From contig NZ_LLKN01000002.1 in the NCBI RefSeq assembly GCF_002900095.1, positions 1,116,001 through 1,180,000 on the forward strand: 64,000 nucleotides of DNA, given 5' to 3'. This document shows, piece after piece, positions 1-64,000 of the stretch; the first letter of the stretch is position 1; the number at the start of each line of letters is the position of its first letter. Under the pieces are notes generated by a model. It was not told the origin of the DNA and did not search any database. It saw only the letters and a program-made list of their open reading frames with translations. Made by a program: the position numbers and the translations under genes. This DNA comes from Salegentibacter mishustinae (GTDB taxonomy: Bacteria; Bacteroidota; Bacteroidia; Flavobacteriales; Flavobacteriaceae).

Positions 1-102
1 AACGGTACCCATATAATGATTTTAAATCGCTATCGTTGGTTTAATAAGTACTTGCCCCAATTAATACTTTTAGGAAAAATAGAAGAAGAAAATAAAAAAT
101 AA
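1..102 (+). CDS. C-terminal end of an unidentified protein (partial)
   Basis: The window opens inside a reading frame of 33 codons that closes with TAA ten bases before the next gene. The tail is basic and hydrophobic and ends in a Glu/Lys-rich stretch (KIEEENKK). It is too short for me to assign a family. The close spacing suggests it is co-transcribed with the transglycosylase and cardiolipin synthase genes that follow, which would make a cell-envelope role possible, but that is context only. Confidence 0.6.
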   Translation, partial: NGTHIMILNRYRWFNKYLPQLILLGKIEEENKK

Positions 103-112
103 ATTAATTGCT

Positions 113-1072
113 ATGAAAATTTTAAAATCTGCTTTAGTAATAGTAGGACTATTTACTATCGTGTTTATTAGTATACAGGCTACCCAACAGTCGCCTGATG
201 GTAGTGATGAGAAAGCATCTGAAACTTCCGAAAGCACGAAAAAAGACCGGCCGGTAAAAGATTATAATATTTATGCACTTCCCATGCCAGAAAACGTAAA
301 TTTTGCCGGGGAAGAAGTGCCTTTGGATGATCCGGATATTTACGAGAGAATGGATAGGGAATTACTGGTAAATACTTATTGGCAATCTAATGCGCTGCTT
401 TTAATTAAGCGTGCAAATAAATACTTTCCAATCATTGAACCTATTTTGAAGGAAGAAGGCGTGCCAGATGATTTTAAATACCTGGCTGTAATTGAAAGCG
501 GTTTAACCCAGGCGGTTTCTCCTGCGGGGGCCAGGGGATTTTGGCAAATTATGGAAGGTACCGGGAAAGATTACGGACTGGAAATTAATGATAATGTAGA
601 CGAACGTTACCATATTGAAAAGTCTACCCGTGTAGCAGCCGATTACCTTAAAAAATCTAAAGAAAAATTTGGGAGCTGGACAATGGCGGCGGCGGCCTAC
701 AATGCCGGGAATAGAGGTGTTGAAAGACAGTTGGAGCGCCAAAAGGTTGATGATTACTATGAATTACTGCTTGGAGAAGAAACAGGTAGATATATGTTCA
801 GGATCCTGGCTTTAAAAGAAATTTTAAGCAACCCGCATCAGTACGGATTTAATTTTGAGGACAAACATCTTTATAAAAACATCCCCACTAAAACCGTTAA
901 AGTTGATACAGTAGTAAATGATTTTGCCGATTTTGCGAAACATTTTGATATCAACTATAAGATTTTAAAAATTCATAATCCCTGGCTAAGAGAAGCGCAT
1001 TTAAACAATGCCTCGCGAAGAGAATATGAAATCAAGATTCCTGAAAAAGATACTTATACCGCTGTGAAATAA
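113..1072 (+). CDS. Secreted lytic transglycosylase (SLT domain, MltD-like)
   Basis: This 319-residue protein should cleave the MurNAc-GlcNAc bond of peptidoglycan. It has an N-terminal hydrophobic signal or anchor (about residues 4-24), a low-complexity Ser/Glu/Lys linker, then a Slt-type lysozyme-like domain at about 105-235. The catalytic glutamate is visible in the VIESGL motif (Glu128), followed by SPAGARGFWQ and AYNAGNRGV, typical of the MltD/Slt family. The C-terminal region (about 245-319) may be a degenerate wall-binding module, but no clear LysM is seen. Its stop codon abuts the ATG of the cardiolipin synthase gene, so the two are almost certainly in one operon dealing with the envelope. 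Confidence 0.9.
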   Translation: MKILKSALVIVGLFTIVFISIQATQQSPDGSDEKASETSESTKKDRPVKDYNIYALPMPENVNFAGEEVPLDDPDIYERMDRELLVNTYWQSNALLLIKRANKYFPIIEPILKEEGVPDDFKYLAVIESGLTQAVSPAGARGFWQIMEGTGKDYGLEINDNVDERYHIEKSTRVAADYLKKSKEKFGSWTMAAAAYNAGNRGVERQLERQKVDDYYELLLGEETGRYMFRILALKEILSNPHQYGFNFEDKHLYKNIPTKTVKVDTVVNDFADFAKHFDINYKILKIHNPWLREAHLNNASRREYEIKIPEKDTYTAVK

Positions 1073-2536
1073 ATGGATTACTTCCTGGATAATATTTGGT
1101 GGATCTTGTTATCTGCCAATTTTCTAATCGTTCTTATAACGGCCGGTTATGAATTAATGCATTTTAGGGAGCCTGTAAAAAGTATTTCCTTAATTTTTGC
1201 TCTTTTTGTCTTACCTGTAATAGGCCTTTTGGTCTACTACTTTTTTGCCCAGGAATTTAGGAAAAGCAAGTTATTTAATAGGAAGAAGCTTTACGACCAG
1301 AAGATCATTCAGCGTTGGGAAAATGAATTAATGCTTAATGAAAAAGATCTGGAAAATATAGATCGGGATTGTATTGAGCAGAAAATGAAACTGGTTCGTT
1401 TACTTCAAAATAATCAGAAAAAGCCGGTAACTTTTCATAATAAAGTCCGTGTCCTTATAAATGGTGAAAATAAGTTCTCAGCCTTATTTGAGGATATTAA
1501 AAATGCAAAGCATCATATTCATATTGAATATTACATTATTAATAGTGGAAGAATAGGAAATCGACTAATTTTATTGCTTTGTGAGAAAGCTGAAGAAGGA
1601 GTGAAAGTACGGGTTAGTTACGATTATGTAGCAAGCAGGCTTTCGGGTAAAGCGGTAAAGAAAATGAAGTCTTGCGGAATCGAGGTTTATCCGTTTATGC
1701 CGGTATGGTTTCCAAATCTTACTCGTAAATTAAATTACCGAAATCATCGAAAAATGGCAATAATTGATGGGAAGATTGGTTTTATTGGGGGCATAAACAT
1801 TTGCGATGAATATGTGAATTTTGAAGAAAATCCCACTGAAAAATTGTTTTGGCGAGACACGCATTTAAGAATTGAAGGTCATGCAGTGAAATCTTTACAG
1901 GCCCAGTTTCTTTTGAACTTTAATTTCATAAGTGGGAAGGAACTAAAAGTTGAAGAAAATTTCTTTCCAAAGATAGATCTACCGGAAAAGACTGCAGTGC
2001 AAATTGCAGCCAGCGGCCCCGATACCGATTGGCAGAATATAATGGAAGCTATTCTTACCGCCATTAATACTGCCGATGAATATATTTATATCACTACGCC
2101 TTATTTTATTCCCAACAACCAAATTCTTACGGCACTTTGTATGGCGAGTAGAATAGGGGTGGAGGTGAAAATAATTATCCCCGAAATAGGAGATTCTGTG
2201 ATTGCGCGTTATGCTACTAATTCTTATATCGAACAATTACTGGAATCTGGAGTGCAGGTTTTCCATTATCATAAAGGAATGGTTCACGCCAAAACTATGG
2301 TGGTAGATGGAGTTTTAACCAGTATAGGTTCGTGTAATCTCGATAACCGTAGTTTTGATATTAATTTTGAAATCAATGCTTTTCTTTATGACAAAGAGGT
2401 TGCCCAAGAAATGACTGAAGTTTATAAAAAAGACCTGAAGGAAACTACAGAGCTAATTTTAGCAGATTGGATGCAGCGACCTGCTTTGGAAAAAATAAGG
2501 GAAGCTCTCGCCCGACTTTGGGCACCGCTACTATAG
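1073..2536 (+). CDS. cls: Cardiolipin synthase (phospholipase D superfamily)
   Basis: The 487-residue product fits bacterial cardiolipin synthase, which condenses two phosphatidylglycerols into cardiolipin and glycerol at the inner membrane. Two N-terminal membrane segments (about 7-25 and 35-58) are followed by two PLD domains. Each has an HKD motif: NHRKMAIIDG near residue 224 and VHAKTMVVDG near residue 404, both followed by the expected GG/GS and N residues. Length is normal for the family. The start ATG directly follows the stop of the transglycosylase gene with no gap, indicating translational coupling. Confidence 0.93.
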   Translation: MDYFLDNIWWILLSANFLIVLITAGYELMHFREPVKSISLIFALFVLPVIGLLVYYFFAQEFRKSKLFNRKKLYDQKIIQRWENELMLNEKDLENIDRDCIEQKMKLVRLLQNNQKKPVTFHNKVRVLINGENKFSALFEDIKNAKHHIHIEYYIINSGRIGNRLILLLCEKAEEGVKVRVSYDYVASRLSGKAVKKMKSCGIEVYPFMPVWFPNLTRKLNYRNHRKMAIIDGKIGFIGGINICDEYVNFEENPTEKLFWRDTHLRIEGHAVKSLQAQFLLNFNFISGKELKVEENFFPKIDLPEKTAVQIAASGPDTDWQNIMEAILTAINTADEYIYITTPYFIPNNQILTALCMASRIGVEVKIIIPEIGDSVIARYATNSYIEQLLESGVQVFHYHKGMVHAKTMVVDGVLTSIGSCNLDNRSFDINFEINAFLYDKEVAQEMTEVYKKDLKETTELILADWMQRPALEKIREALARLWAPLL

Positions 2537-2601
2537 AGTACCCTTTTTATCTAAACTAAAAATGATTTCTGTAATTAATCTATGGAATTAGTAAAAAAGA
2601 A

Positions 2602-3315
2602 TTATTCCGGGGAGATACCGTTGAATTGCACGGGGATGTTATTTTGTGAATTCCCGATTAGATTATCGGTGATCGCTGAATTGATCGCTTCATAATTAAG
2701 TTGGAAAGACTCTTCCTTAGAGATGTTGTAAGGATGAAATACACTTCTTTTAATATTCATAATCTGTTTGTTACCCGCAATTAAATAGCAGGTTGGCAGC
2801 CCTAGTGAATGTTTCATGTTCTCTACCACATAAGAATGTTTGTTGGTGTTTTCATCTACATACAAGACCTTTATATGAGAATTGAATTGTTTAGATAGTT
2901 CTTTAGCAGTTTCTCTCTTATCCCAGAATAACATTACAAAATCTATTCTATCCTGGTATTTTTCTGCCAGTTCATTAAGGGCGGGTATTTCTCCTTTCCC
3001 GGGGATGCACCACGAAGCGTATGTTAGTAGGTAAACGGGTTTTTTAAAATCATATAGCGCAACTTCTTTTCCTCTAAGATTTAAGAATTTAAAGTTATCT
3101 AAATAAGTTCCTTTCAGTTTAGTTTTTACCAGTGTATCGAATAGATTTTCAGCTTTTTCAAATTCCCGGTGCCTGTAGGCTGCTTTCGCTTCTTTATTAT
3201 ACTTAGGTAGGTGCATAACAAGTGCATCAGAGAAAAAAAGCTTGTCGCTTTTCTCTGTTTGGGCTTGAATATTTAAGCCAAAAATTATAAAAAAGAGGAG
3301 TAAAAATCTCTTCAT
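2602..3315 (-). CDS. Periplasmic thioredoxin-like (TlpA-type) protein with CxxG in place of CxxC
   Basis: A 237-residue secreted protein with a signal peptide (about 1-18), a helical N-terminal part and a thioredoxin fold at about 70-200. The active-site region reads YASWCIPGKGEIP: Trp102 and Cys103 are kept, but the resolving cysteine position (106) is Gly. The cis-proline segment LPTCY is present further on. TlpA/ResA proteins reduce or exchange disulphides outside the membrane. With one cysteine this one could act as a monothiol redox protein or only bind partners. It stands alone between the convergent cls gene and a minus-strand membrane protein. Confidence 0.75.
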   Translation of the reverse strand: MKRFLLLFFIIFGLNIQAQTEKSDKLFFSDALVMHLPKYNKEAKAAYRHREFEKAENLFDTLVKTKLKGTYLDNFKFLNLRGKEVALYDFKKPVYLLTYASWCIPGKGEIPALNELAEKYQDRIDFVMLFWDKRETAKELSKQFNSHIKVLYVDENTNKHSYVVENMKHSLGLPTCYLIAGNKQIMNIKRSVFHPYNISKEESFQLNYEAINSAITDNLIGNSQNNIPVQFNGISPE

Positions 3316-3454
3316 GCACTTTGTTTCAATATATCAAAACAAAGATAGTTCAGAAGAAAGGAGCATTGAAATATTATCGTTAAGGGGTCAATATTTCGGC
3401 TAAAAGTTTTTGAATTATCAACAAAAGCAGAAATTAACTAAAATTATCTTAAAA

Positions 3455-3979
3455 TTAAATTTTCTTCATTTGTTGCTTCATCATCTTTATCTGGTCCTTT
3501 AGCATCCCGTGCTTATCCAGCTTTTTAGCTTCGGCTAATAAATTGGTGGCTTCTCTTTTTCGGCGTTTGGTCATCGCGATTCCGGCAAGGTTAAGCTTAG
3601 CCATTGCTAAATCCTGGTCCATTGCCAAGCCTAGTTTAATCGCACGTTTAAAGAATTTTTCGGCCTGCGTAATATTAGTTTGAGAAACCATTAGCCCATG
3701 TAGATACCAATAGTAACCCTGCTGTTTTTGGGTAAGTGCAGTTTCCGGATTTTTTATTTTATCCAACCATTTCTTTGCACCCGGGAAATCTTGTTTTCTT
3801 AGTCGTAAGAAAGCAAGTAATATCATTTCGTTTTTAAAATACAGAAACACAAAAATTAAGGAAAGTAAAATGAACATAATGCCATTACCAATATTTCCTT
3901 CTATAAACTGCCAAATGGCAAGGCCTAAAACCGCTCCCGCTAAAACTAACTTGATATTCTTATTAAACATATAATGCAT
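3455..3979 (-). CDS. Small membrane protein with TPR-like helical repeats
   Basis: This 174-residue protein has two N-terminal membrane helices (about 8-24 and 30-48) followed by a soluble Lys-rich helical region. The pattern YYWYLHGLM ... AEKFFKRAIKLGL ... AKLNLAGIAM looks like two or three tetratricopeptide-type helix pairs. I do not recognise a named family and no catalytic motif is visible. A second in-frame ATG three codons downstream (3968-3970) is an equally good start. The gene runs divergently from rpmH, so the 145 bases between them hold both promoters. Confidence 0.65.
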   Translation of the reverse strand: MHYMFNKNIKLVLAGAVLGLAIWQFIEGNIGNGIMFILLSLIFVFLYFKNEMILLAFLRLRKQDFPGAKKWLDKIKNPETALTQKQQGYYWYLHGLMVSQTNITQAEKFFKRAIKLGLAMDQDLAMAKLNLAGIAMTKRRKREATNLLAEAKKLDKHGMLKDQIKMMKQQMKKI

Positions 3980-4035
3980 TTATTTTGGAAGCGGCAAAGG
4001 TAAGAAAAACAATTAAAAATAATTTAAATTACCTC

Positions 4036-4065
4036 TTGTAATAGTTAAAAAGCTTTGTATATTTG
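4036..4065 (+). promoter_or_regulatory. Bacteroidota-type promoter of rpmH
   Basis: A TTG at 4036-4038 and a TATATTTG at 4058-4065, separated by 19 bases, match the -33/-7 consensus (TTG ... TAnnTTTG) used by the primary sigma factor of this phylum. The element lies about 60 bases upstream of the rpmH start codon. Confidence 0.7.
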
Positions 4066-4124
4066 CACGCAGTTTTACAGAGAGCTATAAAAACGATTAT
4101 TCAGAAGATTTAAAGATATTTAAA

Positions 4125-4283
4125 ATGAAAAGAACGTTTCAACCATCCAAGAGAAAAAGAAAAAACAAGCACGGTTTTCGAGAAAGAATGGCTAGTGCAA
4201 ACGGAAGAAAAGTCCTCGCTAGAAGAAGGGCTAAAGGCAGAAAGAAAATATCAGTCTCTTCTGAAAACAGACATAAGCACTAA
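4125..4283 (+). CDS. rpmH: Large ribosomal subunit protein bL34
   Basis: A 52-residue, very basic protein beginning [19 protein letters not shown] and continuing with the invariant core [17 protein letters not shown]. This is bL34, a component of the 50S subunit near the 23S rRNA 5' end. The C-terminal extension past the usual end of about 45 residues ([13 protein letters not shown]) is common in Bacteroidota. A strong promoter lies upstream and a terminator hairpin lies 28 bases downstream, so it forms a monocistronic unit and not an rnpA-linked operon as in many other bacteria. Confidence 0.97.
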
Positions 4284-4310
4284 TGAGAATTAGGTTTTAA
4301 AATATTTAAA

Positions 4311-4341
4311 GGTGTTACTTTCTTAGTAACGCCTTTTTTTA
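4311..4341 (+). terminator. Intrinsic terminator after rpmH
   Basis: The inverted repeat GGTGTTACT ... AGTAACGCC (one G-U pair) with a short loop is followed by seven T residues. It sits between rpmH and carB. Confidence 0.85.
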
Positions 4342-4392
4342 TATCCAAACGCTTCCTTACTTTTATGTTTAATATGCTACAATCCACGAAAA

Positions 4393-7245
4393 ATGCCTAA
4401 AAACAACAACCTTAAAAGTATCCTGATTATTGGCTCCGGGCCTATTATTATTGGTCAGGCCTGCGAATTTGATTATGCCGGAACTCAATCCTTACGTTCG
4501 TTACGCGAAGATGGGATAGAAACTATCCTGCTTAATTCCAATCCGGCAACGATAATGACAGATCCGTCTATGGCAGATCACGTTTATCTAAAACCTTTAA
4601 CTACCAAGTCTATTGTTGAAATCCTTAAAAAGCATCCTAATATAGATGCTGTTTTGCCAACAATGGGAGGGCAAACAGCGCTAAACCTATGTATTGAAGC
4701 CGATGAAAAAGGAATTTGGGAAGATTTTGGGATCAAATTAATTGGTGTAGATATAGACGCGATCAATATTACCGAAGATCGCGAGAAGTTTAAGCAGCTT
4801 ATGGGTAAAATTGGAATTCCCGTAGCTCCTGCTAAAACTGTAACTTCTTATCTTCAGGGAAAAGAGGTTGCGCAAGAATTTGGTTTTCCTTTAGTAATTA
4901 GAGCCTCTTTTACTTTAGGTGGAAGTGGAGCTTCTTTTGTACACGGCCCCGAAGAGTTTGATGAAATGCTTACCTATGGATTAGAAGCTTCTCCAATTCA
5001 CGAGGTATTAATCGATAAAGCACTTTTAGGCTGGAAAGAGTATGAATTAGAACTGCTAAGAGATAAGAACGATAATGTGGTAATTATTTGTTCTATAGAA
5101 AATATGGATCCTATGGGAATCCATACCGGAGATTCGATTACCGTAGCACCAGCAATGACTTTAAGTGATACCACGTACCAGCGTATGCGTGATATGGCTA
5201 TAAAAATGATGCGTAGCATTGGTGATTTTGCCGGTGGCTGTAATGTGCAGTTTGCGGTAAGTCCAGATGAAAAAGAAGACATTATTGCGATAGAAATTAA
5301 CCCAAGGGTTTCCAGGTCTTCGGCTTTGGCTTCTAAGGCAACAGGATATCCAATTGCGAAAATTGCAACAAAACTGGCAATTGGTTATAACTTAGATGAA
5401 CTGGAAAACCAGATCACTAAATCTACTTCAGCTTTATTCGAACCTTCTTTAGATTATGTGATCGTTAAAATTCCGCGATGGAATTTCGATAAATTTGAAG
5501 GCGCAGATCGAACTTTAGGACTGCAAATGAAATCTGTAGGAGAGGTGATGGGAATTGGACGTTCTTTCCAGGAAGCACTTCATAAAGCCACCCAATCACT
5601 TGAGATTAAAAGAAACGGACTTGGAGCTGACGGAAAAAGCTATACCAAGTACGACGAAATTATAGAAAAACTTACTTACCCAAGCTGGGATCGCGTATTT
5701 GTGATCTACGATGCAATTCAGGCGGGAATCCCGCTTAGCCGCATTCACGAGATCACTAAAATAGATATGTGGTTCTTGCGCCAGTACGAAGAGCTTTATG
5801 CTTTAGATGTAGAGATCTCTAAATTTGATAAAGAGTCATTACCTAAAGACTTGTTACTCGAAGCAAAACAAAAAGGTTTTGCAGATAGGCAAATAGCTCA
5901 TATGCTGGACTGTTTAGAAAGCGAAGTTTACAATAAGCGTGTTGATTTAGGAATAAACCGGGTGTATAAACTGGTGGATACCTGTGCAGCTGAATTTAAA
6001 GCGGAAACACCTTATTACTACTCAACCTTTGAAGCTGAAATTGAAACTCCAGATGGTAAACGTTATGTAGATGACGAAAGCAAGGTGAGTGACAGGAAAA
6101 AAATTGTAGTACTTGGTTCTGGGCCAAACAGAATAGGCCAGGGAATTGAGTTTGATTATAGTTGTGTTCACGGGGTTTTAGCCGCTTCAGAATGCGGTTA
6201 CGAAACCATAATGATCAACTGTAATCCAGAAACGGTATCTACCGATTTTGATGTGGCCGATAAACTTTATTTCGAACCTGTTTTCTGGGAGCATATTTAT
6301 GATATAATTCGCCACGAAAAACCTGAAGGAGTAATCGTGCAGCTGGGAGGTCAAACTGCTTTAAAACTTGCAGAAAAACTAGATCGCTACGGAATTAAAA
6401 TTATGGGAACCAGTTATGAAGCTTTAGATCTTGCTGAAGATCGCGGAAGCTTCTCGAAACTGCTTCAGGATAACGATATTCCTTACCCTGAGTTTGGAAC
6501 TGCAGAAACTGCAGATGAAGCTCTTGCACTAGCCGATGAGCTTGATTTTCCAATTTTGGTAAGGCCTTCTTATGTGTTAGGTGGCCAGGGAATGAAGATC
6601 GTGATCAATAAAGATGAGCTGGAAGAAACCGTAGTAGATCTTTTAAGAAAAATTCCGAATAATAAATTATTGTTGGATCATTATTTAGATGGCGCTATAG
6701 AAGCTGAAGCTGATGCGATTTGTGATGGGGAAGATGTTCACATTATTGGAATAATGGAGCATATTGAACCTTGCGGAATTCACTCTGGAGATTCTAATGC
6801 TCTGCTACCTCCTTTTAATCTTGGAGACCTGGTAATGGAACAAATTAAAGACCATACCCGTAAGATCGCTTTAGCCCTTAACACAGTTGGTTTGATCAAT
6901 ATCCAGTTTGCGATTAAGGACGATATGGTGTATATCATTGAAGCCAATCCAAGAGCATCCAGAACGGTTCCATTTATCGCGAAGGCTTATAAAGAATCTT
7001 ATGTGAACTACGCAACCAAAGTGATGCTAGGTGAGAAGAAAATTAAAGATTTTAAATTTAATCCGCAGTTAGAAGGTTACGCGATAAAACAACCGGTATT
7101 TTCTTTCAATAAGTTTCATAAGGTGAACAAGCAACTTGGACCCGAAATGAAAAGTACAGGAGAAAGTATTCTATTTATTGACAGTTTGCGAGACGATGAA
7201 TTTTACGACCTGTACAGTAGAAGAAAAATGTATTTAAGTAAATAA
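4393..7245 (+). CDS. carB: Carbamoyl-phosphate synthase large subunit, without the allosteric domain
   Basis: CarB makes carbamoyl phosphate from bicarbonate, ATP and glutamine-derived ammonia for pyrimidine and arginine synthesis. The 950-residue product contains both homologous ATP-grasp halves: the first opens with LIIGSGPIIIGQACEFDYAG, the second (from about residue 570) with LGSGPNRIGQGIEFDYSCVH. The carboxyphosphate and carbamate kinase motifs are intact. Compared with the E. coli protein of 1073 residues it stops about ten residues after GPEMKSTGES, so the C-terminal MGS-like domain that binds UMP and ornithine is missing. There is no frameshift, so this looks like the natural form; I recall a similar length in other flavobacteria. 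The small subunit gene carA is not adjacent. Confidence 0.96.
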   Translation: MPKNNNLKSILIIGSGPIIIGQACEFDYAGTQSLRSLREDGIETILLNSNPATIMTDPSMADHVYLKPLTTKSIVEILKKHPNIDAVLPTMGGQTALNLCIEADEKGIWEDFGIKLIGVDIDAINITEDREKFKQLMGKIGIPVAPAKTVTSYLQGKEVAQEFGFPLVIRASFTLGGSGASFVHGPEEFDEMLTYGLEASPIHEVLIDKALLGWKEYELELLRDKNDNVVIICSIENMDPMGIHTGDSITVAPAMTLSDTTYQRMRDMAIKMMRSIGDFAGGCNVQFAVSPDEKEDIIAIEINPRVSRSSALASKATGYPIAKIATKLAIGYNLDELENQITKSTSALFEPSLDYVIVKIPRWNFDKFEGADRTLGLQMKSVGEVMGIGRSFQEALHKATQSLEIKRNGLGADGKSYTKYDEIIEKLTYPSWDRVFVIYDAIQAGIPLSRIHEITKIDMWFLRQYEELYALDVEISKFDKESLPKDLLLEAKQKGFADRQIAHMLDCLESEVYNKRVDLGINRVYKLVDTCAAEFKAETPYYYSTFEAEIETPDGKRYVDDESKVSDRKKIVVLGSGPNRIGQGIEFDYSCVHGVLAASECGYETIMINCNPETVSTDFDVADKLYFEPVFWEHIYDIIRHEKPEGVIVQLGGQTALKLAEKLDRYGIKIMGTSYEALDLAEDRGSFSKLLQDNDIPYPEFGTAETADEALALADELDFPILVRPSYVLGGQGMKIVINKDELEETVVDLLRKIPNNKLLLDHYLDGAIEAEADAICDGEDVHIIGIMEHIEPCGIHSGDSNALLPPFNLGDLVMEQIKDHTRKIALALNTVGLINIQFAIKDDMVYIIEANPRASRTVPFIAKAYKESYVNYATKVMLGEKKIKDFKFNPQLEGYAIKQPVFSFNKFHKVNKQLGPEMKSTGESILFIDSLRDDEFYDLYSRRKMYLSK

Positions 7246-7274
7246 GGTTTAGTATTTAAAGAATAGGCTTTTTT

Positions 7275-7353
7275 CGTCAAGCTGGACTTGTTTCAGCTTC
7301 TAGCATCTTTGAATTATCAACATCTTAGATTCTGAAATAAATTCAGAATGACG
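7275..7353. repeat. Dispersed inverted-repeat element (CGTCA...TGACG ends)
   Basis: The element begins CGTCAAGCTGGACTTG TTTCAG and ends TTCAGAATGACG, so the outer ends are inverted copies of each other with two internal TTTCAG/CTGAAA half-sites. Related single or paired copies occur at about 7862-7907, 7941-7975, 26876-26910 and 50168-50196. It resembles REP-type elements that are common in flavobacterial intergenic DNA. Confidence 0.7.
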
Positions 7354-7376
7354 AATTATTCAGCCTCCAAATCAAA

Positions 7377-7411
7377 AAACCTACAAGGTGTTTAAACTTT
7401 GTAGGTTTTTC
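7377..7411 (+). terminator. Intrinsic terminator after carB
   Basis: The stem AAACCTACAA ... TTGTAGGTTT is followed by a T run, 130 bases downstream of carB and behind a REP-like element. Confidence 0.75.
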
Positions 7412-7451
7412 TAACTTAAATAAATAACTCTCAGGATTTTAATTATAACTA

Positions 7452-7844
7452 ATGAAAGAAATTGTTCTCATAATTGGAGGAATCTACGGCACTTTGGCCG
7501 TTGTTTTTGGAGCTTTTGGAGCCCATGCTTTAAAAAAGCGTTTTTCTGAAGATCAGCTAAAAAGTTTTGAAACAGGAGTGAAATACCAAATGTATCACGC
7601 CATTATGCTTATAATTTCCGGAATTGTTTTTCCGTTTATTGGGGTTTCCCAGCAGCTTATTGCCTGGTTTTTTATAATTGGGATATTCCTGTTCTCCTTT
7701 AGTATTTATGGCTTAACACTAAGCGCTTCTGCCGGAAAAAAGATAAAGATTTTAGGACCAATCACTCCGCTTGGTGGACTTTTGCTTATTCTGGGCTGGA
7801 TATTTTTTACTATAAATATTGCTGAAATTGCAAGCTATCTGTAA
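7452..7844 (+). CDS. DUF423 family membrane protein
   Basis: A 130-residue protein with four predicted membrane helices (about 4-22, 48-66, 72-92, 100-126). The family hallmark GAFGAHALK near residues 21-29 and the YHAIML segment identify DUF423 (YgdD/TMEM256-like). No biochemical function is established for the family. It is flanked on both sides by intergenic REP-like elements and is probably transcribed alone. Confidence 0.88.
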   Translation: MKEIVLIIGGIYGTLAVVFGAFGAHALKKRFSEDQLKSFETGVKYQMYHAIMLIISGIVFPFIGVSQQLIAWFFIIGIFLFSFSIYGLTLSASAGKKIKILGPITPLGGLLLILGWIFFTINIAEIASYL

Positions 7845-7861
7845 ATATTTTAAAATTTAAA

Positions 7862-7975
7862 CTTCACCCTGAAATTGATTCAGGGCTTACTTCGAAATTT
7901 ATTCGGAGGTCTAATTTAATGATATCTCCATTATTGAGTAAATCGTCATGCTGAACTTGTTTCAGCATCTAACAA
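7862..7975. repeat. Two REP-like dispersed repeat copies
   Basis: The gap between the DUF423 gene and the convergent transporter gene contains a copy at about 7862-7907 (CACCCTGAAATTGATTCAGGG, then a TTCGAAATTTATTCGGA palindrome) and a second at about 7941-7975 (CGTCATGCTGAACTTG TTTCAGCATCT). Both carry the CTGAA...TTCAG core of the element at 7275-7353. Confidence 0.65.
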
Positions 7976-7997
7976 GAATCAACCTAAAAACTTACAT

Positions 7998-8972
7998 CTA
8001 AGCAGTATTTTCTAAAGTTTCCGCTTTCAAAACCCGCTTTTTATATTTTTCCGCATAAAAAGCGATCAATAGTAATTGTAGGGAATGATAGATCATAATA
8101 GGCAAAAGCAAAAGTCCTGTATTTGCTGAATTTCCAAAGATCACTTTTACCATTACCGAACCGTGAACCAGCGATTTTTTAGTGCCGCAGAATTGAGCGG
8201 TTATTTTATCTTTTAAACTGAAACCTAAAAAATTACAGACTAAACCGAGTCCAAAATATACTACGAAGAATAGTAAAATAACTATGGCGGTTAATTTTAA
8301 CAAATCCTGGGTTTCTACGCTGCTAAATATGTTGGATGAGAAAGAGTTACTAAAGCTGGAGTAAACAATTAGTATAATTGTTGTTTTATCTAGTAAGCCT
8401 AATTTTTTGCCGTGTTTTCGGGCAAAATCACCAAGAAATTTCTGCAGTATTAATCCCAGAATTAACGGAATAATTATCTGCCAGCATAATTTTATAAGGA
8501 CATCTAAAAATTCAAAATCGGCGCTTCCACTAAGAAAAAAACTCAACCAAATGGGTGTTGCGACTATCCCGATGAGTCCCGAAAGGCTGGCGTTAAAAAT
8601 AGCGGTTGGCAGATTACCTTTAGCCAGAGAAACCATAACGATAGAAGAGGAGACCGTGGAAGGGAGAGTTCCAAGGAAAAACAAAGCGATCCATAGATCT
8701 GAACCTGTTCCGTCTTCAAAAAGAGGTAAACAAAGCAAGGTTAGCAATGGAAAAGCCACAAATGTGGCCAACTGGATCACAATATGAACTTTATAATTTA
8801 AAAAGCCTAATTTGAATTCTGCGGGAGATAATTTTAATCCGTAGAAGAAGAAGATAAAACCAATCCCAATATCGGTGATGGTTTTAAGCGGCAAGAGTAC
8901 AAATCCTTCAGGAAAAAAATAAGCGATGATTATCGCTAAAAATATTGCCGCTATAAACCCGTTAAATTTCAA
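7998..8972 (-). CDS. Bile acid:sodium symporter family (SBF-like) transporter
   Basis: A 324-residue polytopic inner-membrane protein with about ten helices, including the internal segments GTLPSTVSSSIVMVSLAKGN and the FCGTKKSLVHG stretch typical of the SBF-like (PF13593-type, YfeH-like) branch of the bile acid:sodium symporter superfamily. Substrate is unknown; family members carry organic anions or sulphonates. The reading frame starts with TTG (8970-8972), eight bases after the stop of the thioesterase gene; no upstream in-frame ATG fits. It is the last gene of a five-gene minus-strand run from rmuC. Confidence 0.85.
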   Translation of the reverse strand: MKFNGFIAAIFLAIIIAYFFPEGFVLLPLKTITDIGIGFIFFFYGLKLSPAEFKLGFLNYKVHIVIQLATFVAFPLLTLLCLPLFEDGTGSDLWIALFFLGTLPSTVSSSIVMVSLAKGNLPTAIFNASLSGLIGIVATPIWLSFFLSGSADFEFLDVLIKLCWQIIIPLILGLILQKFLGDFARKHGKKLGLLDKTTIILIVYSSFSNSFSSNIFSSVETQDLLKLTAIVILLFFVVYFGLGLVCNFLGFSLKDKITAQFCGTKKSLVHGSVMVKVIFGNSANTGLLLLPIMIYHSLQLLLIAFYAEKYKKRVLKAETLENTA

Positions 8973-8980
8973 TGGCTCGT

Positions 8981-9523
8981 TTACTTTTCGATTTTCACCT
9001 TATAATTTTCCAGTAAATGCACATATTCTTCCGAAGAAAAATCGGTTTCATTGAACTCCTTTTTTCGATTCAATGTCATTTTATTACGTTTTATGCTTTT
9101 TGCAAAACGCCGTATATCGTGATCGTTAGTGAGAATTAGCCCCGGGACCTTTAAAGACTTTCCATCTTCATCTTTGGCTACCATCGTGAAATAGGAAGAA
9201 TTACAATGTTTTATCTCGCCGGTTCTAATATTTTCTGCTTCAACGCGAATTCCAATTACCATAGAACTATTACCCACGTAATTTACCGAAGCCTTCATCG
9301 TTACCAATTCGCCAATTTCTATAGGTTTTAGGAAATCTACGGTATCAACACTAGCTGTTACACAATAGGCGCCAGAGTGCTTAGATGCGCAGGCAAAAGC
9401 AATACGGTCCATAAGAGACAGCACATAACCTCCGTGAATTTTTCCGTTGAAATTTGAATGGGAAGGCAACATTAATTCTGAAATGTCTACCTGGGAATCT
9501 TTTACTTGTTTAAATTGAGTCAT
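8981..9523 (-). CDS. Acyl-CoA thioesterase (single hotdog domain)
   Basis: A 180-residue cytoplasmic protein with a hotdog fold at about 15-135. The segment SNFNGKIHGGYVLSLMDRIA is the characteristic active-site helix of YciA/ACOT-type thioesterases, with Asn and Asp in the expected positions. Such enzymes hydrolyse acyl-CoA to free acid and CoA. The C-terminal tail (about 140-180) is basic and variable. It lies 3 bases after the next upstream gene and 8 bases before the SBF transporter, so it is in an operon with them; the substrate cannot be told from sequence. Confidence 0.88.
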   Translation of the reverse strand: MTQFKQVKDSQVDISELMLPSHSNFNGKIHGGYVLSLMDRIAFACASKHSGAYCVTASVDTVDFLKPIEIGELVTMKASVNYVGNSSMVIGIRVEAENIRTGEIKHCNSSYFTMVAKDEDGKSLKVPGLILTNDHDIRRFAKSIKRNKMTLNRKKEFNETDFSSEEYVHLLENYKVKIEK

Positions 9524-9526
9524 AGT

Positions 9527-9895
9527 TTATCTATCTCTAAAGTGAGGGGATTGAGCTTCTTCTACTTCGGTTATAAAATATTTGGTATCGCCCCAAAAGA
9601 AAAAGGTGGCGTAGCGCTCCATATATTTAAGCCTTACGTAATTGCCTTCGTTTTCCCGTAAGGCTTCAATAGCTTCCTTATTATTATCTAAAACTGAAAA
9701 TTGAAAGATCTGAGCGCCGCTAATTCCCTGGCTTATTTCGCCTTCCCAGGTTTTAGAAATAACCCCTTTTTTACTGAATTTTATAAGTTCACCACTTCTT
9801 GTACCCTCACTGTAAGGCACAAAATAGATAAAGGCAAACCAGGCTATAAACAGTAATACTATTACTCCCAGAATGCTAAAAAGCGTTTTTTTCAT
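9527..9895 (-). CDS. Membrane-anchored small protein, function unknown
   Basis: A 122-residue protein with one N-terminal membrane helix (about 5-27) followed by a compact mixed domain with Trp50, FFFWGDTKYFITEV and a charged tail. I recall close relatives in flavobacteria often carrying the label 6-phosphogluconate dehydrogenase, but neither a Rossmann motif nor the length supports that name. It is embedded in the rmuC / serine hydrolase / thioesterase gene run with gaps of only 3-6 bases. Confidence 0.75.
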   Translation of the reverse strand: MKKTLFSILGVIVLLFIAWFAFIYFVPYSEGTRSGELIKFSKKGVISKTWEGEISQGISGAQIFQFSVLDNNKEAIEALRENEGNYVRLKYMERYATFFFWGDTKYFITEVEEAQSPHFRDR

Positions 9896-9901
9896 ATTTG
9901 T

Positions 9902-11044
9902 TTAATTATAAATTTTTTGAACAAATTCTTCTATTTTAGAAGGTTCCAGCCAACGAGTAACAATAACCAGTTTTTCTTTACGATCTACAATAATAAAATT
10001 TCCGCCGAAACCTGCCGCATAAAAAATGTCTTTATCTATATTCTTCCAATGGCGTGGGCCATCGACATTAAGCCACCACATATAACCATAGTTCTTATTT
10101 GGAATAGAAGGCTGTACTGCTTCTTCAATAAGTTTTTCTGAAATTAATTGTTTGCCATCCCAGTTACCGTTATTCATAAATAACAAACCAAAACGTGCCA
10201 TATCTTCGGTATTGATAAACATTCCGCCACCGGAATGCCCGCCACCGCTAACCGATTGCATTTTGAAACCGTCTATAGTAGTCCAGGAATTTTCGTAACC
10301 AAACCAGCGCCAGGTGGAGGAGGCATTAATAGGATCCATAATTTTTTGTTTTAAAACGCTGGGAAGAGGTTTTCTAAAAACGTTAAGTAAAGAATATGCA
10401 AGCACATTCACCCGAACATCGTTATATTTAAAATGCGTTCCAGGTTCATTGAGCTCTCGATTTCGCCAATCATCTATTCCGCCTTCTTTTGGTGGTCTAT
10501 CGGCCCAGTCGTAAGAACCCCAAAGTTCTCCGCTCCAATCGGAGTTTTGTTGGAGTAAATTTTTCCAGGTAATTTTGGAATTATGTTCACCTTCAAAAGT
10601 ATCGTCCCATACGTAATTGATCACAGGATCTTCAACATCTGCAATCAGGTTTTCGTCTAAAGCGAGCAGAGCGGTGGTAGAAAGGAAGCTTTTGGTAACG
10701 CTAAAAGTCATATCTACCCGTTTTGTATCTCCCCATTTTGCGACCAGGTAGCCGTTTTTTAAAATTATTCCCGCCGGGCCACCACGTCTTTTTGTTGGGC
10801 CTAAAATTTCGTGATAGGGTTCGTGTTGAAATCCTTTTAGAATAGCCTGCCGTAAATCTTTTGATTCTGAATATTCGTTTGCTTCAGCGAACTCCACAGC
10901 ATCAGTGAAATCTAAATTGTAAGCAGCCGTGTCTTTTTCCTGCCAGGCTCCACCCGGCGGGAAATATATTTCCTGGGCAGAAATACTCAGCGTAAAAAAA
11001 CTGATTAGTAAAAGCTTGATAACTGATTTTATAACTGTTTCCAT
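9902..11044 (-). CDS. Secreted serine hydrolase of the beta-lactamase / esterase class C family
   Basis: A 380-residue protein with a signal peptide (about 1-23, ending SISA). The penicillin-binding-like fold shows the SxxK motif as SVTK (Ser115, Lys118), a Tyr-Asn motif YND at 207-209 in place of YxN, and a late Gly-rich motif near GFGGN (about 347). Members include esterases, D-aminopeptidases and penicillin-recognising enzymes, so the substrate is uncertain; it is not necessarily a resistance enzyme. It is one base away from rmuC and six from the small membrane protein gene. Confidence 0.85.
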   Translation of the reverse strand: METVIKSVIKLLLISFFTLSISAQEIYFPPGGAWQEKDTAAYNLDFTDAVEFAEANEYSESKDLRQAILKGFQHEPYHEILGPTKRRGGPAGIILKNGYLVAKWGDTKRVDMTFSVTKSFLSTTALLALDENLIADVEDPVINYVWDDTFEGEHNSKITWKNLLQQNSDWSGELWGSYDWADRPPKEGGIDDWRNRELNEPGTHFKYNDVRVNVLAYSLLNVFRKPLPSVLKQKIMDPINASSTWRWFGYENSWTTIDGFKMQSVSGGGHSGGGMFINTEDMARFGLLFMNNGNWDGKQLISEKLIEEAVQPSIPNKNYGYMWWLNVDGPRHWKNIDKDIFYAAGFGGNFIIVDRKEKLVIVTRWLEPSKIEEFVQKIYN

Positions 11045-11045
11045 A

Positions 11046-12455
11046 TTAATTCATGGATTTATTTTCTTCTATTTCCTCTTCTTTATCCATTGCTGATAGC
11101 ATTTTAGGATCAATTTGTTTACTGGCCTTGGCGCCTAGTTTTTTGAGTTTTTCTACTCTACGAAGTAAATTTCCTTTCCCGGTAAGCTTTTTCATGGCGC
11201 TTTCGTAAGAATTTTGAACCGTTCCCAGTTGCCTGCCAATTTTCGTGAGTTCTTCGGTTAAGGCAGTAAAAGAATCGTATAAAGCTCCGGCCTGGGTTGC
11301 AATAGCAATGGCGTTCTGCTTTTGTTTCTCGTTTTGCCACATACTGTCTATGGTTTTTAAAACTGCTAACAGGGTAGTGGGCGTAACAATAATAATATTC
11401 TTGTCAAAAGCTTCAGAATATAAGCCCGGGTATTCGTTGGAAGCTACAGCAAATGCGGCTTCAATTGGTATAAAAAGCAGGACGAAATCGGGACTTTCCA
11501 TTTGGTATAACTGGTGGTAGTTTTTGCCACCCAGTTCGTTTACTCGATTTCGAATAGCGGTAAGATGATTTTTTAAATGTTGTTTTCTTTGAGTTTCTTC
11601 GGTTTCGTTACTGTAGCGTTCGTAGGCGTTTAGCGAAACTTTAGAATCTACGATCATCTTTTTGTCGCCCGGGAGATTAATTACCACATCTGGCAAAACT
11701 CGTTTACCGTCGGCATTGGTAAAACTTTGCTGTACGCTATATTCACTACCTTTTTGCAGGCCGCTGCGTTCCAGCACCCGTTCCAATATCATTTCTCCCC
11801 AATTTCCCTGGGTTTTGGTGTCGCCTTTAAGTGCTTTGGTAAGGTTTGTGGCTTCTTTGCTCATTTGCTCGTTGAGCTCTTTTAAACCAATTATTTGCTG
11901 GCGCAGCATCGCGTGGCGGTCTATGCTTTCTTTATTTCCTTCTTCAATGCGTTTTTCAAAATGCAGAATCTTTTCCTGTAATGGATTTAATATATTCTGA
12001 ATATTCTCTTTATTCTGAAGGGTGAATTTTTCAGATTTTTGCTCGAGGATCTTGTTGGCCAGGTTTTCAAATTCTTTTTCAAATTTTTCCTGAAGTTGTT
12101 CAACTTCGGCTTTTTGCTCTTTATTTTTAAGCTCCAGATTTTCAAATTCAGCATTCCTTTTAGTGAGTTCGGTGCTTAAAAAATCTTTTTCGCGGCGTAT
12201 TTCTTCCCGTTCTTTTTCTAGTTTTTCGGTTTGAAGTTGTGCGCTATTTTTTAAGTCTAAAACTTCAGATTTGAAATTGTTTAAATTGCTGGATAACTGA
12301 TTATTAAGTTCTTTTACCTGTAGTGATAGTTGATTATTTTTTTCCTGTAAAACAGCTTCGGTGTTTTTGCTTTTTAAACCTGAAATAAGTTTTCCGAAGT
12401 AGAGTCCAACAATAAGAGCCGCAAAAATTAAAGCGATGAGTAGATAATCGTTCAT
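11046..12455 (-). CDS. rmuC: DNA recombination protein RmuC
   Basis: A 469-residue protein with an N-terminal membrane helix (about 5-22), a long coiled coil (about 30-155) and the RmuC domain (about 170-430). The domain shows GNWGEMILERVLERSGL and VLPDVVINLPGDKKMIVDSKVS, with Asp and Lys of a PD-(D/E)xK-type nuclease core. RmuC limits inversions and acts on recombination structures; in some bacteria it has been linked to defence against foreign DNA, but no defence gene lies nearby. It is the first gene of the minus-strand operon. Confidence 0.93.
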   Translation of the reverse strand: MNDYLLIALIFAALIVGLYFGKLISGLKSKNTEAVLQEKNNQLSLQVKELNNQLSSNLNNFKSEVLDLKNSAQLQTEKLEKEREEIRREKDFLSTELTKRNAEFENLELKNKEQKAEVEQLQEKFEKEFENLANKILEQKSEKFTLQNKENIQNILNPLQEKILHFEKRIEEGNKESIDRHAMLRQQIIGLKELNEQMSKEATNLTKALKGDTKTQGNWGEMILERVLERSGLQKGSEYSVQQSFTNADGKRVLPDVVINLPGDKKMIVDSKVSLNAYERYSNETEETQRKQHLKNHLTAIRNRVNELGGKNYHQLYQMESPDFVLLFIPIEAAFAVASNEYPGLYSEAFDKNIIIVTPTTLLAVLKTIDSMWQNEKQKQNAIAIATQAGALYDSFTALTEELTKIGRQLGTVQNSYESAMKKLTGKGNLLRRVEKLKKLGAKASKQIDPKMLSAMDKEEEIEENKSMN

Positions 12456-12548
12456 TGAGAAATAGCAGTTTTCTCAAAGATACTTATTTGCTGGAATTGT
12501 TCTAAAAATCCAGGCTTAGTTTGGTGGAAAATTTAATGCCGACGCGAA

Positions 12549-13520
12549 TTATTTTTTCGCTTCAAAATATTGAAAAGCGTCTATAATATCCAGATAAACA
12601 CCGTCAAAATTGGCATTTACAATTTTACTTAGGTAAGAGTTTTCATTTCTGTAAATGAGATTTTTCCAATCCTGGTTCCAATAGGCTATCTTAAAATTGC
12701 CCGCCCAGTGTGGGTTTTCCTCTACCAACCAGTCAGGTTGATTGCTGTTCCAGGTTTCGTCCCAGTAATATCGGTAATCTTCTGCTTCTCCGATAGACAT
12801 ATAGGCGATTACAAGTCGATCACCGCCGTTCTTCTTCTTTTTTAGCTGCTGGATTTCTTCAGCGGTAAAAGTGTCTTCGTTAAAAAATAGATCTAAAATG
12901 ATAAGGTCATAATTGGTAAAAGCAAGTTCAGAAATAAGTTCCTGTTTGCTAGGATATTCAGCATAATTAAGAATGTATAGAAAGTTTTTAACCTTTGAAA
13001 GCTTATTGATATCTGCTTTGTTTTCGTTAAAAATTGGAGCGCCGGGGATGATATCTAATTCTCTTCTGGGCGATGCAAAAGAAATATAATTATTCTCTTC
13101 ATTAAGATTGTAGGAATGCTCTATGAATTCCGGAGTTTTACAATAATCTGTTACCAGTACTTTTTTACCACTGTTTTTAGCCGAATCCAGGTGTTTTTTT
13201 AAATAAGTATTATCTGGAGTGGGTGTAGGTTTATTGAATTCGGGATAACCATAAAAGAGGTCTTCCTGTCCCACGGCGTCTATTGCGTTTAAATAATCTA
13301 CAGCGGGTAGCTCGTTTTCCTCAAATATAAGTTCGATTCCATTTTGAGGAATAACCAGAAAATTCGAATTTTCAGCTTTTGCAGTTTCACTTATTTCAAT
13401 CACTAAACTCCGCATTTGATGACGATAATCTATTTTGTCTTCCATATCCTGTGCGGTATTTTCCTGGCAGGAAAACAATAAACAGCACAGAATCAAGCAG
13501 GGGAAACGGAGTAAATTCAT
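12549..13520 (-). CDS. GH114-like endo alpha-1,4-polygalactosaminidase lipoprotein
   Basis: A 323-residue protein with a lipoprotein signal (LLFSC, Cys about 18). It matches the TM1410/GH114-type TIM-barrel hydrolases: strand YDLIILDLF, YMSIGEAEDYRYYW with a likely catalytic Glu, and the late FDGVYLDIID strand with the second acid. GH114 enzymes cut alpha-1,4-linked galactosamine polymers, which are the backbone type of Pel. It is transcribed divergently from the pelF-like gene with 211 bases between them, so a role in trimming or degrading the Pel-like polymer at the cell surface is a fair inference. The protein ends 14 residues after the last motif. Confidence 0.8.
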   Translation of the reverse strand: MNLLRFPCLILCCLLFSCQENTAQDMEDKIDYRHQMRSLVIEISETAKAENSNFLVIPQNGIELIFEENELPAVDYLNAIDAVGQEDLFYGYPEFNKPTPTPDNTYLKKHLDSAKNSGKKVLVTDYCKTPEFIEHSYNLNEENNYISFASPRRELDIIPGAPIFNENKADINKLSKVKNFLYILNYAEYPSKQELISELAFTNYDLIILDLFFNEDTFTAEEIQQLKKKKNGGDRLVIAYMSIGEAEDYRYYWDETWNSNQPDWLVEENPHWAGNFKIAYWNQDWKNLIYRNENSYLSKIVNANFDGVYLDIIDAFQYFEAKK

Positions 13521-13682
13521 TTAACTATTCAAATTTCACACAAAGGTATATGAAATTGAAAAATGATAATTTTTTGATTTGATAAATTTTTATCTTAAAG
13601 ACTATATTTTTTTAGTCTAAAAGGTGTTTCATTTAAAATTCTTCAATTGAAATACTACATTTTAGAAATTTTGAGCTAGAAG

Positions 13683-13714
13683 TTGTCAAGTATCTGATTT
13701 TTAATATATTTTTG
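13683..13714 (+). promoter_or_regulatory. Putative promoter of the Pel-like operon
   Basis: A TTG at 13683-13685 and TATTTTTG at 13707-13714, 21 bases apart, fit the phylum's TTG / TAnnTTTG consensus and sit 17 bases before the pelF-like start codon. The surrounding 211-base gap also serves the divergent GH114-like gene. Confidence 0.55.
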
Positions 13715-13731
13715 GCGACAAACAAACTTTA

Positions 13732-15255
13732 ATGCCTAACCCCTCAGTATTGCTTATTTTAGAAGGTACCTACCCTTTTAACGGTGGTGGTGTGTCTACC
13801 TGGGCACATCATTTATGTAATAAGGTTAGTAATATAGATTTTAAGTTATATTCTATAAACGCTTCTTTTGAAAAAGAATCTAAGTACGAGCTTAGCGAAA
13901 ATATAAGCGAAGTTATTCAGGTGCCTCTCTGGACCCCAGATGAGCCGTACGATTATATTAGCTATGGAGAGGAATATTATAAAACGGTAGCTAAAAAGGA
14001 GTGGACTACCGATGAAGTGGTAGAACAAAAATTTATTCCACTTTTTAAAAGTCTACTGGAGTTTATTTATAGTGAAGACCAGAACATAGAAGATCTGGAT
14101 ATAATTTTTCACCAGTTGTGGTTTTATTTTGAAGATTACGATTATAAAGAAACCATAAGAAATAGGCACGTATGGACCGCTTATAGAGATACGCTTGCTA
14201 AATTTATTATAGGGGAGCGTAACCCTGATGCCTCTTTAATTGATATTACCATTGGCTTACGCTGGATTTATAGATTCCTAATTCCTCTGGCCATAGTGAA
14301 TATACCCAAAGTAGATGTGGCTCATTTAACGCTTAGTGGTTTCCCGCTTATTCCGGCACTTATTGCCAATTATAAGTATGGTACAAGGATTATGTTAACT
14401 GAACACGGGGTCTTTATTAGGGAAAGGTTATTGGCTATTAATAAATCTGAATACCCATACTTTTTAAAAAGTCTACTAATTCGCTTTTCTGAGGCTATTA
14501 CTCGTCTGGCTTATTATAAGGCTGATGTGATTATTTCAGTAACCACTTTTAATCAAAAATGGGAAAAATGGTATGGAGCCGATCCTAAAAAATTCAAGAT
14601 AATATATAACGGTATAGATCCAGAGGTTTTCAAACCAGGATCAAAACCGGCACATTTAAAGGGTATTCCAACCGTAGTGGCCTTAGCCCGGGTATTTGAA
14701 CTGAAAGATATTCTTACTATGATAAGATCTTGCGCGGTGGTGAAAGAAACTATCCCTAATGTTCAGTATTTGGTTTATGGAGATGACCAGGCCGTACCCG
14801 AATATACCCGGGAATGTCTTGATCTTATAGATGAATTAAGCTTGCAGGACAATTTTAAGTTTATGGGGCCAAAAAGTAATCCTCAGGAAATATTTTTGGA
14901 GGGAGACATTTCAATTTTAACATCCATCTCTGAAGGTTTCCCGTATACTGTTATAGAATCTATGAGTTGTGAGATTCCGGTGGTATCTACCGATGTTGGC
15001 GGAGTTAAAGAAGCGCTTGATGAAAGCTGCGGATTTACCTGTAAACCAAAAGATGCTGAAGAAATTGGAGGAAATGTGACCAAATTGCTTTTAAACGAAG
15101 AGCTTCGAAAAAAGATGGGGAAGAATGCAAGGGAAAAGGTTTTAAATAATTTTACTTTAAATAAGTTCATAGGGGAATATGAAGATGTTTACAGCGAAAT
15201 TATGAAGTCGAAAAAACCAAAACCAAAATTAGCTAAGATTAAAGATTTTTCCTGA
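13732..15255 (+). CDS. pelF: PelF-like family 4 glycosyltransferase
   Basis: The 507-residue cytoplasmic GT4 enzyme aligns by eye with PelF, which polymerises UDP-sugars into the Pel backbone. The N-terminus has the glycine-rich loop LEGTYPFNGGGVSTW. The middle contains TEHGVFIRERLL, a PelF signature, and NGIDPEVF. The C-terminal half has the E-x7-E motif in SEGFPYTVIESM followed by PVVSTDVGGVKEAL, which bind the nucleotide sugar. It is the first gene of a five-gene operon, with a 2-base gap to pelG. Acceptor and exact sugar cannot be read from sequence; GalNAc is expected from the PelF family. Confidence 0.92.
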   Translation: MPNPSVLLILEGTYPFNGGGVSTWAHHLCNKVSNIDFKLYSINASFEKESKYELSENISEVIQVPLWTPDEPYDYISYGEEYYKTVAKKEWTTDEVVEQKFIPLFKSLLEFIYSEDQNIEDLDIIFHQLWFYFEDYDYKETIRNRHVWTAYRDTLAKFIIGERNPDASLIDITIGLRWIYRFLIPLAIVNIPKVDVAHLTLSGFPLIPALIANYKYGTRIMLTEHGVFIRERLLAINKSEYPYFLKSLLIRFSEAITRLAYYKADVIISVTTFNQKWEKWYGADPKKFKIIYNGIDPEVFKPGSKPAHLKGIPTVVALARVFELKDILTMIRSCAVVKETIPNVQYLVYGDDQAVPEYTRECLDLIDELSLQDNFKFMGPKSNPQEIFLEGDISILTSISEGFPYTVIESMSCEIPVVSTDVGGVKEALDESCGFTCKPKDAEEIGGNVTKLLLNEELRKKMGKNAREKVLNNFTLNKFIGEYEDVYSEIMKSKKPKPKLAKIKDFS

Positions 15256-15257
15256 GA

Positions 15258-16871
15258 ATGACTAAAGATCAAATTAAAGCTATTGCCAAACTTGTGGTTG
15301 CGGTTAAAGAACGGAACGGAAAACCCGTAAATGTTTATGTAGTAGCTGCCACCATAGAATCTTTTGGAATTAGGGATGTAGATGTTAAAGAGGATTATGG
15401 TTTTGATGATATTTTTCAACTTTCAAAATATATTTACAAAGCTTACGATGCCATAACCCTGGCAAATCTTAAGAATAATAACCAGCGTATCGCTGAAGCG
15501 AAAACCTTTAAAAGACTCGCACTAACCGACTATATTACTACAAAAAATACCAAGCGATTTATTGTAGATTACAGTTCTGGTCTTATCCATTTATTTCCCG
15601 TATTTCTACAGGTAGTTTCCATTATTATGTTTGGGTTTTCGCTATGGACCTATTCAAAATTTAATAATCTACAATCAACAGCGGTAGTGTTGGGGGTAAT
15701 CTTTGGATTTATATTAAGTGGTGGCTTTGTTCAGGTTATTGGTAAACAGGTTTCTTACTATTGGTACAATAAGGATTACCATATGGCGAGTTATTCTACA
15801 AAAAAGATAATCATAAACGGGGTCCTTGTTATAATAGGATTTTTTATCCTATCGTTATTGGTTAATTTGGTGATTCCTCTTTACAGCTTTCTTTTCGTCA
15901 TAATTACGTTTTTGTATGCACTTTTCATTGGATTTTTACTCCTTGTTTTAGCACCATTATATGCGGTTAAACAAAGATGGATGCTCTCTTTAAGTGTCTT
16001 TATAGGAACCGTAGTAGCGCTATCTTTACACTGGTATACTCCAATGCATCCTTATTTTGTGCACTGGATTGGTATTCTTACCGCTTCTTTAATCTCCGTA
16101 GTATATCTTTACTTCTTTTATAAATACAAACTTCAGGAACATACAGCTGTAAAGAAGAAACCCAAGGTAATGCTTTCGTTATATAGAAATTTCAATTATT
16201 TCTTCTATGGGGCATTCCTGTTTGTTTTTGTTTTTATGGATAGATTGGTAGCCTGGTCTTCTACTTTAAATCGGGATATTCCTTATGTGATCTATTATGA
16301 AAAAGATTATGAGATAGGAATGGACCTGGCAATTTTAATTTTCTTTCTTCTGGGTGGGGTTATGGAATATGCGATCCATTCGTATATACGCCATATGGAT
16401 TTTCATCAATTAGATACAAAATACTCCCAGTTTCAAAGTTTTAATGACAAAATGAAAAAGATGTATTTTAAGCATCTGCGTCTTTTTGCGGTTAGTGCCC
16501 TGGGCATCGCTATATTTTTATACTTATTAATTACCCAGCCCTGGGGTTATTCGTCTGGTTTTGATGAAAGTCTAAGCGATTTAAGTATTAGGGTGTGTGT
16601 GCTAGGAAGTATAGGCTATTTGTTTTTAAGCCTGGGAATGCTTAATGTGCTGTACCTGTATACGTTAGGGCAACATAGGAAACCACTTGTTGCTATTATT
16701 ATTGCCTTTTTAGTTAATATAATTATTGGGATCCTGCTAAGTAGATGGATTTCTTATGAATATAGCGTAGTAGGAATGCTCTTAGGTTCCCTGGTTTTTA
16801 TGCTATTTACTACTAGAGAAACATACAATTTCTTTAAAAATCTGGATTATTACTATTATGCATCTTATTAA
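15258..16871 (+). CDS. pelG: PelG-like polysaccharide transporter with a long cytosolic N-terminus
   Basis: A 537-residue polytopic protein of the PelG branch of the MOP flippase superfamily, with about twelve membrane helices from residue 110 on. Segments typical of PelG are FFYGAFLFVFVFMDRLVAW and the motif YEIGMDLAIL. PelG forms with PelF the inner-membrane synthase/export unit. The usual Pseudomonas protein is about 456 residues; the extra length here is a charged, soluble N-terminal region of about 105 residues (MTKDQIKAIAKLV...), which I do not recognise. It overlaps the next gene by 14 bases. Confidence 0.9.
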   Translation: MTKDQIKAIAKLVVAVKERNGKPVNVYVVAATIESFGIRDVDVKEDYGFDDIFQLSKYIYKAYDAITLANLKNNNQRIAEAKTFKRLALTDYITTKNTKRFIVDYSSGLIHLFPVFLQVVSIIMFGFSLWTYSKFNNLQSTAVVLGVIFGFILSGGFVQVIGKQVSYYWYNKDYHMASYSTKKIIINGVLVIIGFFILSLLVNLVIPLYSFLFVIITFLYALFIGFLLLVLAPLYAVKQRWMLSLSVFIGTVVALSLHWYTPMHPYFVHWIGILTASLISVVYLYFFYKYKLQEHTAVKKKPKVMLSLYRNFNYFFYGAFLFVFVFMDRLVAWSSTLNRDIPYVIYYEKDYEIGMDLAILIFFLLGGVMEYAIHSYIRHMDFHQLDTKYSQFQSFNDKMKKMYFKHLRLFAVSALGIAIFLYLLITQPWGYSSGFDESLSDLSIRVCVLGSIGYLFLSLGMLNVLYLYTLGQHRKPLVAIIIAFLVNIIIGILLSRWISYEYSVVGMLLGSLVFMLFTTRETYNFFKNLDYYYYASY

Positions 16872-17670
16872 AATTCTTATGATAGCAGGCGCAATTTGTT
16901 TAAGCACTACACAGGCGGTTGCCCAGGAGCTTACTAAAGAAAAGCAGGTGCTTTTTACTTATGGTGATTTTTATCCTAAAGATGTTTCCGGTTATGAAAT
17001 AGTAGTTCTTGAAAGTGCTCATTTTGATAGTGAAGATATCGAGATTTTAAAACAGCAGAATAACACCGTTATAGGTTATATAAGTTTAGGGGAAGTCAAT
17101 GAATCTGCAGCTCATTTTCCGCAGGTAAAGGATTTCACCCTGGGAAAGAATGAGCTATGGAATAGTCATATTTTAGATATTGAAAATGAAGAAACAAGAG
17201 AATCTCTTATGAATATCTTCCAGTTTAATATGAAAAAAGGCCTTGATGGGATGTTTTTGGATAATATAGATAACTATACCGTATTTGGACCAACTCCAGA
17301 GAAAAAAGATGCTCTTTTAGACTTTTTACAAACTATTCATATTGTTTTTCCAGAGATTTATTTAATGCAAAATGCAGGTGTTTCAATAATTGAAGATACC
17401 CATCCCTATATAAATTCGGTTGCCAAAGAAAGTATAGCAACCGACTATAATTTTGAAAAAAATAAATATCAATTACGTGAGGAAGAAGTATTTTTTCAGC
17501 TCTTACAAGAACTTGAAAAAGCTAATAAAGAGTATGAAATTCCTATAATTTTAATTGAATATGCCGATACACAGAAATTGAAAAAAGCAATAAAGCAGCG
17601 ATTAAAAGAAAACCCCTGGACATATTTTATTGGGAAAATAGATTTGCAAAGTATTCCTGATAAAAACTGA
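16858..17670 (+). CDS. Secreted PelA-hydrolase-like glycoside hydrolase (GH114/GH166 type)
   Basis: A 270-residue protein with a signal peptide (about 1-22, ending AVA-QE). It has the TIM-barrel pattern of the N-terminal hydrolase domain of PelA: YEIVVLESAHF, VIGYISLGEVNES with a likely catalytic acid, then GLDGMFLDNIDNY and IYLMQNAG. PelA hydrolase (GH166) cleaves alpha-1,4-GalNAc bonds in Pel. In Pseudomonas this domain is fused to the deacetylase; here it is a stand-alone protein, with the deacetylase two genes later. The start codon lies inside the end of pelG, so translation is coupled. Confidence 0.85.
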   Translation: MHLIKILMIAGAICLSTTQAVAQELTKEKQVLFTYGDFYPKDVSGYEIVVLESAHFDSEDIEILKQQNNTVIGYISLGEVNESAAHFPQVKDFTLGKNELWNSHILDIENEETRESLMNIFQFNMKKGLDGMFLDNIDNYTVFGPTPEKKDALLDFLQTIHIVFPEIYLMQNAGVSIIEDTHPYINSVAKESIATDYNFEKNKYQLREEEVFFQLLQELEKANKEYEIPIILIEYADTQKLKKAIKQRLKENPWTYFIGKIDLQSIPDKN

Positions 17671-17678
17671 AATTTTAT

Positions 17679-19670
17679 ATGTTTTTAGAGCCCTACCTAC
17701 TTACCGGACCATTTAGGATAACACTGTTTTTTGTATTGATTTTGTTAATACATAGAATAATCTCTGCCCGAGTTTCTGCCCAAACGGCACTAAACTTTTT
17801 AATTCCTACCATTACACTAATTCTGGGAGCTGTGCTCTTAGGCGGCTTTATATTGGTGCTCACCAATACATTTGATCTATTTGTTATAATAAGTATTGTA
17901 ATTGGGCTTATTACCCTAACCTTTATGAATCTTAATTATACAAGATCAATAAAAAATCAGTTACAAAAGATTTATACGCGTACTATCTTGTATGCAGTAA
18001 TAAAACTTGAAAAAAGGGAGAATTTTCTGGATAGAGATAATATCATTAAACCAAGGTATAAACATAAAGAACAAAGATTATCTCAATATCATAAAAACTG
18101 GCAATTAGCTATTGGATTTTTACTACCGATTATGACCTATATTTCCAGAAGTTCTCTATTTAAGGAAGATGTTTATACACTTTCCTACAGTTGGTTCGCA
18201 AAGTTGAATTTGATAAACGGCTTGTCTTTAAAAAACTGGTTTCTTCATCCAGGGGAAATGATGGGGGATTATTTACTTATAAACCTCTATGCAAAATTAA
18301 CCCATATTACGAACGCGCAAGCTTTACAATCTTTTGGGCTACTGGAGTCAGCGCTACTTTCTTTAATTATTTATTGGGTAGTTTTTAAAATTTCAAGAAA
18401 ACATGCACCGGGAATACTGGCAGGTACTAGTTTTGCCTTGTTATATTCTTTTCTGCCAATAAACATAGATCTTTTAGCAGAACATAAGTCGGTTTTTACG
18501 GCTTTAATTATTGCAGTACCTACCATGCTTTTCAGTATTTATCCGCAAAGCTTTCGCTTTAATAGAAAATTGATCTTTGGCTGGTTCTTTATTCTTTTTG
18601 CTACTATCTTAATACTAGATCTTTTTGTGGGACTTTTAATTGTTCCAACATTCCTGCTTATCCTGTTCTTTTTTAAATTTCGGTATTATATGAAGCAAGT
18701 AAGCCAAATTCTCTTTGCCTATCTTTCTTCTGTAACTTTAATTGCTTTAATTTATGGAATAGCAGCATTTGTTAAACAGGAAAATTTTGGAGCATTTATC
18801 CTCTCAAATTTATTTTCTTTTGATGCCTATACTTATAATCCTAATCTGGTAGTTCCCTTTAAAGAGCTTATATATTATTATCAGGTTGCAGGTATCGTTT
18901 TTCTTTTGATTTCTATTTTTAATTATATCAAAAAACCGCATAAATGGCTTGCCAGCCTTATTTTTATCATTTTTATCAATGTATTATTTGCCTTATATCA
19001 TATAGATGAAGTTTTATTGGATTTGGATCTTTTAAGTCAGGTGTTATGTGTATTTATTCCTATTTTCTTCGGAATTATACTCAATGTGATCGTAAATATT
19101 TTTTCCATCTTCAAAACACAAAGCAGACTAAGCACAATAATAGAAGTTACCAGTGGTAGCGTAGTAATTTTGGCATTGGCAATTTTTACATTTCCACCTT
19201 CGGCTACTTTAAATTTTGATTCGGAAAAAACTGAAAATGTGGTTTTTGAAGCTTACTCCAAAATTCAATCGGCCAACCTACCTTATACTTATGCAGTGGT
19301 AAATTCTTTGCCTTACTTCAGCTTTAGTAATAACAGTCATTATTATTATAATTACGATTACTTTAATGACAGTTATATAGCACGGGATAGGAGATTCCAC
19401 AGGTATAAAAATAACCAGCAATATCTTCAGAGCAATCCAGATATAATTTTACCTGAAACTATGTTCGTTTTTATTTATAAGAATTTAGAGGAAAGCAATG
19501 TAGCTAAAAAGGAAATATTTAAAAGCCAACAGGCTTTAGCGCTAGAAAGGATCAACCTTTTAAAAGCTAAAGATAGAAATGTAAATATTTATTATGAGAG
19601 TGAAGATCTAAAGGTTTACCAAATAGAAAATAGGGAGCGAGCCAGCAATATTAATGAACTATTATTTTGA
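17679..19670 (+). CDS. Polytopic membrane protein of the Pel-like operon, family not recognised
   Basis: The 663-residue protein has two or three N-terminal membrane helices (about 10-85), a basic cytosolic stretch (about 90-140, with KLEKRENFLDRDN and KPRYKHKEQR), about eight more helices (about 145-500) and a soluble Tyr/Asn-rich C-terminal domain (about 500-663). The first large outside loop (SSLFKEDVYTLSYSWFAKLN ... HPGEMMGDYLLINLYAKL) recalls GT-C-type membrane glycosyltransferases, but this is a weak resemblance. It occupies the place where other Pel clusters have PelD and PelE. No GAF or degenerate GGDEF domain is seen. Its stop overlaps the next ATG (TGATG). Confidence 0.75.
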   Translation: MFLEPYLLTGPFRITLFFVLILLIHRIISARVSAQTALNFLIPTITLILGAVLLGGFILVLTNTFDLFVIISIVIGLITLTFMNLNYTRSIKNQLQKIYTRTILYAVIKLEKRENFLDRDNIIKPRYKHKEQRLSQYHKNWQLAIGFLLPIMTYISRSSLFKEDVYTLSYSWFAKLNLINGLSLKNWFLHPGEMMGDYLLINLYAKLTHITNAQALQSFGLLESALLSLIIYWVVFKISRKHAPGILAGTSFALLYSFLPINIDLLAEHKSVFTALIIAVPTMLFSIYPQSFRFNRKLIFGWFFILFATILILDLFVGLLIVPTFLLILFFFKFRYYMKQVSQILFAYLSSVTLIALIYGIAAFVKQENFGAFILSNLFSFDAYTYNPNLVVPFKELIYYYQVAGIVFLLISIFNYIKKPHKWLASLIFIIFINVLFALYHIDEVLLDLDLLSQVLCVFIPIFFGIILNVIVNIFSIFKTQSRLSTIIEVTSGSVVILALAIFTFPPSATLNFDSEKTENVVFEAYSKIQSANLPYTYAVVNSLPYFSFSNNSHYYYNYDYFNDSYIARDRRFHRYKNNQQYLQSNPDIILPETMFVFIYKNLEESNVAKKEIFKSQQALALERINLLKAKDRNVNIYYESEDLKVYQIENRERASNINELLF

Positions 19671-22600
19671 TGAGATTACAATTACCAATTAATTTATTAA
19701 AATATACTGCTTACCTGTTGCTTCTTATTGTTATGGGGTGCGCCGTAGATGTGGAAGATTCCAGAGAGGAAGAAGACCATCCAAGGGTTCTTTACGATAA
19801 AATGAGTAAGAACCCCCTGGTTACTTATATTCTTGAGCCTGGCAATGAGTTAAGCGTAAAAAATAGCAACCATATAAGAAAGACTCTTAATTATGCTAAA
19901 ATTCCTTATGGTGAAATAAACCGTGACAAATTTAATGAGCAGCCGGCAGTAGCAGCTTCGGTAAAAGTTATTGTTCTTTATGACCCCGCTCCGCTAAACG
20001 GAGATGCGATGAATTTTCTTATAAATTTTGTGGCTGAAGGCGGTCATATTTTTATTCCCAGCGTAGGAACAAATAAAAATTATGGATTTTTAGCCGGTGT
20101 AAAAGCTGATGCCAATTTTGAAATAAACACCACAGCTCAGGGATTTCTATTTAATTCAGACTTTATCCCGGCATTTAAAGGGAAGCATTATAAAAGCCTC
20201 ACTACACATTTTGGTTTGGAACAGAATAACTTTCGGGAGGATGTTGAGGTTCTGGCAACCTCTTTTTCAGAAGAAGATTATCCATTAATTATTAAAAACG
20301 AAATTGGAGCAGGTTCAGTTATTTCTTTTAATACCGAACAATTTTCAGAAAAACAGGAACGAGGGTTATTCTTTGCAGCTATTTTGCAAGGTTTAGAAGG
20401 AGTGCCTTATCCCGTAGCCAATGCCTCCAGTATTATGTTAGACGATTTTCCAGCTCCGCTTTACGATGCGAAAATGGAACCGGTACAATCTGAAATGGAT
20501 ATAAGCCAGGCGAATTTTTATTCTGATGTTTGGTGGGAAGATATGTTGAAGCTGGCAGAGGAAGAAGATATTGTGTATTCGGCTTATGTTTGCTTCGATT
20601 ATTCTAATCATACTTCCCCGCCATTTAACTTTCAGGAATGGGAGAGATCAATCTTAAATGGAGCAAATGGCGCTGATAAATTGATGAAATCAATAAAAAA
20701 TTCTGATCACGAAGTAGAACTGCACGGCTATAACCACGTTTCACTAACCCAAACAGAATGGCCAAATAAAAGCTATATGGGGCTAAGCCTGCAAGCGGTT
20801 AAAAAGCGCTGGGCCGCCCGTGATTATGGTAGATTGCCAGTTTCTTATGTGCCGCCTTCAAATATAATAGATAGTACGGGTTTTGTGGTTTTAGAAGAGA
20901 ATATACCCAGTATTATTTATAATGCCAGTATTTACCTTGGGGATTTTGAAGAAGGTGGAGGCCGTGAATTTGATCCTGAACCTTATAATTATCACTTTTT
21001 TAATTTCCCCAGGATTAGTAGTGGATATGCCATGAATTCCACCAGGGAGTTCAATCAGCAATCTCTATATCTTTATACCGGTATCTGGACGCATTTTATA
21101 CACCCCGATGACATTTACCAAATTCCGGGAGACGAACCTTTAGAAAGTGCAGGAGATTATACTTTACGTAATATAAATAGTTACGGTTGGCGAGTTTCAG
21201 AAGATGGTTCGCCCGGTTTGCTCCCAAGGTTTAGAAATTATATTCAGGAAGTAAAAGAAACCTTTCCGCTAATTCGGTTTTTAAAGGTTTCAGATGCGGC
21301 AAAAATCACCAAAAACTGGAGAGAAGATACTTATGAATTCTCAGAAACCGAAAATACTTTTAAGGTAGCAGCCCAGGCTGAAATTTCAGAGAATAACGAA
21401 AACTTTTGGTTTGCTTATGCATCTAAGGAAAAGCAGAGCAAGATGGCAGATTATTTAGGTAATAACAAGCTGAAATATACCACAACTGCGTTTCTGGATG
21501 GATTTCTTTTTAATATTCAGACTTCCAAAAAGCAGTTAAGTCTGCCTAAGTTTAAAGACGATAATTCGGGTAAGTTACTAAGTGCATTACTGCAGGATTA
21601 TAAAGCTTATCTTTTGGTAAAACCTTCAGAAAACTTTGAAGACAGTAATATATCTAAAGAAATTACTGAATTGAAGTCTAAAATTGCAGCAGGTGAAGAT
21701 TACAATCGGGAAGACTGGTTAGCGCTATTTCATTATTTGGGATGGGAAAATCGTCAAAATGAAATATGGCCATTACTTGAACAAAAATATAAAAAGGATA
21801 AATCTTCAGTATATGTAAAACTTTCTTCAGAATTTACAGCTCAAAGCGATTATCCAAATTTGGATACCAGAAAGCGTTGGATGCTGAGACAGATAGACCT
21901 AAATCCCGAGAATATAAAGCTTCGAAAAGATTTTATAGCATATTTTGGAAATGGGACCGAAGTTCAGTTAACTCGCGATGAATTGTTAGGGTTAATAAAT
22001 AATACCGAATCTCATGAAGATAGATTTAGTTATTTAGTGTTGCTTAACGAGAAATACCCCGAAGCTGCTTTTAATTTGGTAAAAGATATAGAACCCTGCC
22101 GGGAAGATTTTAAGCTTGCTGCATCATCTATTTCCTGGATCCTTGCTGATGCTAAAGAGTTTAAGCAAGCTATTTTATGGTCTAAATGCGGTGAAGAAAT
22201 TAGTGAAGAATCCGTAGATAATTGGCGCTTGCAATCGGGAGAATATGAGTTTTTAAAGGAAAAGAATTTTCCGCTTTATATAGAATATCTTATTGCTGAT
22301 AACGATAAAAAAGCAGCCAGGGAACTGCTGGAAATAGAAACCTGTAGAAAAGACCTTAAACGTTTAGCTCCCACCATTGCTTATACTTACGCCGGGCAGG
22401 GAAGTTTTAGAAAAGCACTGGAATGGTCTGCCTGTGCAAAAGATTTTCCTTTGGTAGAAAGAATGCAATGGTTTTATGCGCTAAAAAATTATAAAGAAAT
22501 AGAACGTTTATACGCTAATTATTCCGAAAAAAATAATCCGGAAGAAAAAGAAGCTATCCAGTCATTTATGGCCGAATACTATATGGGCCGCGGAGATATT

Positions 22601-23659
22601 GTTACCGCCTGGAGAATAGCCTCTAAATTGCCTAATTCAACCAATAAAGAGAGATTAAGAACACAGCTTAACAAAGACGTTATTTATTTAAATTCTGAAC
22701 AAAAACGGCGGTTGTTAAATGAATATCCTTCAATTTTTTACCCAGAAATTGCTGCGCAAATTGAGCAAGATCTCAGAATTACAGAGGGTGATTTTATTAG
22801 AATAGAAAGCAATATTATTAGTGATAGGTTAGATCCTACTTCTTTTGGTACTGAAGCTACTTATGGCCTTCGGGATAAGAAATTACATCAGCATCAATTT
22901 GGTTTGAGCCAGTATAAAGCTTACGCTATTCCTTTTCAGGAGGAATTTGAGAATAACATAGATGAACATTTATACGGCTTAATTTACAGGTTTAAATCGC
23001 GTGAAAGAATAGAAAAACTTAATTACGGTTTTGGCACTCGCCTGGAATTTAATGATGCCGGGAAGGCTTATCTTCATTTGCAAGCTTCAGCTTCTATTGC
23101 AAAAGATAGTTTGTTTAGTTCATTTCAAGTTTCAAGGAAACCGGCTATTACAGGACCCGCTTACGCCCTGGATATTTATCAAACCCAATTAAATATTTAC
23201 GAAGAACTTCAATTTAAAGAGAAATTCCAGGCTGTTCTCTACCTGGAGGGGAATCATTATAGCGACGATGTGCAAGATGTGCAGGCTTTAACCAGTATTT
23301 CTATGGATATTAAGCTGAATAAAAGATCGAAATTCAGACCTTATTCTGAACTATCGGGAATGCTAGGTAATTCCAGCAGACCCGGCGGGTATCCTTACTG
23401 GACTTTAGATGAGCGCTTATATGGCGGAATGGGTGTTGCTTATGAATATGAGAATAAACAGAATTTTTGGAAGATTAATCTGGATGCCGGATATTTTCTG
23501 GATACTTTTTCTGATGAGTTTCAGCGCTATCGCGGGAATGTGGTATGGCCGGTTTCAAAATATTTTCATTTTAATGCGCAGGCTGAATTTTATACGCTGA
23601 AAAACTTTTATTCTAACAACTTTACCTTCGGCCTAAAATATTTTCTAAAAGATAACTAA
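19670..23659 (+). CDS. Lipoprotein fusion: PelA-type deacetylase, helical repeats and outer-membrane beta-barrel (PelB-like)
   Basis: This 1329-residue protein starts at the ATG that overlaps the previous stop; a TTG one codon earlier is less likely. It has a lipobox (VMGC, Cys24), then a Rossmann-like segment (about 95-245, VIVLYDPAP ... EGGHIFIPSVG). A DUF2194/CE4-type deacetylase domain (about 250-560) shows metal-site motifs MLDD (Asp258, Asp259), HGYNH (His352, His356), YVPPSN and THFIH (His475, His478). A TPR-like helical region with repeated Cys-containing units covers about 680-1060. From about 1085 to the end, alternating aromatic strands ending GLKYFLKDN look like an outer-membrane barrel. 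This joins the PelA deacetylase with PelB functions in one chain. The 3' end overlaps the convergent ABC ATPase gene by 4 bases. Confidence 0.85.
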   Translation: MRLQLPINLLKYTAYLLLLIVMGCAVDVEDSREEEDHPRVLYDKMSKNPLVTYILEPGNELSVKNSNHIRKTLNYAKIPYGEINRDKFNEQPAVAASVKVIVLYDPAPLNGDAMNFLINFVAEGGHIFIPSVGTNKNYGFLAGVKADANFEINTTAQGFLFNSDFIPAFKGKHYKSLTTHFGLEQNNFREDVEVLATSFSEEDYPLIIKNEIGAGSVISFNTEQFSEKQERGLFFAAILQGLEGVPYPVANASSIMLDDFPAPLYDAKMEPVQSEMDISQANFYSDVWWEDMLKLAEEEDIVYSAYVCFDYSNHTSPPFNFQEWERSILNGANGADKLMKSIKNSDHEVELHGYNHVSLTQTEWPNKSYMGLSLQAVKKRWAARDYGRLPVSYVPPSNIIDSTGFVVLEENIPSIIYNASIYLGDFEEGGGREFDPEPYNYHFFNFPRISSGYAMNSTREFNQQSLYLYTGIWTHFIHPDDIYQIPGDEPLESAGDYTLRNINSYGWRVSEDGSPGLLPRFRNYIQEVKETFPLIRFLKVSDAAKITKNWREDTYEFSETENTFKVAAQAEISENNENFWFAYASKEKQSKMADYLGNNKLKYTTTAFLDGFLFNIQTSKKQLSLPKFKDDNSGKLLSALLQDYKAYLLVKPSENFEDSNISKEITELKSKIAAGEDYNREDWLALFHYLGWENRQNEIWPLLEQKYKKDKSSVYVKLSSEFTAQSDYPNLDTRKRWMLRQIDLNPENIKLRKDFIAYFGNGTEVQLTRDELLGLINNTESHEDRFSYLVLLNEKYPEAAFNLVKDIEPCREDFKLAASSISWILADAKEFKQAILWSKCGEEISEESVDNWRLQSGEYEFLKEKNFPLYIEYLIADNDKKAARELLEIETCRKDLKRLAPTIAYTYAGQGSFRKALEWSACAKDFPLVERMQWFYALKNYKEIERLYANYSEKNNPEEKEAIQSFMAEYYMGRGDIVTAWRIASKLPNSTNKERLRTQLNKDVIYLNSEQKRRLLNEYPSIFYPEIAAQIEQDLRITEGDFIRIESNIISDRLDPTSFGTEATYGLRDKKLHQHQFGLSQYKAYAIPFQEEFENNIDEHLYGLIYRFKSRERIEKLNYGFGTRLEFNDAGKAYLHLQASASIAKDSLFSSFQVSRKPAITGPAYALDIYQTQLNIYEELQFKEKFQAVLYLEGNHYSDDVQDVQALTSISMDIKLNKRSKFRPYSELSGMLGNSSRPGGYPYWTLDERLYGGMGVAYEYENKQNFWKINLDAGYFLDTFSDEFQRYRGNVVWPVSKYFHFNAQAEFYTLKNFYSNNFTFGLKYFLKDN

Positions 23660-24450
23660 GGATTTATTTTAAAGGAAGCTGAAGCTTTATCGAAAATGAT
23701 TAAACCTTCAGGAAAAACAGTAGAAAATGCGCCAGATTCCAGGAGTTCTTTTGGAGAACCTGTGGTAACCTTTTTATCCTGCATTAAAATAATCTTATCA
23801 CAAAGCTGAATAGCAAGATTGATCTCGTGAGAAGCGAAAACAATGGCTTTATTAGTTTTTCGGGTAAGCTTTTTAAGCAATTTAAGGACATAAGCTTTAT
23901 GGTACAAGTCTAAATGTGTGGTAGGTTCATCTAAGATAACCAGGGGCGTGTTTTGAGCAATGGCCCGGGCTATCAATACTTTTTGTAATTGCCCATCGCT
24001 TAACTCGTAGCATTTTTTGTTTTGCAAATCTTCAATACCAACATTTTGCAGAGATTTTTTAATCTGGCGAAGATCGTTTTTACTAAGGCGGCCAATCCAA
24101 TTTGTATAAGGTTGTCGGCCAAGAGCCACCAGTTCAAAAACACTTAAATTTTTAGAAATGGGTTGTTCTGTAAGTACAAGACTCACTAAAGAAGCGAGTT
24201 CTAAAGAATCGATTTGCTGAATTTGTTCATTTTTTACCAATACTTTTCCCTTTAGCGCATCCTGAACTCCGCTTAAGGTGCGTAAAAAAGTAGATTTTCC
24301 AACACCATTAACACCTATAACCGCAACCAATTCTCCCTGGTTTACTTCAATATCAATAGCTTCAGCGATAAGAGTTTTTTCAGTTTTAGTACTGTAACCA
24401 ATGTCGAGATTAATCGTTTTTAGGATGCTATGTTGTTCGGATTGATCCAC
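23656..24450 (-). CDS. btuD: ABC transporter ATP-binding protein, vitamin B12/siderophore type
   Basis: A 264-residue ATPase with Walker A GVNGVGKST (about 47-55), signature motif LSDGQLQKVLIARA (LSDGQ in place of LSGGQ), Walker B LVILDEPTTHLD and the switch His in FASHEINLA. It belongs to the FecE/BtuD/FepC group that drives import of B12, haem or siderophores. It is 2 bases from the permease gene. The B12 assignment rests on the neighbouring cobalamin riboswitch and receptor. The frame starts with GTG (24448-24450). Confidence 0.85.
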   Translation of the reverse strand: MDQSEQHSILKTINLDIGYSTKTEKTLIAEAIDIEVNQGELVAVIGVNGVGKSTFLRTLSGVQDALKGKVLVKNEQIQQIDSLELASLVSLVLTEQPISKNLSVFELVALGRQPYTNWIGRLSKNDLRQIKKSLQNVGIEDLQNKKCYELSDGQLQKVLIARAIAQNTPLVILDEPTTHLDLYHKAYVLKLLKKLTRKTNKAIVFASHEINLAIQLCDKIILMQDKKVTTGSPKELLESGAFSTVFPEGLIIFDKASASFKINP

Positions 24451-24452
24451 TT

Positions 24453-25484
24453 TCAGAATAAAAATTTACGTTTACGAACCAATAGCCAGATTACTACCGG
24501 TGCTCCAATTAACGAAGTTATGGCATTTATAGGTAAAGTATATTCCTGACCCGGTAATTGAGCCGCAATATCACAAATAAGCATGAGTGCCGAGCCACCT
24601 AAAATAACGGCCGGAACCAAAATTCTATGATTGTTTACCGGGATTACCTGTCTTATTAAATGCGGAACCGCTAAACCTACAAATGCAATGGGACCCGCAA
24701 AAGCGGTAATACTCCCGGCAAGTAAGCTGGTAGCAATAATAATTATAAGTCGGTTTCTTTGAATACTTACCCCAAGGCTTTTTGCATATTGTTCACCAAG
24801 AAGCAGGGTGTCGAGATTTTTTATACACGAAATAGCAAGGATCAATCCCACTAACCAAAACATTGCCAATATGCCAACTTCATTCCAGGAAAGATCGCCT
24901 AAACTCCCAAAAGACCAGAAAATATATTGTTGTAATTGCGCTGCAGGACTAAAGTAGGAAAGAACACTGACTACGGCCGCAGTTAAGCTGGCAAACATCA
25001 GCCCGATTATTAAAATAGCCATGGTATCTCTAAGTCTTATTGAGGCCAGCATTACGGCAAGCAGAACCAATAAACTTCCCAGGCTGGAGGCAACAACAAG
25101 GCTCCATTTTGATAATAAAATTCCGGCAAAAGCACCTCCAAAAACTGAAGCACCCATGATTACAATAGCCACACCTAAACTGGCACCACTGCTTAAGCCT
25201 AAAACATAAGGACCTGCCAATGGATTTCGAAAAAGGGTTTGCATTAATAATCCGCTAATGGCAAGTCCGGAGCCGGTTATTATTGCGGTGATTGCCTTTG
25301 GTAATCGATATTCAACAATGATATACCGCCAGGTTTCTTTAGAAACTTCCAGGTTAAAAATTGAAGCAAAAACATCTTTAAAAGGAATATTTACCGAACC
25401 TAAACTTATATTTAAGAATCCAAGAACAATTACTCCTAGGAAAAGGAGCAATAGCGGGAGAACATATTTCTGGGACTGCAACAA
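24453..25484 (-). CDS. btuC: FecCD/BtuC-type ABC transporter permease
   Basis: A 343-residue permease with nine to ten membrane helices. It shows the family segments ITGSGLAISGLLMQTLFRNPLAGPYVLGLSSGAS and GPIAFVGLAVPHLIRQVIP, the latter forming the coupling helix that contacts the ATPase. The product imports B12 or a related chelate through the inner membrane as a dimer with two ATPases. The frame appears to start with TTG (25482-25484), since no ATG is available upstream before a stop. A 192-base gap separates it from the binding-protein gene, long for an operon. Confidence 0.87.
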   Translation of the reverse strand: MLQSQKYVLPLLLLFLGVIVLGFLNISLGSVNIPFKDVFASIFNLEVSKETWRYIIVEYRLPKAITAIITGSGLAISGLLMQTLFRNPLAGPYVLGLSSGASLGVAIVIMGASVFGGAFAGILLSKWSLVVASSLGSLLVLLAVMLASIRLRDTMAILIIGLMFASLTAAVVSVLSYFSPAAQLQQYIFWSFGSLGDLSWNEVGILAMFWLVGLILAISCIKNLDTLLLGEQYAKSLGVSIQRNRLIIIIATSLLAGSITAFAGPIAFVGLAVPHLIRQVIPVNNHRILVPAVILGGSALMLICDIAAQLPGQEYTLPINAITSLIGAPVVIWLLVRKRKFLF

Positions 25485-25676
25485 TGCCGGTTATTTATTT
25501 CGGTGTAAATATCTGAAATAAAATGAGGAGATAAAATTAAAGAAGAACGATAATGGCATTTTACTCGATAATAGCGATTTAATTAATCAGGAACCTTTAT
25601 CGTCATCAAGCTATATTTCCAACAATATTTTTAAGGATAGTTTTCCCAGGTGCCAGAAAATTTGAACCTAAATAAT

Positions 25677-26831
25677 TTATTCCTTTAAAGCCTTAAAAAA
25701 CCTCTTTTCATAATCTGGAAGCAAGTTAGGATGAAAAATAGACACGAGATCCTTAAGTACTAAATCGGGGCGTTGTGGGCCTAACTCGAAATAAAGTACA
25801 CCACCGGTTTCTCCTTTTGTTAAACTTACACTGTATACCTTTTTATGTTGTACGGCTTCAAATTTTTGATAGTGGTTGGATTCTTCCAGAAGTTGGGTGT
25901 AAGAAGTGAATTGTCCTGCACTTATCCAAAATTCAGCGTCCTGGGCTTTTGCGAGTACACTTTCAAAAGATAGGGCCATACTGCCGTTTCCTTTAGTTTC
26001 GGCATAAACGTAATTTGCATTTGCGTCCTTTATAAATTGTGCCTGCCAGGAATTGCCATAAGGCAAATACCATTGATCTTTATACATTGCACCGCTTAAA
26101 ACCTTTGGAGTTTCTTCAGCAGATTTTGCCAGTTCCTTTGCTCCATTGTAAGAGGTTTCAATTTCATTGAAAATAACTTCAGCTTTCTCTAATTTATCGT
26201 AAAAAGCACCGAAGAATTTGATCCATTCGGCTTTACCTAGCGGAGTTTTTTCTGTCCAGTCGCCATTATACATTACCGGAATTCCTGTTTTTTGAATGGT
26301 TTCAAAGGTTTTATTATTGCCATCTATAGCAAAACCAACCACAACATCCGGTTGCAAATCTATCAGTACTTCAGTATTGATATTCTCATTTTTACCAAGC
26401 TCTTTAATTTCTCCGGAATTGATCAGTTTCCTGGTTTTTTCTGAAGAAATATAATCGAGGCCGGGGAATCCTATTAAGCTTTTTTCTTCTTTTAGAGCTT
26501 CCAGAGCCGGAATATGAGTAGTGGAAGTCACCACCATTTTTTCTATCGGAATTTGCACTTTTTGATCGTAATCCAAATCACCAGGAATTTCAGCGTTTTC
26601 TTTCGCGAGAAGATAAGTGAAGGCTTTTTCAGCATTTGGCCAGGGGGTTTCTACGGTTAGGAGGTAGAAATCACCAAAATTTTCAATGTTAAAGTTATTA
26701 GCATAGCTTAATTCAACTAAATTTCCAGATTGTTCAGGATTTGTATTTTCCTTCTTTTGACTGTTTTTGCAGGCATTAAGTAATAGAAAAAGGATGCAGA
26801 AACTTAGGGATTTTACAATCTTTATTTTCAT
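25677..26831 (-). CDS. btuF: ABC transporter substrate-binding lipoprotein, BtuF-like
   Basis: The 384-residue lipoprotein (lipobox LLNAC, Cys about 21) has a class III periplasmic-binding fold with two lobes: ALEALKEEKSLIGFPGLDYISS in the first and VLIDLQPDVVVGFAI at the lobe junction, followed by PVMYNGDWTEKTPLGKAEWIKFFG, a pattern seen in BtuF/FecB homologues of Bacteroidota. It would capture B12 after outer-membrane passage. The gene is divergent from the riboswitch-controlled receptor gene. Its own upstream region shows no cobalamin riboswitch on the minus strand. Confidence 0.85.
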   Translation of the reverse strand: MKIKIVKSLSFCILFLLLNACKNSQKKENTNPEQSGNLVELSYANNFNIENFGDFYLLTVETPWPNAEKAFTYLLAKENAEIPGDLDYDQKVQIPIEKMVVTSTTHIPALEALKEEKSLIGFPGLDYISSEKTRKLINSGEIKELGKNENINTEVLIDLQPDVVVGFAIDGNNKTFETIQKTGIPVMYNGDWTEKTPLGKAEWIKFFGAFYDKLEKAEVIFNEIETSYNGAKELAKSAEETPKVLSGAMYKDQWYLPYGNSWQAQFIKDANANYVYAETKGNGSMALSFESVLAKAQDAEFWISAGQFTSYTQLLEESNHYQKFEAVQHKKVYSVSLTKGETGGVLYFELGPQRPDLVLKDLVSIFHPNLLPDYEKRFFKALKE

Positions 26832-26875
26832 TCTTATCAGTTTATATGCAATTCACTTAATAGAGTTTGATTTTC

Positions 26876-26910
26876 TTTTTCAAGCTCTGAAGCAATTTCA
26901 GCTTGACGAA
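26876..26910. repeat. REP-like repeat copy upstream of btuF
   Basis: CAAGCTCTGAAGCAATTTCAGCTTGACG is an inverted copy of the element found at 7275-7353, with the TGACG end facing right. It lies between btuF and the riboswitch. Confidence 0.6.
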
Positions 26911-27007
26911 ATTTTTTAAAATATCCTCTATACAAAAGTTTTCAAAAGTAAGATTAATTCGAATTTTTTAGTCGCAACTCAGATAAATGTTTAATTTCGC
27001 ATTGAAA

Positions 27008-27252
27008 TTTTTGGTTCGGATGTGAATTTTATCACGCCGATTAAAAGGGAATCAGGAAAAAGTTGGAAGTACGAGATTAGAAGTTAGAAGTTTTACTTCA
27101 ATTTCCTACCTTCTAACTTTATTAAGCCTGAGCTGTTCCCGCAACTGTAAGCTTAGTCTGTAAAAGGACGCTTGTTGTTATCACTTCAAAAACCACTGTT
27201 CTTTTGTGAACGGGAAGGTAAACAACAAGACGCGAGCCAGGAGACCTGCCAG
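27008..27252 (+). promoter_or_regulatory. Cobalamin riboswitch with an expanded P4-type loop
   Basis: All conserved blocks are present in order: AAAAGGGAATCAGG (27043-27056), the core CCTGAGCTGTTCCCGCAACTG (from 27127), a CCACTG block near 27193, GGGAAGG at 27212-27218 and the B12 box GACGCGAGCCAGGAGACCTGCC ending at 27250. The stem TCAGG/CCTGA, normally closed by a few bases, encloses 70 bases (27057-27126) that contain their own inverted repeat AAGTTAGAAG / CTTCTAACTT. The receptor start codon lies 50 bases after the B12 box, so control of translation start or of early termination is plausible. Confidence 0.95.
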
Positions 27253-27300
27253 AATATAACCAATAAATTCTTAGACTTTCGGGATAAAAGTCAGGGGCAG

Positions 27301-29142
27301 ATGAAAAAAACGCAGTTTTATATTTTATTCCTTGGCCTGCTTTGTGGCTTGCCAACACTTGCTCAAAACGATACGATAAACGTTTTGAACGAGGTTTTCC
27401 TGACCGATACTAAGCTGAAAGACTTCTCTACCGGCCAACAGGTTACTGTTTTAAACGATTCGGTTTTAAAGAAAAATGGAGCGCTGCTTACTTCAGCACT
27501 AAATTTTAATACCAATATCTATTTTAAGGAAAACGGCTTGGGGATGGTTTCTTCTCCTTCTTTTCGTGGCACCACGGCCTCGCAAACTGCGGTTTTATGG
27601 AATGGGATTAATATTAATTCTCAATTTAACGGGCAAACCGATTTTAATACCTTAAACGCTGCCGGATATGATAATATTAGTGTGCGCGGTGGGGGAGGAA
27701 GTGTAGTTTACGGTACCGGAGCTATTGGTGGCACGGTGCATTTAAACACCAATCTTGATTTTAGTGGAAGTACTAAGCAGGATATTTTCTTGCAATACGG
27801 AAGTTTTAATACACTGGATGCTCGTTATAAAATAAAGACTTCTGGAAAGAATTGGAGTGTGAGTGTGGCGCTGGCGCGAAATTCTTCAGATAATGATTAC
27901 GAATGGCCGTTTGAAGGCAGAATTAATAAAAACGGGGAATTCTACAATAACAATCTTACTATAGGGCTGGCTTACCGTTTAAATGAAAAAAATACCCTCA
28001 AGTTTTACAGCGAGGTTTTTGATGGGGAAAGACACTTTTCACTGATCAGACCTTCAGAAACCCGAACAAAGTACCGCGATTTAAACACCCGAAATTTACT
28101 GGAATGGGTAAGCGAATTTGGAAGTTTTATCTCGGTGGCAAGACTTGCACATTTAGATGAAAACTATCGTTATTACGAGAATATAGCTTCAGAAAATTAT
28201 TCATTTGGTGAGGCAAAAACGCTAATCGGTAAATATGATCTAAAATATTCAGTCTCCAAAACACTGGAATTTAATACCGTTTTAACCAACAATTATACCG
28301 ATGGTGAGGGTTCTGGAATTGAGGAAAATATCCGAAACATTTTTTCCGCAGCTCTTTTAATGAAACACAAGCCGTTTCAGAAATTTCAATATGAATTAGG
28401 CATCCGGAAAGAAGCAACCGATAATTATGAAAGTCCGATATTGTTTTCTGCAGGACTGAACTATGAATTTACAGATTTCTATAATTTGAAAATGAATGTT
28501 TCCCGAAACTTCAGAATTCCTACCTATAATGATCTTTATTGGGCTGGAGCTGGAAATCTTAATTTAAAACCTGAAACTTCTAACCAGGTAGAACTGGGAA
28601 ATCATTTTAAATATCAAGATTTAATTTTCAGCCTTACCGGGTATTATATTCAAATAGATGATATGATACGTTGGTTACCTTCAGAAAATGCAGTTTGGCG
28701 ACCCAGGAATGAAGAAAAAGTTGAAACCTACGGATTGGAAATACTTACTAACTGGCAGAAACGACTTTCCAAAGATCATCAAATTAGCACCTCGGGTACT
28801 TATGCTTATACCGTTTCAGAAAATATGAGTGCCGGTTACCAGCTTATCTATGTGCCTTTTCATAAAGCAACCGGTGCATTCACTTACTCATTTAAAAACT
28901 TAAGCCTGGATTATCAGCTTTTATATAATGGCGAGGTTTTTACCAGGTCTGATAATAATTCTCGCTATAATTTAGATTCCTACTCAGTTTCAAATCTTGG
29001 AATTGCATATGATTTTGGGAAAGATAACACCTATAAGATTGGTGCAAGAGTGCTCAATATTTTTAATGAAGAATACCAAAGTGTAGAAAACCGGTGGATG
29101 CCCGGTAGAAATTTTAATATATACCTAAACCTTAATTTATAA
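27301..29142 (+). CDS. btuB: TonB-dependent vitamin B12 receptor, BtuB-like
   Basis: A 613-residue outer-membrane receptor. I choose ATG 27301 because it gives a proper signal peptide (MKKTQFYILFLGLL...LAQ) and lies after the riboswitch; the open frame upstream to 27172 runs through riboswitch sequence. The plug domain is at about 25-140 (GTTASQTAVLWNGININS, GTGAIGGTVHL), followed by a 22-strand barrel ending with the aromatic C-terminus NFNIYLNLNL. The receptor imports B12 across the outer membrane using TonB energy. The identity rests on the cobalamin riboswitch directly upstream and the BtuG-like gene downstream. Confidence 0.92.
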   Translation: MKKTQFYILFLGLLCGLPTLAQNDTINVLNEVFLTDTKLKDFSTGQQVTVLNDSVLKKNGALLTSALNFNTNIYFKENGLGMVSSPSFRGTTASQTAVLWNGININSQFNGQTDFNTLNAAGYDNISVRGGGGSVVYGTGAIGGTVHLNTNLDFSGSTKQDIFLQYGSFNTLDARYKIKTSGKNWSVSVALARNSSDNDYEWPFEGRINKNGEFYNNNLTIGLAYRLNEKNTLKFYSEVFDGERHFSLIRPSETRTKYRDLNTRNLLEWVSEFGSFISVARLAHLDENYRYYENIASENYSFGEAKTLIGKYDLKYSVSKTLEFNTVLTNNYTDGEGSGIEENIRNIFSAALLMKHKPFQKFQYELGIRKEATDNYESPILFSAGLNYEFTDFYNLKMNVSRNFRIPTYNDLYWAGAGNLNLKPETSNQVELGNHFKYQDLIFSLTGYYIQIDDMIRWLPSENAVWRPRNEEKVETYGLEILTNWQKRLSKDHQISTSGTYAYTVSENMSAGYQLIYVPFHKATGAFTYSFKNLSLDYQLLYNGEVFTRSDNNSRYNLDSYSVSNLGIAYDFGKDNTYKIGARVLNIFNEEYQSVENRWMPGRNFNIYLNLNL

Positions 29143-29214
29143 CCAGCAGGATGCTGAAAGCAAATATTTATAAAATCAGAGTATTTGCTCTGCTTCTTGC
29201 TAAAATTCTAACCA

Positions 29215-30279
29215 ATGAAGAAACTAAGTAAACTAGTGACAATGGCCATTATAAGCGGCTTTTTATTGAATTCGTGTAATAGTGATGATGATAATGTTGA
29301 TCCTGATGGGCCACAACCTGAAGGAGATTTTACCGAAGGGTTTTTTATTTTAAATGAAGGAAGTTTTGGTAATAATAATAGTGCTGTTACTTATGTGAGT
29401 AATAATTTTTCTACAAATGAAACAGAAATTTTTTTTAAGGCAAACGATGAATCTTTAGGAGATACTGGGCAAAGTATCACCTTTGATGATGATTACGCCT
29501 ATATTATCGCTAATGCTTCTAATTTGATTAACGTGGTGAACCGCTATACTTTTGAATTAGTAGGCCAAGTTGATAGTGGGCTTGTATCTCCCAGATATGC
29601 GGTTGTGGAAAATGATAAAATGTATGTAACAAATCAAGGGGCTTACGAAGATGCAGAAGCAACTGAATTTGATGATTTTGTAGCGATAATTGATCTGGAA
29701 ACTTTGGAGGTTGAGAAAACTATAGAAACAAATACAATCCTTGAATATATTGAAGAAGAAGACGGGTTAATCTATGTACAGAACGCGGCCTTTGGGTCGG
29801 GTAATGGAATTACTGTTATCGATTCTAACTCAGATGAGATTATTGAAACTATAGATACGGAAGACAACCTTGTTTCTTTTGAAATTGAAAACGAAGTTCT
29901 CTACGCTTTAAGTGCGGCCAAACTTGAAAAAATTGATCTGATTTCAGGGCAAGTAACCTCTCAAATTTCTATAGATGGAGGAAGTGCCAGTAACCTGCAA
30001 ATTGAAGATGGACTGATTTATTATACAATTGGAACAAACGTATATAAGATGAGCCTTAACGATGAGGAAGCACCAACAGAACCTATTTTGGAGTATAGCT
30101 CCAGTTCAACTTATGGCGGTATGTATGGTTTTAAAGTAGAAGATAATTATATTTATACAGCCGAGGCACCTTCTTTTACTGAAAATGGAACTATTAGGAT
30201 CTACGATTTAAATGGTAATCTTATTACTGAATTTGATTCTGGTGGAATAGGCCCAAACGGTTTCTACTTTAACGACTAA
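29215..30279 (+). CDS. Surface lipoprotein beta-propeller, BtuG-like (DUF5074/YncE type)
   Basis: A 354-residue lipoprotein (signal ending LLNSC, Cys about 21) with an Asp-rich linker and then a seven-bladed propeller of YncE/DUF5074 type: GFFILNEGSFGNNNSAVTYV, YAVVENDKMYVTNQG, SPRYAVVENDKMY and repeated aromatic blade ends. In Bacteroides, BtuG sits on BtuB at the cell surface and binds B12 very tightly. This gene follows btuB by 72 bases under the same riboswitch, so the same role is likely here. The linker after the Cys is acidic, as expected for surface-exported lipoproteins. Confidence 0.85.
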   Translation: MKKLSKLVTMAIISGFLLNSCNSDDDNVDPDGPQPEGDFTEGFFILNEGSFGNNNSAVTYVSNNFSTNETEIFFKANDESLGDTGQSITFDDDYAYIIANASNLINVVNRYTFELVGQVDSGLVSPRYAVVENDKMYVTNQGAYEDAEATEFDDFVAIIDLETLEVEKTIETNTILEYIEEEDGLIYVQNAAFGSGNGITVIDSNSDEIIETIDTEDNLVSFEIENEVLYALSAAKLEKIDLISGQVTSQISIDGGSASNLQIEDGLIYYTIGTNVYKMSLNDEEAPTEPILEYSSSSTYGGMYGFKVEDNYIYTAEAPSFTENGTIRIYDLNGNLITEFDSGGIGPNGFYFND

Positions 30280-30310
30280 AAAGATTTTTTCTGTTAAATT
30301 GCATTTGCAT

Positions 30311-30350
30311 AAAAAAGCCCCGTTTCTAATTTGAAACGGGGCTTTTTTTA
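30311..30350. terminator. Bidirectional intrinsic terminator
   Basis: A perfect 16-base-pair stem (AAAAAAGCCCCGTTTC with its complement) with A run on one side and T run on the other lies between the convergent BtuG-like and S41 peptidase genes and can stop transcription from both. Confidence 0.92.
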
Positions 30351-30367
30351 TTTTAAGTTGCTGAAAA

Positions 30368-31852
30368 TTATTTCTTCAATTCAGCAGCTCTTTGCTTGAT
30401 TTTTTCAGGAATTTCGTCTACATACATTCTCTGGTAATCAATATCATTATCACCACGTTCACCAATTTTAGTAAATCTTGAATCGTAAGATATAGCAGGA
30501 ATTGCCATTCTGTTACCGGTAATATCAGCAAGAGCGGCAGCAAGTAAAGTTTCTTCAGGTGTGCCCAGTTCTATTAGGTTCACAATATCTTCTTCAGCTT
30601 CAATATCCGGAATTAATCCTTCCTCGTAGTATGCGTCTTCATCTGCATTTTTAGATTCGTAGATCAACGGCTGAATTACATATTTATGATTAGGATTACG
30701 GTTTTGTCTGGTAAAGTTAGGCGAATCATACAAAGGTGCCGCCGCCTGGAATTTACCAACAGTAGAAGTACCTACGTGCACAACCTCTATATAAGGCGCA
30801 AGACCGTTCATCACCAATTCACTGGCTGATGCAGTAGAACCTGTACCTATAATATAAACTTTGCTAAGACCAAGACTATTAATCTTCTCTTCGGTTCTAA
30901 TTTTATCATTAAACCTGTCAACCAATTCCTCTTCTGAGAACTGACTTTGTAAAAGATCGTTCCAGCTTTGTTTAGAGAAAATTTCACCGTTAAACTGGCC
31001 GGTAATCATACTGGAAAGGTCTACCGCACTTTCTACAGAACCACCGCCGTTATACCTAAGGTCTAGAACTAACTCGTCTACGCCTTCAGCTTTTAACTCT
31101 CCAAATGCCGCGTTTAGTTCATCATCAAAATCAGCAGTAAAACTATTGTACATAATGTATCCTACATTTATTCCATCAACATCCAGGGTTTTAGCAACTA
31201 ATACCGGGTTCTCGGTAAGTTGTTCCCTTGTTAGATCAATAGTTTCATCGGTATTACTAATGGTATTATCATTAATTTCAGCTACGGTAATCTCGTAGCC
31301 ATCTCTTCCTAAAAGAGATTGGTAATTATCCAGGGTCATTGATTCTCCGTCAATATCGGTAAAAATTACACCGCGTGTTACACCTGCTTCGTCGGCAGGA
31401 CTTCCAGGAATTACATAGCGTACGTAGGCTAGAACACCGTTATCGCCGAATCTTACCAAACCATAATCCATACCTGTTGTGGTGCTAATTCCGCTTTGAC
31501 TGTTTTCTAAAACAGTATAATCATCAACTATAAAACTAAAGCGATCTTTAGGTGCAGGAACTTTAAGTCCATTTCTAAAAAGATCTTCAGGAGAGTCGAA
31601 GCTGGCTAACCACTCATTTTTTTCAGATTCTGAATCAAAATAGTTTTCTCCTAGTTCAGGAACATCTGCTTCGTATACATAATAGATGCTCATCGCATCA
31701 TATAAATAATTCTCAATTTCTAAATTAGGGGTTTCCCCGGGGTTTTCTCCACCAGGTTCAACCGGAAAGCGTTCGTCGTCGTCATCTTTAGAACAAGATG
31801 TAAACACGCTGGCAGATAAGAATAAAAGTAAAATTAGTTTATTAATCTTCAT
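30368..31852 (-). CDS. S41 family C-terminal processing peptidase lipoprotein
   Basis: A 494-residue lipoprotein (VFTSC, Cys about 20) with an acidic linker, an N-terminal helical domain (about 45-110), a PDZ domain (about 120-200, AYVRYVIPGSPADEAGVTRG) and a tail-specific peptidase domain (about 225-420). The nucleophile is the Ser in GTGSTASASELVMNGL and the general base Lys is in STVGKFQAA. Such proteins cut polypeptide C-termini in the periplasm or at the surface. It is divergent from the ECF sigma gene, with 121 bases between them. Confidence 0.9.
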   Translation of the reverse strand: MKINKLILLLFLSASVFTSCSKDDDDERFPVEPGGENPGETPNLEIENYLYDAMSIYYVYEADVPELGENYFDSESEKNEWLASFDSPEDLFRNGLKVPAPKDRFSFIVDDYTVLENSQSGISTTTGMDYGLVRFGDNGVLAYVRYVIPGSPADEAGVTRGVIFTDIDGESMTLDNYQSLLGRDGYEITVAEINDNTISNTDETIDLTREQLTENPVLVAKTLDVDGINVGYIMYNSFTADFDDELNAAFGELKAEGVDELVLDLRYNGGGSVESAVDLSSMITGQFNGEIFSKQSWNDLLQSQFSEEELVDRFNDKIRTEEKINSLGLSKVYIIGTGSTASASELVMNGLAPYIEVVHVGTSTVGKFQAAAPLYDSPNFTRQNRNPNHKYVIQPLIYESKNADEDAYYEEGLIPDIEAEEDIVNLIELGTPEETLLAAALADITGNRMAIPAISYDSRFTKIGERGDNDIDYQRMYVDEIPEKIKQRAAELKK

Positions 31853-31973
31853 AAATGTTAAGTTTGTTTTAGATTGCTAAAAATACCTACAATAAATTAA
31901 AATCAAAATCCTATTGTAACAAATATTACCGCTAATCGTTTAAAAGGTAAGAAGGTTATTAAACCAAGCATCA

Positions 31974-32489
31974 ATGAAACAACAGGGCTTCCTGGACATA
32001 ATAAACCCGGTAAAAGATAAAATGTACCGGCTTGCGTTACGACTGCTTGTTTCAAAAGAAGCGGCAGAAGATGCTACCCAGGATGTGATCCTAAAATTGT
32101 GGAATCAGAAGCATAAGCTCAAGGATTATACCAATCTCGAAGCTTTTGCAATGACGGTGACAAAAAATTACTGTTTAGATGAACTAAAAGCAAAAAAGAA
32201 TAATAATTTAAGAATTGTTCATCAAAATTATGAAAATAACTCGGTTTCTCCTCAAAGAGGATTGGAGCTTAAAGATGAATTGAATTGGATAAATGGAATT
32301 GTATCTGAATTACCAGAACAGCAAAAAATTGTTTTTCAGCTTCGTGATATTGAGCAGTTGGAATTTGAAGAAATTATAGAAATCACCAATATGAAAAGTA
32401 CTGCGGTAAGGGTCGCCTTATCCAGAGCGAGAAAAAAGATACGAGAGAGCTTAACGAAAAAGCATAATTATGGAATTGCAAAAAATTAA
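31974..32489 (+). CDS. ECF-type RNA polymerase sigma factor
   Basis: A 171-residue sigma factor with region 2 at about 10-80 (EAAEDATQDVILKLWNQ) and region 4 at about 105-160 (LPEQQKIVFQLRDIEQLEFEEI, TAVRVALSRARKKIRE). It directs polymerase to a small regulon, often its own operon. It overlaps the next gene by 20 bases and heads a four-gene operon with a putative membrane anti-sigma protein and two DUF4252 proteins, so the signal is probably at the envelope. Confidence 0.93.
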   Translation: MKQQGFLDIINPVKDKMYRLALRLLVSKEAAEDATQDVILKLWNQKHKLKDYTNLEAFAMTVTKNYCLDELKAKKNNNLRIVHQNYENNSVSPQRGLELKDELNWINGIVSELPEQQKIVFQLRDIEQLEFEEIIEITNMKSTAVRVALSRARKKIRESLTKKHNYGIAKN

Positions 32490-32922
32490 GGGTTTACTGG
32501 AAAAATATGAGGCTGGCGAAACATCTCTGGCTGAAGAAAAAAAGCTGCGGGAGTATTTTGCGAAAAATGAAGTACCGGATAGCCTAAAACCTTATCAGCT
32601 TATTTTTGGTTTTTCTGAAATTGAGAGTAAGGAAAGCTATGAAAAGGAAATTGAATTACCTGCTACTAAGCAGGATAATAGATATCTCTGGACGGCTATT
32701 GCAGCAAGTTTGATCTTAGTGGTTGGACTTTTCTTTTTTCAAAATAAACCTTTGGAAATGAGTGATAGCAATCTTGGCACTATTCAGGATAAGGAAGAAG
32801 CATTACAAAAAAGTATGGAAGCTCTAAAAATGGTTTCCGAATTAATGAACGAGGGAAAAGAAGACCTTATTTATTTGAAAGAGTTTAATAACACCAAAAA
32901 TAAATTTATAAAAACCGAATAA
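32470..32922 (+). CDS. Putative anti-sigma factor, single-pass membrane protein
   Basis: A 150-residue protein with a cytosolic N-terminus (about 1-70: LLEKYEAGETSLAEEKKLREYF), one membrane helix (about 76-94) and a short periplasmic tail rich in charged residues. Size, topology and position directly after an ECF sigma gene, with a 20-base overlap, point to an anti-sigma factor that holds the sigma factor at the membrane. No zinc-binding HxxxCxxC motif is present, so it is not of the ZAS class. Confidence 0.75.
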   Translation: MELQKIKGLLEKYEAGETSLAEEKKLREYFAKNEVPDSLKPYQLIFGFSEIESKESYEKEIELPATKQDNRYLWTAIAASLILVVGLFFFQNKPLEMSDSNLGTIQDKEEALQKSMEALKMVSELMNEGKEDLIYLKEFNNTKNKFIKTE

Positions 32923-32925
32923 CCC

Positions 32926-33453
32926 ATGAAAAAAATAGCAATAATAGTATTTATTGGCTTGTTGCCAATGTTAAGTCAGGCCCAGTCCTTTGCCAAGTAT
33001 GAAGACATGAAAGATGTTGATGCTATGGTAATGACCAGCAAAATGTTTAAAATGCTTGCTAAAGTAGATCTAAGTGACGATAATCCTGAAGCGAGAGAGT
33101 ACCTTAAGCTTATTGAAAACCTAGATGAGATTAAAATGTTTACCAGTACTACCGCATCTGTAAGAAGTGAAATGCAAAAGGACGTAGAATCTTATTTAAA
33201 TTCTAATAATTTAGACCAGTTAATGCGGGTAAAAGAAGATGGTAAAAACATTCGCTTTTACTCAAAAAGTGGAAAAAGAGATAATTACGTAAGCGAACTC
33301 TTTATGTTTATGGAAGGCGAAAAAGAAGGAGAGCCAATTTCGGTAATCTTAAGTATTACGGGTGAAATAGATCTTTCCCAGCTATCACGTTTAACTTCAG
33401 ACCTCAAAATTCCTGGTGCTGAAGAGCTTAAAAACGTAGAAAATAAATCTTAA
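32926..33453 (+). CDS. DUF4252 domain secreted protein
   Basis: A 175-residue protein with a signal peptide (about 1-19, ending SQAQS). The rest matches the DUF4252 pattern: MVMTSKMFKMLAKV near the start and a MRVKEDGKNIRFYSK segment with a hydrophobic strand SVILSITGEIDLSQLSRL at the end. No enzymatic activity is known. It follows the putative anti-sigma gene by 3 bases and is followed by a second DUF4252 gene, a combination I recall seeing in flavobacteria. Confidence 0.82.
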   Translation: MKKIAIIVFIGLLPMLSQAQSFAKYEDMKDVDAMVMTSKMFKMLAKVDLSDDNPEAREYLKLIENLDEIKMFTSTTASVRSEMQKDVESYLNSNNLDQLMRVKEDGKNIRFYSKSGKRDNYVSELFMFMEGEKEGEPISVILSITGEIDLSQLSRLTSDLKIPGAEELKNVENKS

Positions 33454-33474
33454 TAACATTAAAAATCAATAACC

Positions 33475-34020
33475 ATGAAATCGATAAAAATATTAGGTTT
33501 AGCATTGGCCGCTTCTGCTTTTGTTTCTTGCGCCAGTGAACCAAGTTTACAGGAATACTATGTAGAAAATCAACAGGATAATAAGTTCATTGCAGTAGAT
33601 GTGCCTACAAGTATGTTCACCAATGCTGAAGAGTTGAATGAGAACCAACGAGCCACGCTAAAAAGCGTGAAGAAAATAAATCTTTTGGCGTTACCTGTAA
33701 AAGAGAATAAGGAGGAATATGAAGCTGAAAAGACTAAATTATCAAGTATTCTAAAGGATGAAAAGTATCAGCTTTTAATGAAATACGGTTCAAATAATCG
33801 CAAAGCCGAAATTTATTTTACCGGAGATGAAGATGCGATAGATGAAATTATTGTGTACGGGTATGATGATGCTAAAGGAGTTGGAGTAGCTAGAGTTCTT
33901 GGAGAAGATATGAATCCGCAGAAATTAATGGAATTAATGAAATCGTTACAGAAAGGCGATGTAGATGTGGAAGGTTTAAAAGGAATTACCGGTATGTTTA
34001 GTGCCGAAATTGGAGAGTAG
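33475..34020 (+). CDS. DUF4252 domain lipoprotein
   Basis: A 181-residue lipoprotein (AFVSC, Cys about 20). It is a distant paralogue of the preceding protein, sharing the order of a helical segment (SMFTNAEELNENQRATLKSV), a central KAEIYFTGDEDAIDEIIVYGYDD strand region and a C-terminal helix. It ends the sigma-factor operon and is followed by a strong terminator. Function is unknown; together with its neighbour it may form the surface or periplasmic arm of the sigma-factor circuit. Confidence 0.8.
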   Translation: MKSIKILGLALAASAFVSCASEPSLQEYYVENQQDNKFIAVDVPTSMFTNAEELNENQRATLKSVKKINLLALPVKENKEEYEAEKTKLSSILKDEKYQLLMKYGSNNRKAEIYFTGDEDAIDEIIVYGYDDAKGVGVARVLGEDMNPQKLMELMKSLQKGDVDVEGLKGITGMFSAEIGE

Positions 34021-34040
34021 TTTATTAGTTGTAATTATTG

Positions 34041-34075
34041 AAGAGGTTGTTTGAAAATTTTCAAACAACCTCTTT
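34041..34075. terminator. Bidirectional intrinsic terminator (17-bp palindrome)
   Basis: AAGAGGTTGTTTGAAAA and its exact complement follow each other without a spacer, flanked by a T run. It lies between the convergent DUF4252 operon and purB. Confidence 0.9.
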
Positions 34076-34080
34076 TTAAT

Positions 34081-35418
34081 TTATATCCCCGTATAATTTT
34101 GCGGGGTTATTTTTTTAAGTTCTCCTTTTACCGCTTCAGAAACCTCTAATGTTTCAATAAAATCGGCGATACTCTTTTTATTGATCTTTTCGTTAGTTCT
34201 GGTAAGACCTTTAAGTGTCTCATAAGGATTTTTAAATCCTTCACGGCGCAAAATAGTTTGAATTGCTTCAGCCACAACCGCCCAGTTAGCTTCAAGATCA
34301 GCATTCAGTTTTTCTTCATTCAGCAATAATTTGCCAAGACCTTTTAGGGTGCTTTTAAAAGCGATACTGGTGTGGCCCATAGGTACGCCAATATTTCTTA
34401 AAACCGTACTATCGGTAAGATCTCGCTGCAATCTACTAATAGGAAGTTTAGAAGATAGGTGCTCAAAAATAGCGTTGGCAATTCCTAAATTTCCTTCACT
34501 ATTTTCAAAATCTATAGGATTCACTTTATGCGGCATAGCAGAAGAGCCTATTTCGCCTTTTTTAATTTTCTGCTTAAAATAATCCATAGAAACATAGGTC
34601 CAGATATCGCGATCCAGGTCTATTAGAATATTGTTGATTCTTTTTAAAGTATCAAACAAAGCAGCCATATGATCATAATGCTCAATTTGCGTAGTGGGGA
34701 AAGAATGGTGTAACCCCAATTTTTCCTGAACAAAATTAGTCCCGAATTCCTTCCAGTCTATATTTGGATAAGCGATTTTGTGAGCATTAAAATTTCCAGT
34801 TGCCCCGCCAAATTTAGCAGCGTGTGGCACTTTATTTAAAAGATCCAATTGTGATTCTAAACGAGTAATAAAAACTTCTATTTCCTTTCCCAATCGGGTA
34901 GGGGAAGCAGGTTGCCCATGAGTTCTTGCCAATAGTGGTACATTCGCCCAATCTTGAGAAAGTTGTGTAAGCTTGGCTATAATTTCTTCAATTTCCGGTA
35001 AGTATTCGGCTTCAATAGCATCTTTTAAGCTTAAAGGAACCGCAGTATTATTTATATCTTGAGAAGTAAGCCCAAAATGGATAAATTCTTTAGATTCTTC
35101 AAGTCCTAATTCATCAAACTTATTTTTCAGCAGATATTCTACCGCTTTTACATCGTGATTCGTTGTTTTTTCAATCTCTTTTACCGCCTGAGCATCTACA
35201 ATTGTAAAATTCTTATAGATAGCACGTAAATAACTAAAAACAGAATGATCAATATCTTTAAGCTGTGGTAAGGGTAATTCGCAAAGAGCAATAAAATACT
35301 CAACTTCAACCTTTACTCTATACCTTATTAGCGCTTCTTCGCTAAAGTAAGCTGAAAGTTGTTTGGTTTTGGAATGATATCTTCCGTCTATAGGAGAAAT
35401 GGCGGTTAGCGGTGTCAT
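34081..35418 (-). CDS. purB: Adenylosuccinate lyase
   Basis: A 445-residue enzyme of the fumarase/aspartase superfamily. It splits SAICAR to AICAR and adenylosuccinate to AMP in purine synthesis. The signature loop GSSAMPHKVNPIDFEN carries the catalytic Ser, and the TSQDIN and ARTHGQPA motifs complete the active site. Length is normal for the family. It ends six bases from the shared terminator and is not obviously in an operon with the sirtuin gene 99 bases upstream. Confidence 0.96.
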   Translation of the reverse strand: MTPLTAISPIDGRYHSKTKQLSAYFSEEALIRYRVKVEVEYFIALCELPLPQLKDIDHSVFSYLRAIYKNFTIVDAQAVKEIEKTTNHDVKAVEYLLKNKFDELGLEESKEFIHFGLTSQDINNTAVPLSLKDAIEAEYLPEIEEIIAKLTQLSQDWANVPLLARTHGQPASPTRLGKEIEVFITRLESQLDLLNKVPHAAKFGGATGNFNAHKIAYPNIDWKEFGTNFVQEKLGLHHSFPTTQIEHYDHMAALFDTLKRINNILIDLDRDIWTYVSMDYFKQKIKKGEIGSSAMPHKVNPIDFENSEGNLGIANAIFEHLSSKLPISRLQRDLTDSTVLRNIGVPMGHTSIAFKSTLKGLGKLLLNEEKLNADLEANWAVVAEAIQTILRREGFKNPYETLKGLTRTNEKINKKSIADFIETLEVSEAVKGELKKITPQNYTGI

Positions 35419-35516
35419 TTGTTTGGTTTAGAAATTAAAAGCCATAAAGATACTGCTTCTAGCCAATCTTTAAAACCACAGCGGCATTTCTTTTTCTCCT
35501 ATTGCTTCTAAATTTT

Positions 35517-36203
35517 CTATGCAGAATTTATTAATTCATTTACCAGCTTGGGAACGCCAATGGAAGCTTTTTCAGCCATAATATGAAGATTTCCTTTCTC
35601 CTGAATATTGGGTTTAGGATCTATAAAATAAACCGGGATTCCCTGGGGTGCGAAATCTACCAGTCCTGCCGCTGGATATACTTGCATAGAGGTTCCAATA
35701 ATCATCAGTATATCTGCTTCGGCAACAATTTCCATCGCTTTCTCAAACATAGGTACAGCTTCGCCAAACCAAACAACGTGTGGTCTAAGTTGATAATTAA
35801 ATTCGCAGAAATCTCCGGGTTTTATATCTTGTTTCCAATCCAGCACAAGATTTTCATTAAAAGTGCTTCTGGCCTTCAATAGTTCGCCGTGCAAATGAGT
35901 AACCTTTGTACTGCCGGCCCTTTCGTGAAGATCATCTATATTCTGGGTAATTATTTCTACATCAAATTCTTTTTCAAGTTCAGCCAAGGCAGTATGCGCA
36001 GCATTAGGGTCTACCGTTAATAATTGCCGGCGACGTTGATTATAAAATTCTAAAACCCTTTTTTGATCTTTTTCCCAGCCAATAGGCGAAGCAATATCCA
36101 TAACATCGTGGCCTTCCCAAAGGCCATCGGCATCACGAAAAGTTTTTATTCCACTTTCAGAGCTCATCCCGGCACCGGTTAATACAACGATTTTCTTCTG
36201 CAT
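35517..36203 (-). CDS. Sir2-family NAD-dependent deacylase without zinc-site cysteines
   Basis: A 228-residue sirtuin with the NAD-binding motif TGAGMSSESGIKTFRDADGLW (about 7-27), the QNIDDLHERAG motif and the catalytic His in LHGEL. The zinc module that normally carries paired cysteines reads ARSTFNENLVLDWKQDIKPGDFCEF, with one Cys only, so metal binding of the classical kind is unlikely. The class III Tyr/Arg pair is harder to place by eye. It removes acyl groups from lysines using NAD, for example on acetyl-CoA synthetase. Confidence 0.9.
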   Translation of the reverse strand: MQKKIVVLTGAGMSSESGIKTFRDADGLWEGHDVMDIASPIGWEKDQKRVLEFYNQRRRQLLTVDPNAAHTALAELEKEFDVEIITQNIDDLHERAGSTKVTHLHGELLKARSTFNENLVLDWKQDIKPGDFCEFNYQLRPHVVWFGEAVPMFEKAMEIVAEADILMIIGTSMQVYPAAGLVDFAPQGIPVYFIDPKPNIQEKGNLHIMAEKASIGVPKLVNELINSA

Positions 36204-36410
36204 GTTTCGATCAATTTTTGAAAATGGTAAGGTAATGTTAATCTCAAATAATTAAAAATGTTAAACCCTTTTATCTATATCGCTGAAATTCAAAAGCGTG
36301 TCAAATAAGGCAAGTTAAAATATTCAAAACACATAAAATATCACGCAACCATTTACTGTTATTCGTATCTCTAAAGAGAATGATTAATAACCTAAAAATT
36401 AAAATTTGAA

Positions 36411-37262
36411 ATGAAAAAATTAGCATTTGCTTTAATGATGGTCGCAGGATTCACAAGTTGTGATAGCGATGATGATGGTGTAGACACTCCAGATTTTGAA
36501 GGAGAAACAAAAGAGTACACACTAAATGAAATGAGTGACTCTGGCGTTAGCGGAACTGTTACCTTTATGGAAAATGAAGATGGAAGCGCTACCGTAGAAT
36601 TTGATCTGGAAGGGACTCCAGACGATGGAATGCACCCAGCACATATTCATATGGGAACCGCTGCTGAAACTGGAGATATCGCTGTTACTTTTACTCCTAT
36701 TGATGGAGCGACAGGGATGAGTACTACTGAAGTTTCGGCTTTAGATGATGGTACCGATATTACTTATGAAGAATTGGTTGCCTATGACGGGTATATCAAT
36801 GTTCACTTAAGTGCTGACGAACTAGGTACTATTGTAGCCCAAACCGATATTGGAGAAAATGAACTTACCGGTGAGTCAGTAAGTTATGATCTTGAAGAAA
36901 GAGATATTTCTGGTGTAAGCGGTGTGGCTATTTTCGAAGAACGTGAAAATGGCGAAACTCTAGTAACCTTAGATCTTGAAGGAACTGAAGAAGGAGGGGA
37001 ACACCCAGCTCACATTCACATGGGGTCTATAGAAGATGCTCCTGGAGCTATTGCAATTACTTTTACTCCTGTAAATGGAGTAACCGGTATGAGTATGACC
37101 AATGTTAGTATGACCGATGGTTCTGCTGATGCAGAAGGTGAAGCAATTACTTATACAGAATTGCTAACTTATGATGGTTACATAAATGTACACAAAAGTG
37201 CTGAAGAACTAGAGGTTCTTGCTGCACAGGGAAATATGGGAGCTAATGCTTCTGAAGAGTAA
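36411..37262 (+). CDS. Lipoprotein with two CHRD domains
   Basis: A 283-residue lipoprotein (GFTSC, Cys about 16) followed by an acidic linker and two tandem CHRD domains of about 120 residues. Each has the hallmark HPAHIHMG (first at about 80-88, second at about 198-206) and ends in YDGYINVHLSADEL or a variant. CHRD domains occur in chordin and in many bacterial surface proteins; the His cluster suggests metal binding, but no activity is established. It is the short paralogue of the next gene. Its own terminator follows. Confidence 0.9.
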   Translation: MKKLAFALMMVAGFTSCDSDDDGVDTPDFEGETKEYTLNEMSDSGVSGTVTFMENEDGSATVEFDLEGTPDDGMHPAHIHMGTAAETGDIAVTFTPIDGATGMSTTEVSALDDGTDITYEELVAYDGYINVHLSADELGTIVAQTDIGENELTGESVSYDLEERDISGVSGVAIFEERENGETLVTLDLEGTEEGGEHPAHIHMGSIEDAPGAIAITFTPVNGVTGMSMTNVSMTDGSADAEGEAITYTELLTYDGYINVHKSAEELEVLAAQGNMGANASEE

Positions 37263-37288
37263 TCTCTAACAATATTTCTTAGTTATTA

Positions 37289-37316
37289 AGCCCGGTATTA
37301 AGCCGGGCTTTTTTAG
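37289..37316 (+). terminator. Intrinsic terminator after the first CHRD gene
   Basis: AAGCCCGG ... CCGGGCTT with a seven-base loop and a T run, 27 bases after the stop codon. Confidence 0.85.
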
Positions 37317-37518
37317 TTTTAGACTATCCCAGTTTTAAAATACTCTTTTTCTAAATTAAAGTAGCCAATGCATTTAACATTCTTTATGACTCCTTTTTAG
37401 AAAGCTTAACATCCGTTGCAAGTGGAGCCCTCGTATCTATAAGTAGATTGAGCATTGGAAGCAAAATTAAAATCTGTTTCCAGTCTCTAAATTTACTAAT
37501 AACTAAAAATTAAAACTT

Positions 37519-39486
37519 ATGAAGAAATTCTTACTCGCTATGTTTATAGCACTTCCATTTATGTTTATGAGCTGCAGTGGAGACGATGATGCAGTTGACC
37601 CCGATGGGGATGGTGATGACTTTCAAGGTGAAACAAAAAGCTTTGAACTTTACTCGGTTGCCGACCCTTCAATTTCAGGAACCGCTACCTTTATGGAAAA
37701 TGAAGACAATAGTACTACTGTTGAAATTGAATTAAACGGCACTCCAGATGGAGGCATGCACCCGGCACATATTCATTATAATACCGCTGCCGAAGGTGGT
37801 GATATTGCGGTTTCTTTTGAACCTATAGATGGAGCTACCGGGATGAGTACCACTACTTTTTCCACTTTAGACGATGGAACAAATATTACATATACCGAAG
37901 CAATTAATTTTGACGGGTATATCAACGTGCATTTAAGTGCAGACGATCTTGGTACTTTAGTGGCACAGGGAGATATTGGAGAAAATGAGCTTACCGGAGA
38001 ATCTAAAAACTATATGCTTGAAGAAAAAGCTGTAGAAGGAATTTCCGGAAATGTAATGTTTCAGGAAAGAGTAAACGGGGAAGCCCTGGCAACTATTATG
38101 CTAGATGGAACTCCAAATGATGGTGAACATCCGGCACATATCCATATGGGATCTGTAGCTGAGTCTCCGGGAGGTATAGCTTTTACCTTTACGCCGGTTA
38201 ATGGGGCAACAGGAATGAGTAAAACCAATATAGCTACATTAGACGATGGTACCGCATTTATGTATAACGATGTACTTAGTTATGATGGTTATGTAAATGT
38301 ACACCTAAGTGCAGATGAGCTTGGAACTCTTGTAGCTCAAAATGATATTGGCGCAAACGAACTTACCGGCGAAAGCAAAACTTACGAGCTAAATGAAAGA
38401 GCTGTAGAAGGAATTAGCGGAACTGTGATGTTTGAAGAAAGAATGAGTGGTGCTGCTCTAGCAACTATTATGTTAGATGGAACTCCAGAAGATGGAATGC
38501 ACCCAGCACATATTCATATGGGATCGTTTGTAGAAGGTCCAGGAGATATTGCTTTTACTTTTAATCCAGTAAATGGAGCAACCGGAATGAGTATGACTCA
38601 GGTAGAAATGTTAGACGATGATACCGAATTTGGTTACGAAGAAGTACTAAATTATGACGGTTATGTTAATGTTCATCTAAGTGCAGAAGATTTAGCAACT
38701 GTGGTTGCTCAGGGCGATATTGGAGCAAATGAATTAACCGGTGAAAGCAAAACTTACGAATTAGGTGAGAAAGCTGTAGAAGGAATAAGTGGATCTGTGA
38801 TGTTTGAAGAAAGAATGAGTGGGGAAGCTTTGGCTACTATTATGCTAGACGGAACACCGGCAGATGGTATGCATCCGGCTCATATTCATATGGGAACAGC
38901 TGCTGAAGGTCCTGGAGATATTGCCTTTACTTTTAATCCAGTAAATGGAGCAACCGGAATGAGTATGACTCACGTAGCTATGCTTGATGATGATACCGAA
39001 TTTGGTTACGAAGATGTTTTAAATTATGACGGTTATGTAAACGTTCACCTAAGTGCAGACGATTTAGGAACTCTTGTAGCCCAGGGAGATATCGGGCAGA
39101 ATGAATTGACCGGCGAATCAGCTTCTTATGATCTTGGAAGTGTAGATGTTGATGGCATTATGGGAACTGCAATGTTTGAAGAACGTGTAAATGGTGAAAC
39201 TTTGGTGACTATTATGTTAGACGGAACTCCGGCTGATGGAATGCACCCGGCACATATTCACGTTGGCTCTGTTGCAGATGCTCCTGGAGATATCGCGATT
39301 ACTTTAAATTCAGTTAACGGCGCTACCGGAATGAGCGCTACCAACGTTACTAAGTTTAACGGAGAAGATGGAGATATGATAGATTATAACGGCCTTCTGG
39401 AATATGACGGTTATATAAATGTGCATTTGAGCGCAGATGATCTAGAAACTCTTGTTGCCCAGGGAAATATTGGTTCTAATTCTTAG
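37519..39486 (+). CDS. Lipoprotein with five tandem CHRD domains
   Basis: A 655-residue lipoprotein (FMSC, Cys about 19) with an Asp-rich linker and five CHRD domains of about 124 residues. The HPAHIH motif recurs five times, each domain ending in YDGY(I/V)NVHLSA(D/E)DL and a short GANELTGES linker. Domains three and four are nearly identical, also in DNA (period 372 bases), which points to recent duplication. The acidic linker after Cys fits surface export. Together with the preceding two-domain gene it forms a small paralogue family; the two are separated by a terminator and a 256-base gap, so they are probably expressed separately. Confidence 0.92.
   Translation: MKKFLLAMFIALPFMFMSCSGDDDAVDPDGDGDDFQGETKSFELYSVADPSISGTATFMENEDNSTTVEIELNGTPDGGMHPAHIHYNTAAEGGDIAVSFEPIDGATGMSTTTFSTLDDGTNITYTEAINFDGYINVHLSADDLGTLVAQGDIGENELTGESKNYMLEEKAVEGISGNVMFQERVNGEALATIMLDGTPNDGEHPAHIHMGSVAESPGGIAFTFTPVNGATGMSKTNIATLDDGTAFMYNDVLSYDGYVNVHLSADELGTLVAQNDIGANELTGESKTYELNERAVEGISGTVMFEERMSGAALATIMLDGTPEDGMHPAHIHMGSFVEGPGDIAFTFNPVNGATGMSMTQVEMLDDDTEFGYEEVLNYDGYVNVHLSAEDLATVVAQGDIGANELTGESKTYELGEKAVEGISGSVMFEERMSGEALATIMLDGTPADGMHPAHIHMGTAAEGPGDIAFTFNPVNGATGMSMTHVAMLDDDTEFGYEDVLNYDGYVNVHLSADDLGTLVAQGDIGQNELTGESASYDLGSVDVDGIMGTAMFEERVNGETLVTIMLDGTPADGMHPAHIHVGSVADAPGDIAITLNSVNGATGMSATNVTKFNGEDGDMIDYNGLLEYDGYINVHLSADDLETLVAQGNIGSNS
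38377..39121 (+). repeat. Direct DNA repeat of 372 bases encoding CHRD domains 3 and 4
   Basis: The sequence starting AAAACTTACGA at 38377 recurs at 38749 with long identical stretches, for example TTTGAAGAAAGAATGAGTGG at 38431 and 38803. The unit is 124 codons, in frame. Confidence 0.9.
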
Positions 39487-39514
39487 AATTTAATTTCTAC
39501 CCTATTGTAATTAA

Positions 39515-39545
39515 AAATCCGGTCTCGATGAGGCCGGGTTTTTCT
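39515..39545 (+). terminator. Intrinsic terminator after the five-CHRD gene
   Basis: AATCCGGTCTC GAT GAGGCCGGGTT forms a stem with two G-U pairs, followed by T residues. Confidence 0.75.
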
Positions 39546-39631
39546 ATTTAATATAGAATACTAATAATTTAAATATCAGAATTATAAGCTTATAGATTTT
39601 AAAAGATAAAAATCTTTAAATATTTCTTTTG

Positions 39632-39659
39632 AAAAAGCCCGACTTCGTGTTGGGTTTTA
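39632..39659 (+). terminator. Second hairpin, terminator-like, before trmH
   Basis: AAAGCCCGAC TTCGT GTTGGGTTTT pairs with G-U wobbles and has a T-rich end. It lies 12 bases upstream of the methyltransferase start and could back up the preceding terminator. Confidence 0.5.
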
Positions 39660-39671
39660 TAATTTTAGCCT

Positions 39672-40331
39672 ATGCAAAATAACAAGCTTTTGGCTCATCT
39701 TGAAACCTTTCTCACTCCAAGGCGTATCGCTTTGTTTGATAAGGTGATCGCGCAGCGAACCAATCATTTTACCGTGGCAACCCAAGACGTTTACCAGCTA
39801 CATAATACCAGTGCTGTAATTAGAAGTTGCGAGGTTTTTGGGATTCAGAATATTCATGTGATAGAAGAGCGCAAACCTAAACGAATAGATAGAGAGATTG
39901 CGATGGGAGCCCAAAAATGGGTAGACGTAAATCGATATGCTACTTCAAAAGAATGCATTAAAGAATTAAAAGCGAAAGGTTATCAAATTGTGGCCACAAC
40001 GCCCTATGGAGAAAGTACAGAACTCAAAGATTTTATTATTGAAAAACCTGCAGCTATCTTCTTCGGAACTGAAAAAGATGGATTAAGCAAGGAAATTCTG
40101 GATCAAGCCGACAGTAGAATTCAAATTCCCATGTTTGGTTTTACTGAAAGTCTTAATATTTCAGTTTCAGCAGCTATTATTTTACAGCACCTTACTTCGG
40201 AATTAAAAAGCAGTGAAATTAGCTGGGAACTTTCTGAAGATGAAAAGGAAACCCTTAAATATGAGTGGCTAAAAAAATGTATTAAAAATTCAGATTCAAT
40301 AATATCACAATACAATTCAGAAAATCCTTAA
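39672..40331 (+). CDS. trmH: SPOUT-class tRNA/rRNA 2'-O-methyltransferase, TrmH-like
   Basis: A 219-residue methyltransferase of the SpoU/TrmH family. The C-terminal trefoil-knot motifs are clear: FFGTEKDGLSKEIL (motif 2) and IPMFGFTESLNISVSAAIIL (motif 3), with the catalytic Arg in the N-terminal NTSAVIRSCEVFGI segment. TrmH methylates the ribose of G18 in the D-loop of tRNA; the overall length and FTESLNISV motif favour TrmH over RlmB. It is 22 bases from the SRPBCC gene downstream. Confidence 0.9.
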   Translation: MQNNKLLAHLETFLTPRRIALFDKVIAQRTNHFTVATQDVYQLHNTSAVIRSCEVFGIQNIHVIEERKPKRIDREIAMGAQKWVDVNRYATSKECIKELKAKGYQIVATTPYGESTELKDFIIEKPAAIFFGTEKDGLSKEILDQADSRIQIPMFGFTESLNISVSAAIILQHLTSELKSSEISWELSEDEKETLKYEWLKKCIKNSDSIISQYNSENP

Positions 40332-40353
40332 ATTAGTTGAATAATTTGCTCCA

Positions 40354-40896
40354 ATGACCCTCTTTTTCTACCTACTTATTGCATTTATTACATTTATTGC
40401 TTTTCTACACGCCTGGGCTAAGAAAAGATATGATATTAGTCGAACGATGGTGATTAATGCTCCTCGTGATGTGGTGTTTAGCTATGTGAGACAATTAAGA
40501 AAACATCCCCTCTGGGTGCCCTGGTTTTCAAAATATCCAAAGACCGTTTTAAAACATAAAGGAGAAGATGGAAAGCTTGGCGCTGCTATTTATTGGAAAG
40601 GTGAAAATAAGGAAGTAGGGGAAGGCACTCAAAAGATTATAAAGGTAAAACATCCAAGAGTTTTTGAAACACGGGTGCTTTTTGTAAAACCGGTAAAAGT
40701 GAGTATGCTTACTTATTTTGCCGCTAAAGAATTGGAGCCCGGCAAGTCTAAAGTAGTTTGGGGAATAAGAGGAAATTTACCTTTCCCGCTTTCGGTAATG
40801 AGTCTTTTTTATAGCCCAGATAAATTATTGGGACAGGATATTGAAAAAGGACTGATTAACTTAAAAACCAGAATGGAGAATAAAGTGCAGGTTTAA
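40354..40896 (+). CDS. Membrane-anchored SRPBCC (START-like) protein
   Basis: A 180-residue protein with one N-terminal membrane helix (about 1-18) and a START-like/polyketide cyclase fold: ISRTMVINAPRDVVFSYVRQLRKHPLWVPWF is the typical first strand and helices, and the final long helix is at about 150-178. Such proteins bind hydrophobic ligands in a cavity; no ligand can be inferred. The last four bases overlap the end of the convergent gene. Confidence 0.8.
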   Translation: MTLFFYLLIAFITFIAFLHAWAKKRYDISRTMVINAPRDVVFSYVRQLRKHPLWVPWFSKYPKTVLKHKGEDGKLGAAIYWKGENKEVGEGTQKIIKVKHPRVFETRVLFVKPVKVSMLTYFAAKELEPGKSKVVWGIRGNLPFPLSVMSLFYSPDKLLGQDIEKGLINLKTRMENKVQV

Positions 40897-41648
40897 TTTC
40901 GTTGTAAAACCCGGTATTCTTCATAACATCCACTTAAAGCATCAAGAATTTGCAGATCATTTGCCGATCTTAAGAAGTCTTTAGAGTAGCTGCATCGCTG
41001 CAGGATTTCATTAAGTTCTACTTCATTTAATGGTAATAAGGCAATTAATGTTTCCCGGTCAAATTTATTTCTAAGCAGGTTTCTAATCTCATCGTCTTCT
41101 TTCATCTGCCTTAATTTTCGCATCTGTCTCGGTTTTTTTCCGAAAATATTATGCATCAAATCGGCGGGATTAAATATTGCGCCTAAAGTTCGGGAAACCG
41201 CACTGGCAGAATTATCTCCACCTTCGTAACCGGCATTTAAGCCTGAAATACTATAGCGATTATTCTCATAAATAGGAATGTTCCTGGCATCGATCTCCAA
41301 ATATCCGGTAAGCGTAACCGGCTTTAAAACCACTTCTTCCAAAGCAATTCCTAACTCGGTCATTTTTACTTTTACACTCCCATACTTAAGCCAGTCGTTT
41401 GTTACCCTAACTTTAATAGGTCTAAACCCAAGGTAAGAGAAATATAGGGTATCGTTAACGGTGGCCTGTAATTTAAAACTTCCATCTTCTTCACTAACGG
41501 CGCCCTTAACCTGGTTGAGGTTCACAATATGAACTTTCTCAATAGGTTTATCGTCGGCAGCGTTCATAACGGTTCCCGATACAACATCCTGTGAAAATGC
41601 CTGAAAAGCTAAAAAAAGTAGTAAAAAGGTAAAAAGGAATTTTTTCAT
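40893..41648 (-). CDS. Secreted protein with a CarboxypepD-regulatory-like domain
   Basis: A 251-residue protein with a signal peptide (about 1-19, ending AFSQD). Residues about 20-105 form the beta-sandwich domain seen at the start of SusC-like receptors (SGTVMNAADDKPIEKVHIVNLNQ ... YLGFRPIKVRV). The rest is helical and charged, with no receptor barrel. Free-standing versions of this kind are frequent in flavobacteria and lack an assigned role. Confidence 0.82.
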   Translation of the reverse strand: MKKFLFTFLLLFLAFQAFSQDVVSGTVMNAADDKPIEKVHIVNLNQVKGAVSEEDGSFKLQATVNDTLYFSYLGFRPIKVRVTNDWLKYGSVKVKMTELGIALEEVVLKPVTLTGYLEIDARNIPIYENNRYSISGLNAGYEGGDNSASAVSRTLGAIFNPADLMHNIFGKKPRQMRKLRQMKEDDEIRNLLRNKFDRETLIALLPLNEVELNEILQRCSYSKDFLRSANDLQILDALSGCYEEYRVLQRN

Positions 41649-41724
41649 AACAATTGGCGCCTAAATTATAAAATACTTATAAAAAATAATGCCATACTTT
41701 AAAATTTAGGCGCCAGATGTAGTT

Positions 41725-43515
41725 TTAATTTTTGTTGCGTCTTCTTTTAATAGAGCTCTCAATGTTTTTGCTTCGGTTTCCAGATTTTTTTCCTTTTCCA
41801 GAACCGCCTTTAAAATCGTCTGAGCGTCTGCGACCACCACCTTTAAAATCAGGTTTTTTGCCGCCTTTGTTGAATTTCCCGCCTTTTCGGCCTCCGCCAC
41901 CGCCGCCGCGTTTTCCACGTCCGCCGGTATCAGTAGTTTCTTCAACATTAATAAATCTACCCTGGTGTTTAAAGTCTTTGAAAGTACTTAAAACAGTCTC
42001 GGCATTTTTAGTATCAGTATTAAAGAAAGAGAAGCTGTCCTTAACGTCAACTTTATAAACATCGTCACGTCCAAGATCTAAAGTAGCCTTAAGGAAATCT
42101 TTTAGGCTCATCCAGTCAAAATCATCTTTAGCGCCAACATTTATAAAGTAACGCGTAGAGTCTCCAGAACCACCTCCATCTGCAGGAGCTGAGGGAGAAC
42201 TTAAGCCTTCAGAATTTTTGTAATAATTGAAGAAACGAGTAAATTCTACAGAAAAGAACTTCTTAATAAGCTCTTCTTTGGTAAAATCTTCTAAAACTTC
42301 GTTGATGCTCGGTAAATAAGCATCTATCTCGTGATTAATCTTAGTTTCCTTTATATCATTTGCTAAGTGGAACAGCTGTACGCGGCAAATTTCCATTCCG
42401 TCCGGAATATCTTTTTGCTCAAATTTTTGCTGAATTATGCGCTCAATACTTTTTATTTTACGCATTTCACTTTTGGTAACAATTACCATAGAAACTCCGC
42501 TCTTTCCTGCACGACCTGTACGGCCACTACGGTGAGTATAAGTTTCAATTTCATCGGGTAGCTGGTAGTTGATTACGTGTGTAATATCATCTACGTCAAT
42601 TCCACGAGCAGCAACATCTGTTGCCACTAACATTTGAATTTGCTTGCTTCTAAAGCTTTTCATCACCAAATCTCTTTGGTTTTGGCTTAGATCCCCGTGT
42701 AAAGCTGCGGCGCTATAACCGTCTTCAATAAGCTTTTCAGCTACTTTTTGAGTATCTCTTTTTGTTCGGCAAAAAATTACCGAAAAGATATCTGGATTAG
42801 CATCTGCCAGTCTTTTTAAAGCTTCGTAACGTTGTCTCGAATTAACTAAGTAATACTCGTGAGAAACATTAGAAGTTCCCTGGTTTTTAGATCCTACAGT
42901 AATTTCTATAGGAGTACGCATAAATTTCTGGGCGATAGTTGCAACCTCTTTAGGCATAGTTGCAGAAAATAACCAGGTATGCTTTTCTTTTGGGGTATGA
43001 GAAAGAATTGCTTTAATGTCTTCAAAGAAGCCCATATTTAGCATCTCATCTGCTTCATCTAAAACACAATATTCTATTTTAGAAATATCTACCAGATTAC
43101 GATTAATCATATCCTGCATACGTCCGGGAGTGGCAACAATTATTTGCGCTCCTCGTTCAATTTGTCTGGCCTGGTCTGTAATGCTTGCGCCACCATAAAT
43201 AGCAACAGGATTAAGACCTTTTTCGAATTTTGAGTAATTCTTTAGTTCATTGGTAATTTGCAGGCAAAGTTCACGTGTTGGTGAAAGAATTAATGCCTGG
43301 GTATGTTTTTTACTTACGTTTATTTTCTGGATAAGCGGGAATCCAAAAGCAGCTGTCTTTCCTGTACCGGTTTGGGCTAATGCCACCATATCGGTATCTT
43401 CATTTAGTAAAACAGGAATCGCTTTTTCCTGTATCTCACTCGGGCTTGTAAAACCCATATCTTCGACTGCTTTAAGAATAGAAGGGTTTAAACCTAATTG
43501 TTCAAATTTGTTCAT
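41725..43515 (-). CDS. DEAD-box ATP-dependent RNA helicase with DbpA-type RNA-binding domain
   Basis: A 596-residue helicase. All core motifs are present: Q motif near 10-30, AQTGTGKTAA (I), PTRELC (Ia), DEAD (II), SAT (III), ARGIDVDD (V) and HRSGRTGRAG (VI). After the core comes a DbpA-like RNA-binding domain (about 465-540, RYFINVGAKDDFDW) and a glycine/arginine/lysine-rich tail (about 545-596). It resembles DeaD/CsdA/DbpA proteins acting in ribosome assembly or cold adaptation. The Gly-rich tail creates a Pro-rich frame on the other strand that is not a gene. Confidence 0.94.
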   Translation of the reverse strand: MNKFEQLGLNPSILKAVEDMGFTSPSEIQEKAIPVLLNEDTDMVALAQTGTGKTAAFGFPLIQKINVSKKHTQALILSPTRELCLQITNELKNYSKFEKGLNPVAIYGGASITDQARQIERGAQIIVATPGRMQDMINRNLVDISKIEYCVLDEADEMLNMGFFEDIKAILSHTPKEKHTWLFSATMPKEVATIAQKFMRTPIEITVGSKNQGTSNVSHEYYLVNSRQRYEALKRLADANPDIFSVIFCRTKRDTQKVAEKLIEDGYSAAALHGDLSQNQRDLVMKSFRSKQIQMLVATDVAARGIDVDDITHVINYQLPDEIETYTHRSGRTGRAGKSGVSMVIVTKSEMRKIKSIERIIQQKFEQKDIPDGMEICRVQLFHLANDIKETKINHEIDAYLPSINEVLEDFTKEELIKKFFSVEFTRFFNYYKNSEGLSSPSAPADGGGSGDSTRYFINVGAKDDFDWMSLKDFLKATLDLGRDDVYKVDVKDSFSFFNTDTKNAETVLSTFKDFKHQGRFINVEETTDTGGRGKRGGGGGGRKGGKFNKGGKKPDFKGGGRRRSDDFKGGSGKGKKSGNRSKNIESSIKRRRNKN

Positions 43516-43578
43516 ATAAAAAATTAAATAAGCGGCAAAGGTACGGCTTAGATAGCAATATATGCCTATCTACTTCTT

Positions 43579-44151
43579 TTATTTTGAAAGATAGGCGATT
43601 AGCTTCTTAAAGGCTATTCCGCGATGGCTAATTTCAGATTTTTCGCTCAAGCTCATTTCAGCAAATGTCTCCTTGAAACCTTCTGGAACAAATATTGGAT
43701 CGTAACCAAACCCCTGATCGCCACGTTTTTCCTTTATAATTTTTCCTTTGCAAATTCCTGTAAAAAGATTTTGATTGTCGTTTAAGTTTAGAGCGATGGC
43801 CGTTTTAAACTGTGCATTTCTATTTTCTTTGCCATCTAAGTTCTTTAATAATTTAGTGACATTAGAATCATCATTTTTATCATCCCCGGCATAGCGGGCA
43901 GATAAAACACCCGGCTCACCATTTAAGGCCTCTACTTCTAAACCGGTATCATCGGCAAAACAATCGTAACCGTAACGATGCCTAACGTGCTCGGCTTTTA
44001 AAATAGCATTGCCTTCTATAGTGTTTGCAGTTTCGGGAATTTCCTCATTGCAGCCAATATCATCTAATGATAAAAGTTTAATGTAATGCGGCAAAAGCGC
44101 CTTTATTTCAATTAGTTTGTTCTTATTATGAGTGGCGAATACAAGTTCCAT
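43579..44151 (-). CDS. rdgB: Non-canonical purine NTP pyrophosphatase (RdgB/HAM1)
   Basis: A 190-residue enzyme that hydrolyses dITP, ITP and XTP to monophosphates and keeps deaminated purines out of nucleic acids. The start VFATHNKNKLIEIKALL, the metal-site motif FADDTGLEVEALNGEPGVLSARYAG and GFGYDPIFVPEG are diagnostic. Length is normal. It lies 10 bases downstream of rlmH in the same direction and is probably co-transcribed with it. Confidence 0.95.
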   Translation of the reverse strand: MELVFATHNKNKLIEIKALLPHYIKLLSLDDIGCNEEIPETANTIEGNAILKAEHVRHRYGYDCFADDTGLEVEALNGEPGVLSARYAGDDKNDDSNVTKLLKNLDGKENRNAQFKTAIALNLNDNQNLFTGICKGKIIKEKRGDQGFGYDPIFVPEGFKETFAEMSLSEKSEISHRGIAFKKLIAYLSK

Positions 44152-44161
44152 AGCGTAATTT

Positions 44162-44635
44162 TTATCGGTGGTGATAGGGTTCGTTTTTTAAAATAGTAAA
44201 GGCGCGGTAAAGCTGTTCGGTAAAGAAAAGTCTTACCATTTGGTGGGAGAAAGTCATTTGTGAGAGTGCCACTTTAGAATCGGCTCTTTGGTAAACTGCT
44301 TCCGAAAATCCGTAAGGCCCGCCAATTACAAAAATAAGTTGCTTAAGCCCACTGTTTAATCTCTTTTGAATGTATGCTGAAAATTTTTCTGAAGAAAACT
44401 CTTTTCCGTTTTCATCTAAAAGTACCAGAAAATCTGAATTCTGCACTTTAGCAAGGATCAATTCTCCTTCTTTTTCTTTTTGCTGATTTTCATCCAGGCT
44501 TTTAGTCTTTTTAAGATCTGGAATAATATCAATTTCAAATTTATTGTAAAACTGAAGGCGTTTTTTATAGACTTCAATAAGTTGCTTAAGCTCCCGGTTA
44601 TCGGTCTTTCCTATACAGAGTAATTTTATGGTCAT
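44162..44635 (-). CDS. rlmH: 23S rRNA (pseudouridine-1915-N3)-methyltransferase
   Basis: A 157-residue SPOUT methyltransferase with the SAM-binding knot FVIGGPYGFSEAVYQRA and the conserved C-terminus FFTEQLYRAFTILKNEPYHHR. RlmH methylates pseudouridine 1915 in helix 69 of 23S rRNA on whole ribosomes. Divergent from nadC with 51 bases between start codons, and followed by rdgB. Confidence 0.96.
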   Translation of the reverse strand: MTIKLLCIGKTDNRELKQLIEVYKKRLQFYNKFEIDIIPDLKKTKSLDENQQKEKEGELILAKVQNSDFLVLLDENGKEFSSEKFSAYIQKRLNSGLKQLIFVIGGPYGFSEAVYQRADSKVALSQMTFSHQMVRLFFTEQLYRAFTILKNEPYHHR

Positions 44636-44686
44636 TCGGTAGATTTTACACAGACTTTGCTACATTTACAAAAATAAGTATTGCAA

Positions 44687-45544
44687 ATGATCTCAAAAGC
44701 ACAATTTGAAAAAGAAATAGATCTTATTATCGAAAACGCCATTCGAGAAGATGTGGGGAGTGGTGACCACAGTTCGCTAGCTTGTATTCCTGCTGAAGCG
44801 AAAGGGAAAGCGAAACTCCTGGTAAAGGATAAGGGCATTTTAGCCGGAGTGGATTTTGCCTTGCAGGTTTTTGGATATGTAGACCCAAATTTAAAAATTG
44901 AAGTTTTAATTAAGGATGGGAGAACAATAGAAAGGGGAGATATCGCTTTTTATGTTGAAGGTAGTTCACAATCTATATTAAAAGCGGAAAGGCTGGTTTT
45001 GAATGCCATGCAAAGAATGAGTGCCATTGCCACTAAAACCAACACTTTTGTTCAAAAATTAGAGGGTACTAACACCAAAATTCTTGATACCAGGAAAACC
45101 ACACCCGGGATTAGGGCTTTAGAGAAATGGGCGGTAAAAATTGGAGGAGGAGAAAACCATAGATTTGCTTTATATGATATGGTAATGCTTAAAGATAATC
45201 ATATAGATTTTGCCGGCGGAATTACCAAAGCAATCAATAAAACCAAAGATTACCTTAAAGCTAACCAACTTGATCTTAAAATAATTGTTGAGGCGAGAAA
45301 TTTAAAGGAAATTGAGGAAATTCTGGAAAGTGAAGGTGTTTATCGTATTTTAATAGATAACTTTAATTATGAAGATACCCGGCAGGCGGTAAAACTTATT
45401 AATGGTAAATGCTTAACTGAATCTAGCGGAGGAATAACTCTGGATACCGCTAGGAAATATGCAGAATGTGGTGTAGATTATATTTCCAGTGGTGCTTTAA
45501 CGCACTCTGTTTATAATTTAGACCTCAGTCTAAAAGCAATATAA
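44687..45544 (+). CDS. nadC: Nicotinate-nucleotide pyrophosphorylase (carboxylating)
   Basis: A 285-residue quinolinate phosphoribosyltransferase that makes nicotinate mononucleotide in de novo NAD synthesis. Motifs: REDVGSGDHSS near the start, RKTTPGIRALEKWAVKIGGGENHRF for substrate binding, and ESSGGI near the C-terminus. I choose ATG 44687; the TTG two codons earlier is less likely. It is followed after 3 bases by a YihY-family gene, probably in one transcript. nadA and nadB are not nearby. Confidence 0.95.
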   Translation: MISKAQFEKEIDLIIENAIREDVGSGDHSSLACIPAEAKGKAKLLVKDKGILAGVDFALQVFGYVDPNLKIEVLIKDGRTIERGDIAFYVEGSSQSILKAERLVLNAMQRMSAIATKTNTFVQKLEGTNTKILDTRKTTPGIRALEKWAVKIGGGENHRFALYDMVMLKDNHIDFAGGITKAINKTKDYLKANQLDLKIIVEARNLKEIEEILESEGVYRILIDNFNYEDTRQAVKLINGKCLTESSGGITLDTARKYAECGVDYISSGALTHSVYNLDLSLKAI

Positions 45545-45547
45545 TGT

Positions 45548-46468
45548 ATGGCGCCCAAAAAAGCCCTTCTATCAAAAATAGAACAATTTTCAAATTGGTG
45601 GGAAAATAAAACCAAGGGGATAATTTTGCCCGGCTTTGATGGTTTATCGCTTTACGATCTTTGGGAAATATATTCTGGCGGAATTATAAAAGGGACTTTC
45701 TCAACCAGGGCAAGCGCTATTGCGTTTAGTTTTTTTATGGCGCTGTTTCCTTTTTTGCTGTTTATGCTTAACTTAATTCCTTACATCAACTTTATAGACG
45801 ATTTTCAGTTGCAGTTCCTGGTTTTTATGGATTCTTTGCTGCCGCCAAATACCTCAGATTTTTTTAATGATATTTTTCTGGATATTGCTAATACCCCTCG
45901 TGGGGGCTTGCTCTCCTTAGCATTTATTGTTTCTATTTTTTTAATGACTAATGGAATAAATGCCATCTTTACCGGTTTTGAATTCTCTTATCATACCAAT
46001 GCAAATAGATCTATTGTAAGACAATACCTTGTTGCGGTTGGAGTTTCACTTATTATGGCCTTACTTTTACTGCTTACGGTGATTCTTGCGGTTTACCTAA
46101 CCTACGCAGTAAATGATTTTAATGAGCTGGGATTAGGATTCAATGATCTTAGTGCATCTTTTGTAAAATATTTGGTATTTATTTTGCTAATTTATACCGC
46201 TGTTGCCACTTTATATTATTTTGGCACTAAAGAAGCACGGCAAGCCCGTTTCTTCTCTATTGGGGCTTCTTTTACCACTTTATTAATTGTCATCTTTACC
46301 TACTTGTTTGGTTTGTATATAGAAAATTTTTCTACCTATAATGAGCTTTATGGCTCGATTGGTGCATTACTAATATTAATGGTGTATATCTGGTTAAATT
46401 CTAATATATTGCTCCTGGGATTTGAATTAAATGCATCTTTAATAAAAATGAAGAAAAAAATTAAATAA
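45548..46468 (+). CDS. YihY/BrkB family inner-membrane protein
   Basis: A 306-residue protein with six membrane helices. The family features are visible: FSTRASAIAFSFFMALFPFLLFML in the first helix region and YGSIGALLILMVYIWLNSNILLLGFELNA near the end. The family was once called ribonuclease BN by mistake; BrkB links to serum resistance in Bordetella, and more recent work ties YihY-type proteins to envelope lipid transport. The role here is unknown. It is coupled to nadC. Confidence 0.88.
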   Translation: MAPKKALLSKIEQFSNWWENKTKGIILPGFDGLSLYDLWEIYSGGIIKGTFSTRASAIAFSFFMALFPFLLFMLNLIPYINFIDDFQLQFLVFMDSLLPPNTSDFFNDIFLDIANTPRGGLLSLAFIVSIFLMTNGINAIFTGFEFSYHTNANRSIVRQYLVAVGVSLIMALLLLLTVILAVYLTYAVNDFNELGLGFNDLSASFVKYLVFILLIYTAVATLYYFGTKEARQARFFSIGASFTTLLIVIFTYLFGLYIENFSTYNELYGSIGALLILMVYIWLNSNILLLGFELNASLIKMKKKIK

Positions 46469-46494
46469 CTTAACAAACTAAAACCACATTAAAC

Positions 46495-47058
46495 ATGAAA
46501 AAATTATTAGTACTTTTTGTTGCCGTTTTTGGCTTAAACTTAACTTCAGCACAAACCGAAATTGGTGGTGCCACATTACCAAATACTGTAGAATATGGTT
46601 CTGAAAAACTAACACTTAACGGAGCCGGAGTAAGAGAGAAATTCTGGATGGATATGTATGCCGGCGGACTTTACCTCAAAAACAAATCGGGAGATGCTAC
46701 CGAAATAATGAATAAAGATGAAGCCATGGCACTCAAATTGCACATAGTTTCAAAAATGATTACCAGTGAACGAATGATGGATGCGGTAAATGAAGGTTTT
46801 GAAAATGCTACCGGTGGAAATACAGCACCTATTCAAGCCGAAATCAAGAAATTTATCAGCTTTTTTGAAGATGAAATCAATAAAGGAGATATTTTTGACC
46901 TTGTTTACCTGCCAGAAAGAGGTTCGGTAATTTATAAAAATGGAAAAGAAAGTGGTGCTATCCAGGGAATGGAGTTTAAAAAAGCTTTGTTTGGGATATG
47001 GCTTTCTGATGAACCAGCAGATGATGACCTTAAAGAGGGAATGCTGGGTAAACAATAA
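46495..47058 (+). CDS. Secreted chalcone isomerase-like protein
   Basis: A 187-residue protein with a signal peptide (about 1-19, ending TSAQT) and a chalcone-isomerase-like domain: GAGVREKFWMDMYAGGLYL, ALKLHIVSKMITSERMMDAVNEGF and KALFGIWLSDEPADDDLKEGMLG. Bacterial members of this fold do not make flavonoids; they probably bind fatty acids or act as small hydrolase-like proteins. It is 11 bases from the DUF2147 gene. Confidence 0.87.
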   Translation: MKKLLVLFVAVFGLNLTSAQTEIGGATLPNTVEYGSEKLTLNGAGVREKFWMDMYAGGLYLKNKSGDATEIMNKDEAMALKLHIVSKMITSERMMDAVNEGFENATGGNTAPIQAEIKKFISFFEDEINKGDIFDLVYLPERGSVIYKNGKESGAIQGMEFKKALFGIWLSDEPADDDLKEGMLGKQ

Positions 47059-47069
47059 AATTTTAAATA

Positions 47070-47507
47070 ATGAAAATTAAATTTAACTTACTAAACCTAT
47101 TAATTTTTGGATCTATCCTGATTTCTTCAGGACTGCAGGCCCAGGAAGTTTTTGGGAAATGGAAAGTAGTTAATGATGCCGGTCGTGTAAATTCTATTGT
47201 AGAAATTTATGAAAAAGATAATGCTGTTCATGGTAAAGTAATAAGAATTACCAAAGAAGAACACCGTGATCGTAAATGCACTGAATGCCCGGGAAAACTT
47301 AAAAATCAGCCTATAGAAGGTCTAAACGTTATTCGGGATTTTAAAAAAGAAGATGACGAATATGTAGATGGTACTTTAATTGACCCAAAATCTGGAAAAG
47401 AGTATAAAGGGAAAATTTGGGTTGACGAGGAACACCCTGATAAGCTTAACGTTCGCGGATATATCGCTTTTTTCTATAAAACTAAAGTTTGGGAACGCGC
47501 CGAATAA
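47070..47507 (+). CDS. DUF2147 secreted protein
   Basis: A 145-residue protein with a signal peptide (about 1-24, ending GLQAQE) and the lipocalin-like DUF2147 domain: FGKWKVVNDAGRVNSIVEIYE, CTECPG with two cysteines that may pair, and the closing RGYIAFFYKTKVWER. The function is unknown. It shares a transcript with the chalcone isomerase-like gene and is followed by a terminator. Confidence 0.88.
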   Translation: MKIKFNLLNLLIFGSILISSGLQAQEVFGKWKVVNDAGRVNSIVEIYEKDNAVHGKVIRITKEEHRDRKCTECPGKLKNQPIEGLNVIRDFKKEDDEYVDGTLIDPKSGKEYKGKIWVDEEHPDKLNVRGYIAFFYKTKVWERAE

Positions 47508-47530
47508 ATTTTCTAAGAAATTAAATAGAT

Positions 47531-47568
47531 TAAAAACCATTCTTTTTTAAGGATGGTTTTTATTTTTG
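47531..47568 (+). terminator. Intrinsic terminator after DUF2147 gene
   Basis: AAAAACCAT ... ATGGTTTTT with a 12-base loop, followed by T residues. Confidence 0.75.
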
Positions 47569-47691
47569 AATAAACTTACTTTACTCGATAATCGAGATTA
47601 AATGCATCTTGAGCTTACTCCGAAGTTTACTGGGTAAGATTTAAAAATGCGAGTATTGCAGCAAAATATTTAGAAATTCTCAACTTTAAAT

Positions 47692-50145
47692 ATGCCCTAT
47701 TTTATAGATGTTATTTTACCATTACCGCTGCAAAAGCGTTTTACTTACGCTATAACTGAGGCAGAGGCTAATTTTTTAGAAGAAGGGATGCGGGTAGCTG
47801 TACCATTCGGTAAATCTAAAGTTTATACCGCAATTATGGCTGCAATTCATCAAAATCCACCACAGGTTTACGAAGCTAAACCTATAAACCAGATTTTAGA
47901 TAAAAACCCTTTAGTTACAAAACATCAATTAAAATTTTGGGCCTGGATAGCGTCCTATTATATGTGTGCTGAAGGAGATGTGCTAAAGGCAGCACTGCCC
48001 GGTGCTTTTTTATTGGAAAGCGAAAGCATTGTAGAGCTTAAAAAAGATGCAAATGTTGAGGAAGCGGAAGTAGGAGATGAAGAATACCTGGTGATAGAAG
48101 CTTTACAGCGACAGTCTTCAGTAAAGATCCAGGAGGTTATGAAAATTCTGGATAAAAAAACTGTATTACCTATTATTAATGCACTGGTGCAAAAGGAATT
48201 GGTAGTGCTTAACCAGGAGATTTATGAGCAATATAAGCCGAAGAAAATACGCTTTGTTAGGTTAAACCCTGATTATGACAATGAAGCCAGGATGCATCAA
48301 CTTTTAGATGATTTAGAAAAGGCACCAAAGCAAAAAGAAGCTTTATTAAGTTTTTTCAGCATAAAAGCGCAGCATAAGAAACCTTTAAAAGTAAAAGATC
48401 TAAGCGATAAATCGGGAGTTTCAGCAGCTATTATTAAAAGCCTTATCAAAAAGAAAATTCTCGAGGAATTTTATGAAAAGACCGATAGGGTAACTTTTTC
48501 TGGTGAATCTTCTCAAACGGGAATTCAGTTAAGTGAAATTCAACAGAAAGCTTTTTCAGAAATAGAAGACGGCTTACAGGATCAGGATGTTTGCTTGTTT
48601 CACGGCATTACTTCTTCAGGAAAAACAGAGATTTATATAAAACTGATAGAAAAAGTTATTGCAAACGGCCAGCAGGCACTTTATGTTTTGCCAGAAATCG
48701 CGTTAACTACCCAGTTAATTGAACGTTTAAGAGCTTATTTTGGTGATAAAGTTTTGGTTTATCACAGTAAATATTCGATAAACGAAAGGGTAGAGGTTTA
48801 CCGGCATATTTTAGAAGATTCTGAAAAAGCCCGAATTGTAATAGGTGCACGTTCTTCAATATTTTTGCCCTTTGCTAATTTAGGTCTGGTGGTGGTAGAT
48901 GAAGAGCATGAAACTTCGTTTAAACAATTTGATCCGGCACCTCGCTATCACGCGCGAGACGCTGCGGTAGTTCTGGCCAATTTATTTAAAGCTAAAACCA
49001 TTTTAGGTTCGGCGACTCCTTCATTAGAATCCTATTTTAATGCCCAACATCATAAATATGCTTTTGTAGAATTAAACCGAAGATATGGCAATGTTTTGGA
49101 GCCCGAAATTGAAATTGTTGACATAAAAACCAAGTATAAGAAGAAGGAGATGAAAGGGCATTTTTCTGATAGAATGCTCGCTGAAATTAAAGAAACGCTG
49201 GATGTTGGAGAGCAGGTGATCTTATTTCAAAATCGCAGAGGATTTTCCCCGGTACTGGAGTGTAATACTTGCGGACATTCTCCGCAATGTCCTAATTGTG
49301 ATGTAAGTTTAACTTATCATAGCCATAACAACCAGTTGCGTTGTCATTACTGTGGTTATCATATTGCAATGCAAAAAAAATGTATGGCTTGCGACAGTCC
49401 CGAAATTACCACTAAAGGTTTTGGAACCGAGCAAATTGAAACCGAGTTAAAAGCTATTTTTCCAGATTATAAAACCGCCAGAATGGATCAGGATACTACT
49501 CGCGGAAAATATGCTTACGAAAAATTGATCACTGCATTTGAGCAACAGGAAATTGATATTTTGATTGGTACGCAAATGCTTACTAAAGGGCTTGATTTTA
49601 GAAAAGTAAACCTGGTAGGAATAATGAATGCCGATAATTTATTGAATTTCCCCGATTTTAGAGCGCACGAACGCAGTTTTCAATTGATGCTTCAAGTGGC
49701 CGGTAGGGCAGGGAGGACAAAAAAACGAGGAAAAGTCTTGATTCAAAGCTACAACCCGCATCACCAGATCATTCAACAGGTTTCTATGGGAGATTATGCC
49801 GGGATGTATAAAGATCAGTTAGAAGAACGCTATAATTATAAGTATCCCCCATTTTATCGATTAATTAGAATTACATTAAAATGCCGGGATTACTCTAAAA
49901 CCAATGAGGGTGCTGACTGGTTAGCAGCCGGAATGAAAAACGTTTTTAAGGAAAATGTGTTGGGGCCTGAATTTCCGCCAGTTGCCCGTATTAGAAATGA
50001 ATATCATAAGAATATTTTGCTTAAAATTCCGCAACAGCAATCATTAGGAAAGACCAAAAAAATACTTCAACGTATTATGGAAAGCTTTAAAGCTATTGGA
50101 GCTTTTAGGAGTATAAAAGTGGTGATCAATGTAGATCCTATTTAA
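47692..50145 (+). CDS. priA: Primosomal protein N' (replication restart helicase PriA)
   Basis: An 817-residue helicase that reloads the replisome at stalled forks. It has the N-terminal 3'-DNA-binding domain (about 1-110), a winged-helix region, the helicase core with GITSSGKTEIYIKLI (Walker A), VVDEEHETSFK (DEEH box) and GSATPSLESY, and a zinc module with eight cysteines (about 524-570: CNTCGHSPQCPNC ... CHYCGYHIAMQKKCMAC). The C-terminal domain is complete. It is a single gene behind the terminator of the DUF2147 gene. Confidence 0.97.
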   Translation: MPYFIDVILPLPLQKRFTYAITEAEANFLEEGMRVAVPFGKSKVYTAIMAAIHQNPPQVYEAKPINQILDKNPLVTKHQLKFWAWIASYYMCAEGDVLKAALPGAFLLESESIVELKKDANVEEAEVGDEEYLVIEALQRQSSVKIQEVMKILDKKTVLPIINALVQKELVVLNQEIYEQYKPKKIRFVRLNPDYDNEARMHQLLDDLEKAPKQKEALLSFFSIKAQHKKPLKVKDLSDKSGVSAAIIKSLIKKKILEEFYEKTDRVTFSGESSQTGIQLSEIQQKAFSEIEDGLQDQDVCLFHGITSSGKTEIYIKLIEKVIANGQQALYVLPEIALTTQLIERLRAYFGDKVLVYHSKYSINERVEVYRHILEDSEKARIVIGARSSIFLPFANLGLVVVDEEHETSFKQFDPAPRYHARDAAVVLANLFKAKTILGSATPSLESYFNAQHHKYAFVELNRRYGNVLEPEIEIVDIKTKYKKKEMKGHFSDRMLAEIKETLDVGEQVILFQNRRGFSPVLECNTCGHSPQCPNCDVSLTYHSHNNQLRCHYCGYHIAMQKKCMACDSPEITTKGFGTEQIETELKAIFPDYKTARMDQDTTRGKYAYEKLITAFEQQEIDILIGTQMLTKGLDFRKVNLVGIMNADNLLNFPDFRAHERSFQLMLQVAGRAGRTKKRGKVLIQSYNPHHQIIQQVSMGDYAGMYKDQLEERYNYKYPPFYRLIRITLKCRDYSKTNEGADWLAAGMKNVFKENVLGPEFPPVARIRNEYHKNILLKIPQQQSLGKTKKILQRIMESFKAIGAFRSIKVVINVDPI

Positions 50146-50167
50146 AAATCAGACTGGCTTTTTTAGA

Positions 50168-50196
50168 ATGTCATCCTGAACTTGTTTCAGGGTCTA
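50168..50196. repeat. REP-like repeat copy after priA
   Basis: TGTCATCCTGAACTTG TTTCAGGGTCT, a close relative of the copy at 7941-7975 and of one half of the element at 7275-7353. Confidence 0.65.
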
Positions 50197-50268
50197 TTGA
50201 GGTAATAAATTAAAACCTAAAAATAGTTCAGGTTTATGATAGTATAATAGAATGTAAGTAATTAGAAT

Positions 50269-50982
50269 TTACTGAATAGCACTTAAAGCTTCAACCAGAT
50301 TAGTTTTCTTATGGCGACTAAGTGGTAATTTTTGCTTATCGATCTCAATGTTCTTAGAGTTGTATCGCTCAATCTTATCTAGGTTTACAATATAGGATTT
50401 ATGCGTTCTAAGAAACTTATCATTGGGTAATTGCTCTTCAAAAGACTTCATAGTGGCAAGGACTACAAAGTTTTCTTTTTCAGTTACAAATTTCACATAA
50501 TCACCTAAGGCCTGGATATACTTTAATTTATTTAGAAAGACCTTTCTATTCTTTAGGTTACTTTTTACAAAAATATAGTCTTCATCTTCCGGAGCCGCGG
50601 CAATTTGATGTTTTAGTTTATAGAGGTTTATGGCTTTATTTACTGCGTTATTAAAGCGCTCTTTAGTTACCGGCTTATGAATATAATCTACCGCATCATA
50701 ATCAAAAGCTTTAAACGCATATTGAGTTTTCCCGGTTACAAAGATAATTTGTGGTTTATTTGGAAGATCGTCTAAAAGTTCAAAACCTGTTAGAACAGGC
50801 ATTTCTATATCCAGAAATATTAAATCGATCTCATTATCGAGGAGGCCATTTTTAGTTTCAATAGCATTATTATACTCTGCAACAAGCTTTAGGTTCGCAT
50901 GGTCTCTAATTAACTTGACGATAGATAATCGTTGTAAGCTAGAATCGTCAACAACAATACATTTGAGTAAAATTTCTTCCAC
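50269..50982 (-). CDS. LytTR-family response regulator
   Basis: A response regulator with a receiver domain (about 5-120; the phosphorylated Asp is in LIFLDIEMPVLTGF, the conserved Lys in YIHKPV) and a LytTR DNA-binding domain (about 140-235; FVKSNLKNRKVFLNKLKYIQALGDYVKF, LRTHKSYIVNLDKI). I give the GTG start at 50982 (237 residues, MEEILLKCIVVDD); an open frame extends to a TTG at 51006, but the extra eight residues do not look like a receiver N-terminus. No histidine kinase is adjacent, so its partner must be elsewhere. Confidence 0.9.
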   Translation of the reverse strand: MEEILLKCIVVDDSSLQRLSIVKLIRDHANLKLVAEYNNAIETKNGLLDNEIDLIFLDIEMPVLTGFELLDDLPNKPQIIFVTGKTQYAFKAFDYDAVDYIHKPVTKERFNNAVNKAINLYKLKHQIAAAPEDEDYIFVKSNLKNRKVFLNKLKYIQALGDYVKFVTEKENFVVLATMKSFEEQLPNDKFLRTHKSYIVNLDKIERYNSKNIEIDKQKLPLSRHKKTNLVEALSAIQ

Positions 50983-51182
50983 GGTAGTTAGGTTAAGTAA
51001 TAACAATATTAAACATAAAATATCATAATTACAAGATAAACTTTACATTCGTCGGATTAATTTGAACTTTATCCTCCACTAAATAATTGAGTTTTATACA
51101 TTTTTTTACTAATGTCGAAATTTTTGATCTGCAGCGAAAAATACTTAATTATTAAGTATAAAAGTTCCTTCACTTTTATGCT

Positions 51183-51212
51183 TTGAAAATAGAAATAATT
51201 GAGCTACTTTTG
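51183..51212 (+). promoter_or_regulatory. Bacteroidota-type promoter of the rpsF operon
   Basis: TTG at 51183-51185 and TACTTTTG at 51205-51212, with 19 bases between, match the -33/-7 consensus exactly and have the same spacing as the rpmH promoter. The start codon is 28 bases downstream. Confidence 0.75.
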
Positions 51213-51240
51213 CACTCAATTTAATTTAAAGTAAATTTTT

Positions 51241-51582
51241 ATGAACACTTATGAAACTGTTTTCATCTTGAATCCCGTTTTATCTGATGAACAGATAAAG
51301 GAGACAGTTCAGAAATACGAAGAATTTCTTGTTTCTAAAGGGGCCGAGATGGTATCGAAAGAAGATTGGGGGCTTAGAAAATTAGCCTACCCAGTTCAAC
51401 ACAAAAAGAGCGGGTTTTACCACCTGTTTGAATTCAAAGCTCCAGGAGAGGCTATAGAGCCGTTGGAACTTGCTTTTAGAAGAGACGAGCGCATGATGCG
51501 TTACCTAACTGTGAAGTTAGATAAACACGCGATCGAATGGGCCGAGAAGAGAAGAAATAGAAGACAACAAGAAAAAGCGTAA
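51241..51582 (+). CDS. rpsF: Small ribosomal subunit protein bS6
   Basis: A 113-residue protein with the bS6 pattern [20 protein letters not shown] at the start and [43 protein letters not shown] in the middle. It binds bS18 and 16S rRNA in the platform of the 30S subunit. First gene of the rpsF-rpsR-rplI operon, 2 bases from rpsR; single-strand binding protein, often present in this operon elsewhere, is absent. Confidence 0.97.
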
Positions 51583-51584
51583 GT

Positions 51585-51884
51585 ATGGCTACATCTATTG
51601 AACAACAAGCAAAAGGAAAAAAAGACGGAGAGATCAGGTATCTTACTCCTCTTAATATAGAGACCAGCAAAACCAAAAAGTATTGCCGTTTTAAAAGGTC
51701 TGGAATTAAGTATGTAGATTACAAAGATCCAGATTGGTTAATGAGTTTCGTAAACGAACAGGGAAAATTATTGCCTCGCCGTCTAACCGGAACTTCTTTA
51801 AAGTACCAAAGAAAAGTGGCTGTTGCTGTAAAAAGAGCGCGTCACCTTGCGTTAATGCCATATGTTGGTGATTTACTAAAATAA
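51585..51884 (+). CDS. rpsR: Small ribosomal subunit protein bS18
   Basis: A 99-residue basic protein with the bS18 core [22 protein letters not shown] and [29 protein letters not shown]. The N-terminal extension (about 25 residues) is usual for Bacteroidota. It forms a pair with bS6 on the 30S platform and is the middle gene of the operon. Confidence 0.97.
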
Positions 51885-51896
51885 AAAGAGGCAATT

Positions 51897-52346
51897 ATGG
51901 AATTGATACTTAGACAAGACGTAGATAATTTAGGTTTTAAAGATGATGTTGTAAACGTAAAAAATGGTTATGGCAGAAACTATCTTATTCCTCAGGGATA
52001 TGCACATCTTGCAACTCCTTCGGCTAAAAAAGTTTTAGCTGAAACCCTGAAGCAAAGAGCCTATAAAGAACAAAAACATATCGATGAAGCTAAGAAGCAG
52101 GCAGAAAAACTTAATAACGTAGAGATTAAGTTAACTGCTAAAGCTGGTGCTGGAGACAAATTATTTGGATCTATCACTAATGGTGATTTAGCTGAAGCTT
52201 TCGCAAAAGAAGGAATCCAAATCGAAAAGAAATTTATTAGCATCGCAGGTGGTAACATCAAAAGATTAGGACAGTACGAAGCAACTTTACGTTTTCACCG
52301 TGAAGTAGTGACTACTTACAACTTTGATGTAGTATCTGAAGCTTAA
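51897..52346 (+). CDS. rplI: Large ribosomal subunit protein bL9
   Basis: A 149-residue protein with the bL9 N-domain MELILRQDVDNLGFKDDVVNVKNGYGRNYLIPQGYA, a long connecting helix and the C-domain with LFGSITNGDLAEAF. It binds domain V of 23S rRNA. It ends the operon and is followed by a terminator. Confidence 0.97.
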   Translation: MELILRQDVDNLGFKDDVVNVKNGYGRNYLIPQGYAHLATPSAKKVLAETLKQRAYKEQKHIDEAKKQAEKLNNVEIKLTAKAGAGDKLFGSITNGDLAEAFAKEGIQIEKKFISIAGGNIKRLGQYEATLRFHREVVTTYNFDVVSEA

Positions 52347-52365
52347 TATAATTTATTATAAAGTT

Positions 52366-52396
52366 AAAAGCCCGCTCCAGTAGTGGGCTTTTCTTA
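52366..52396 (+). terminator. Intrinsic terminator of the rpsF operon
   Basis: AAAAGCCCGCT CCAGT AGTGGGCTTTT (one G-U pair) with following T residues, 20 bases after rplI. Confidence 0.88.
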
Positions 52397-52498
52397 TTTT
52401 AGTGAGACCCTGATTTATAAATAGCGAAGCTATGCAATAAATTAGTAGGTCAAACTAATCCCGACGCAATTCGGGAACTCTTTTAATTTTTATTGAAA

Positions 52499-52975
52499 AT
52501 GAAATATTCCAGATTAACCAAAGAACAGTTTGAAGAAATGAAGCAGGAATTTATTAATTTCCTAGCTTCGCAATCTATTACTGCTGATGAATGGGAGAAA
52601 ATAAAAAAAGAGCAACCAAAAGCGGCAGAGCAGGAGCTTGATGTTTTTAGTGATCTTATTTGGGAAGGCGTTCTAAATAAAGTGGAATACCTGGAACATT
52701 TTTCTGCCAATCAAATTTACCTTTTTCATATTACCGAAGTCACAATCCATCTTATTGCTATCAAAATTGAACATGAAGGCGTAGATCTAACCACAAGAAA
52801 AGGTTACAGCTGGCTACAAACTAATTTGCTAGACGAATCTGTAAATATTTATACCTCTTCTAAAGCCCTAAGTGAAGATAGAAATAAAGATATTTTTGCG
52901 CTTATAAAGCAAGGTGCAAATATTACTAAAGGAGAGCTTTATCGCTATTTCGATAATATGGTTGAAAGTAAATAA
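52499..52975 (+). CDS. DUF6495 family protein
   Basis: A 158-residue soluble acidic protein. The start ATG 52499 follows a CCCGACGCAATTCGGGA hairpin; a TTG two codons earlier is less likely. Sequence landmarks are FEEMKQEFINFLASQSI, WEGVLNKVEYLEHFS and KGELYRYFDNMVESK. It matches a family found in flavobacteria that I recall under the name DUF6495; the function is unknown. It stands alone between the ribosomal operon and a long gap. Confidence 0.72.
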   Translation: MKYSRLTKEQFEEMKQEFINFLASQSITADEWEKIKKEQPKAAEQELDVFSDLIWEGVLNKVEYLEHFSANQIYLFHITEVTIHLIAIKIEHEGVDLTTRKGYSWLQTNLLDESVNIYTSSKALSEDRNKDIFALIKQGANITKGELYRYFDNMVESK

Positions 52976-53226
52976 GATTATAATAGGTCTCTGGGAATTA
53001 GCTGAATTAATTTCCAGATCAATATCTATTCTAGTTCTTTTTCCACTTCTGTTGTATATCTACACTTAACCTAAGCGCTAAAAAAGCATTTATTACAAAT
53101 TATTGATTTTTAGGCTTCTGGAATACCTGGTAGAATAAATATTATGTAAAGCTTAGTTTAAGAAAAGGAAGAAAATAGTAATATTTAGCTATCTATTTAT
53201 GCCTTCAACGGAATTAAATTTAATTT

Positions 53227-53303
53227 CACTACTCACTACTCACTACTCACTACTCACTACTCACTACTCACTACTCACTACTCACTACTCACTACTCACT
53301 ACT
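53227..53303. repeat. Heptamer array, 11 copies of CACTACT, covering a stop codon
   Basis: Seventy-seven bases consist of eleven exact copies of CACTACT (AGTAGTG on the minus strand). The array covers the TAG stop codon (53299-53301) of the permease gene. Because the unit length is not a multiple of three, the minus-strand array has stop codons in all frames. The rest of the 323-base gap 52976-53298 shows no gene or RNA signal. Confidence 0.97.
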
Positions 53304-54546
53304 CATACCTAAGCGATTCTATAGGATCTTGTTTGGCTGCTTTGGCTGCAGGATAACTTCCGGCTAGAATAGCTACTAAAATAGTAATTGCGGTTGCCCA
53401 GAGAATAGCAACCCATGGTGTGGTGAAATCAAAATCGGCAGCGGCCGAAACGGCTATCCCAATTAATATTCCAAGAATAATTCCTAAAAGACCACCTAGT
53501 TGGCCAATAATAAGAGTTTCCATAAAGAATTGGGTAGCAATAGTTTTTCGTTTCGCTCCCAGGGCTTTTCGCACCCCAATTTCACGCGTTCTCTCGGTTA
53601 CGCTTACTAGCATAATATTCATTAAAGCTATTGAGGAACCAAAAATAGTAATGATAGAAATAATCCACGCCGCATAATTTAGGTAACTGGTGATGGAGAA
53701 AATTCGGTTGATAAGATCGTCACTACGTTCCAGGCCAAAATTATTTTCTTCTATAGGATTGAGTTTTCTAATATTCCTAAAGGTTAAAATAGCCTCATCC
53801 TGCGCGCCTTCCAATAACTCTTTATCATCAACTTTCACGCTTACGTTGTAGTTAATTTGCGGCTGGGTAAACATAGAGCGTGCTACCTGAATTGGCATAA
53901 GAACCCGTAGATCCTGATTGTTTCCAAAAGTAGAGCCTTTAGATTCCAGGATTCCAATAACCCTAAATTTCCCGCCTCTAATACTAATAATCTTATCTAT
54001 AGGGTCTGCACCTTTAAAAAGCCCTTCGGGTTTAGCGAAATCAGATCCCAATATGACTACGTTATTATTATTCTGAATATCAAAAATGTTGAATTCACGA
54101 CCTTTTTCGACGTTAAGGCCAGAATTCTCAAGAAAATTTTCGTTAACACCCAGCACCCTTACTTCGGGATCGGTTTTTTCGTTGATATATTTCACTTCAG
54201 CTCCAGAAGTTCCTGTGAAAGAAACTGCAGTTTGCGCCTGCGGATATTGATAATTATCTTCAAATTTCTTTACTTCTCGATAACTGATAATAGGATTTAT
54301 CTTTTCAACTTCACCGCCGCCCTGGCGTTGTGAATTGAATTCATAGCGTTGGATATTAAAGGTATTTGCACCCATAGAAGCAAAATCACTACTAATAGTG
54401 TTTTCTAAGGCGGTCACCGCACTCAAAATTCCAACCAGTGCAGTGATTCCAATAGCGATAATCAAAACGGTAAGTATGGTTCTAAGTAACTGACTTTTAA
54501 TAGAATTAAAAGCAATGCTTATGTTTTCTCTAAATAACCCTAACAT
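53299..54546 (-). CDS. MacB/FtsX-type ABC transporter permease
   Basis: A 415-residue membrane protein with an N-terminal helix (about 17-42), a MacB periplasmic core domain (about 45-255) and three C-terminal helices in an FtsX domain (about 285-405), with the conserved TERTREIGVRKALGAKRKTI segment that contacts the ATPase. It ends with the family's usual DPIESLRYE, so the stop within the heptamer array is the natural end. It would couple to a LolD/MacB-type ATPase, which is not in this window. Role could be efflux or lipoprotein transport. Confidence 0.9.
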   Translation of the reverse strand: MLGLFRENISIAFNSIKSQLLRTILTVLIIAIGITALVGILSAVTALENTISSDFASMGANTFNIQRYEFNSQRQGGGEVEKINPIISYREVKKFEDNYQYPQAQTAVSFTGTSGAEVKYINEKTDPEVRVLGVNENFLENSGLNVEKGREFNIFDIQNNNNVVILGSDFAKPEGLFKGADPIDKIISIRGGKFRVIGILESKGSTFGNNQDLRVLMPIQVARSMFTQPQINYNVSVKVDDKELLEGAQDEAILTFRNIRKLNPIEENNFGLERSDDLINRIFSITSYLNYAAWIISIITIFGSSIALMNIMLVSVTERTREIGVRKALGAKRKTIATQFFMETLIIGQLGGLLGIILGILIGIAVSAAADFDFTTPWVAILWATAITILVAILAGSYPAAKAAKQDPIESLRYE

Positions 54547-54715
54547 AAAAAGTTTTTTCAGTGCTATCTAGTTAGACATCAATCGTGCAAGAATGTTACT
54601 TAAAATCTGAAATTTGTTTGGGTTCATTTAAAATTTAAGATATTTGCAGCACTGTTTCAGTCGCTTTGTGGCGCTAATTTTAAACTAAAAATGGTATTTA
54701 TACCCTAAAGATTTT

Positions 54716-56086
54716 ATGGCACAAAAACCTTCTATCCCAAAAGGAACTCGTGATTTTAACCCGGCCGAAGTCGCTAAAAGAAATTTTATTTTCGACCAAA
54801 TTAAAACTGAATTTAAAAAATTTGGTTTTCAACCTATCGAGACGCCAAGTTTTGAGAATTCTGATACCCTGATGGGTAAATACGGGGAAGAAGGAGATCG
54901 ATTGATTTTTAAAATTCTGAATTCAGGTGATTTTCTTAAAAAAGCAGATGACAAAGCTTACGAAGATAGGGATAGCTTAAAGATTACTTCTTCTATTAGT
55001 GAAAAGGCCTTGCGATACGATCTTACGGTACCTTTTGCCCGTTATGTAGTTCAGCATCAAAACGAAATAGATTTTCCGTTTAAACGCTACCAAATTCAAC
55101 CGGTTTGGCGAGCTGATAGACCACAAAAAGGCCGTTTTAGAGAGTTTTTTCAGTGTGATGCAGATGTAGTTGGGAGTAAAAGCCTTTGGCAGGAAGTGGA
55201 ATTCGTGCAGTTATATGATGCAGTTTTTTCGGCTTTAAAATTGGAAGGTGTTACTATTAAAATTAATAACCGAAAAGTACTTTCTGGTTTCGCCGAAGTA
55301 ATTGGCGAAAAAGATAAACTTATTGATTTTACCGTCGCTTTAGATAAACTGGATAAGATAGGGGAAGAGGGAGTTAAAAAGGAAATGCTGCAAAAAGGAA
55401 TTTCTGAAGATGCCATTGAGAAAATCCAGCCAATTTTTAGTTTAACCGGATCTTTTACTGAAAAAATTGCCGGGATTAAGGAAATTCTAGCTTCGTCTGA
55501 AACTGGAAAAGAAGGTATTGAAGAGCTGGAATTTATTGAAAAAGCTATTGCAGAAATGCCATTAAAAACAGCTAAGCTGGATCTTGACGTAACATTGGCT
55601 CGTGGACTTAATTATTATACAGGAGCTATTTTTGAAGTTTCGGCGCCAGAAAATGTAAAGATGGGATCAATAGGCGGCGGCGGTAGATATGACGACTTAA
55701 CCGGGATTTTTGGTTTAAAAGATATGAGCGGCGTGGGAATTTCTTTCGGTTTAGATCGTATTTATTTGGTTTTAGAAGAACTCGATCTTTTTCCTAAAGC
55801 TGTTACTCAAAATACCAAAGCACTTTTTATTAATTTTGGTGATAAGGAAGCACTTTATGCGCTAAAAGCCGTGAACAAATTGAGAAGCGAAAGTGTTACT
55901 GCTGAACTATTTCCCGATGCAGCCAAAATGAAAAAGCAAATGAATTATGCTAACAAGCGCGAAATCCCATTTGTTATTCTTGCTGGAGAGGAAGAAATAG
56001 AAGCTGAAAAATTTACCCTGAAAAATATGAAAACCGGCGAACAGCAAAAAGTTGATTTCGCTGAATTGATAAAGGTTTTAGATTAA
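54716..56086 (+). CDS. hisS: Histidyl-tRNA synthetase
   Basis: A 456-residue class II synthetase. Motif 1 is in the KGTRDF region, motif 2 has the [12 protein letters not shown] stretch, the histidine-specific [12 protein letters not shown] and motif 3 GGRYDDL ... [12 protein letters not shown] are all present. The anticodon-binding domain is at about 360-450. It charges tRNA-His in the cytoplasm. It is monocistronic and contains a somewhat longer insertion domain, as in other Bacteroidota. Confidence 0.97.
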
Positions 56087-56180
56087 AAATTTTTAATCTT
56101 GGAAATATTTCATCTCAGCAAGGAATAATTCGATTTTAGAAGGATTATAACGTGGCAATCTTTTTCTGGATAAATTGGAT

Positions 56181-56270
56181 GAGATTGCTTCAGCCGCCGA
56201 ACAAAGCGGCTTTGCAATGACGGGTAGTTTGTTTTTCTACCATTGCAAAGTTTTAGCTGAAGCAACCTCT
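56181..56270. repeat. Imperfect palindromic intergenic repeat
   Basis: GATTGCTTCAGC ... CTTTGCAATG on the left (56183-56220) and CATTGCAAAG ... GCTGAAGCAAC on the right (56240-56266) are inverted copies that can fold into one long hairpin. It lies between convergent hisS and the aldo/keto reductase gene and differs from the CGTCA family. Confidence 0.7.
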
Positions 56271-56281
56271 TGGTATTTTAC

Positions 56282-57238
56282 CTATTCAGTTTCACTGGCC
56301 TTATTTAAAATTTCCATATCTTCTTTTGAAAGCGAAACTTCAATGGCCTCACTAAACGATTTAAGATGAGAAGATTTAGTGGCGCTGGCAATTGGCGCAC
56401 TCACCCCGGGTCTTTTTATTAACCAGGCAAGAGCAACCCCAGCCTGAGAAATATTATGCTTTTCAGAAATTTGATCCAGACTTTTTAGAACTTTTTCGCC
56501 ACGCTGATTCAAAAATTTCTCGGTAAACATCTTTCTATCTTTTCCTTCTAAATCTTCTTTTGTACGATATTTTCCGGTAAGGAATCCACTTGCGAGCGAG
56601 AAATAAGGAATTACGCCTAGATTATTTTCAGAACAAATTTTTTTAATTTTTCCTTCAAATTTGTCTCGCACCATTAAATTATATTCCGGTTGAAAAACTT
56701 CATAAGCCGGTAAATCTTTTTCAGCAGCCACAGTTATGGATTTTTGCAATCTTTCCGCAGAAAAATTTGAAGCTCCAATATGTTTTATTTCGCCACTGGT
56801 CATAAATTTTTGATACGCTTCCAATGCTTCTTCAACCGGAGTTTCTTCATCATCAAAATGTGTGAAATAAAGATCTATATAATCGGTTTGAAGTCTTAGC
56901 AATGAATCTTTTACCGTACCGGTAAGATAATCTCGAGAATTATCTTTTGGCCCTCCGGGCTGTAAACCAGAGCCACCTTTGGTAATTAGCGTAATCTTAT
57001 CTCTTAGTTTACGCTCTTTCATCCATTTTCCAATAATTCTTTCTGAAGTTCCGTGTGATACGCCGTCTGCCCAGCGGGAATAAACATCGGCAGTATCTAT
57101 CGTGGTGAAACCTCGTTCAAAAAGCTCGTCTAGCATCTTGAACGATTTTTTTTCATCTAATGTCCAGCCAAAAACATTGCCGCCAAAGATAATTGGTGCC
57201 GATTTTAAGCCTGACTTTCCTAATTTAACTGTTTTCAT
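56282..57238 (-). CDS. Aldo/keto reductase
   Basis: A 318-residue TIM-barrel oxidoreductase using NADPH to reduce carbonyls. Catalytic residues Asp48 and Tyr53 are in TTIDTADVYSRWADG, the Lys is in LITKGG and the His in YFTHFDDE. The closing segment ALAWLIKRPGVSAPIASATK is the cofactor-binding signature. It belongs to the AKR families 11-14 (Tas/YajO-like). The substrate cannot be read from sequence. Confidence 0.92.
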   Translation of the reverse strand: MKTVKLGKSGLKSAPIIFGGNVFGWTLDEKKSFKMLDELFERGFTTIDTADVYSRWADGVSHGTSERIIGKWMKERKLRDKITLITKGGSGLQPGGPKDNSRDYLTGTVKDSLLRLQTDYIDLYFTHFDDEETPVEEALEAYQKFMTSGEIKHIGASNFSAERLQKSITVAAEKDLPAYEVFQPEYNLMVRDKFEGKIKKICSENNLGVIPYFSLASGFLTGKYRTKEDLEGKDRKMFTEKFLNQRGEKVLKSLDQISEKHNISQAGVALAWLIKRPGVSAPIASATKSSHLKSFSEAIEVSLSKEDMEILNKASETE

Positions 57239-57376
57239 TTTTTAGCATTTTTACTAAAATTAATGATCACAATTAAGAAAGGCGAATTCTATTTAAGGTT
57301 TTGGACAGATCTAACGTTGCGAATAAAACAAAGAAATTGCGAGTAGTAAATAGAAATTTGGCGATTAGTAGCTCAT

Positions 57377-57571
57377 TTATTCTTCGGTAGTACTACCTTT
57401 TCTCCTCCATATCACGAAAATAGCGGCTATCGCTCCAAGGCCTAAAACAATAGGGAAAATTTTTGGAGGAGCATCAAGGGTATTTTCCAGTTCAAAAGTA
57501 AAGGAGCCAATAAGAACAAAACTTCCTAATATAACGCCCAGGGTCATTAATATCTTTCCTACTATTTTCAT
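57377..57571 (-). CDS. Small membrane protein of 64 residues
   Basis: Two hydrophobic helices (about 6-27 and 37-54), a short outside loop (LENTLDAPPKIFP) and a basic tail (WRRKGSTTEE). No family recognised. It has a clear ATG start and codon use like its neighbours; it lies alone, 138 bases from the reductase gene. Confidence 0.6.
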   Translation of the reverse strand: MKIVGKILMTLGVILGSFVLIGSFTFELENTLDAPPKIFPIVLGLGAIAAIFVIWRRKGSTTEE

Positions 57572-57823
57572 GCGCTTTAATCTTCAAAATCTGATTTTCA
57601 AAGAGGTTTAGTATTCTTTTTTAACCAGATTATCTTGTTAGTATTCAGTTAAATAGGAATTTATAAGTTAAGTAATAAGAACTGGCGGAAGGTTAATTTA
57701 AGGTAAATTAATCGTTAAGTATTTATTCATTTAATGCCTAAAAAAGAAAAAAATATTATCAGGGGAATGAAGGACTATTAGGTTGATTTTGTAATAACTT
57801 TTGATTGTGAAAACCTAAAGTTT

Positions 57824-58486
57824 TTAGTTCAAATTTTCAGCAATCTCATCAATACCGGAAACTGTAATTTCTGGTTTTTTGGCTAAATGATAAAAACTTT
57901 TTCCTGGTCTTTCAATAAAACAGGTTTTAAGATTTGCTCTTTTTGCACCAAGAATATCCCAGGCGTGAGCCGCAACCATTAAAGCGTTTTTAGCTTTAGT
58001 TTCGTATTTACTTAGTATATATTGATAGCTGTTCGGGTGTGGTTTGTATTTTTCAATTTCTTCAACACTATGGATTCCATCAAAGAAAGAGTCTATTTCG
58101 GCAAATTCAAGTTGAGATTTTAATACATCTGGTTTACCGTTGCTAAAAGCGATAAGCTTATAGCCAGAGTTTTTTAATTGTTGCAGGCCGGGTTTCACAT
58201 CAGGGTAGGGAGGAAGTTTAGTGATCTCAGAAAGTATATTCTTTATTTCTGAATTGGTAAAAGATTTATCAAATTTCCCCGCAATCATTTTAAAAGTCGC
58301 AGCAGCTATTTCAGTAAAATTCTTGTAGTTTCCCGTAGTAGTTTCAACCAAAGAGTAATGTAGTAATTTTGGAAACCATACTTCAAAGCCCATCTCATTT
58401 TCCAGGGCTGCATTTATTTCTTCCTTTAAAGGAAAGAGGTTTAAGAGGGTCTCATTTACATCGAAGATTATGATTTCCGACTTCAT
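57824..58486 (-). CDS. HAD-superfamily hydrolase, haloacid dehalogenase type II-like
   Basis: A 220-residue HAD hydrolase. Motif I is FDVNETLLNL with nucleophile Asp9, motif II is AFSNGKPDVLKSQL and the late motif AAHAWDILGAKRANLKTCFIERPG contains the conserved Asp. The VNETL variant and the HxWD motif match type II L-2-haloacid dehalogenases, which remove chlorine from 2-chloro acids. The actual substrate may be a phosphate ester. The 252-base gap downstream (57572-57823) shows no gene. Confidence 0.9.
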   Translation of the reverse strand: MKSEIIIFDVNETLLNLFPLKEEINAALENEMGFEVWFPKLLHYSLVETTTGNYKNFTEIAAATFKMIAGKFDKSFTNSEIKNILSEITKLPPYPDVKPGLQQLKNSGYKLIAFSNGKPDVLKSQLEFAEIDSFFDGIHSVEEIEKYKPHPNSYQYILSKYETKAKNALMVAAHAWDILGAKRANLKTCFIERPGKSFYHLAKKPEITVSGIDEIAENLN

Positions 58487-58567
58487 AAAGAATAGATTTT
58501 GAAGAGGAAAGATAGGTTTTCTTTAGATAATCGCATAAAAAATAATTTCTGAAAGAACGCATTTTAG

Positions 58568-58645
58568 TAGCGAGAACGAGAATTGAACTCGGGAAGGTCT
58601 GGATTATGGATTCCAAATTCTAACCAACCGAGCTAACTTGTGCAG
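58568..58645 (-). pseudogene. Decayed tRNA-Met (CAU) remnant
   Basis: Read on the minus strand the segment has a D-arm-like AGCTCGGTTGGTTAGA, an anticodon-arm-like GGAATCCATAATCC with CAT in the loop, and a T-arm GAGTTCAATTCTC followed by TTCTCGCTAC. These match the order of an elongator tRNA-Met. However, the anticodon loop has eight bases, the D-stem does not close and the acceptor strands (GCACAAG / TTCTCGC) barely pair, so it cannot be functional. A degenerate inverted partial copy (GGTTGGTTT ... ATCCATAAT) may follow at about 58655-58715. The rest of the 587-base gap 58487-59073 shows nothing else. Confidence 0.55.
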
Positions 58646-59073
58646 CAAAAGCTTTCGGTTGGTTTAAGGTTGTATAGAGTAGATTTGTTTAAACTATAAT
58701 CCATAATTTAGTGCTTATCTCTATTGACTGCTAATTTGTTAAGGTTTATAATTTTTTTCATCTTTTAAAATTAATAGCAATTTTTTTACTAAATTTAGTT
58801 GTATAAAATCTCCCCGAATCATTCCCTAATTTCTTTTACTGCCCCTAAAGTTTGTAATCAATTGGCCCAACCCCGTTTGTTGATTGATACATAGTACTAA
58901 TTGTAATCCCCAACAAGTTTGTTATTAAGTTAATAATAGTCTTAAAGTAGTATAATTGAATTTTTAAAAGCTGGAATTAATTGTTCTATAACATATCTCT
59001 GCCCCTGGATAATGAACATCTAGTTTTGATTGAATTATTTACTGAAATCTAATTTTTGAAAAATTATATCGGG

Positions 59074-62000
59074 ATGAAAAAAAATTATTTTTTAAGGGGA
59101 TGGAATATTATTTTATTAGTAATAATATGCGCATTTATTTTCAGTACAAATTTATACGGACAAAGTTTCTCCCAGAGCAATTTGAATTTTAATGGTAAGG
59201 GATCAATCTCCAATGGTACTTCATTAATGTTTGGACCAGACGGGCGTCTATATGTAGCTGAATATACAGGAGCTATCAAAATTTTTACTATTCAACGCAC
59301 ATCAGGAACTGATTATAAAGTGCTTGAAAGTGAAGTTCTTTCAGATATAGCATCTATTCAGGATCACAACGATGACGGTAGTCTCTACAGTACAACATTA
59401 AGAGAAACCACGGGCCTTACCGTTGGCGGTACGGCCACCAACCCTGTGATTTATGTAGCGTCCAGTGATTTCAGAATCGGTGGAGGTGGCGGGGGTGGAA
59501 GCGGAGATACTAACCTGGATACTAATTCAGGTATAATTACCCGTTTCAGTTGGAATGGAAGTTCATGGGATGTAGTAGATATAGTTCGCGGCCTTCCCCG
59601 TTCAGAAGAAAACCATGCTACTAACGGGATGGAATTAGCCACTATAAATGGAGTGAACTACCTAATTGTAGCTCAGGGTGGACACACGAATGCCGGTGCA
59701 CCTTCAATAAATTTTGCATATACCACAGAATATGCCTTATCAGCTGCGATATTATCGGTTAACCTGGATATGATAAACAGTTTACCCATCAAAATCGATA
59801 ATGGCAGAAAATATTTATATGATCTTCCTACTCTTGATGATCCAACTCGTCCAAATAAAAATGGTATTACCAATCCTGATATTGCAGGATATGATGGAGT
59901 GGATATAAACGATCCATTTGGCGGTAACGATGGACTGAATCAGGCTAAAATTGTACCGGGAGGGCCGGTGCAAATTTTTTCTCCCGGGTTTAGGAATTGC
60001 TATGATTTGGTGTTGACAGAAGCTGGGGCTGTGTATGTTACAGAAAATGGTTCAAATGGAGGTTGGGGAGGATTCCCGGTCAATGAGGGAGGGGGGAATG
60101 CTACCAATGATTATGATCCGAACGAACCTGGTAGTACAGTTTCTTCAGGCGGAGAGAAAGTAAATAATTTGGATCATTTGCAATTAATTACTCCGAATAT
60201 CCAAAATTATTCATTTGGTACTTTTTATGGCGGGCATCCAACTCCTGTTAGAGCGAATCCATTTGGAGCAGGTCTTTATACCAATCCTTCTAAAAATGGC
60301 ACCACCGGCGCTATTTTTAGAACTAAAAAATACCATCCTACAAAGAATACCGGAGATTTTACTAATGATCCAACTATTGGACTTCCCGCCGATTGGCCAC
60401 CTGTGGCTGTTGCGAACCCTGTGGAAGGAGACTGGAGAGGCCCTGGAATACCTAACCCTGATGGGCCGGTAGATGATATTATTACTACTTGGGGAACAAA
60501 TACCAATGGGATAGATGAATATACAGCCAGCAATTTTAATGGTGCAATGAAAGGTAATCTTATAGCTGGAGTTAATACCGGGGTATTAAGAAGAGTGGAA
60601 CTAAAACCAGACGGAAGCCTGAGCAAGCTAACTCCTTCTTTTGTATCGGGATTGGGCGGAGATGCTTTAGGGGTAACTTGTAACAACGATAACGACATAT
60701 TTCCAGGAACGATTTGGGTAGTTACCTTAAACGGGAAACTTATAGTGCTAGAGCCCCAAGATTTTGGAGAATGTAAATTACCTGGAGATCCTGGTTATGA
60801 TGCGAATGCCGACTATGATTTTGATGGTTATACCAACCAGGATGAAGAAGATAATGGCACAGATCCTTGTAATGGAGGTTCACAGCCAAACGATTTTGAT
60901 AAGTCTAACGATGGCTCCAATATTTCTGACCTAAATGATTTGGATGATGATGCAGATGGAATACTGGATGAAAATGACCCATTTCAATTGGGGGATCCAC
61001 AAGAATCAGGGAGTGATGCATTTTTACTTCCTGTAATCAATGAGCTTTTCTCGAGTAATACAGAATTAGGAGGTTATAAAGGCCTTGGTTTAACCGGGAT
61101 AATGAATAATGGAATGCCTAATCCTAATTGGTTGAATTGGTTGGATAGGCGTGATGATCCAAATGACCCGAATGATAATGATATTCTTGGAGGAGCAATT
61201 GGGGCCATGACCATGCAGATGACTTCTGGAACCGCATTCGGTTCTAGTAATAGTCAGGAAAAAGGTTTTCAATACGGCGTTCAGGTTAATTCTAACTCAG
61301 GTATATTTACAGTAGAAGGTGGAATCGCTAATTTTAATGGTCCTGTACAACTATATGGTTCTAATTCTCCTTCTAATGGAGAACTCGGATTTTTTATAGG
61401 TGATGGAACTCAGAGTAATTATATAAAATTCGTTATTACACCCAATGGTCTAGTAGCTCTTCAAGAAGTAAACGATATTCCTCAGACGCCTATAAGCATA
61501 AATATTCCTGTTTTAGAGCGGCCAGATAGTAGTGTATCGTTTTATTTTGTGGTAAACCCCTCCAATGGTGAGGTAGTTTTTAAATATTCATTTGATGCCG
61601 GAGTTCAAGTGACAGCAGGAATTATTACCGCTAAGGGACCAATTTTACAGTCTTTACAAGATGCAAATAAGGATTTGGCTGTTGGGATGATAGGTACTTC
61701 GAATACTGTTGGAGTAGAGCTGGAAGGTACTTGGGACTTTCTAAATGTAATTTCCGATGGCCCTACCATCGCTTCAGAACTTTCAGATATAGAAAGAACA
61801 GTAGGGGTTGTAACAGAAAACATCAGTCTTTTATCTTATTTTGAGGATAACCAGGGTGTTGAGAATCTCACCTATAGCGTTTCTGGCAACACCAACACTG
61901 CTATTGGAGCTACAATATCCGGCAGCACACTCACTATTAGCTATCCTGATTCACCTGCGGTTTCAGCTATTACGATTCGTGCTACCGATGCTGATTCGAA

Positions 62001-64000
62001 TTTTATAGAGCAGAGTTTTAGCGTAAGTGTAATTGAGGAACAGGTGGCAGATGAAGTCCTGTATCGTGTAAATGCCGGGGGACCGGCTATTACTGCGATC
62101 GATGGGAAGTTAGACTGGGAGCAGGATACCAAAGCTAATAAATCGTTATACTTAACTCAGGCAGGTATGAATAACACTTATGCAGGAGGAATGACGAGCT
62201 ATAATAACGAGGTAGATCAAGCTACCACTCCGGTAAGTATTTACAATACCGAGCGTTATGATAGTGGTTCCGGGGCTCCTAATATGACTTATGCTTTTCC
62301 CGTGGATAAAGCAGGTATGTATGAGGTGCGTTTGTATATGGGGAATAGTTATTCAGGGACCTCTGCGGTAGGAAAACGAATATTTGATATCTCCATCGAA
62401 GGAGTAGTAAATCCTTCCCTGGATGATATAGATCTTTCGAGTAGGTTTGGTCATCAGGTTGGCGGTGTTATCATTAAAGAAGTTGAAGTCACCGATGGGC
62501 TTTTAGAGATATCTTTTATCCATGGAGCAATTGAAAACCCTTTAATCAATGGTATAGAGATCCTGGGAGTGGCCTCGGGAGTCCCCAGTACTCCAATTAA
62601 TGTATCAGCAATTGAAGACCAGGTGAATTTCGAGGGAGATGCTTTAGATGGTAGTCTGGCAGTTTCTGCTAGTGGTGGTGACGGTAATCTAACCTATAGC
62701 ATAAGCGGAGCTCCTTCAGGAGTAGTCATAGAACCTACCAATGGACAAATAAGTGGAACGATCAGTTCCGGTACAGCAGCAAACAGCCCTTATACCGTTA
62801 CTGTAACAGTAGATGATAGCGATGCTGAAACCAGTGATGCGGTAGAGATTAGTTTTAACTGGGAGGTTAAATCTGGTATTCCTATTGAGGTTACAGCAAT
62901 TGAAGACCAGGTGAATTTCGAGGGAGATGCTTTAGATGGTAGCCTGGCGGTTTCTGCTAGTGGCGGTGACGGTAATCTAACCTATAGCATAAGCGGAGCT
63001 CCTTCAGGAGTAGTCATAGAACCTACCAATGGACAAATAGGTGGAACGATCAATTCCGGTACAGCTGTAAACAGTCCTTATACCGTTACGGTAACAGTAG
63101 ATGATAGCGACGCTGAAACCAGTGATGCGGTAGCGCTTAGTTTTAACTGGGAGATCAATTCTGGTAGTCCCACCATCGCTTCAGAACTTCCAGATATAGA
63201 AAGAACAGTAGGGGTTGTAGCAGAAAATATTAGTCTTTTATCTTATTTTGACGATAACCAGGGTATTGAGAATCTTACCTATAGCGTCTCAGGCAACACC
63301 AACACTGTCATTGGAGCTATAATATCCGGCAGCACACTCACTATTAGCTATCCTGATTCACCTGCGGTTTCAGCTATTACGATTCGTGCTACCGATGCTG
63401 ATTCGAATTTTATAGAGCAGAGTTTTAACGTAAGTGTAATTGAGGAACAGGTGGCAGATGAAGTCCTGTATCGTGTAAATGCCGGGGGACCGGCTATTAC
63501 TGCGATCGACGGAAAATTAAATTGGGAGCAGGATACCAAAGCTAATAAATCGATATACTTAACTCAGGCTGGAAACAATAACACTTATGCAGGAGGAATG
63601 ACGAGCTATAATAACGAGGTAGATCAAGCTACCACGCCGGTAAGTATTTACAATACCGAGCGTTACGATAGCGGTTCCGGGGCTCCTAATATGACCTACG
63701 CTTTTCCCGTGGATAAAGCAGGTATGTATGAGGTGCGTTTGTATATGGGGAATAGTTATTCGGGAACCTCTGCTGTAGGAAAACGAATATTTGATATTTC
63801 GATCGAAGGAGTAGTAAATCCTTCCCTGGATGATATAGATCTTTCGAGTAGGTTTGGTCATCAGGTTGGCGGGATTATCATTAAAGAAGTTGAAGTCACC
63901 GATGGGCTTTTAGAGATATCTTTTATTCATGGAGCAATTGAAAATCCTTTGATCAATGGTATAGAGATCCTGGGAGTGGCCTCGGGAGTCCCCAGTACTC
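59074..64000 (+). CDS. Giant multi-domain surface protein (propeller, lectin-like, cadherin-like, malectin and Ig-like modules), 3' end outside window
   Basis: One frame is open from ATG 59074 to the window end (over 1640 codons) without a stop. It has a signal peptide (about 1-31, ending NLYGQ) and an N-terminal beta-propeller of glucose-dehydrogenase/NHL type (about 35-565; GTSLMFGPDGRLYVAEYTG). Asp-rich calcium-type motifs follow (about 577-645; DYDFDGYTNQDEEDNG, DLDDDADGILDENDPF), then a lectin-like beta region (about 650-895). From residue 898 a 469-residue block repeats: a cadherin-like module, a malectin carbohydrate-binding module (VLYRVNAGGPAI ... YEVRLYMGN) and two Ig-like modules of 96 residues. 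Such proteins are usually exported by the type IX system and bind glycans. The C-terminal sorting domain is not in the window. Confidence 0.9.
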   Translation, partial: MKKNYFLRGWNIILLVIICAFIFSTNLYGQSFSQSNLNFNGKGSISNGTSLMFGPDGRLYVAEYTGAIKIFTIQRTSGTDYKVLESEVLSDIASIQDHNDDGSLYSTTLRETTGLTVGGTATNPVIYVASSDFRIGGGGGGGSGDTNLDTNSGIITRFSWNGSSWDVVDIVRGLPRSEENHATNGMELATINGVNYLIVAQGGHTNAGAPSINFAYTTEYALSAAILSVNLDMINSLPIKIDNGRKYLYDLPTLDDPTRPNKNGITNPDIAGYDGVDINDPFGGNDGLNQAKIVPGGPVQIFSPGFRNCYDLVLTEAGAVYVTENGSNGGWGGFPVNEGGGNATNDYDPNEPGSTVSSGGEKVNNLDHLQLITPNIQNYSFGTFYGGHPTPVRANPFGAGLYTNPSKNGTTGAIFRTKKYHPTKNTGDFTNDPTIGLPADWPPVAVANPVEGDWRGPGIPNPDGPVDDIITTWGTNTNGIDEYTASNFNGAMKGNLIAGVNTGVLRRVELKPDGSLSKLTPSFVSGLGGDALGVTCNNDNDIFPGTIWVVTLNGKLIVLEPQDFGECKLPGDPGYDANADYDFDGYTNQDEEDNGTDPCNGGSQPNDFDKSNDGSNISDLNDLDDDADGILDENDPFQLGDPQESGSDAFLLPVINELFSSNTELGGYKGLGLTGIMNNGMPNPNWLNWLDRRDDPNDPNDNDILGGAIGAMTMQMTSGTAFGSSNSQEKGFQYGVQVNSNSGIFTVEGGIANFNGPVQLYGSNSPSNGELGFFIGDGTQSNYIKFVITPNGLVALQEVNDIPQTPISINIPVLERPDSSVSFYFVVNPSNGEVVFKYSFDAGVQVTAGIITAKGPILQSLQDANKDLAVGMIGTSNTVGVELEGTWDFLNVISDGPTIASELSDIERTVGVVTENISLLSYFEDNQGVENLTYSVSGNTNTAIGATISGSTLTISYPDSPAVSAITIRATDADSNFIEQSFSVSVIEEQVADEVLYRVNAGGPAITAIDGKLDWEQDTKANKSLYLTQAGMNNTYAGGMTSYNNEVDQATTPVSIYNTERYDSGSGAPNMTYAFPVDKAGMYEVRLYMGNSYSGTSAVGKRIFDISIEGVVNPSLDDIDLSSRFGHQVGGVIIKEVEVTDGLLEISFIHGAIENPLINGIEILGVASGVPSTPINVSAIEDQVNFEGDALDGSLAVSASGGDGNLTYSISGAPSGVVIEPTNGQISGTISSGTAANSPYTVTVTVDDSDAETSDAVEISFNWEVKSGIPIEVTAIEDQVNFEGDALDGSLAVSASGGDGNLTYSISGAPSGVVIEPTNGQIGGTINSGTAVNSPYTVTVTVDDSDAETSDAVALSFNWEINSGSPTIASELPDIERTVGVVAENISLLSYFDDNQGIENLTYSVSGNTNTVIGAIISGSTLTISYPDSPAVSAITIRATDADSNFIEQSFNVSVIEEQVADEVLYRVNAGGPAITAIDGKLNWEQDTKANKSIYLTQAGNNNTYAGGMTSYNNEVDQATTPVSIYNTERYDSGSGAPNMTYAFPVDKAGMYEVRLYMGNSYSGTSAVGKRIFDISIEGVVNPSLDDIDLSSRFGHQVGGIIIKEVEVTDGLLEISFIHGAIENPLINGIEILGVASGVPST
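61765..64000 (+). repeat. Tandem repeat of 1407 bases within the surface protein
   Basis: The sequence from ACCATCGCTTCAGAACTT at 61765 recurs from 63172 (period 1407 bases = 469 codons, in frame) and still matches where the window ends, at 829 bases into copy two. By eye the copies differ at only a few percent of sites. Inside copy one a nested direct repeat of 288 bases (96 codons) occurs, with GCAATTGAAGACCAGGTGAA at 62608 and 62896. Confidence 0.95.

Follow-up and report, generated by a model that had tools for sequence, protein, structure and literature searches.

In the P. aeruginosa pelABCDEFG system, PelA is a single hydrolase-deacetylase protein, PelC is a lipoprotein that forms a ring, PelD is the receptor through which c-di-GMP activates the system, and the product is an alpha-1,4 GalNAc/GalN polymer. 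PelA is reported to co-purify with TPRs 9–14 of PelB, which the isolated PelA hydrolase domain does not do. A split PelA is already known from the Gram-positive pelDEADAFG operon (PMC7112168), where the B. cereus deacetylase, PelADA (DUF2194), has its own transmembrane anchor and comes with PelD, PelE and a free PelA hydrolase (PMC7112168 and PMC13254593; the latter names the PelADA catalytic residues). PelA is also split in a Cetobacterium cluster that groups DUF2194, a GH-type hydrolase, PelF and PelG; the DUF2194 protein there is free (609 aa) and a GAF protein is present. The F. nucleatum genes are annotated alike in PMC9848294, and we know that locus only from such published annotations. 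Pel production independent of c-di-GMP has already been inferred for Streptococcus intermedius (PMC12345266). Two 2020 Pel surveys make no mention of Bacteroidota: a search for 'bacteroid' gave 0 matches (PMC7112194, PMC7112168; main texts only).

Here we describe an operon from Salegentibacter mishustinae, found within a stretch of 64,000 nucleotides (the window). Like pelABCDEFG, it encodes PelF, PelG, a PelA-type hydrolase, a metal-type deacetylase and an exporter of TPR-like repeats and a 16-strand barrel. It differs in that hydrolase and deacetylase are two separate proteins, in that the deacetylase is nearest to PelADA and fused to the exporter, and in the addition of a GT-C-like protein and a PelG N-terminal domain; PelD is missing from the genome, PelC and PelE are unseen in the operon, and the host has no GGDEF domain. 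With the Gram-positive systems it shares the free hydrolase, the PelADA/DUF2194 domain and the same catalytic residues, but its deacetylase is part of an outer-membrane exporter. The initial annotation was right that hydrolase and deacetylase lie on separate proteins; however, such a split is not new, being known in Gram-positives and found in Cetobacterium, and we discarded it as a new feature. The six open reading frames proposed in that annotation are all present in the ORF list of the window:

12549..13520, minus strand: permuted TM1410/GH191-type glycosidase homologue, divergent, lipoprotein-like, 323 aa (profile and alignment)
13521..13731, no strand: divergent intergenic region, 211 bp, presumed operon promoter (inferred from ORF layout alone)
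13732..15255, plus strand: PelF-type GT4 glycosyltransferase, 507 aa (NF038011, PF11997)
15258..16871, plus strand: PelG-type inner-membrane transporter, 537 aa (PF16933)
15258..15512, plus strand: PelG N-terminal cytoplasmic extension, residues ~1–85 (comparison with other PelGs)
16858..17670, plus strand: PelA-hydrolase (GH114/GH166-like) homologue, presumed periplasmic, 270 aa (PF03537, PelA in the PDB)
17679..19670, plus strand: multi-spanning membrane protein, 663 aa, predicted GT-C fold plus C-terminal alpha/beta domain (AF2, Foldseek)
19667..23659, plus strand: deacetylase-helical repeats-beta-barrel fusion, 1330 aa, outer-membrane lipoprotein-like (PF09960, 9ZAU, AF2)
19814..21436, plus strand: PelADA/DUF2194 region, fusion residues ~50–590, N-terminal alpha/beta/alpha and carbohydrate-esterase domains (PF09960, 9ZAU)
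21566..22786, plus strand: TPR-like helical scaffold, fusion residues ~634–1040 (AF2, Foldseek)
22793..23644, plus strand: predicted C-terminal 16-strand beta-barrel, fusion residues ~1043–1326 (AF2, Foldseek)

By their coordinates, the five plus-strand genes are tightly spaced (a gap of 2, an overlap of 14, a gap of 8 and an overlap of 4 bases). The operon looks like a rebuilt Pel-like machine in which the deacetylase is fused to the exporter, a membrane protein that one would not expect is added and the usual c-di-GMP switch is not apparent.

The initial annotation, which read the first two genes as adjacent PelF and PelG homologues, would have been refuted had profiles placed the GT4 enzyme and the transporter outside these families; the profiles and ORF positions bear it out. 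PelF scores 174.7 bits against the NCBIfam PelF model NF038011 (cut-off 100) and 181.9 bits against PF11997 (cut-off 23.3). Its E401 and E409, which we take to be the EX7E motif residues, are invariant in 81/81 sequences. The assignment of PelG is a modest pass, only 4 bits over (PF16933, 33.2 bits, cut-off 29): the NCBIfam search gave no match to the PelG model, and our class-PelG profile gave no match as good as E 1e-5 to the PelG proteins at loci L043, L046 and L047. A simple hydropathy scan finds 11 hydrophobic segments. Ahead of the equivalent point PelG has 106 residues, compared to 21–27 in five other PelGs. When a profile of this extension was searched against nine sequences, it matched PelG-like proteins of Streptomyces (E 9.5e-8), Thermus (0.009) and Deinococcus (0.02 and 0.04), with canonical PelG ranked below them (E 0.55 or more). 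Judging from these comparisons, the N-terminal extension is absent from canonical PelG.

In a tree of 39 class, 12 PelF2 and 9 other rows, the class PelFs form a single clade (support 100/99) away from Cetobacterium; the tree samples all 14 loci of a separate set, 24 of the 66 complete loci described below and the window itself, and a long-branch warning concerns mostly the outside and PelF2 rows. The nearest group consists of Deinococcus, Thermus and Streptomyces clusters (L044, L045, L128, L131). These share the PelG extension, a GH114-type hydrolase and the lack of an annotated PelD or PelE, but their deacetylase is of the Agd3/CE18 type rather than DUF2194, and those of their proteins that we tested are unlike the GT-C-like protein.

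Among 80 named loci, the best 80 of 356 PelF relatives, the five-gene order is complete and confined to one strand in 66; of the remaining 14, 13 are cut by contig ends and 1 has a broken hydrolase gene. The initial annotation would likewise have failed if a survey had found the five genes not conserved together, and they stay together. Across 148 Bacteroidota genomes, PF11997 and PF09960 exceed their cut-offs in an identical set of 15, not counting sub-cut-off DUF2194 matches (5 further genomes and 3 places in the host). This co-occurrence, together with the retained order, makes the association more than chance. The operon occurs in several groups of Bacteroidota, and so far we have seen the five-gene variant only in this phylum. 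Of 34 plasmid records carrying a PelF match, nine were inspected. In many Flavobacterium loci a gene of ~510 aa lies upstream of pelF; we regard it as a mere neighbour because its N-terminus reads like a helicase, a reading with no profile behind it.

The third gene was annotated as a stand-alone PelA-hydrolase-like protein, and this is supported by PF03537 (63.7 bits) and by PelA in the PDB (9cgy/5tcb, E ~1e-18, best 9e-19). Its N-terminus is hydrophobic in the hydropathy scan. The motif residues E79, D135, D138 and E191 are invariant in 80/80 rows; the count is 80 because the hydrolase gene of locus L042, which also has a short PelG (435 aa), is split.

The divergent gene (the minus-strand ORF at 12549–13520) had been called a second GH114-like lipoprotein. 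The divergent ORF is there, but the TIGR01370/TM1410 family, now GH191, fits better than GH114. Residues 199–320 align to 23–139 of TM1410 and residues 34–90, weakly, to 151–203, and the two halves match a Thermus homologue in swapped order (E 2e-16 and 4e-11). We attribute to this swap the TIGR01370 score of 175.2 bits, just below the cut-off of 181.25. The protein is collinear with the hydrolase of the Cetobacterium pel cluster, and its active-site motifs are invariant in 23/23 sequences. The profile used for counting this protein was built from only three sequences. On alignment evidence, it is a circularly permuted GH191-type (TM1410 family) glycosidase homologue. The label 'lipoprotein', both here and for the 1330-aa fusion, comes from lipobox-like motifs that we picked out by eye; Cys25 of the fusion motif is aligned in 74/81 sequences.

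The fusion itself was proposed to join deacetylase, repeats and barrel, with the deacetylase moved onto a PelB-like exporter, and both proposals are upheld by homology at one end and fold at the other. Residues 63–587 match PF09960 DUF2194 (229.7 bits), and the domain aligns to B. cereus PelADA (PDB 9ZAU) with E values of 9e-42 to 2.9e-42. The alignment, including the H479–D482 stretch, places the Asp-His-His metal site and the catalytic Asp, Arg, His and Asp of PelADA in the fusion; D259, D260, H353, H357, P397, R449, H479 and D482 are invariant in 81/81 sequences. The AF2 model, made from an alignment of 45 sequences over residues 231–1330 (near-copies dropped, 14-locus separate set left out), predicts 25 helices followed by 16 strands. 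Its five best Foldseek folds are all polysaccharide exporters, with BcsC at the top; barrel matches include the polysaccharide secretin 4y25 (TMt 0.73) and PelBC 9h80_M (E 4e-7). The pTM is only 0.44, so the arrangement of the domains in the model is not reliable. Exporters of the BcsC, PgaA and PelB kinds have the same helical repeats and 16-strand barrel, but no title among the matched entries mentions a deacetylase. By analogy with P. aeruginosa, the fusion would make docking of the PelA-PelB type covalent while leaving the hydrolase free.

The expected regulatory genes were not detected in the host. Searches found neither GGDEF (8/14 control genomes were positive) nor PelD domains in its genome; PelD (PF16963) was present in 0/15 operon genomes, whereas 3/3 canonical control records were positive. 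The GAF-type protein of Cetobacterium went undetected by this model, and the same could therefore happen to a strongly divergent PelD whose gene lies outside the operon. Within the operon, a Pfam search found no GAF gene, the gene layouts (no PelE profile was used) showed no PelE-like gene, and no PelC gene was seen. PelC and PelD had been listed as not seen, which holds for PelD across all 15 genomes and for PelC in the operon only. GGDEF is absent from 13/15 operon genomes, and the other 2 have six matches each. The operons f10 and f21 encode an HD_5-domain protein. Given these exceptions, c-di-GMP may matter there: the suggestion of a Pel class without c-di-GMP input fits the host, with zero GGDEF and zero PelD, but may not extend to all operon genomes.

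The 663-aa protein had been left as an unknown membrane protein, and it is indeed multi-spanning and without a Pfam or NCBIfam match; what we add is a predicted fold. Its AF2 model (46 sequences, near-copies dropped, 14-locus separate set left out) has a pLDDT of 79.8 and a pTM of 0.83, and Foldseek ranks 1–19 are all GT-C enzymes, at global TM-scores of 0.30–0.46. The protein thus shares a predicted fold with STT3, PglB, DPY19, ArnT, ALG3/9/12 and AftA, but profile searches of PDB sequences returned nothing at E up to 10, giving no sequence-level GT-C support. A GT-C activity remains untested. We know of no Pel system with a GT-C glycosyltransferase fold. A profile built from the 15 PelF-positive genomes finds the protein in the same 15/148, and its gene lies between the hydrolase and exporter genes in all 66 complete loci. 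R157, W172, D448 and H554 are invariant in 81/81 rows. Position 164 is Asp in 69/81, whereas 11 rows have Asn and 1 has Ser; Asp164 is a putative GT-C catalytic acid of the first outer loop, placed from helix order without superposition. The Deinococcus, Thermus and Streptomyces clusters encode 'hypothetical' proteins of 700–800 aa, which we considered as possible relatives but rejected, as they are Agd3/CE18-like where a family matched; the 663-aa profile hit 0/18 proteins tested from these clusters.

What this protein does admits two readings, each possible but no better than tentative. GT-C enzymes use lipid-linked donors, and it is tempting to speculate that at the periplasmic face the protein transfers a sugar to the chain from a polyprenyl-phosphate donor, making a decorated or branched amino-sugar polymer rather than plain Pel. 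The uniform GT-C matches, the fixed gene position and the four invariant residues are what one would expect of such an enzyme, but the putative acid is not universal, sequence-level support is lacking and the operon holds no donor-synthase gene. Alternatively, and with about the same tentative standing, the protein could be a GT-C relative without catalytic activity, acting as an inner-membrane scaffold in place of PelD and PelE. The loss of the putative acid in 12/81 rows would suit this reading, as would a PelD missing from 15/15 genomes and a PelE-like gene unseen in the operon; the invariance of several polar residues does not. Moreover, the Deinococcus, Thermus and Streptomyces PelF-PelG clusters lack an annotated PelD or PelE and, among the proteins tested, the 663-aa protein, so replacement of PelD and PelE is not obligatory. 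A little more doubtful still is the stronger claim of a separate, c-di-GMP-free Bacteroidota Pel-like class, with a deacetylase built into the channel, a periplasmic GT-C glycosyltransferase that decorates or branches the chain, and a polymer chemically unlike Pel. An ordinary split-PelA pel operon, like those of Gram-positives or Fusobacterium, whose PelD and PelE have diverged beyond detection, has the Cetobacterium gene grouping and the similarly annotated F. nucleatum genes (PMC9848294) in its favor, but is very improbable given the deacetylase fused in all 66 complete loci, the extra PelG domain, the PelF tree and the absence from our operon of a GAF gene and a free DUF2194 protein. The GAF protein and free DUF2194 protein of Cetobacterium also led us to reject the Fusobacterium/Cetobacterium clusters as class members.

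We therefore favor, as likely, a variant Pel exopolysaccharide machine that is not canonical Pel, lacks PelD, shows neither PelC nor PelE among its operon genes and works by a mechanism whose substrate, order of steps and regulation we infer. In the cytoplasm, PelF would build a polymer from a UDP-hexosamine that is probably UDP-GalNAc; the operon has no UDP-GalNAc epimerase gene, and a galE-type gene lies elsewhere. PelG, whose extra N-terminal domain presumably docks it to PelF, would move the chain across the inner membrane, where the GT-C-like protein may act on it, or brace it, at the periplasmic face. The PelADA-type domain of the fusion would then de-N-acetylate the chain, and the now cationic polymer would pass along the repeats into the barrel of the same protein. 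Trimming or release of the polymer may fall to the free PelA-type hydrolase, joined in those loci that have it by the permuted GH191-type protein, and in most hosts control would not be by c-di-GMP. The polymer has never been isolated, and a cationic GalNAc product has not been demonstrated.

With this operon, the known range of Pel-type machinery comes to include Bacteroidota. That deacetylase and exporter are fused in nature argues independently for the PelA deacetylase working docked on PelB, and the fusion provides a single protein in which coupled modification and export can be studied. From the GT-C-like partner we predict additional sugars on some Pel-like polymers. Finally, a Pel-like machine in GGDEF-free hosts makes it testable how PelF and PelG operate without PelD and c-di-GMP, a question for which the N-terminal domain of PelG offers a concrete candidate.

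The Salegentibacter mishustinae genome (3.82 Mb, with the window at C2:1116001-1180000) carries five tightly packed genes at 13732-23659 on the plus strand, separated by at most 8 bases or overlapping slightly, with a sixth gene divergent from them. Its PelF shares 91% identity with the Salegentibacter holothuriorum protein. The features are:

First gene of the operon (+): PelF (NCBIfam PelF, 174.7 bits, cut-off 100)
Second gene (+): PelG (PF16933, 33.2 bits, cut-off 29)
Third gene (+): PelA-hydrolase homologue (match to PDB PelA, E 9e-19)
Fourth gene (+): 663-aa membrane protein, without Pfam or NCBIfam match
Fifth gene (+): 1330-aa protein (DUF2194, 229.7 bits, cut-off 30.4)
12549-13520 (-): 323-aa lipoprotein-like hydrolase homologue, divergent from the operon

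These matches bear out the initial annotation, which had proposed adjacent PelF and PelG homologues and a stand-alone PelA-hydrolase-like protein. It had also placed the deacetylase on a PelB-like exporter, and here too the evidence agrees. Residues 50-485 of the 1330-aa fusion (DUF2194) align to Bacillus cereus PelADA (PDB 9ZAU, E 2.9e-42). According to a 2026 paper (PMC13254593), this enzyme de-N-acetylates GalNAc oligomers, and its catalytic residues are D262, D263, an HxxxH pair, P405, R458, H488 and D491. Their counterparts in the fusion (D259, D260, H353, H357, P397, R449, H479 and D482) are identical in all 81 members of the Bacteroidota class. As far as sequence can tell, the deacetylase identity is genuine; enzymatic activity of the fusion itself is inferred.

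For the remainder of the fusion, an AlphaFold2 model (residues 231-1330, 45 sequences) predicts an esterase domain followed by 25 repeat helices and 16 strands. The model has a pLDDT of 84.6 but a pTM of only 0.44, so the single domains are reliable and their relative arrangement is not. Its five best PDB folds are BcsC (9b8a, 9b8h, 6tzk), 4y25, titled as a polysaccharide outer-membrane secretin and presumably PgaA, and a PelBC chain (9h80). Of the 81 fusions, 74 share an aligned cysteine in a lipobox-like setting. A 16-strand barrel is common to PelB, BcsC and PgaA, as stated in PMC12141448. On the predicted fold, the deacetylase is carried on a PelB-like exporter. According to PMC12022489, TPRs 9-14 of Pseudomonas aeruginosa PelB co-purify with PelA, the isolated hydrolase domain does not, and an AF2 model seats the deacetylase on TPRs 9-15 and a mixed alpha/beta domain on TPRs 13-19. 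The PelA-PelB association is non-covalent in P. aeruginosa, whereas here it is made covalent by the fusion and the hydrolase remains free.

The five genes are conserved together. PF09960 (over cut-off) and PF11997 select the identical 15 of 148 Bacteroidota genomes, and a membrane-protein profile, built from those same 15, finds no others among the 148. The order PelF-PelG-hydrolase-membrane protein-fusion is kept in the window and 14 other loci, although one of these (L042) has a split hydrolase gene and a short PelG. A scan of named genomes, keeping the best 80 of 356 PelF relatives, could have broken up the proposed set; instead, the full set lies in sequence on a single strand in 66 of the 80 loci. 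Of the others, contig ends interrupt 13, and in L114 the hydrolase gene is broken. The genera represented include Salegentibacter, Christiangramia, Mesonia, Flavobacterium, Maribacter, Cellulophaga, Aquimarina and Roseivirga. Because the genomes are related, these counts are not independent events.

Two lineages, f10 (two genomes) and f21 (ten), have an extra 518-547-aa gene inserted after PelG (HD_5 domain in L031, the sole member scanned) and a second, shorter PelF-like GT4 (393-412 aa) upstream (L031-L042). The f21 loci are further flanked by a kinase-receiver and a receiver gene on the upstream side and by DUF2752 and TM2 genes on the downstream side, with the families assigned from L031 alone. 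We take the HD_5 protein to be kin to HD-GYP proteins; the GYP motif is absent from its expected place in the five proteins examined. The ten f21 genomes retain this protein despite having no GGDEF.

Independence from c-di-GMP, also suggested at the outset, holds only in part. No GGDEF domain was found in the host genome (8 of 14 control genomes were positive) or in 13 of the 15 operon genomes, but the two f10 genomes carry six matches each. PelD (PF16963) was detected in 0/15 operon genomes and in 3/3 canonical control records; a very divergent PelD would escape, since PF16963 missed a Cetobacterium GAF-type protein. The operon contains no GAF-like gene. Judging by gene content, c-di-GMP input appears to be lacking in most hosts. 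PMC12345266 describes an S. intermedius PelD without a GGDEF domain in a group encoding no known diguanylate cyclases; to that extent, c-di-GMP-independent Pel already has precedent.

In a 60-row PelF tree (midpoint-rooted for drawing only, with long-branch warnings), the class PelFs fall on one side of a single branch (support 100/99), joined (100/100) with four from Deinococcus, Thermus and Streptomyces plasmids and apart from those of pelABCDEFG Proteobacteria, Sulfitobacter and Cetobacterium. PelFs of four of the five Roseivirga loci (L096, L099, L106, L108) nest inside the Flavobacteriaceae part, which hints at horizontal operon transfer within Bacteroidota, although the placing forks are only partly supported. 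PelG has an N-terminal extension of ~85 residues (15258-15512) that matches no named family, is common to the wider group and is missing from canonical PelG. Its relatives lie in two other phyla: the profile matches Streptomyces well (E 9.5e-8, 9 sequences searched) and the other three weakly. We propose, by inference, that the extension takes the place of PelD and PelE in docking PelF; neither PelD nor PelE is annotated in the four plasmid clusters (L044, L045, L128, L131). These clusters combine PelF-PelG-like proteins with a GH114-type hydrolase and an Agd3/CE18-type deacetylase, the latter falling short of its Pfam cut-off in Streptomyces; in this they look like a bacterial version of the fungal galactosaminogalactan pathway.

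No Pfam or NCBIfam family matches the membrane protein, even with E values as high as 1 allowed. An AlphaFold2 model of it built from 46 sequences (pLDDT 79.8, pTM 0.83) retrieves exclusively GT-C enzymes at Foldseek ranks 1-19: oligosaccharyltransferase complexes (STT3 being assumed from entry titles to be the matched chain), PglB, DPY19, ALG3/9/12, ArnT and AftA. Lower ranks are mostly noise (probability <=0.16) except for more GT-C entries (AftB, Pmt4). R157, W172, D448 and H554 are invariant (81/81); D164, which our reading of the helix order would put in the first outer loop, is conserved in 69 sequences, with Asn in its place in 11 and Ser in one. The predicted fold is GT-C-like. Given low global TM-scores (0.30-0.46), no sequence-level support from profile searches and a non-universal D164, catalytic activity is undecided. 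We know of no GT-C protein from any described pel operon, and the Pel literature passages covered mention none.

The divergent protein had been read as a second GH114-like lipoprotein. It is a divergent hydrolase homologue, but of another type: its C-terminal half matches the N-terminal half of TM1410/GH191 and vice versa, making it, from these alignments, a circular permutant. No word starting with 'permut' occurs in the text covered of the GH191 paper (PMC12054363). The hydrolase of a Cetobacterium pel cluster has the identical swapped order. The protein is an optional component of the locus, present in 18 of the 66 complete loci (three-sequence profile). Salegentibacter has its gene in divergent orientation, and in Maribacter and Cellulophaga the gene precedes pelF on the same strand.

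Among the open-access matches listed, PMC9012183 left aside, there is no description of this operon, and subscription papers and preprints fall mostly outside that scope; PMC9012183, on phylum KSB1, contains the words PelF, PelG and Bacteroidetes. 'Bacteroid' is absent from the main text of the two 2020 Pel surveys. Such silence is no proof of novelty.

The overall scheme is probably as follows, the polymer itself being unproven. PelF would polymerise UDP-hexosamine, possibly UDP-GalNAc supplied by a galE-type epimerase encoded elsewhere in the genome (414.7 bits, cut-off 262.3). PelG would translocate the chain, the GT-C-like protein may modify or brace it, and the fusion would de-N-acetylate and export it. 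The free hydrolase, plus the permuted protein where present, may trim the polymer. Three canonical traits that were tested for, a PelA in one piece, PelD and a source of c-di-GMP, came out absent. On this ground the operon falls outside canonical Pel and is read as a new Pel variant.
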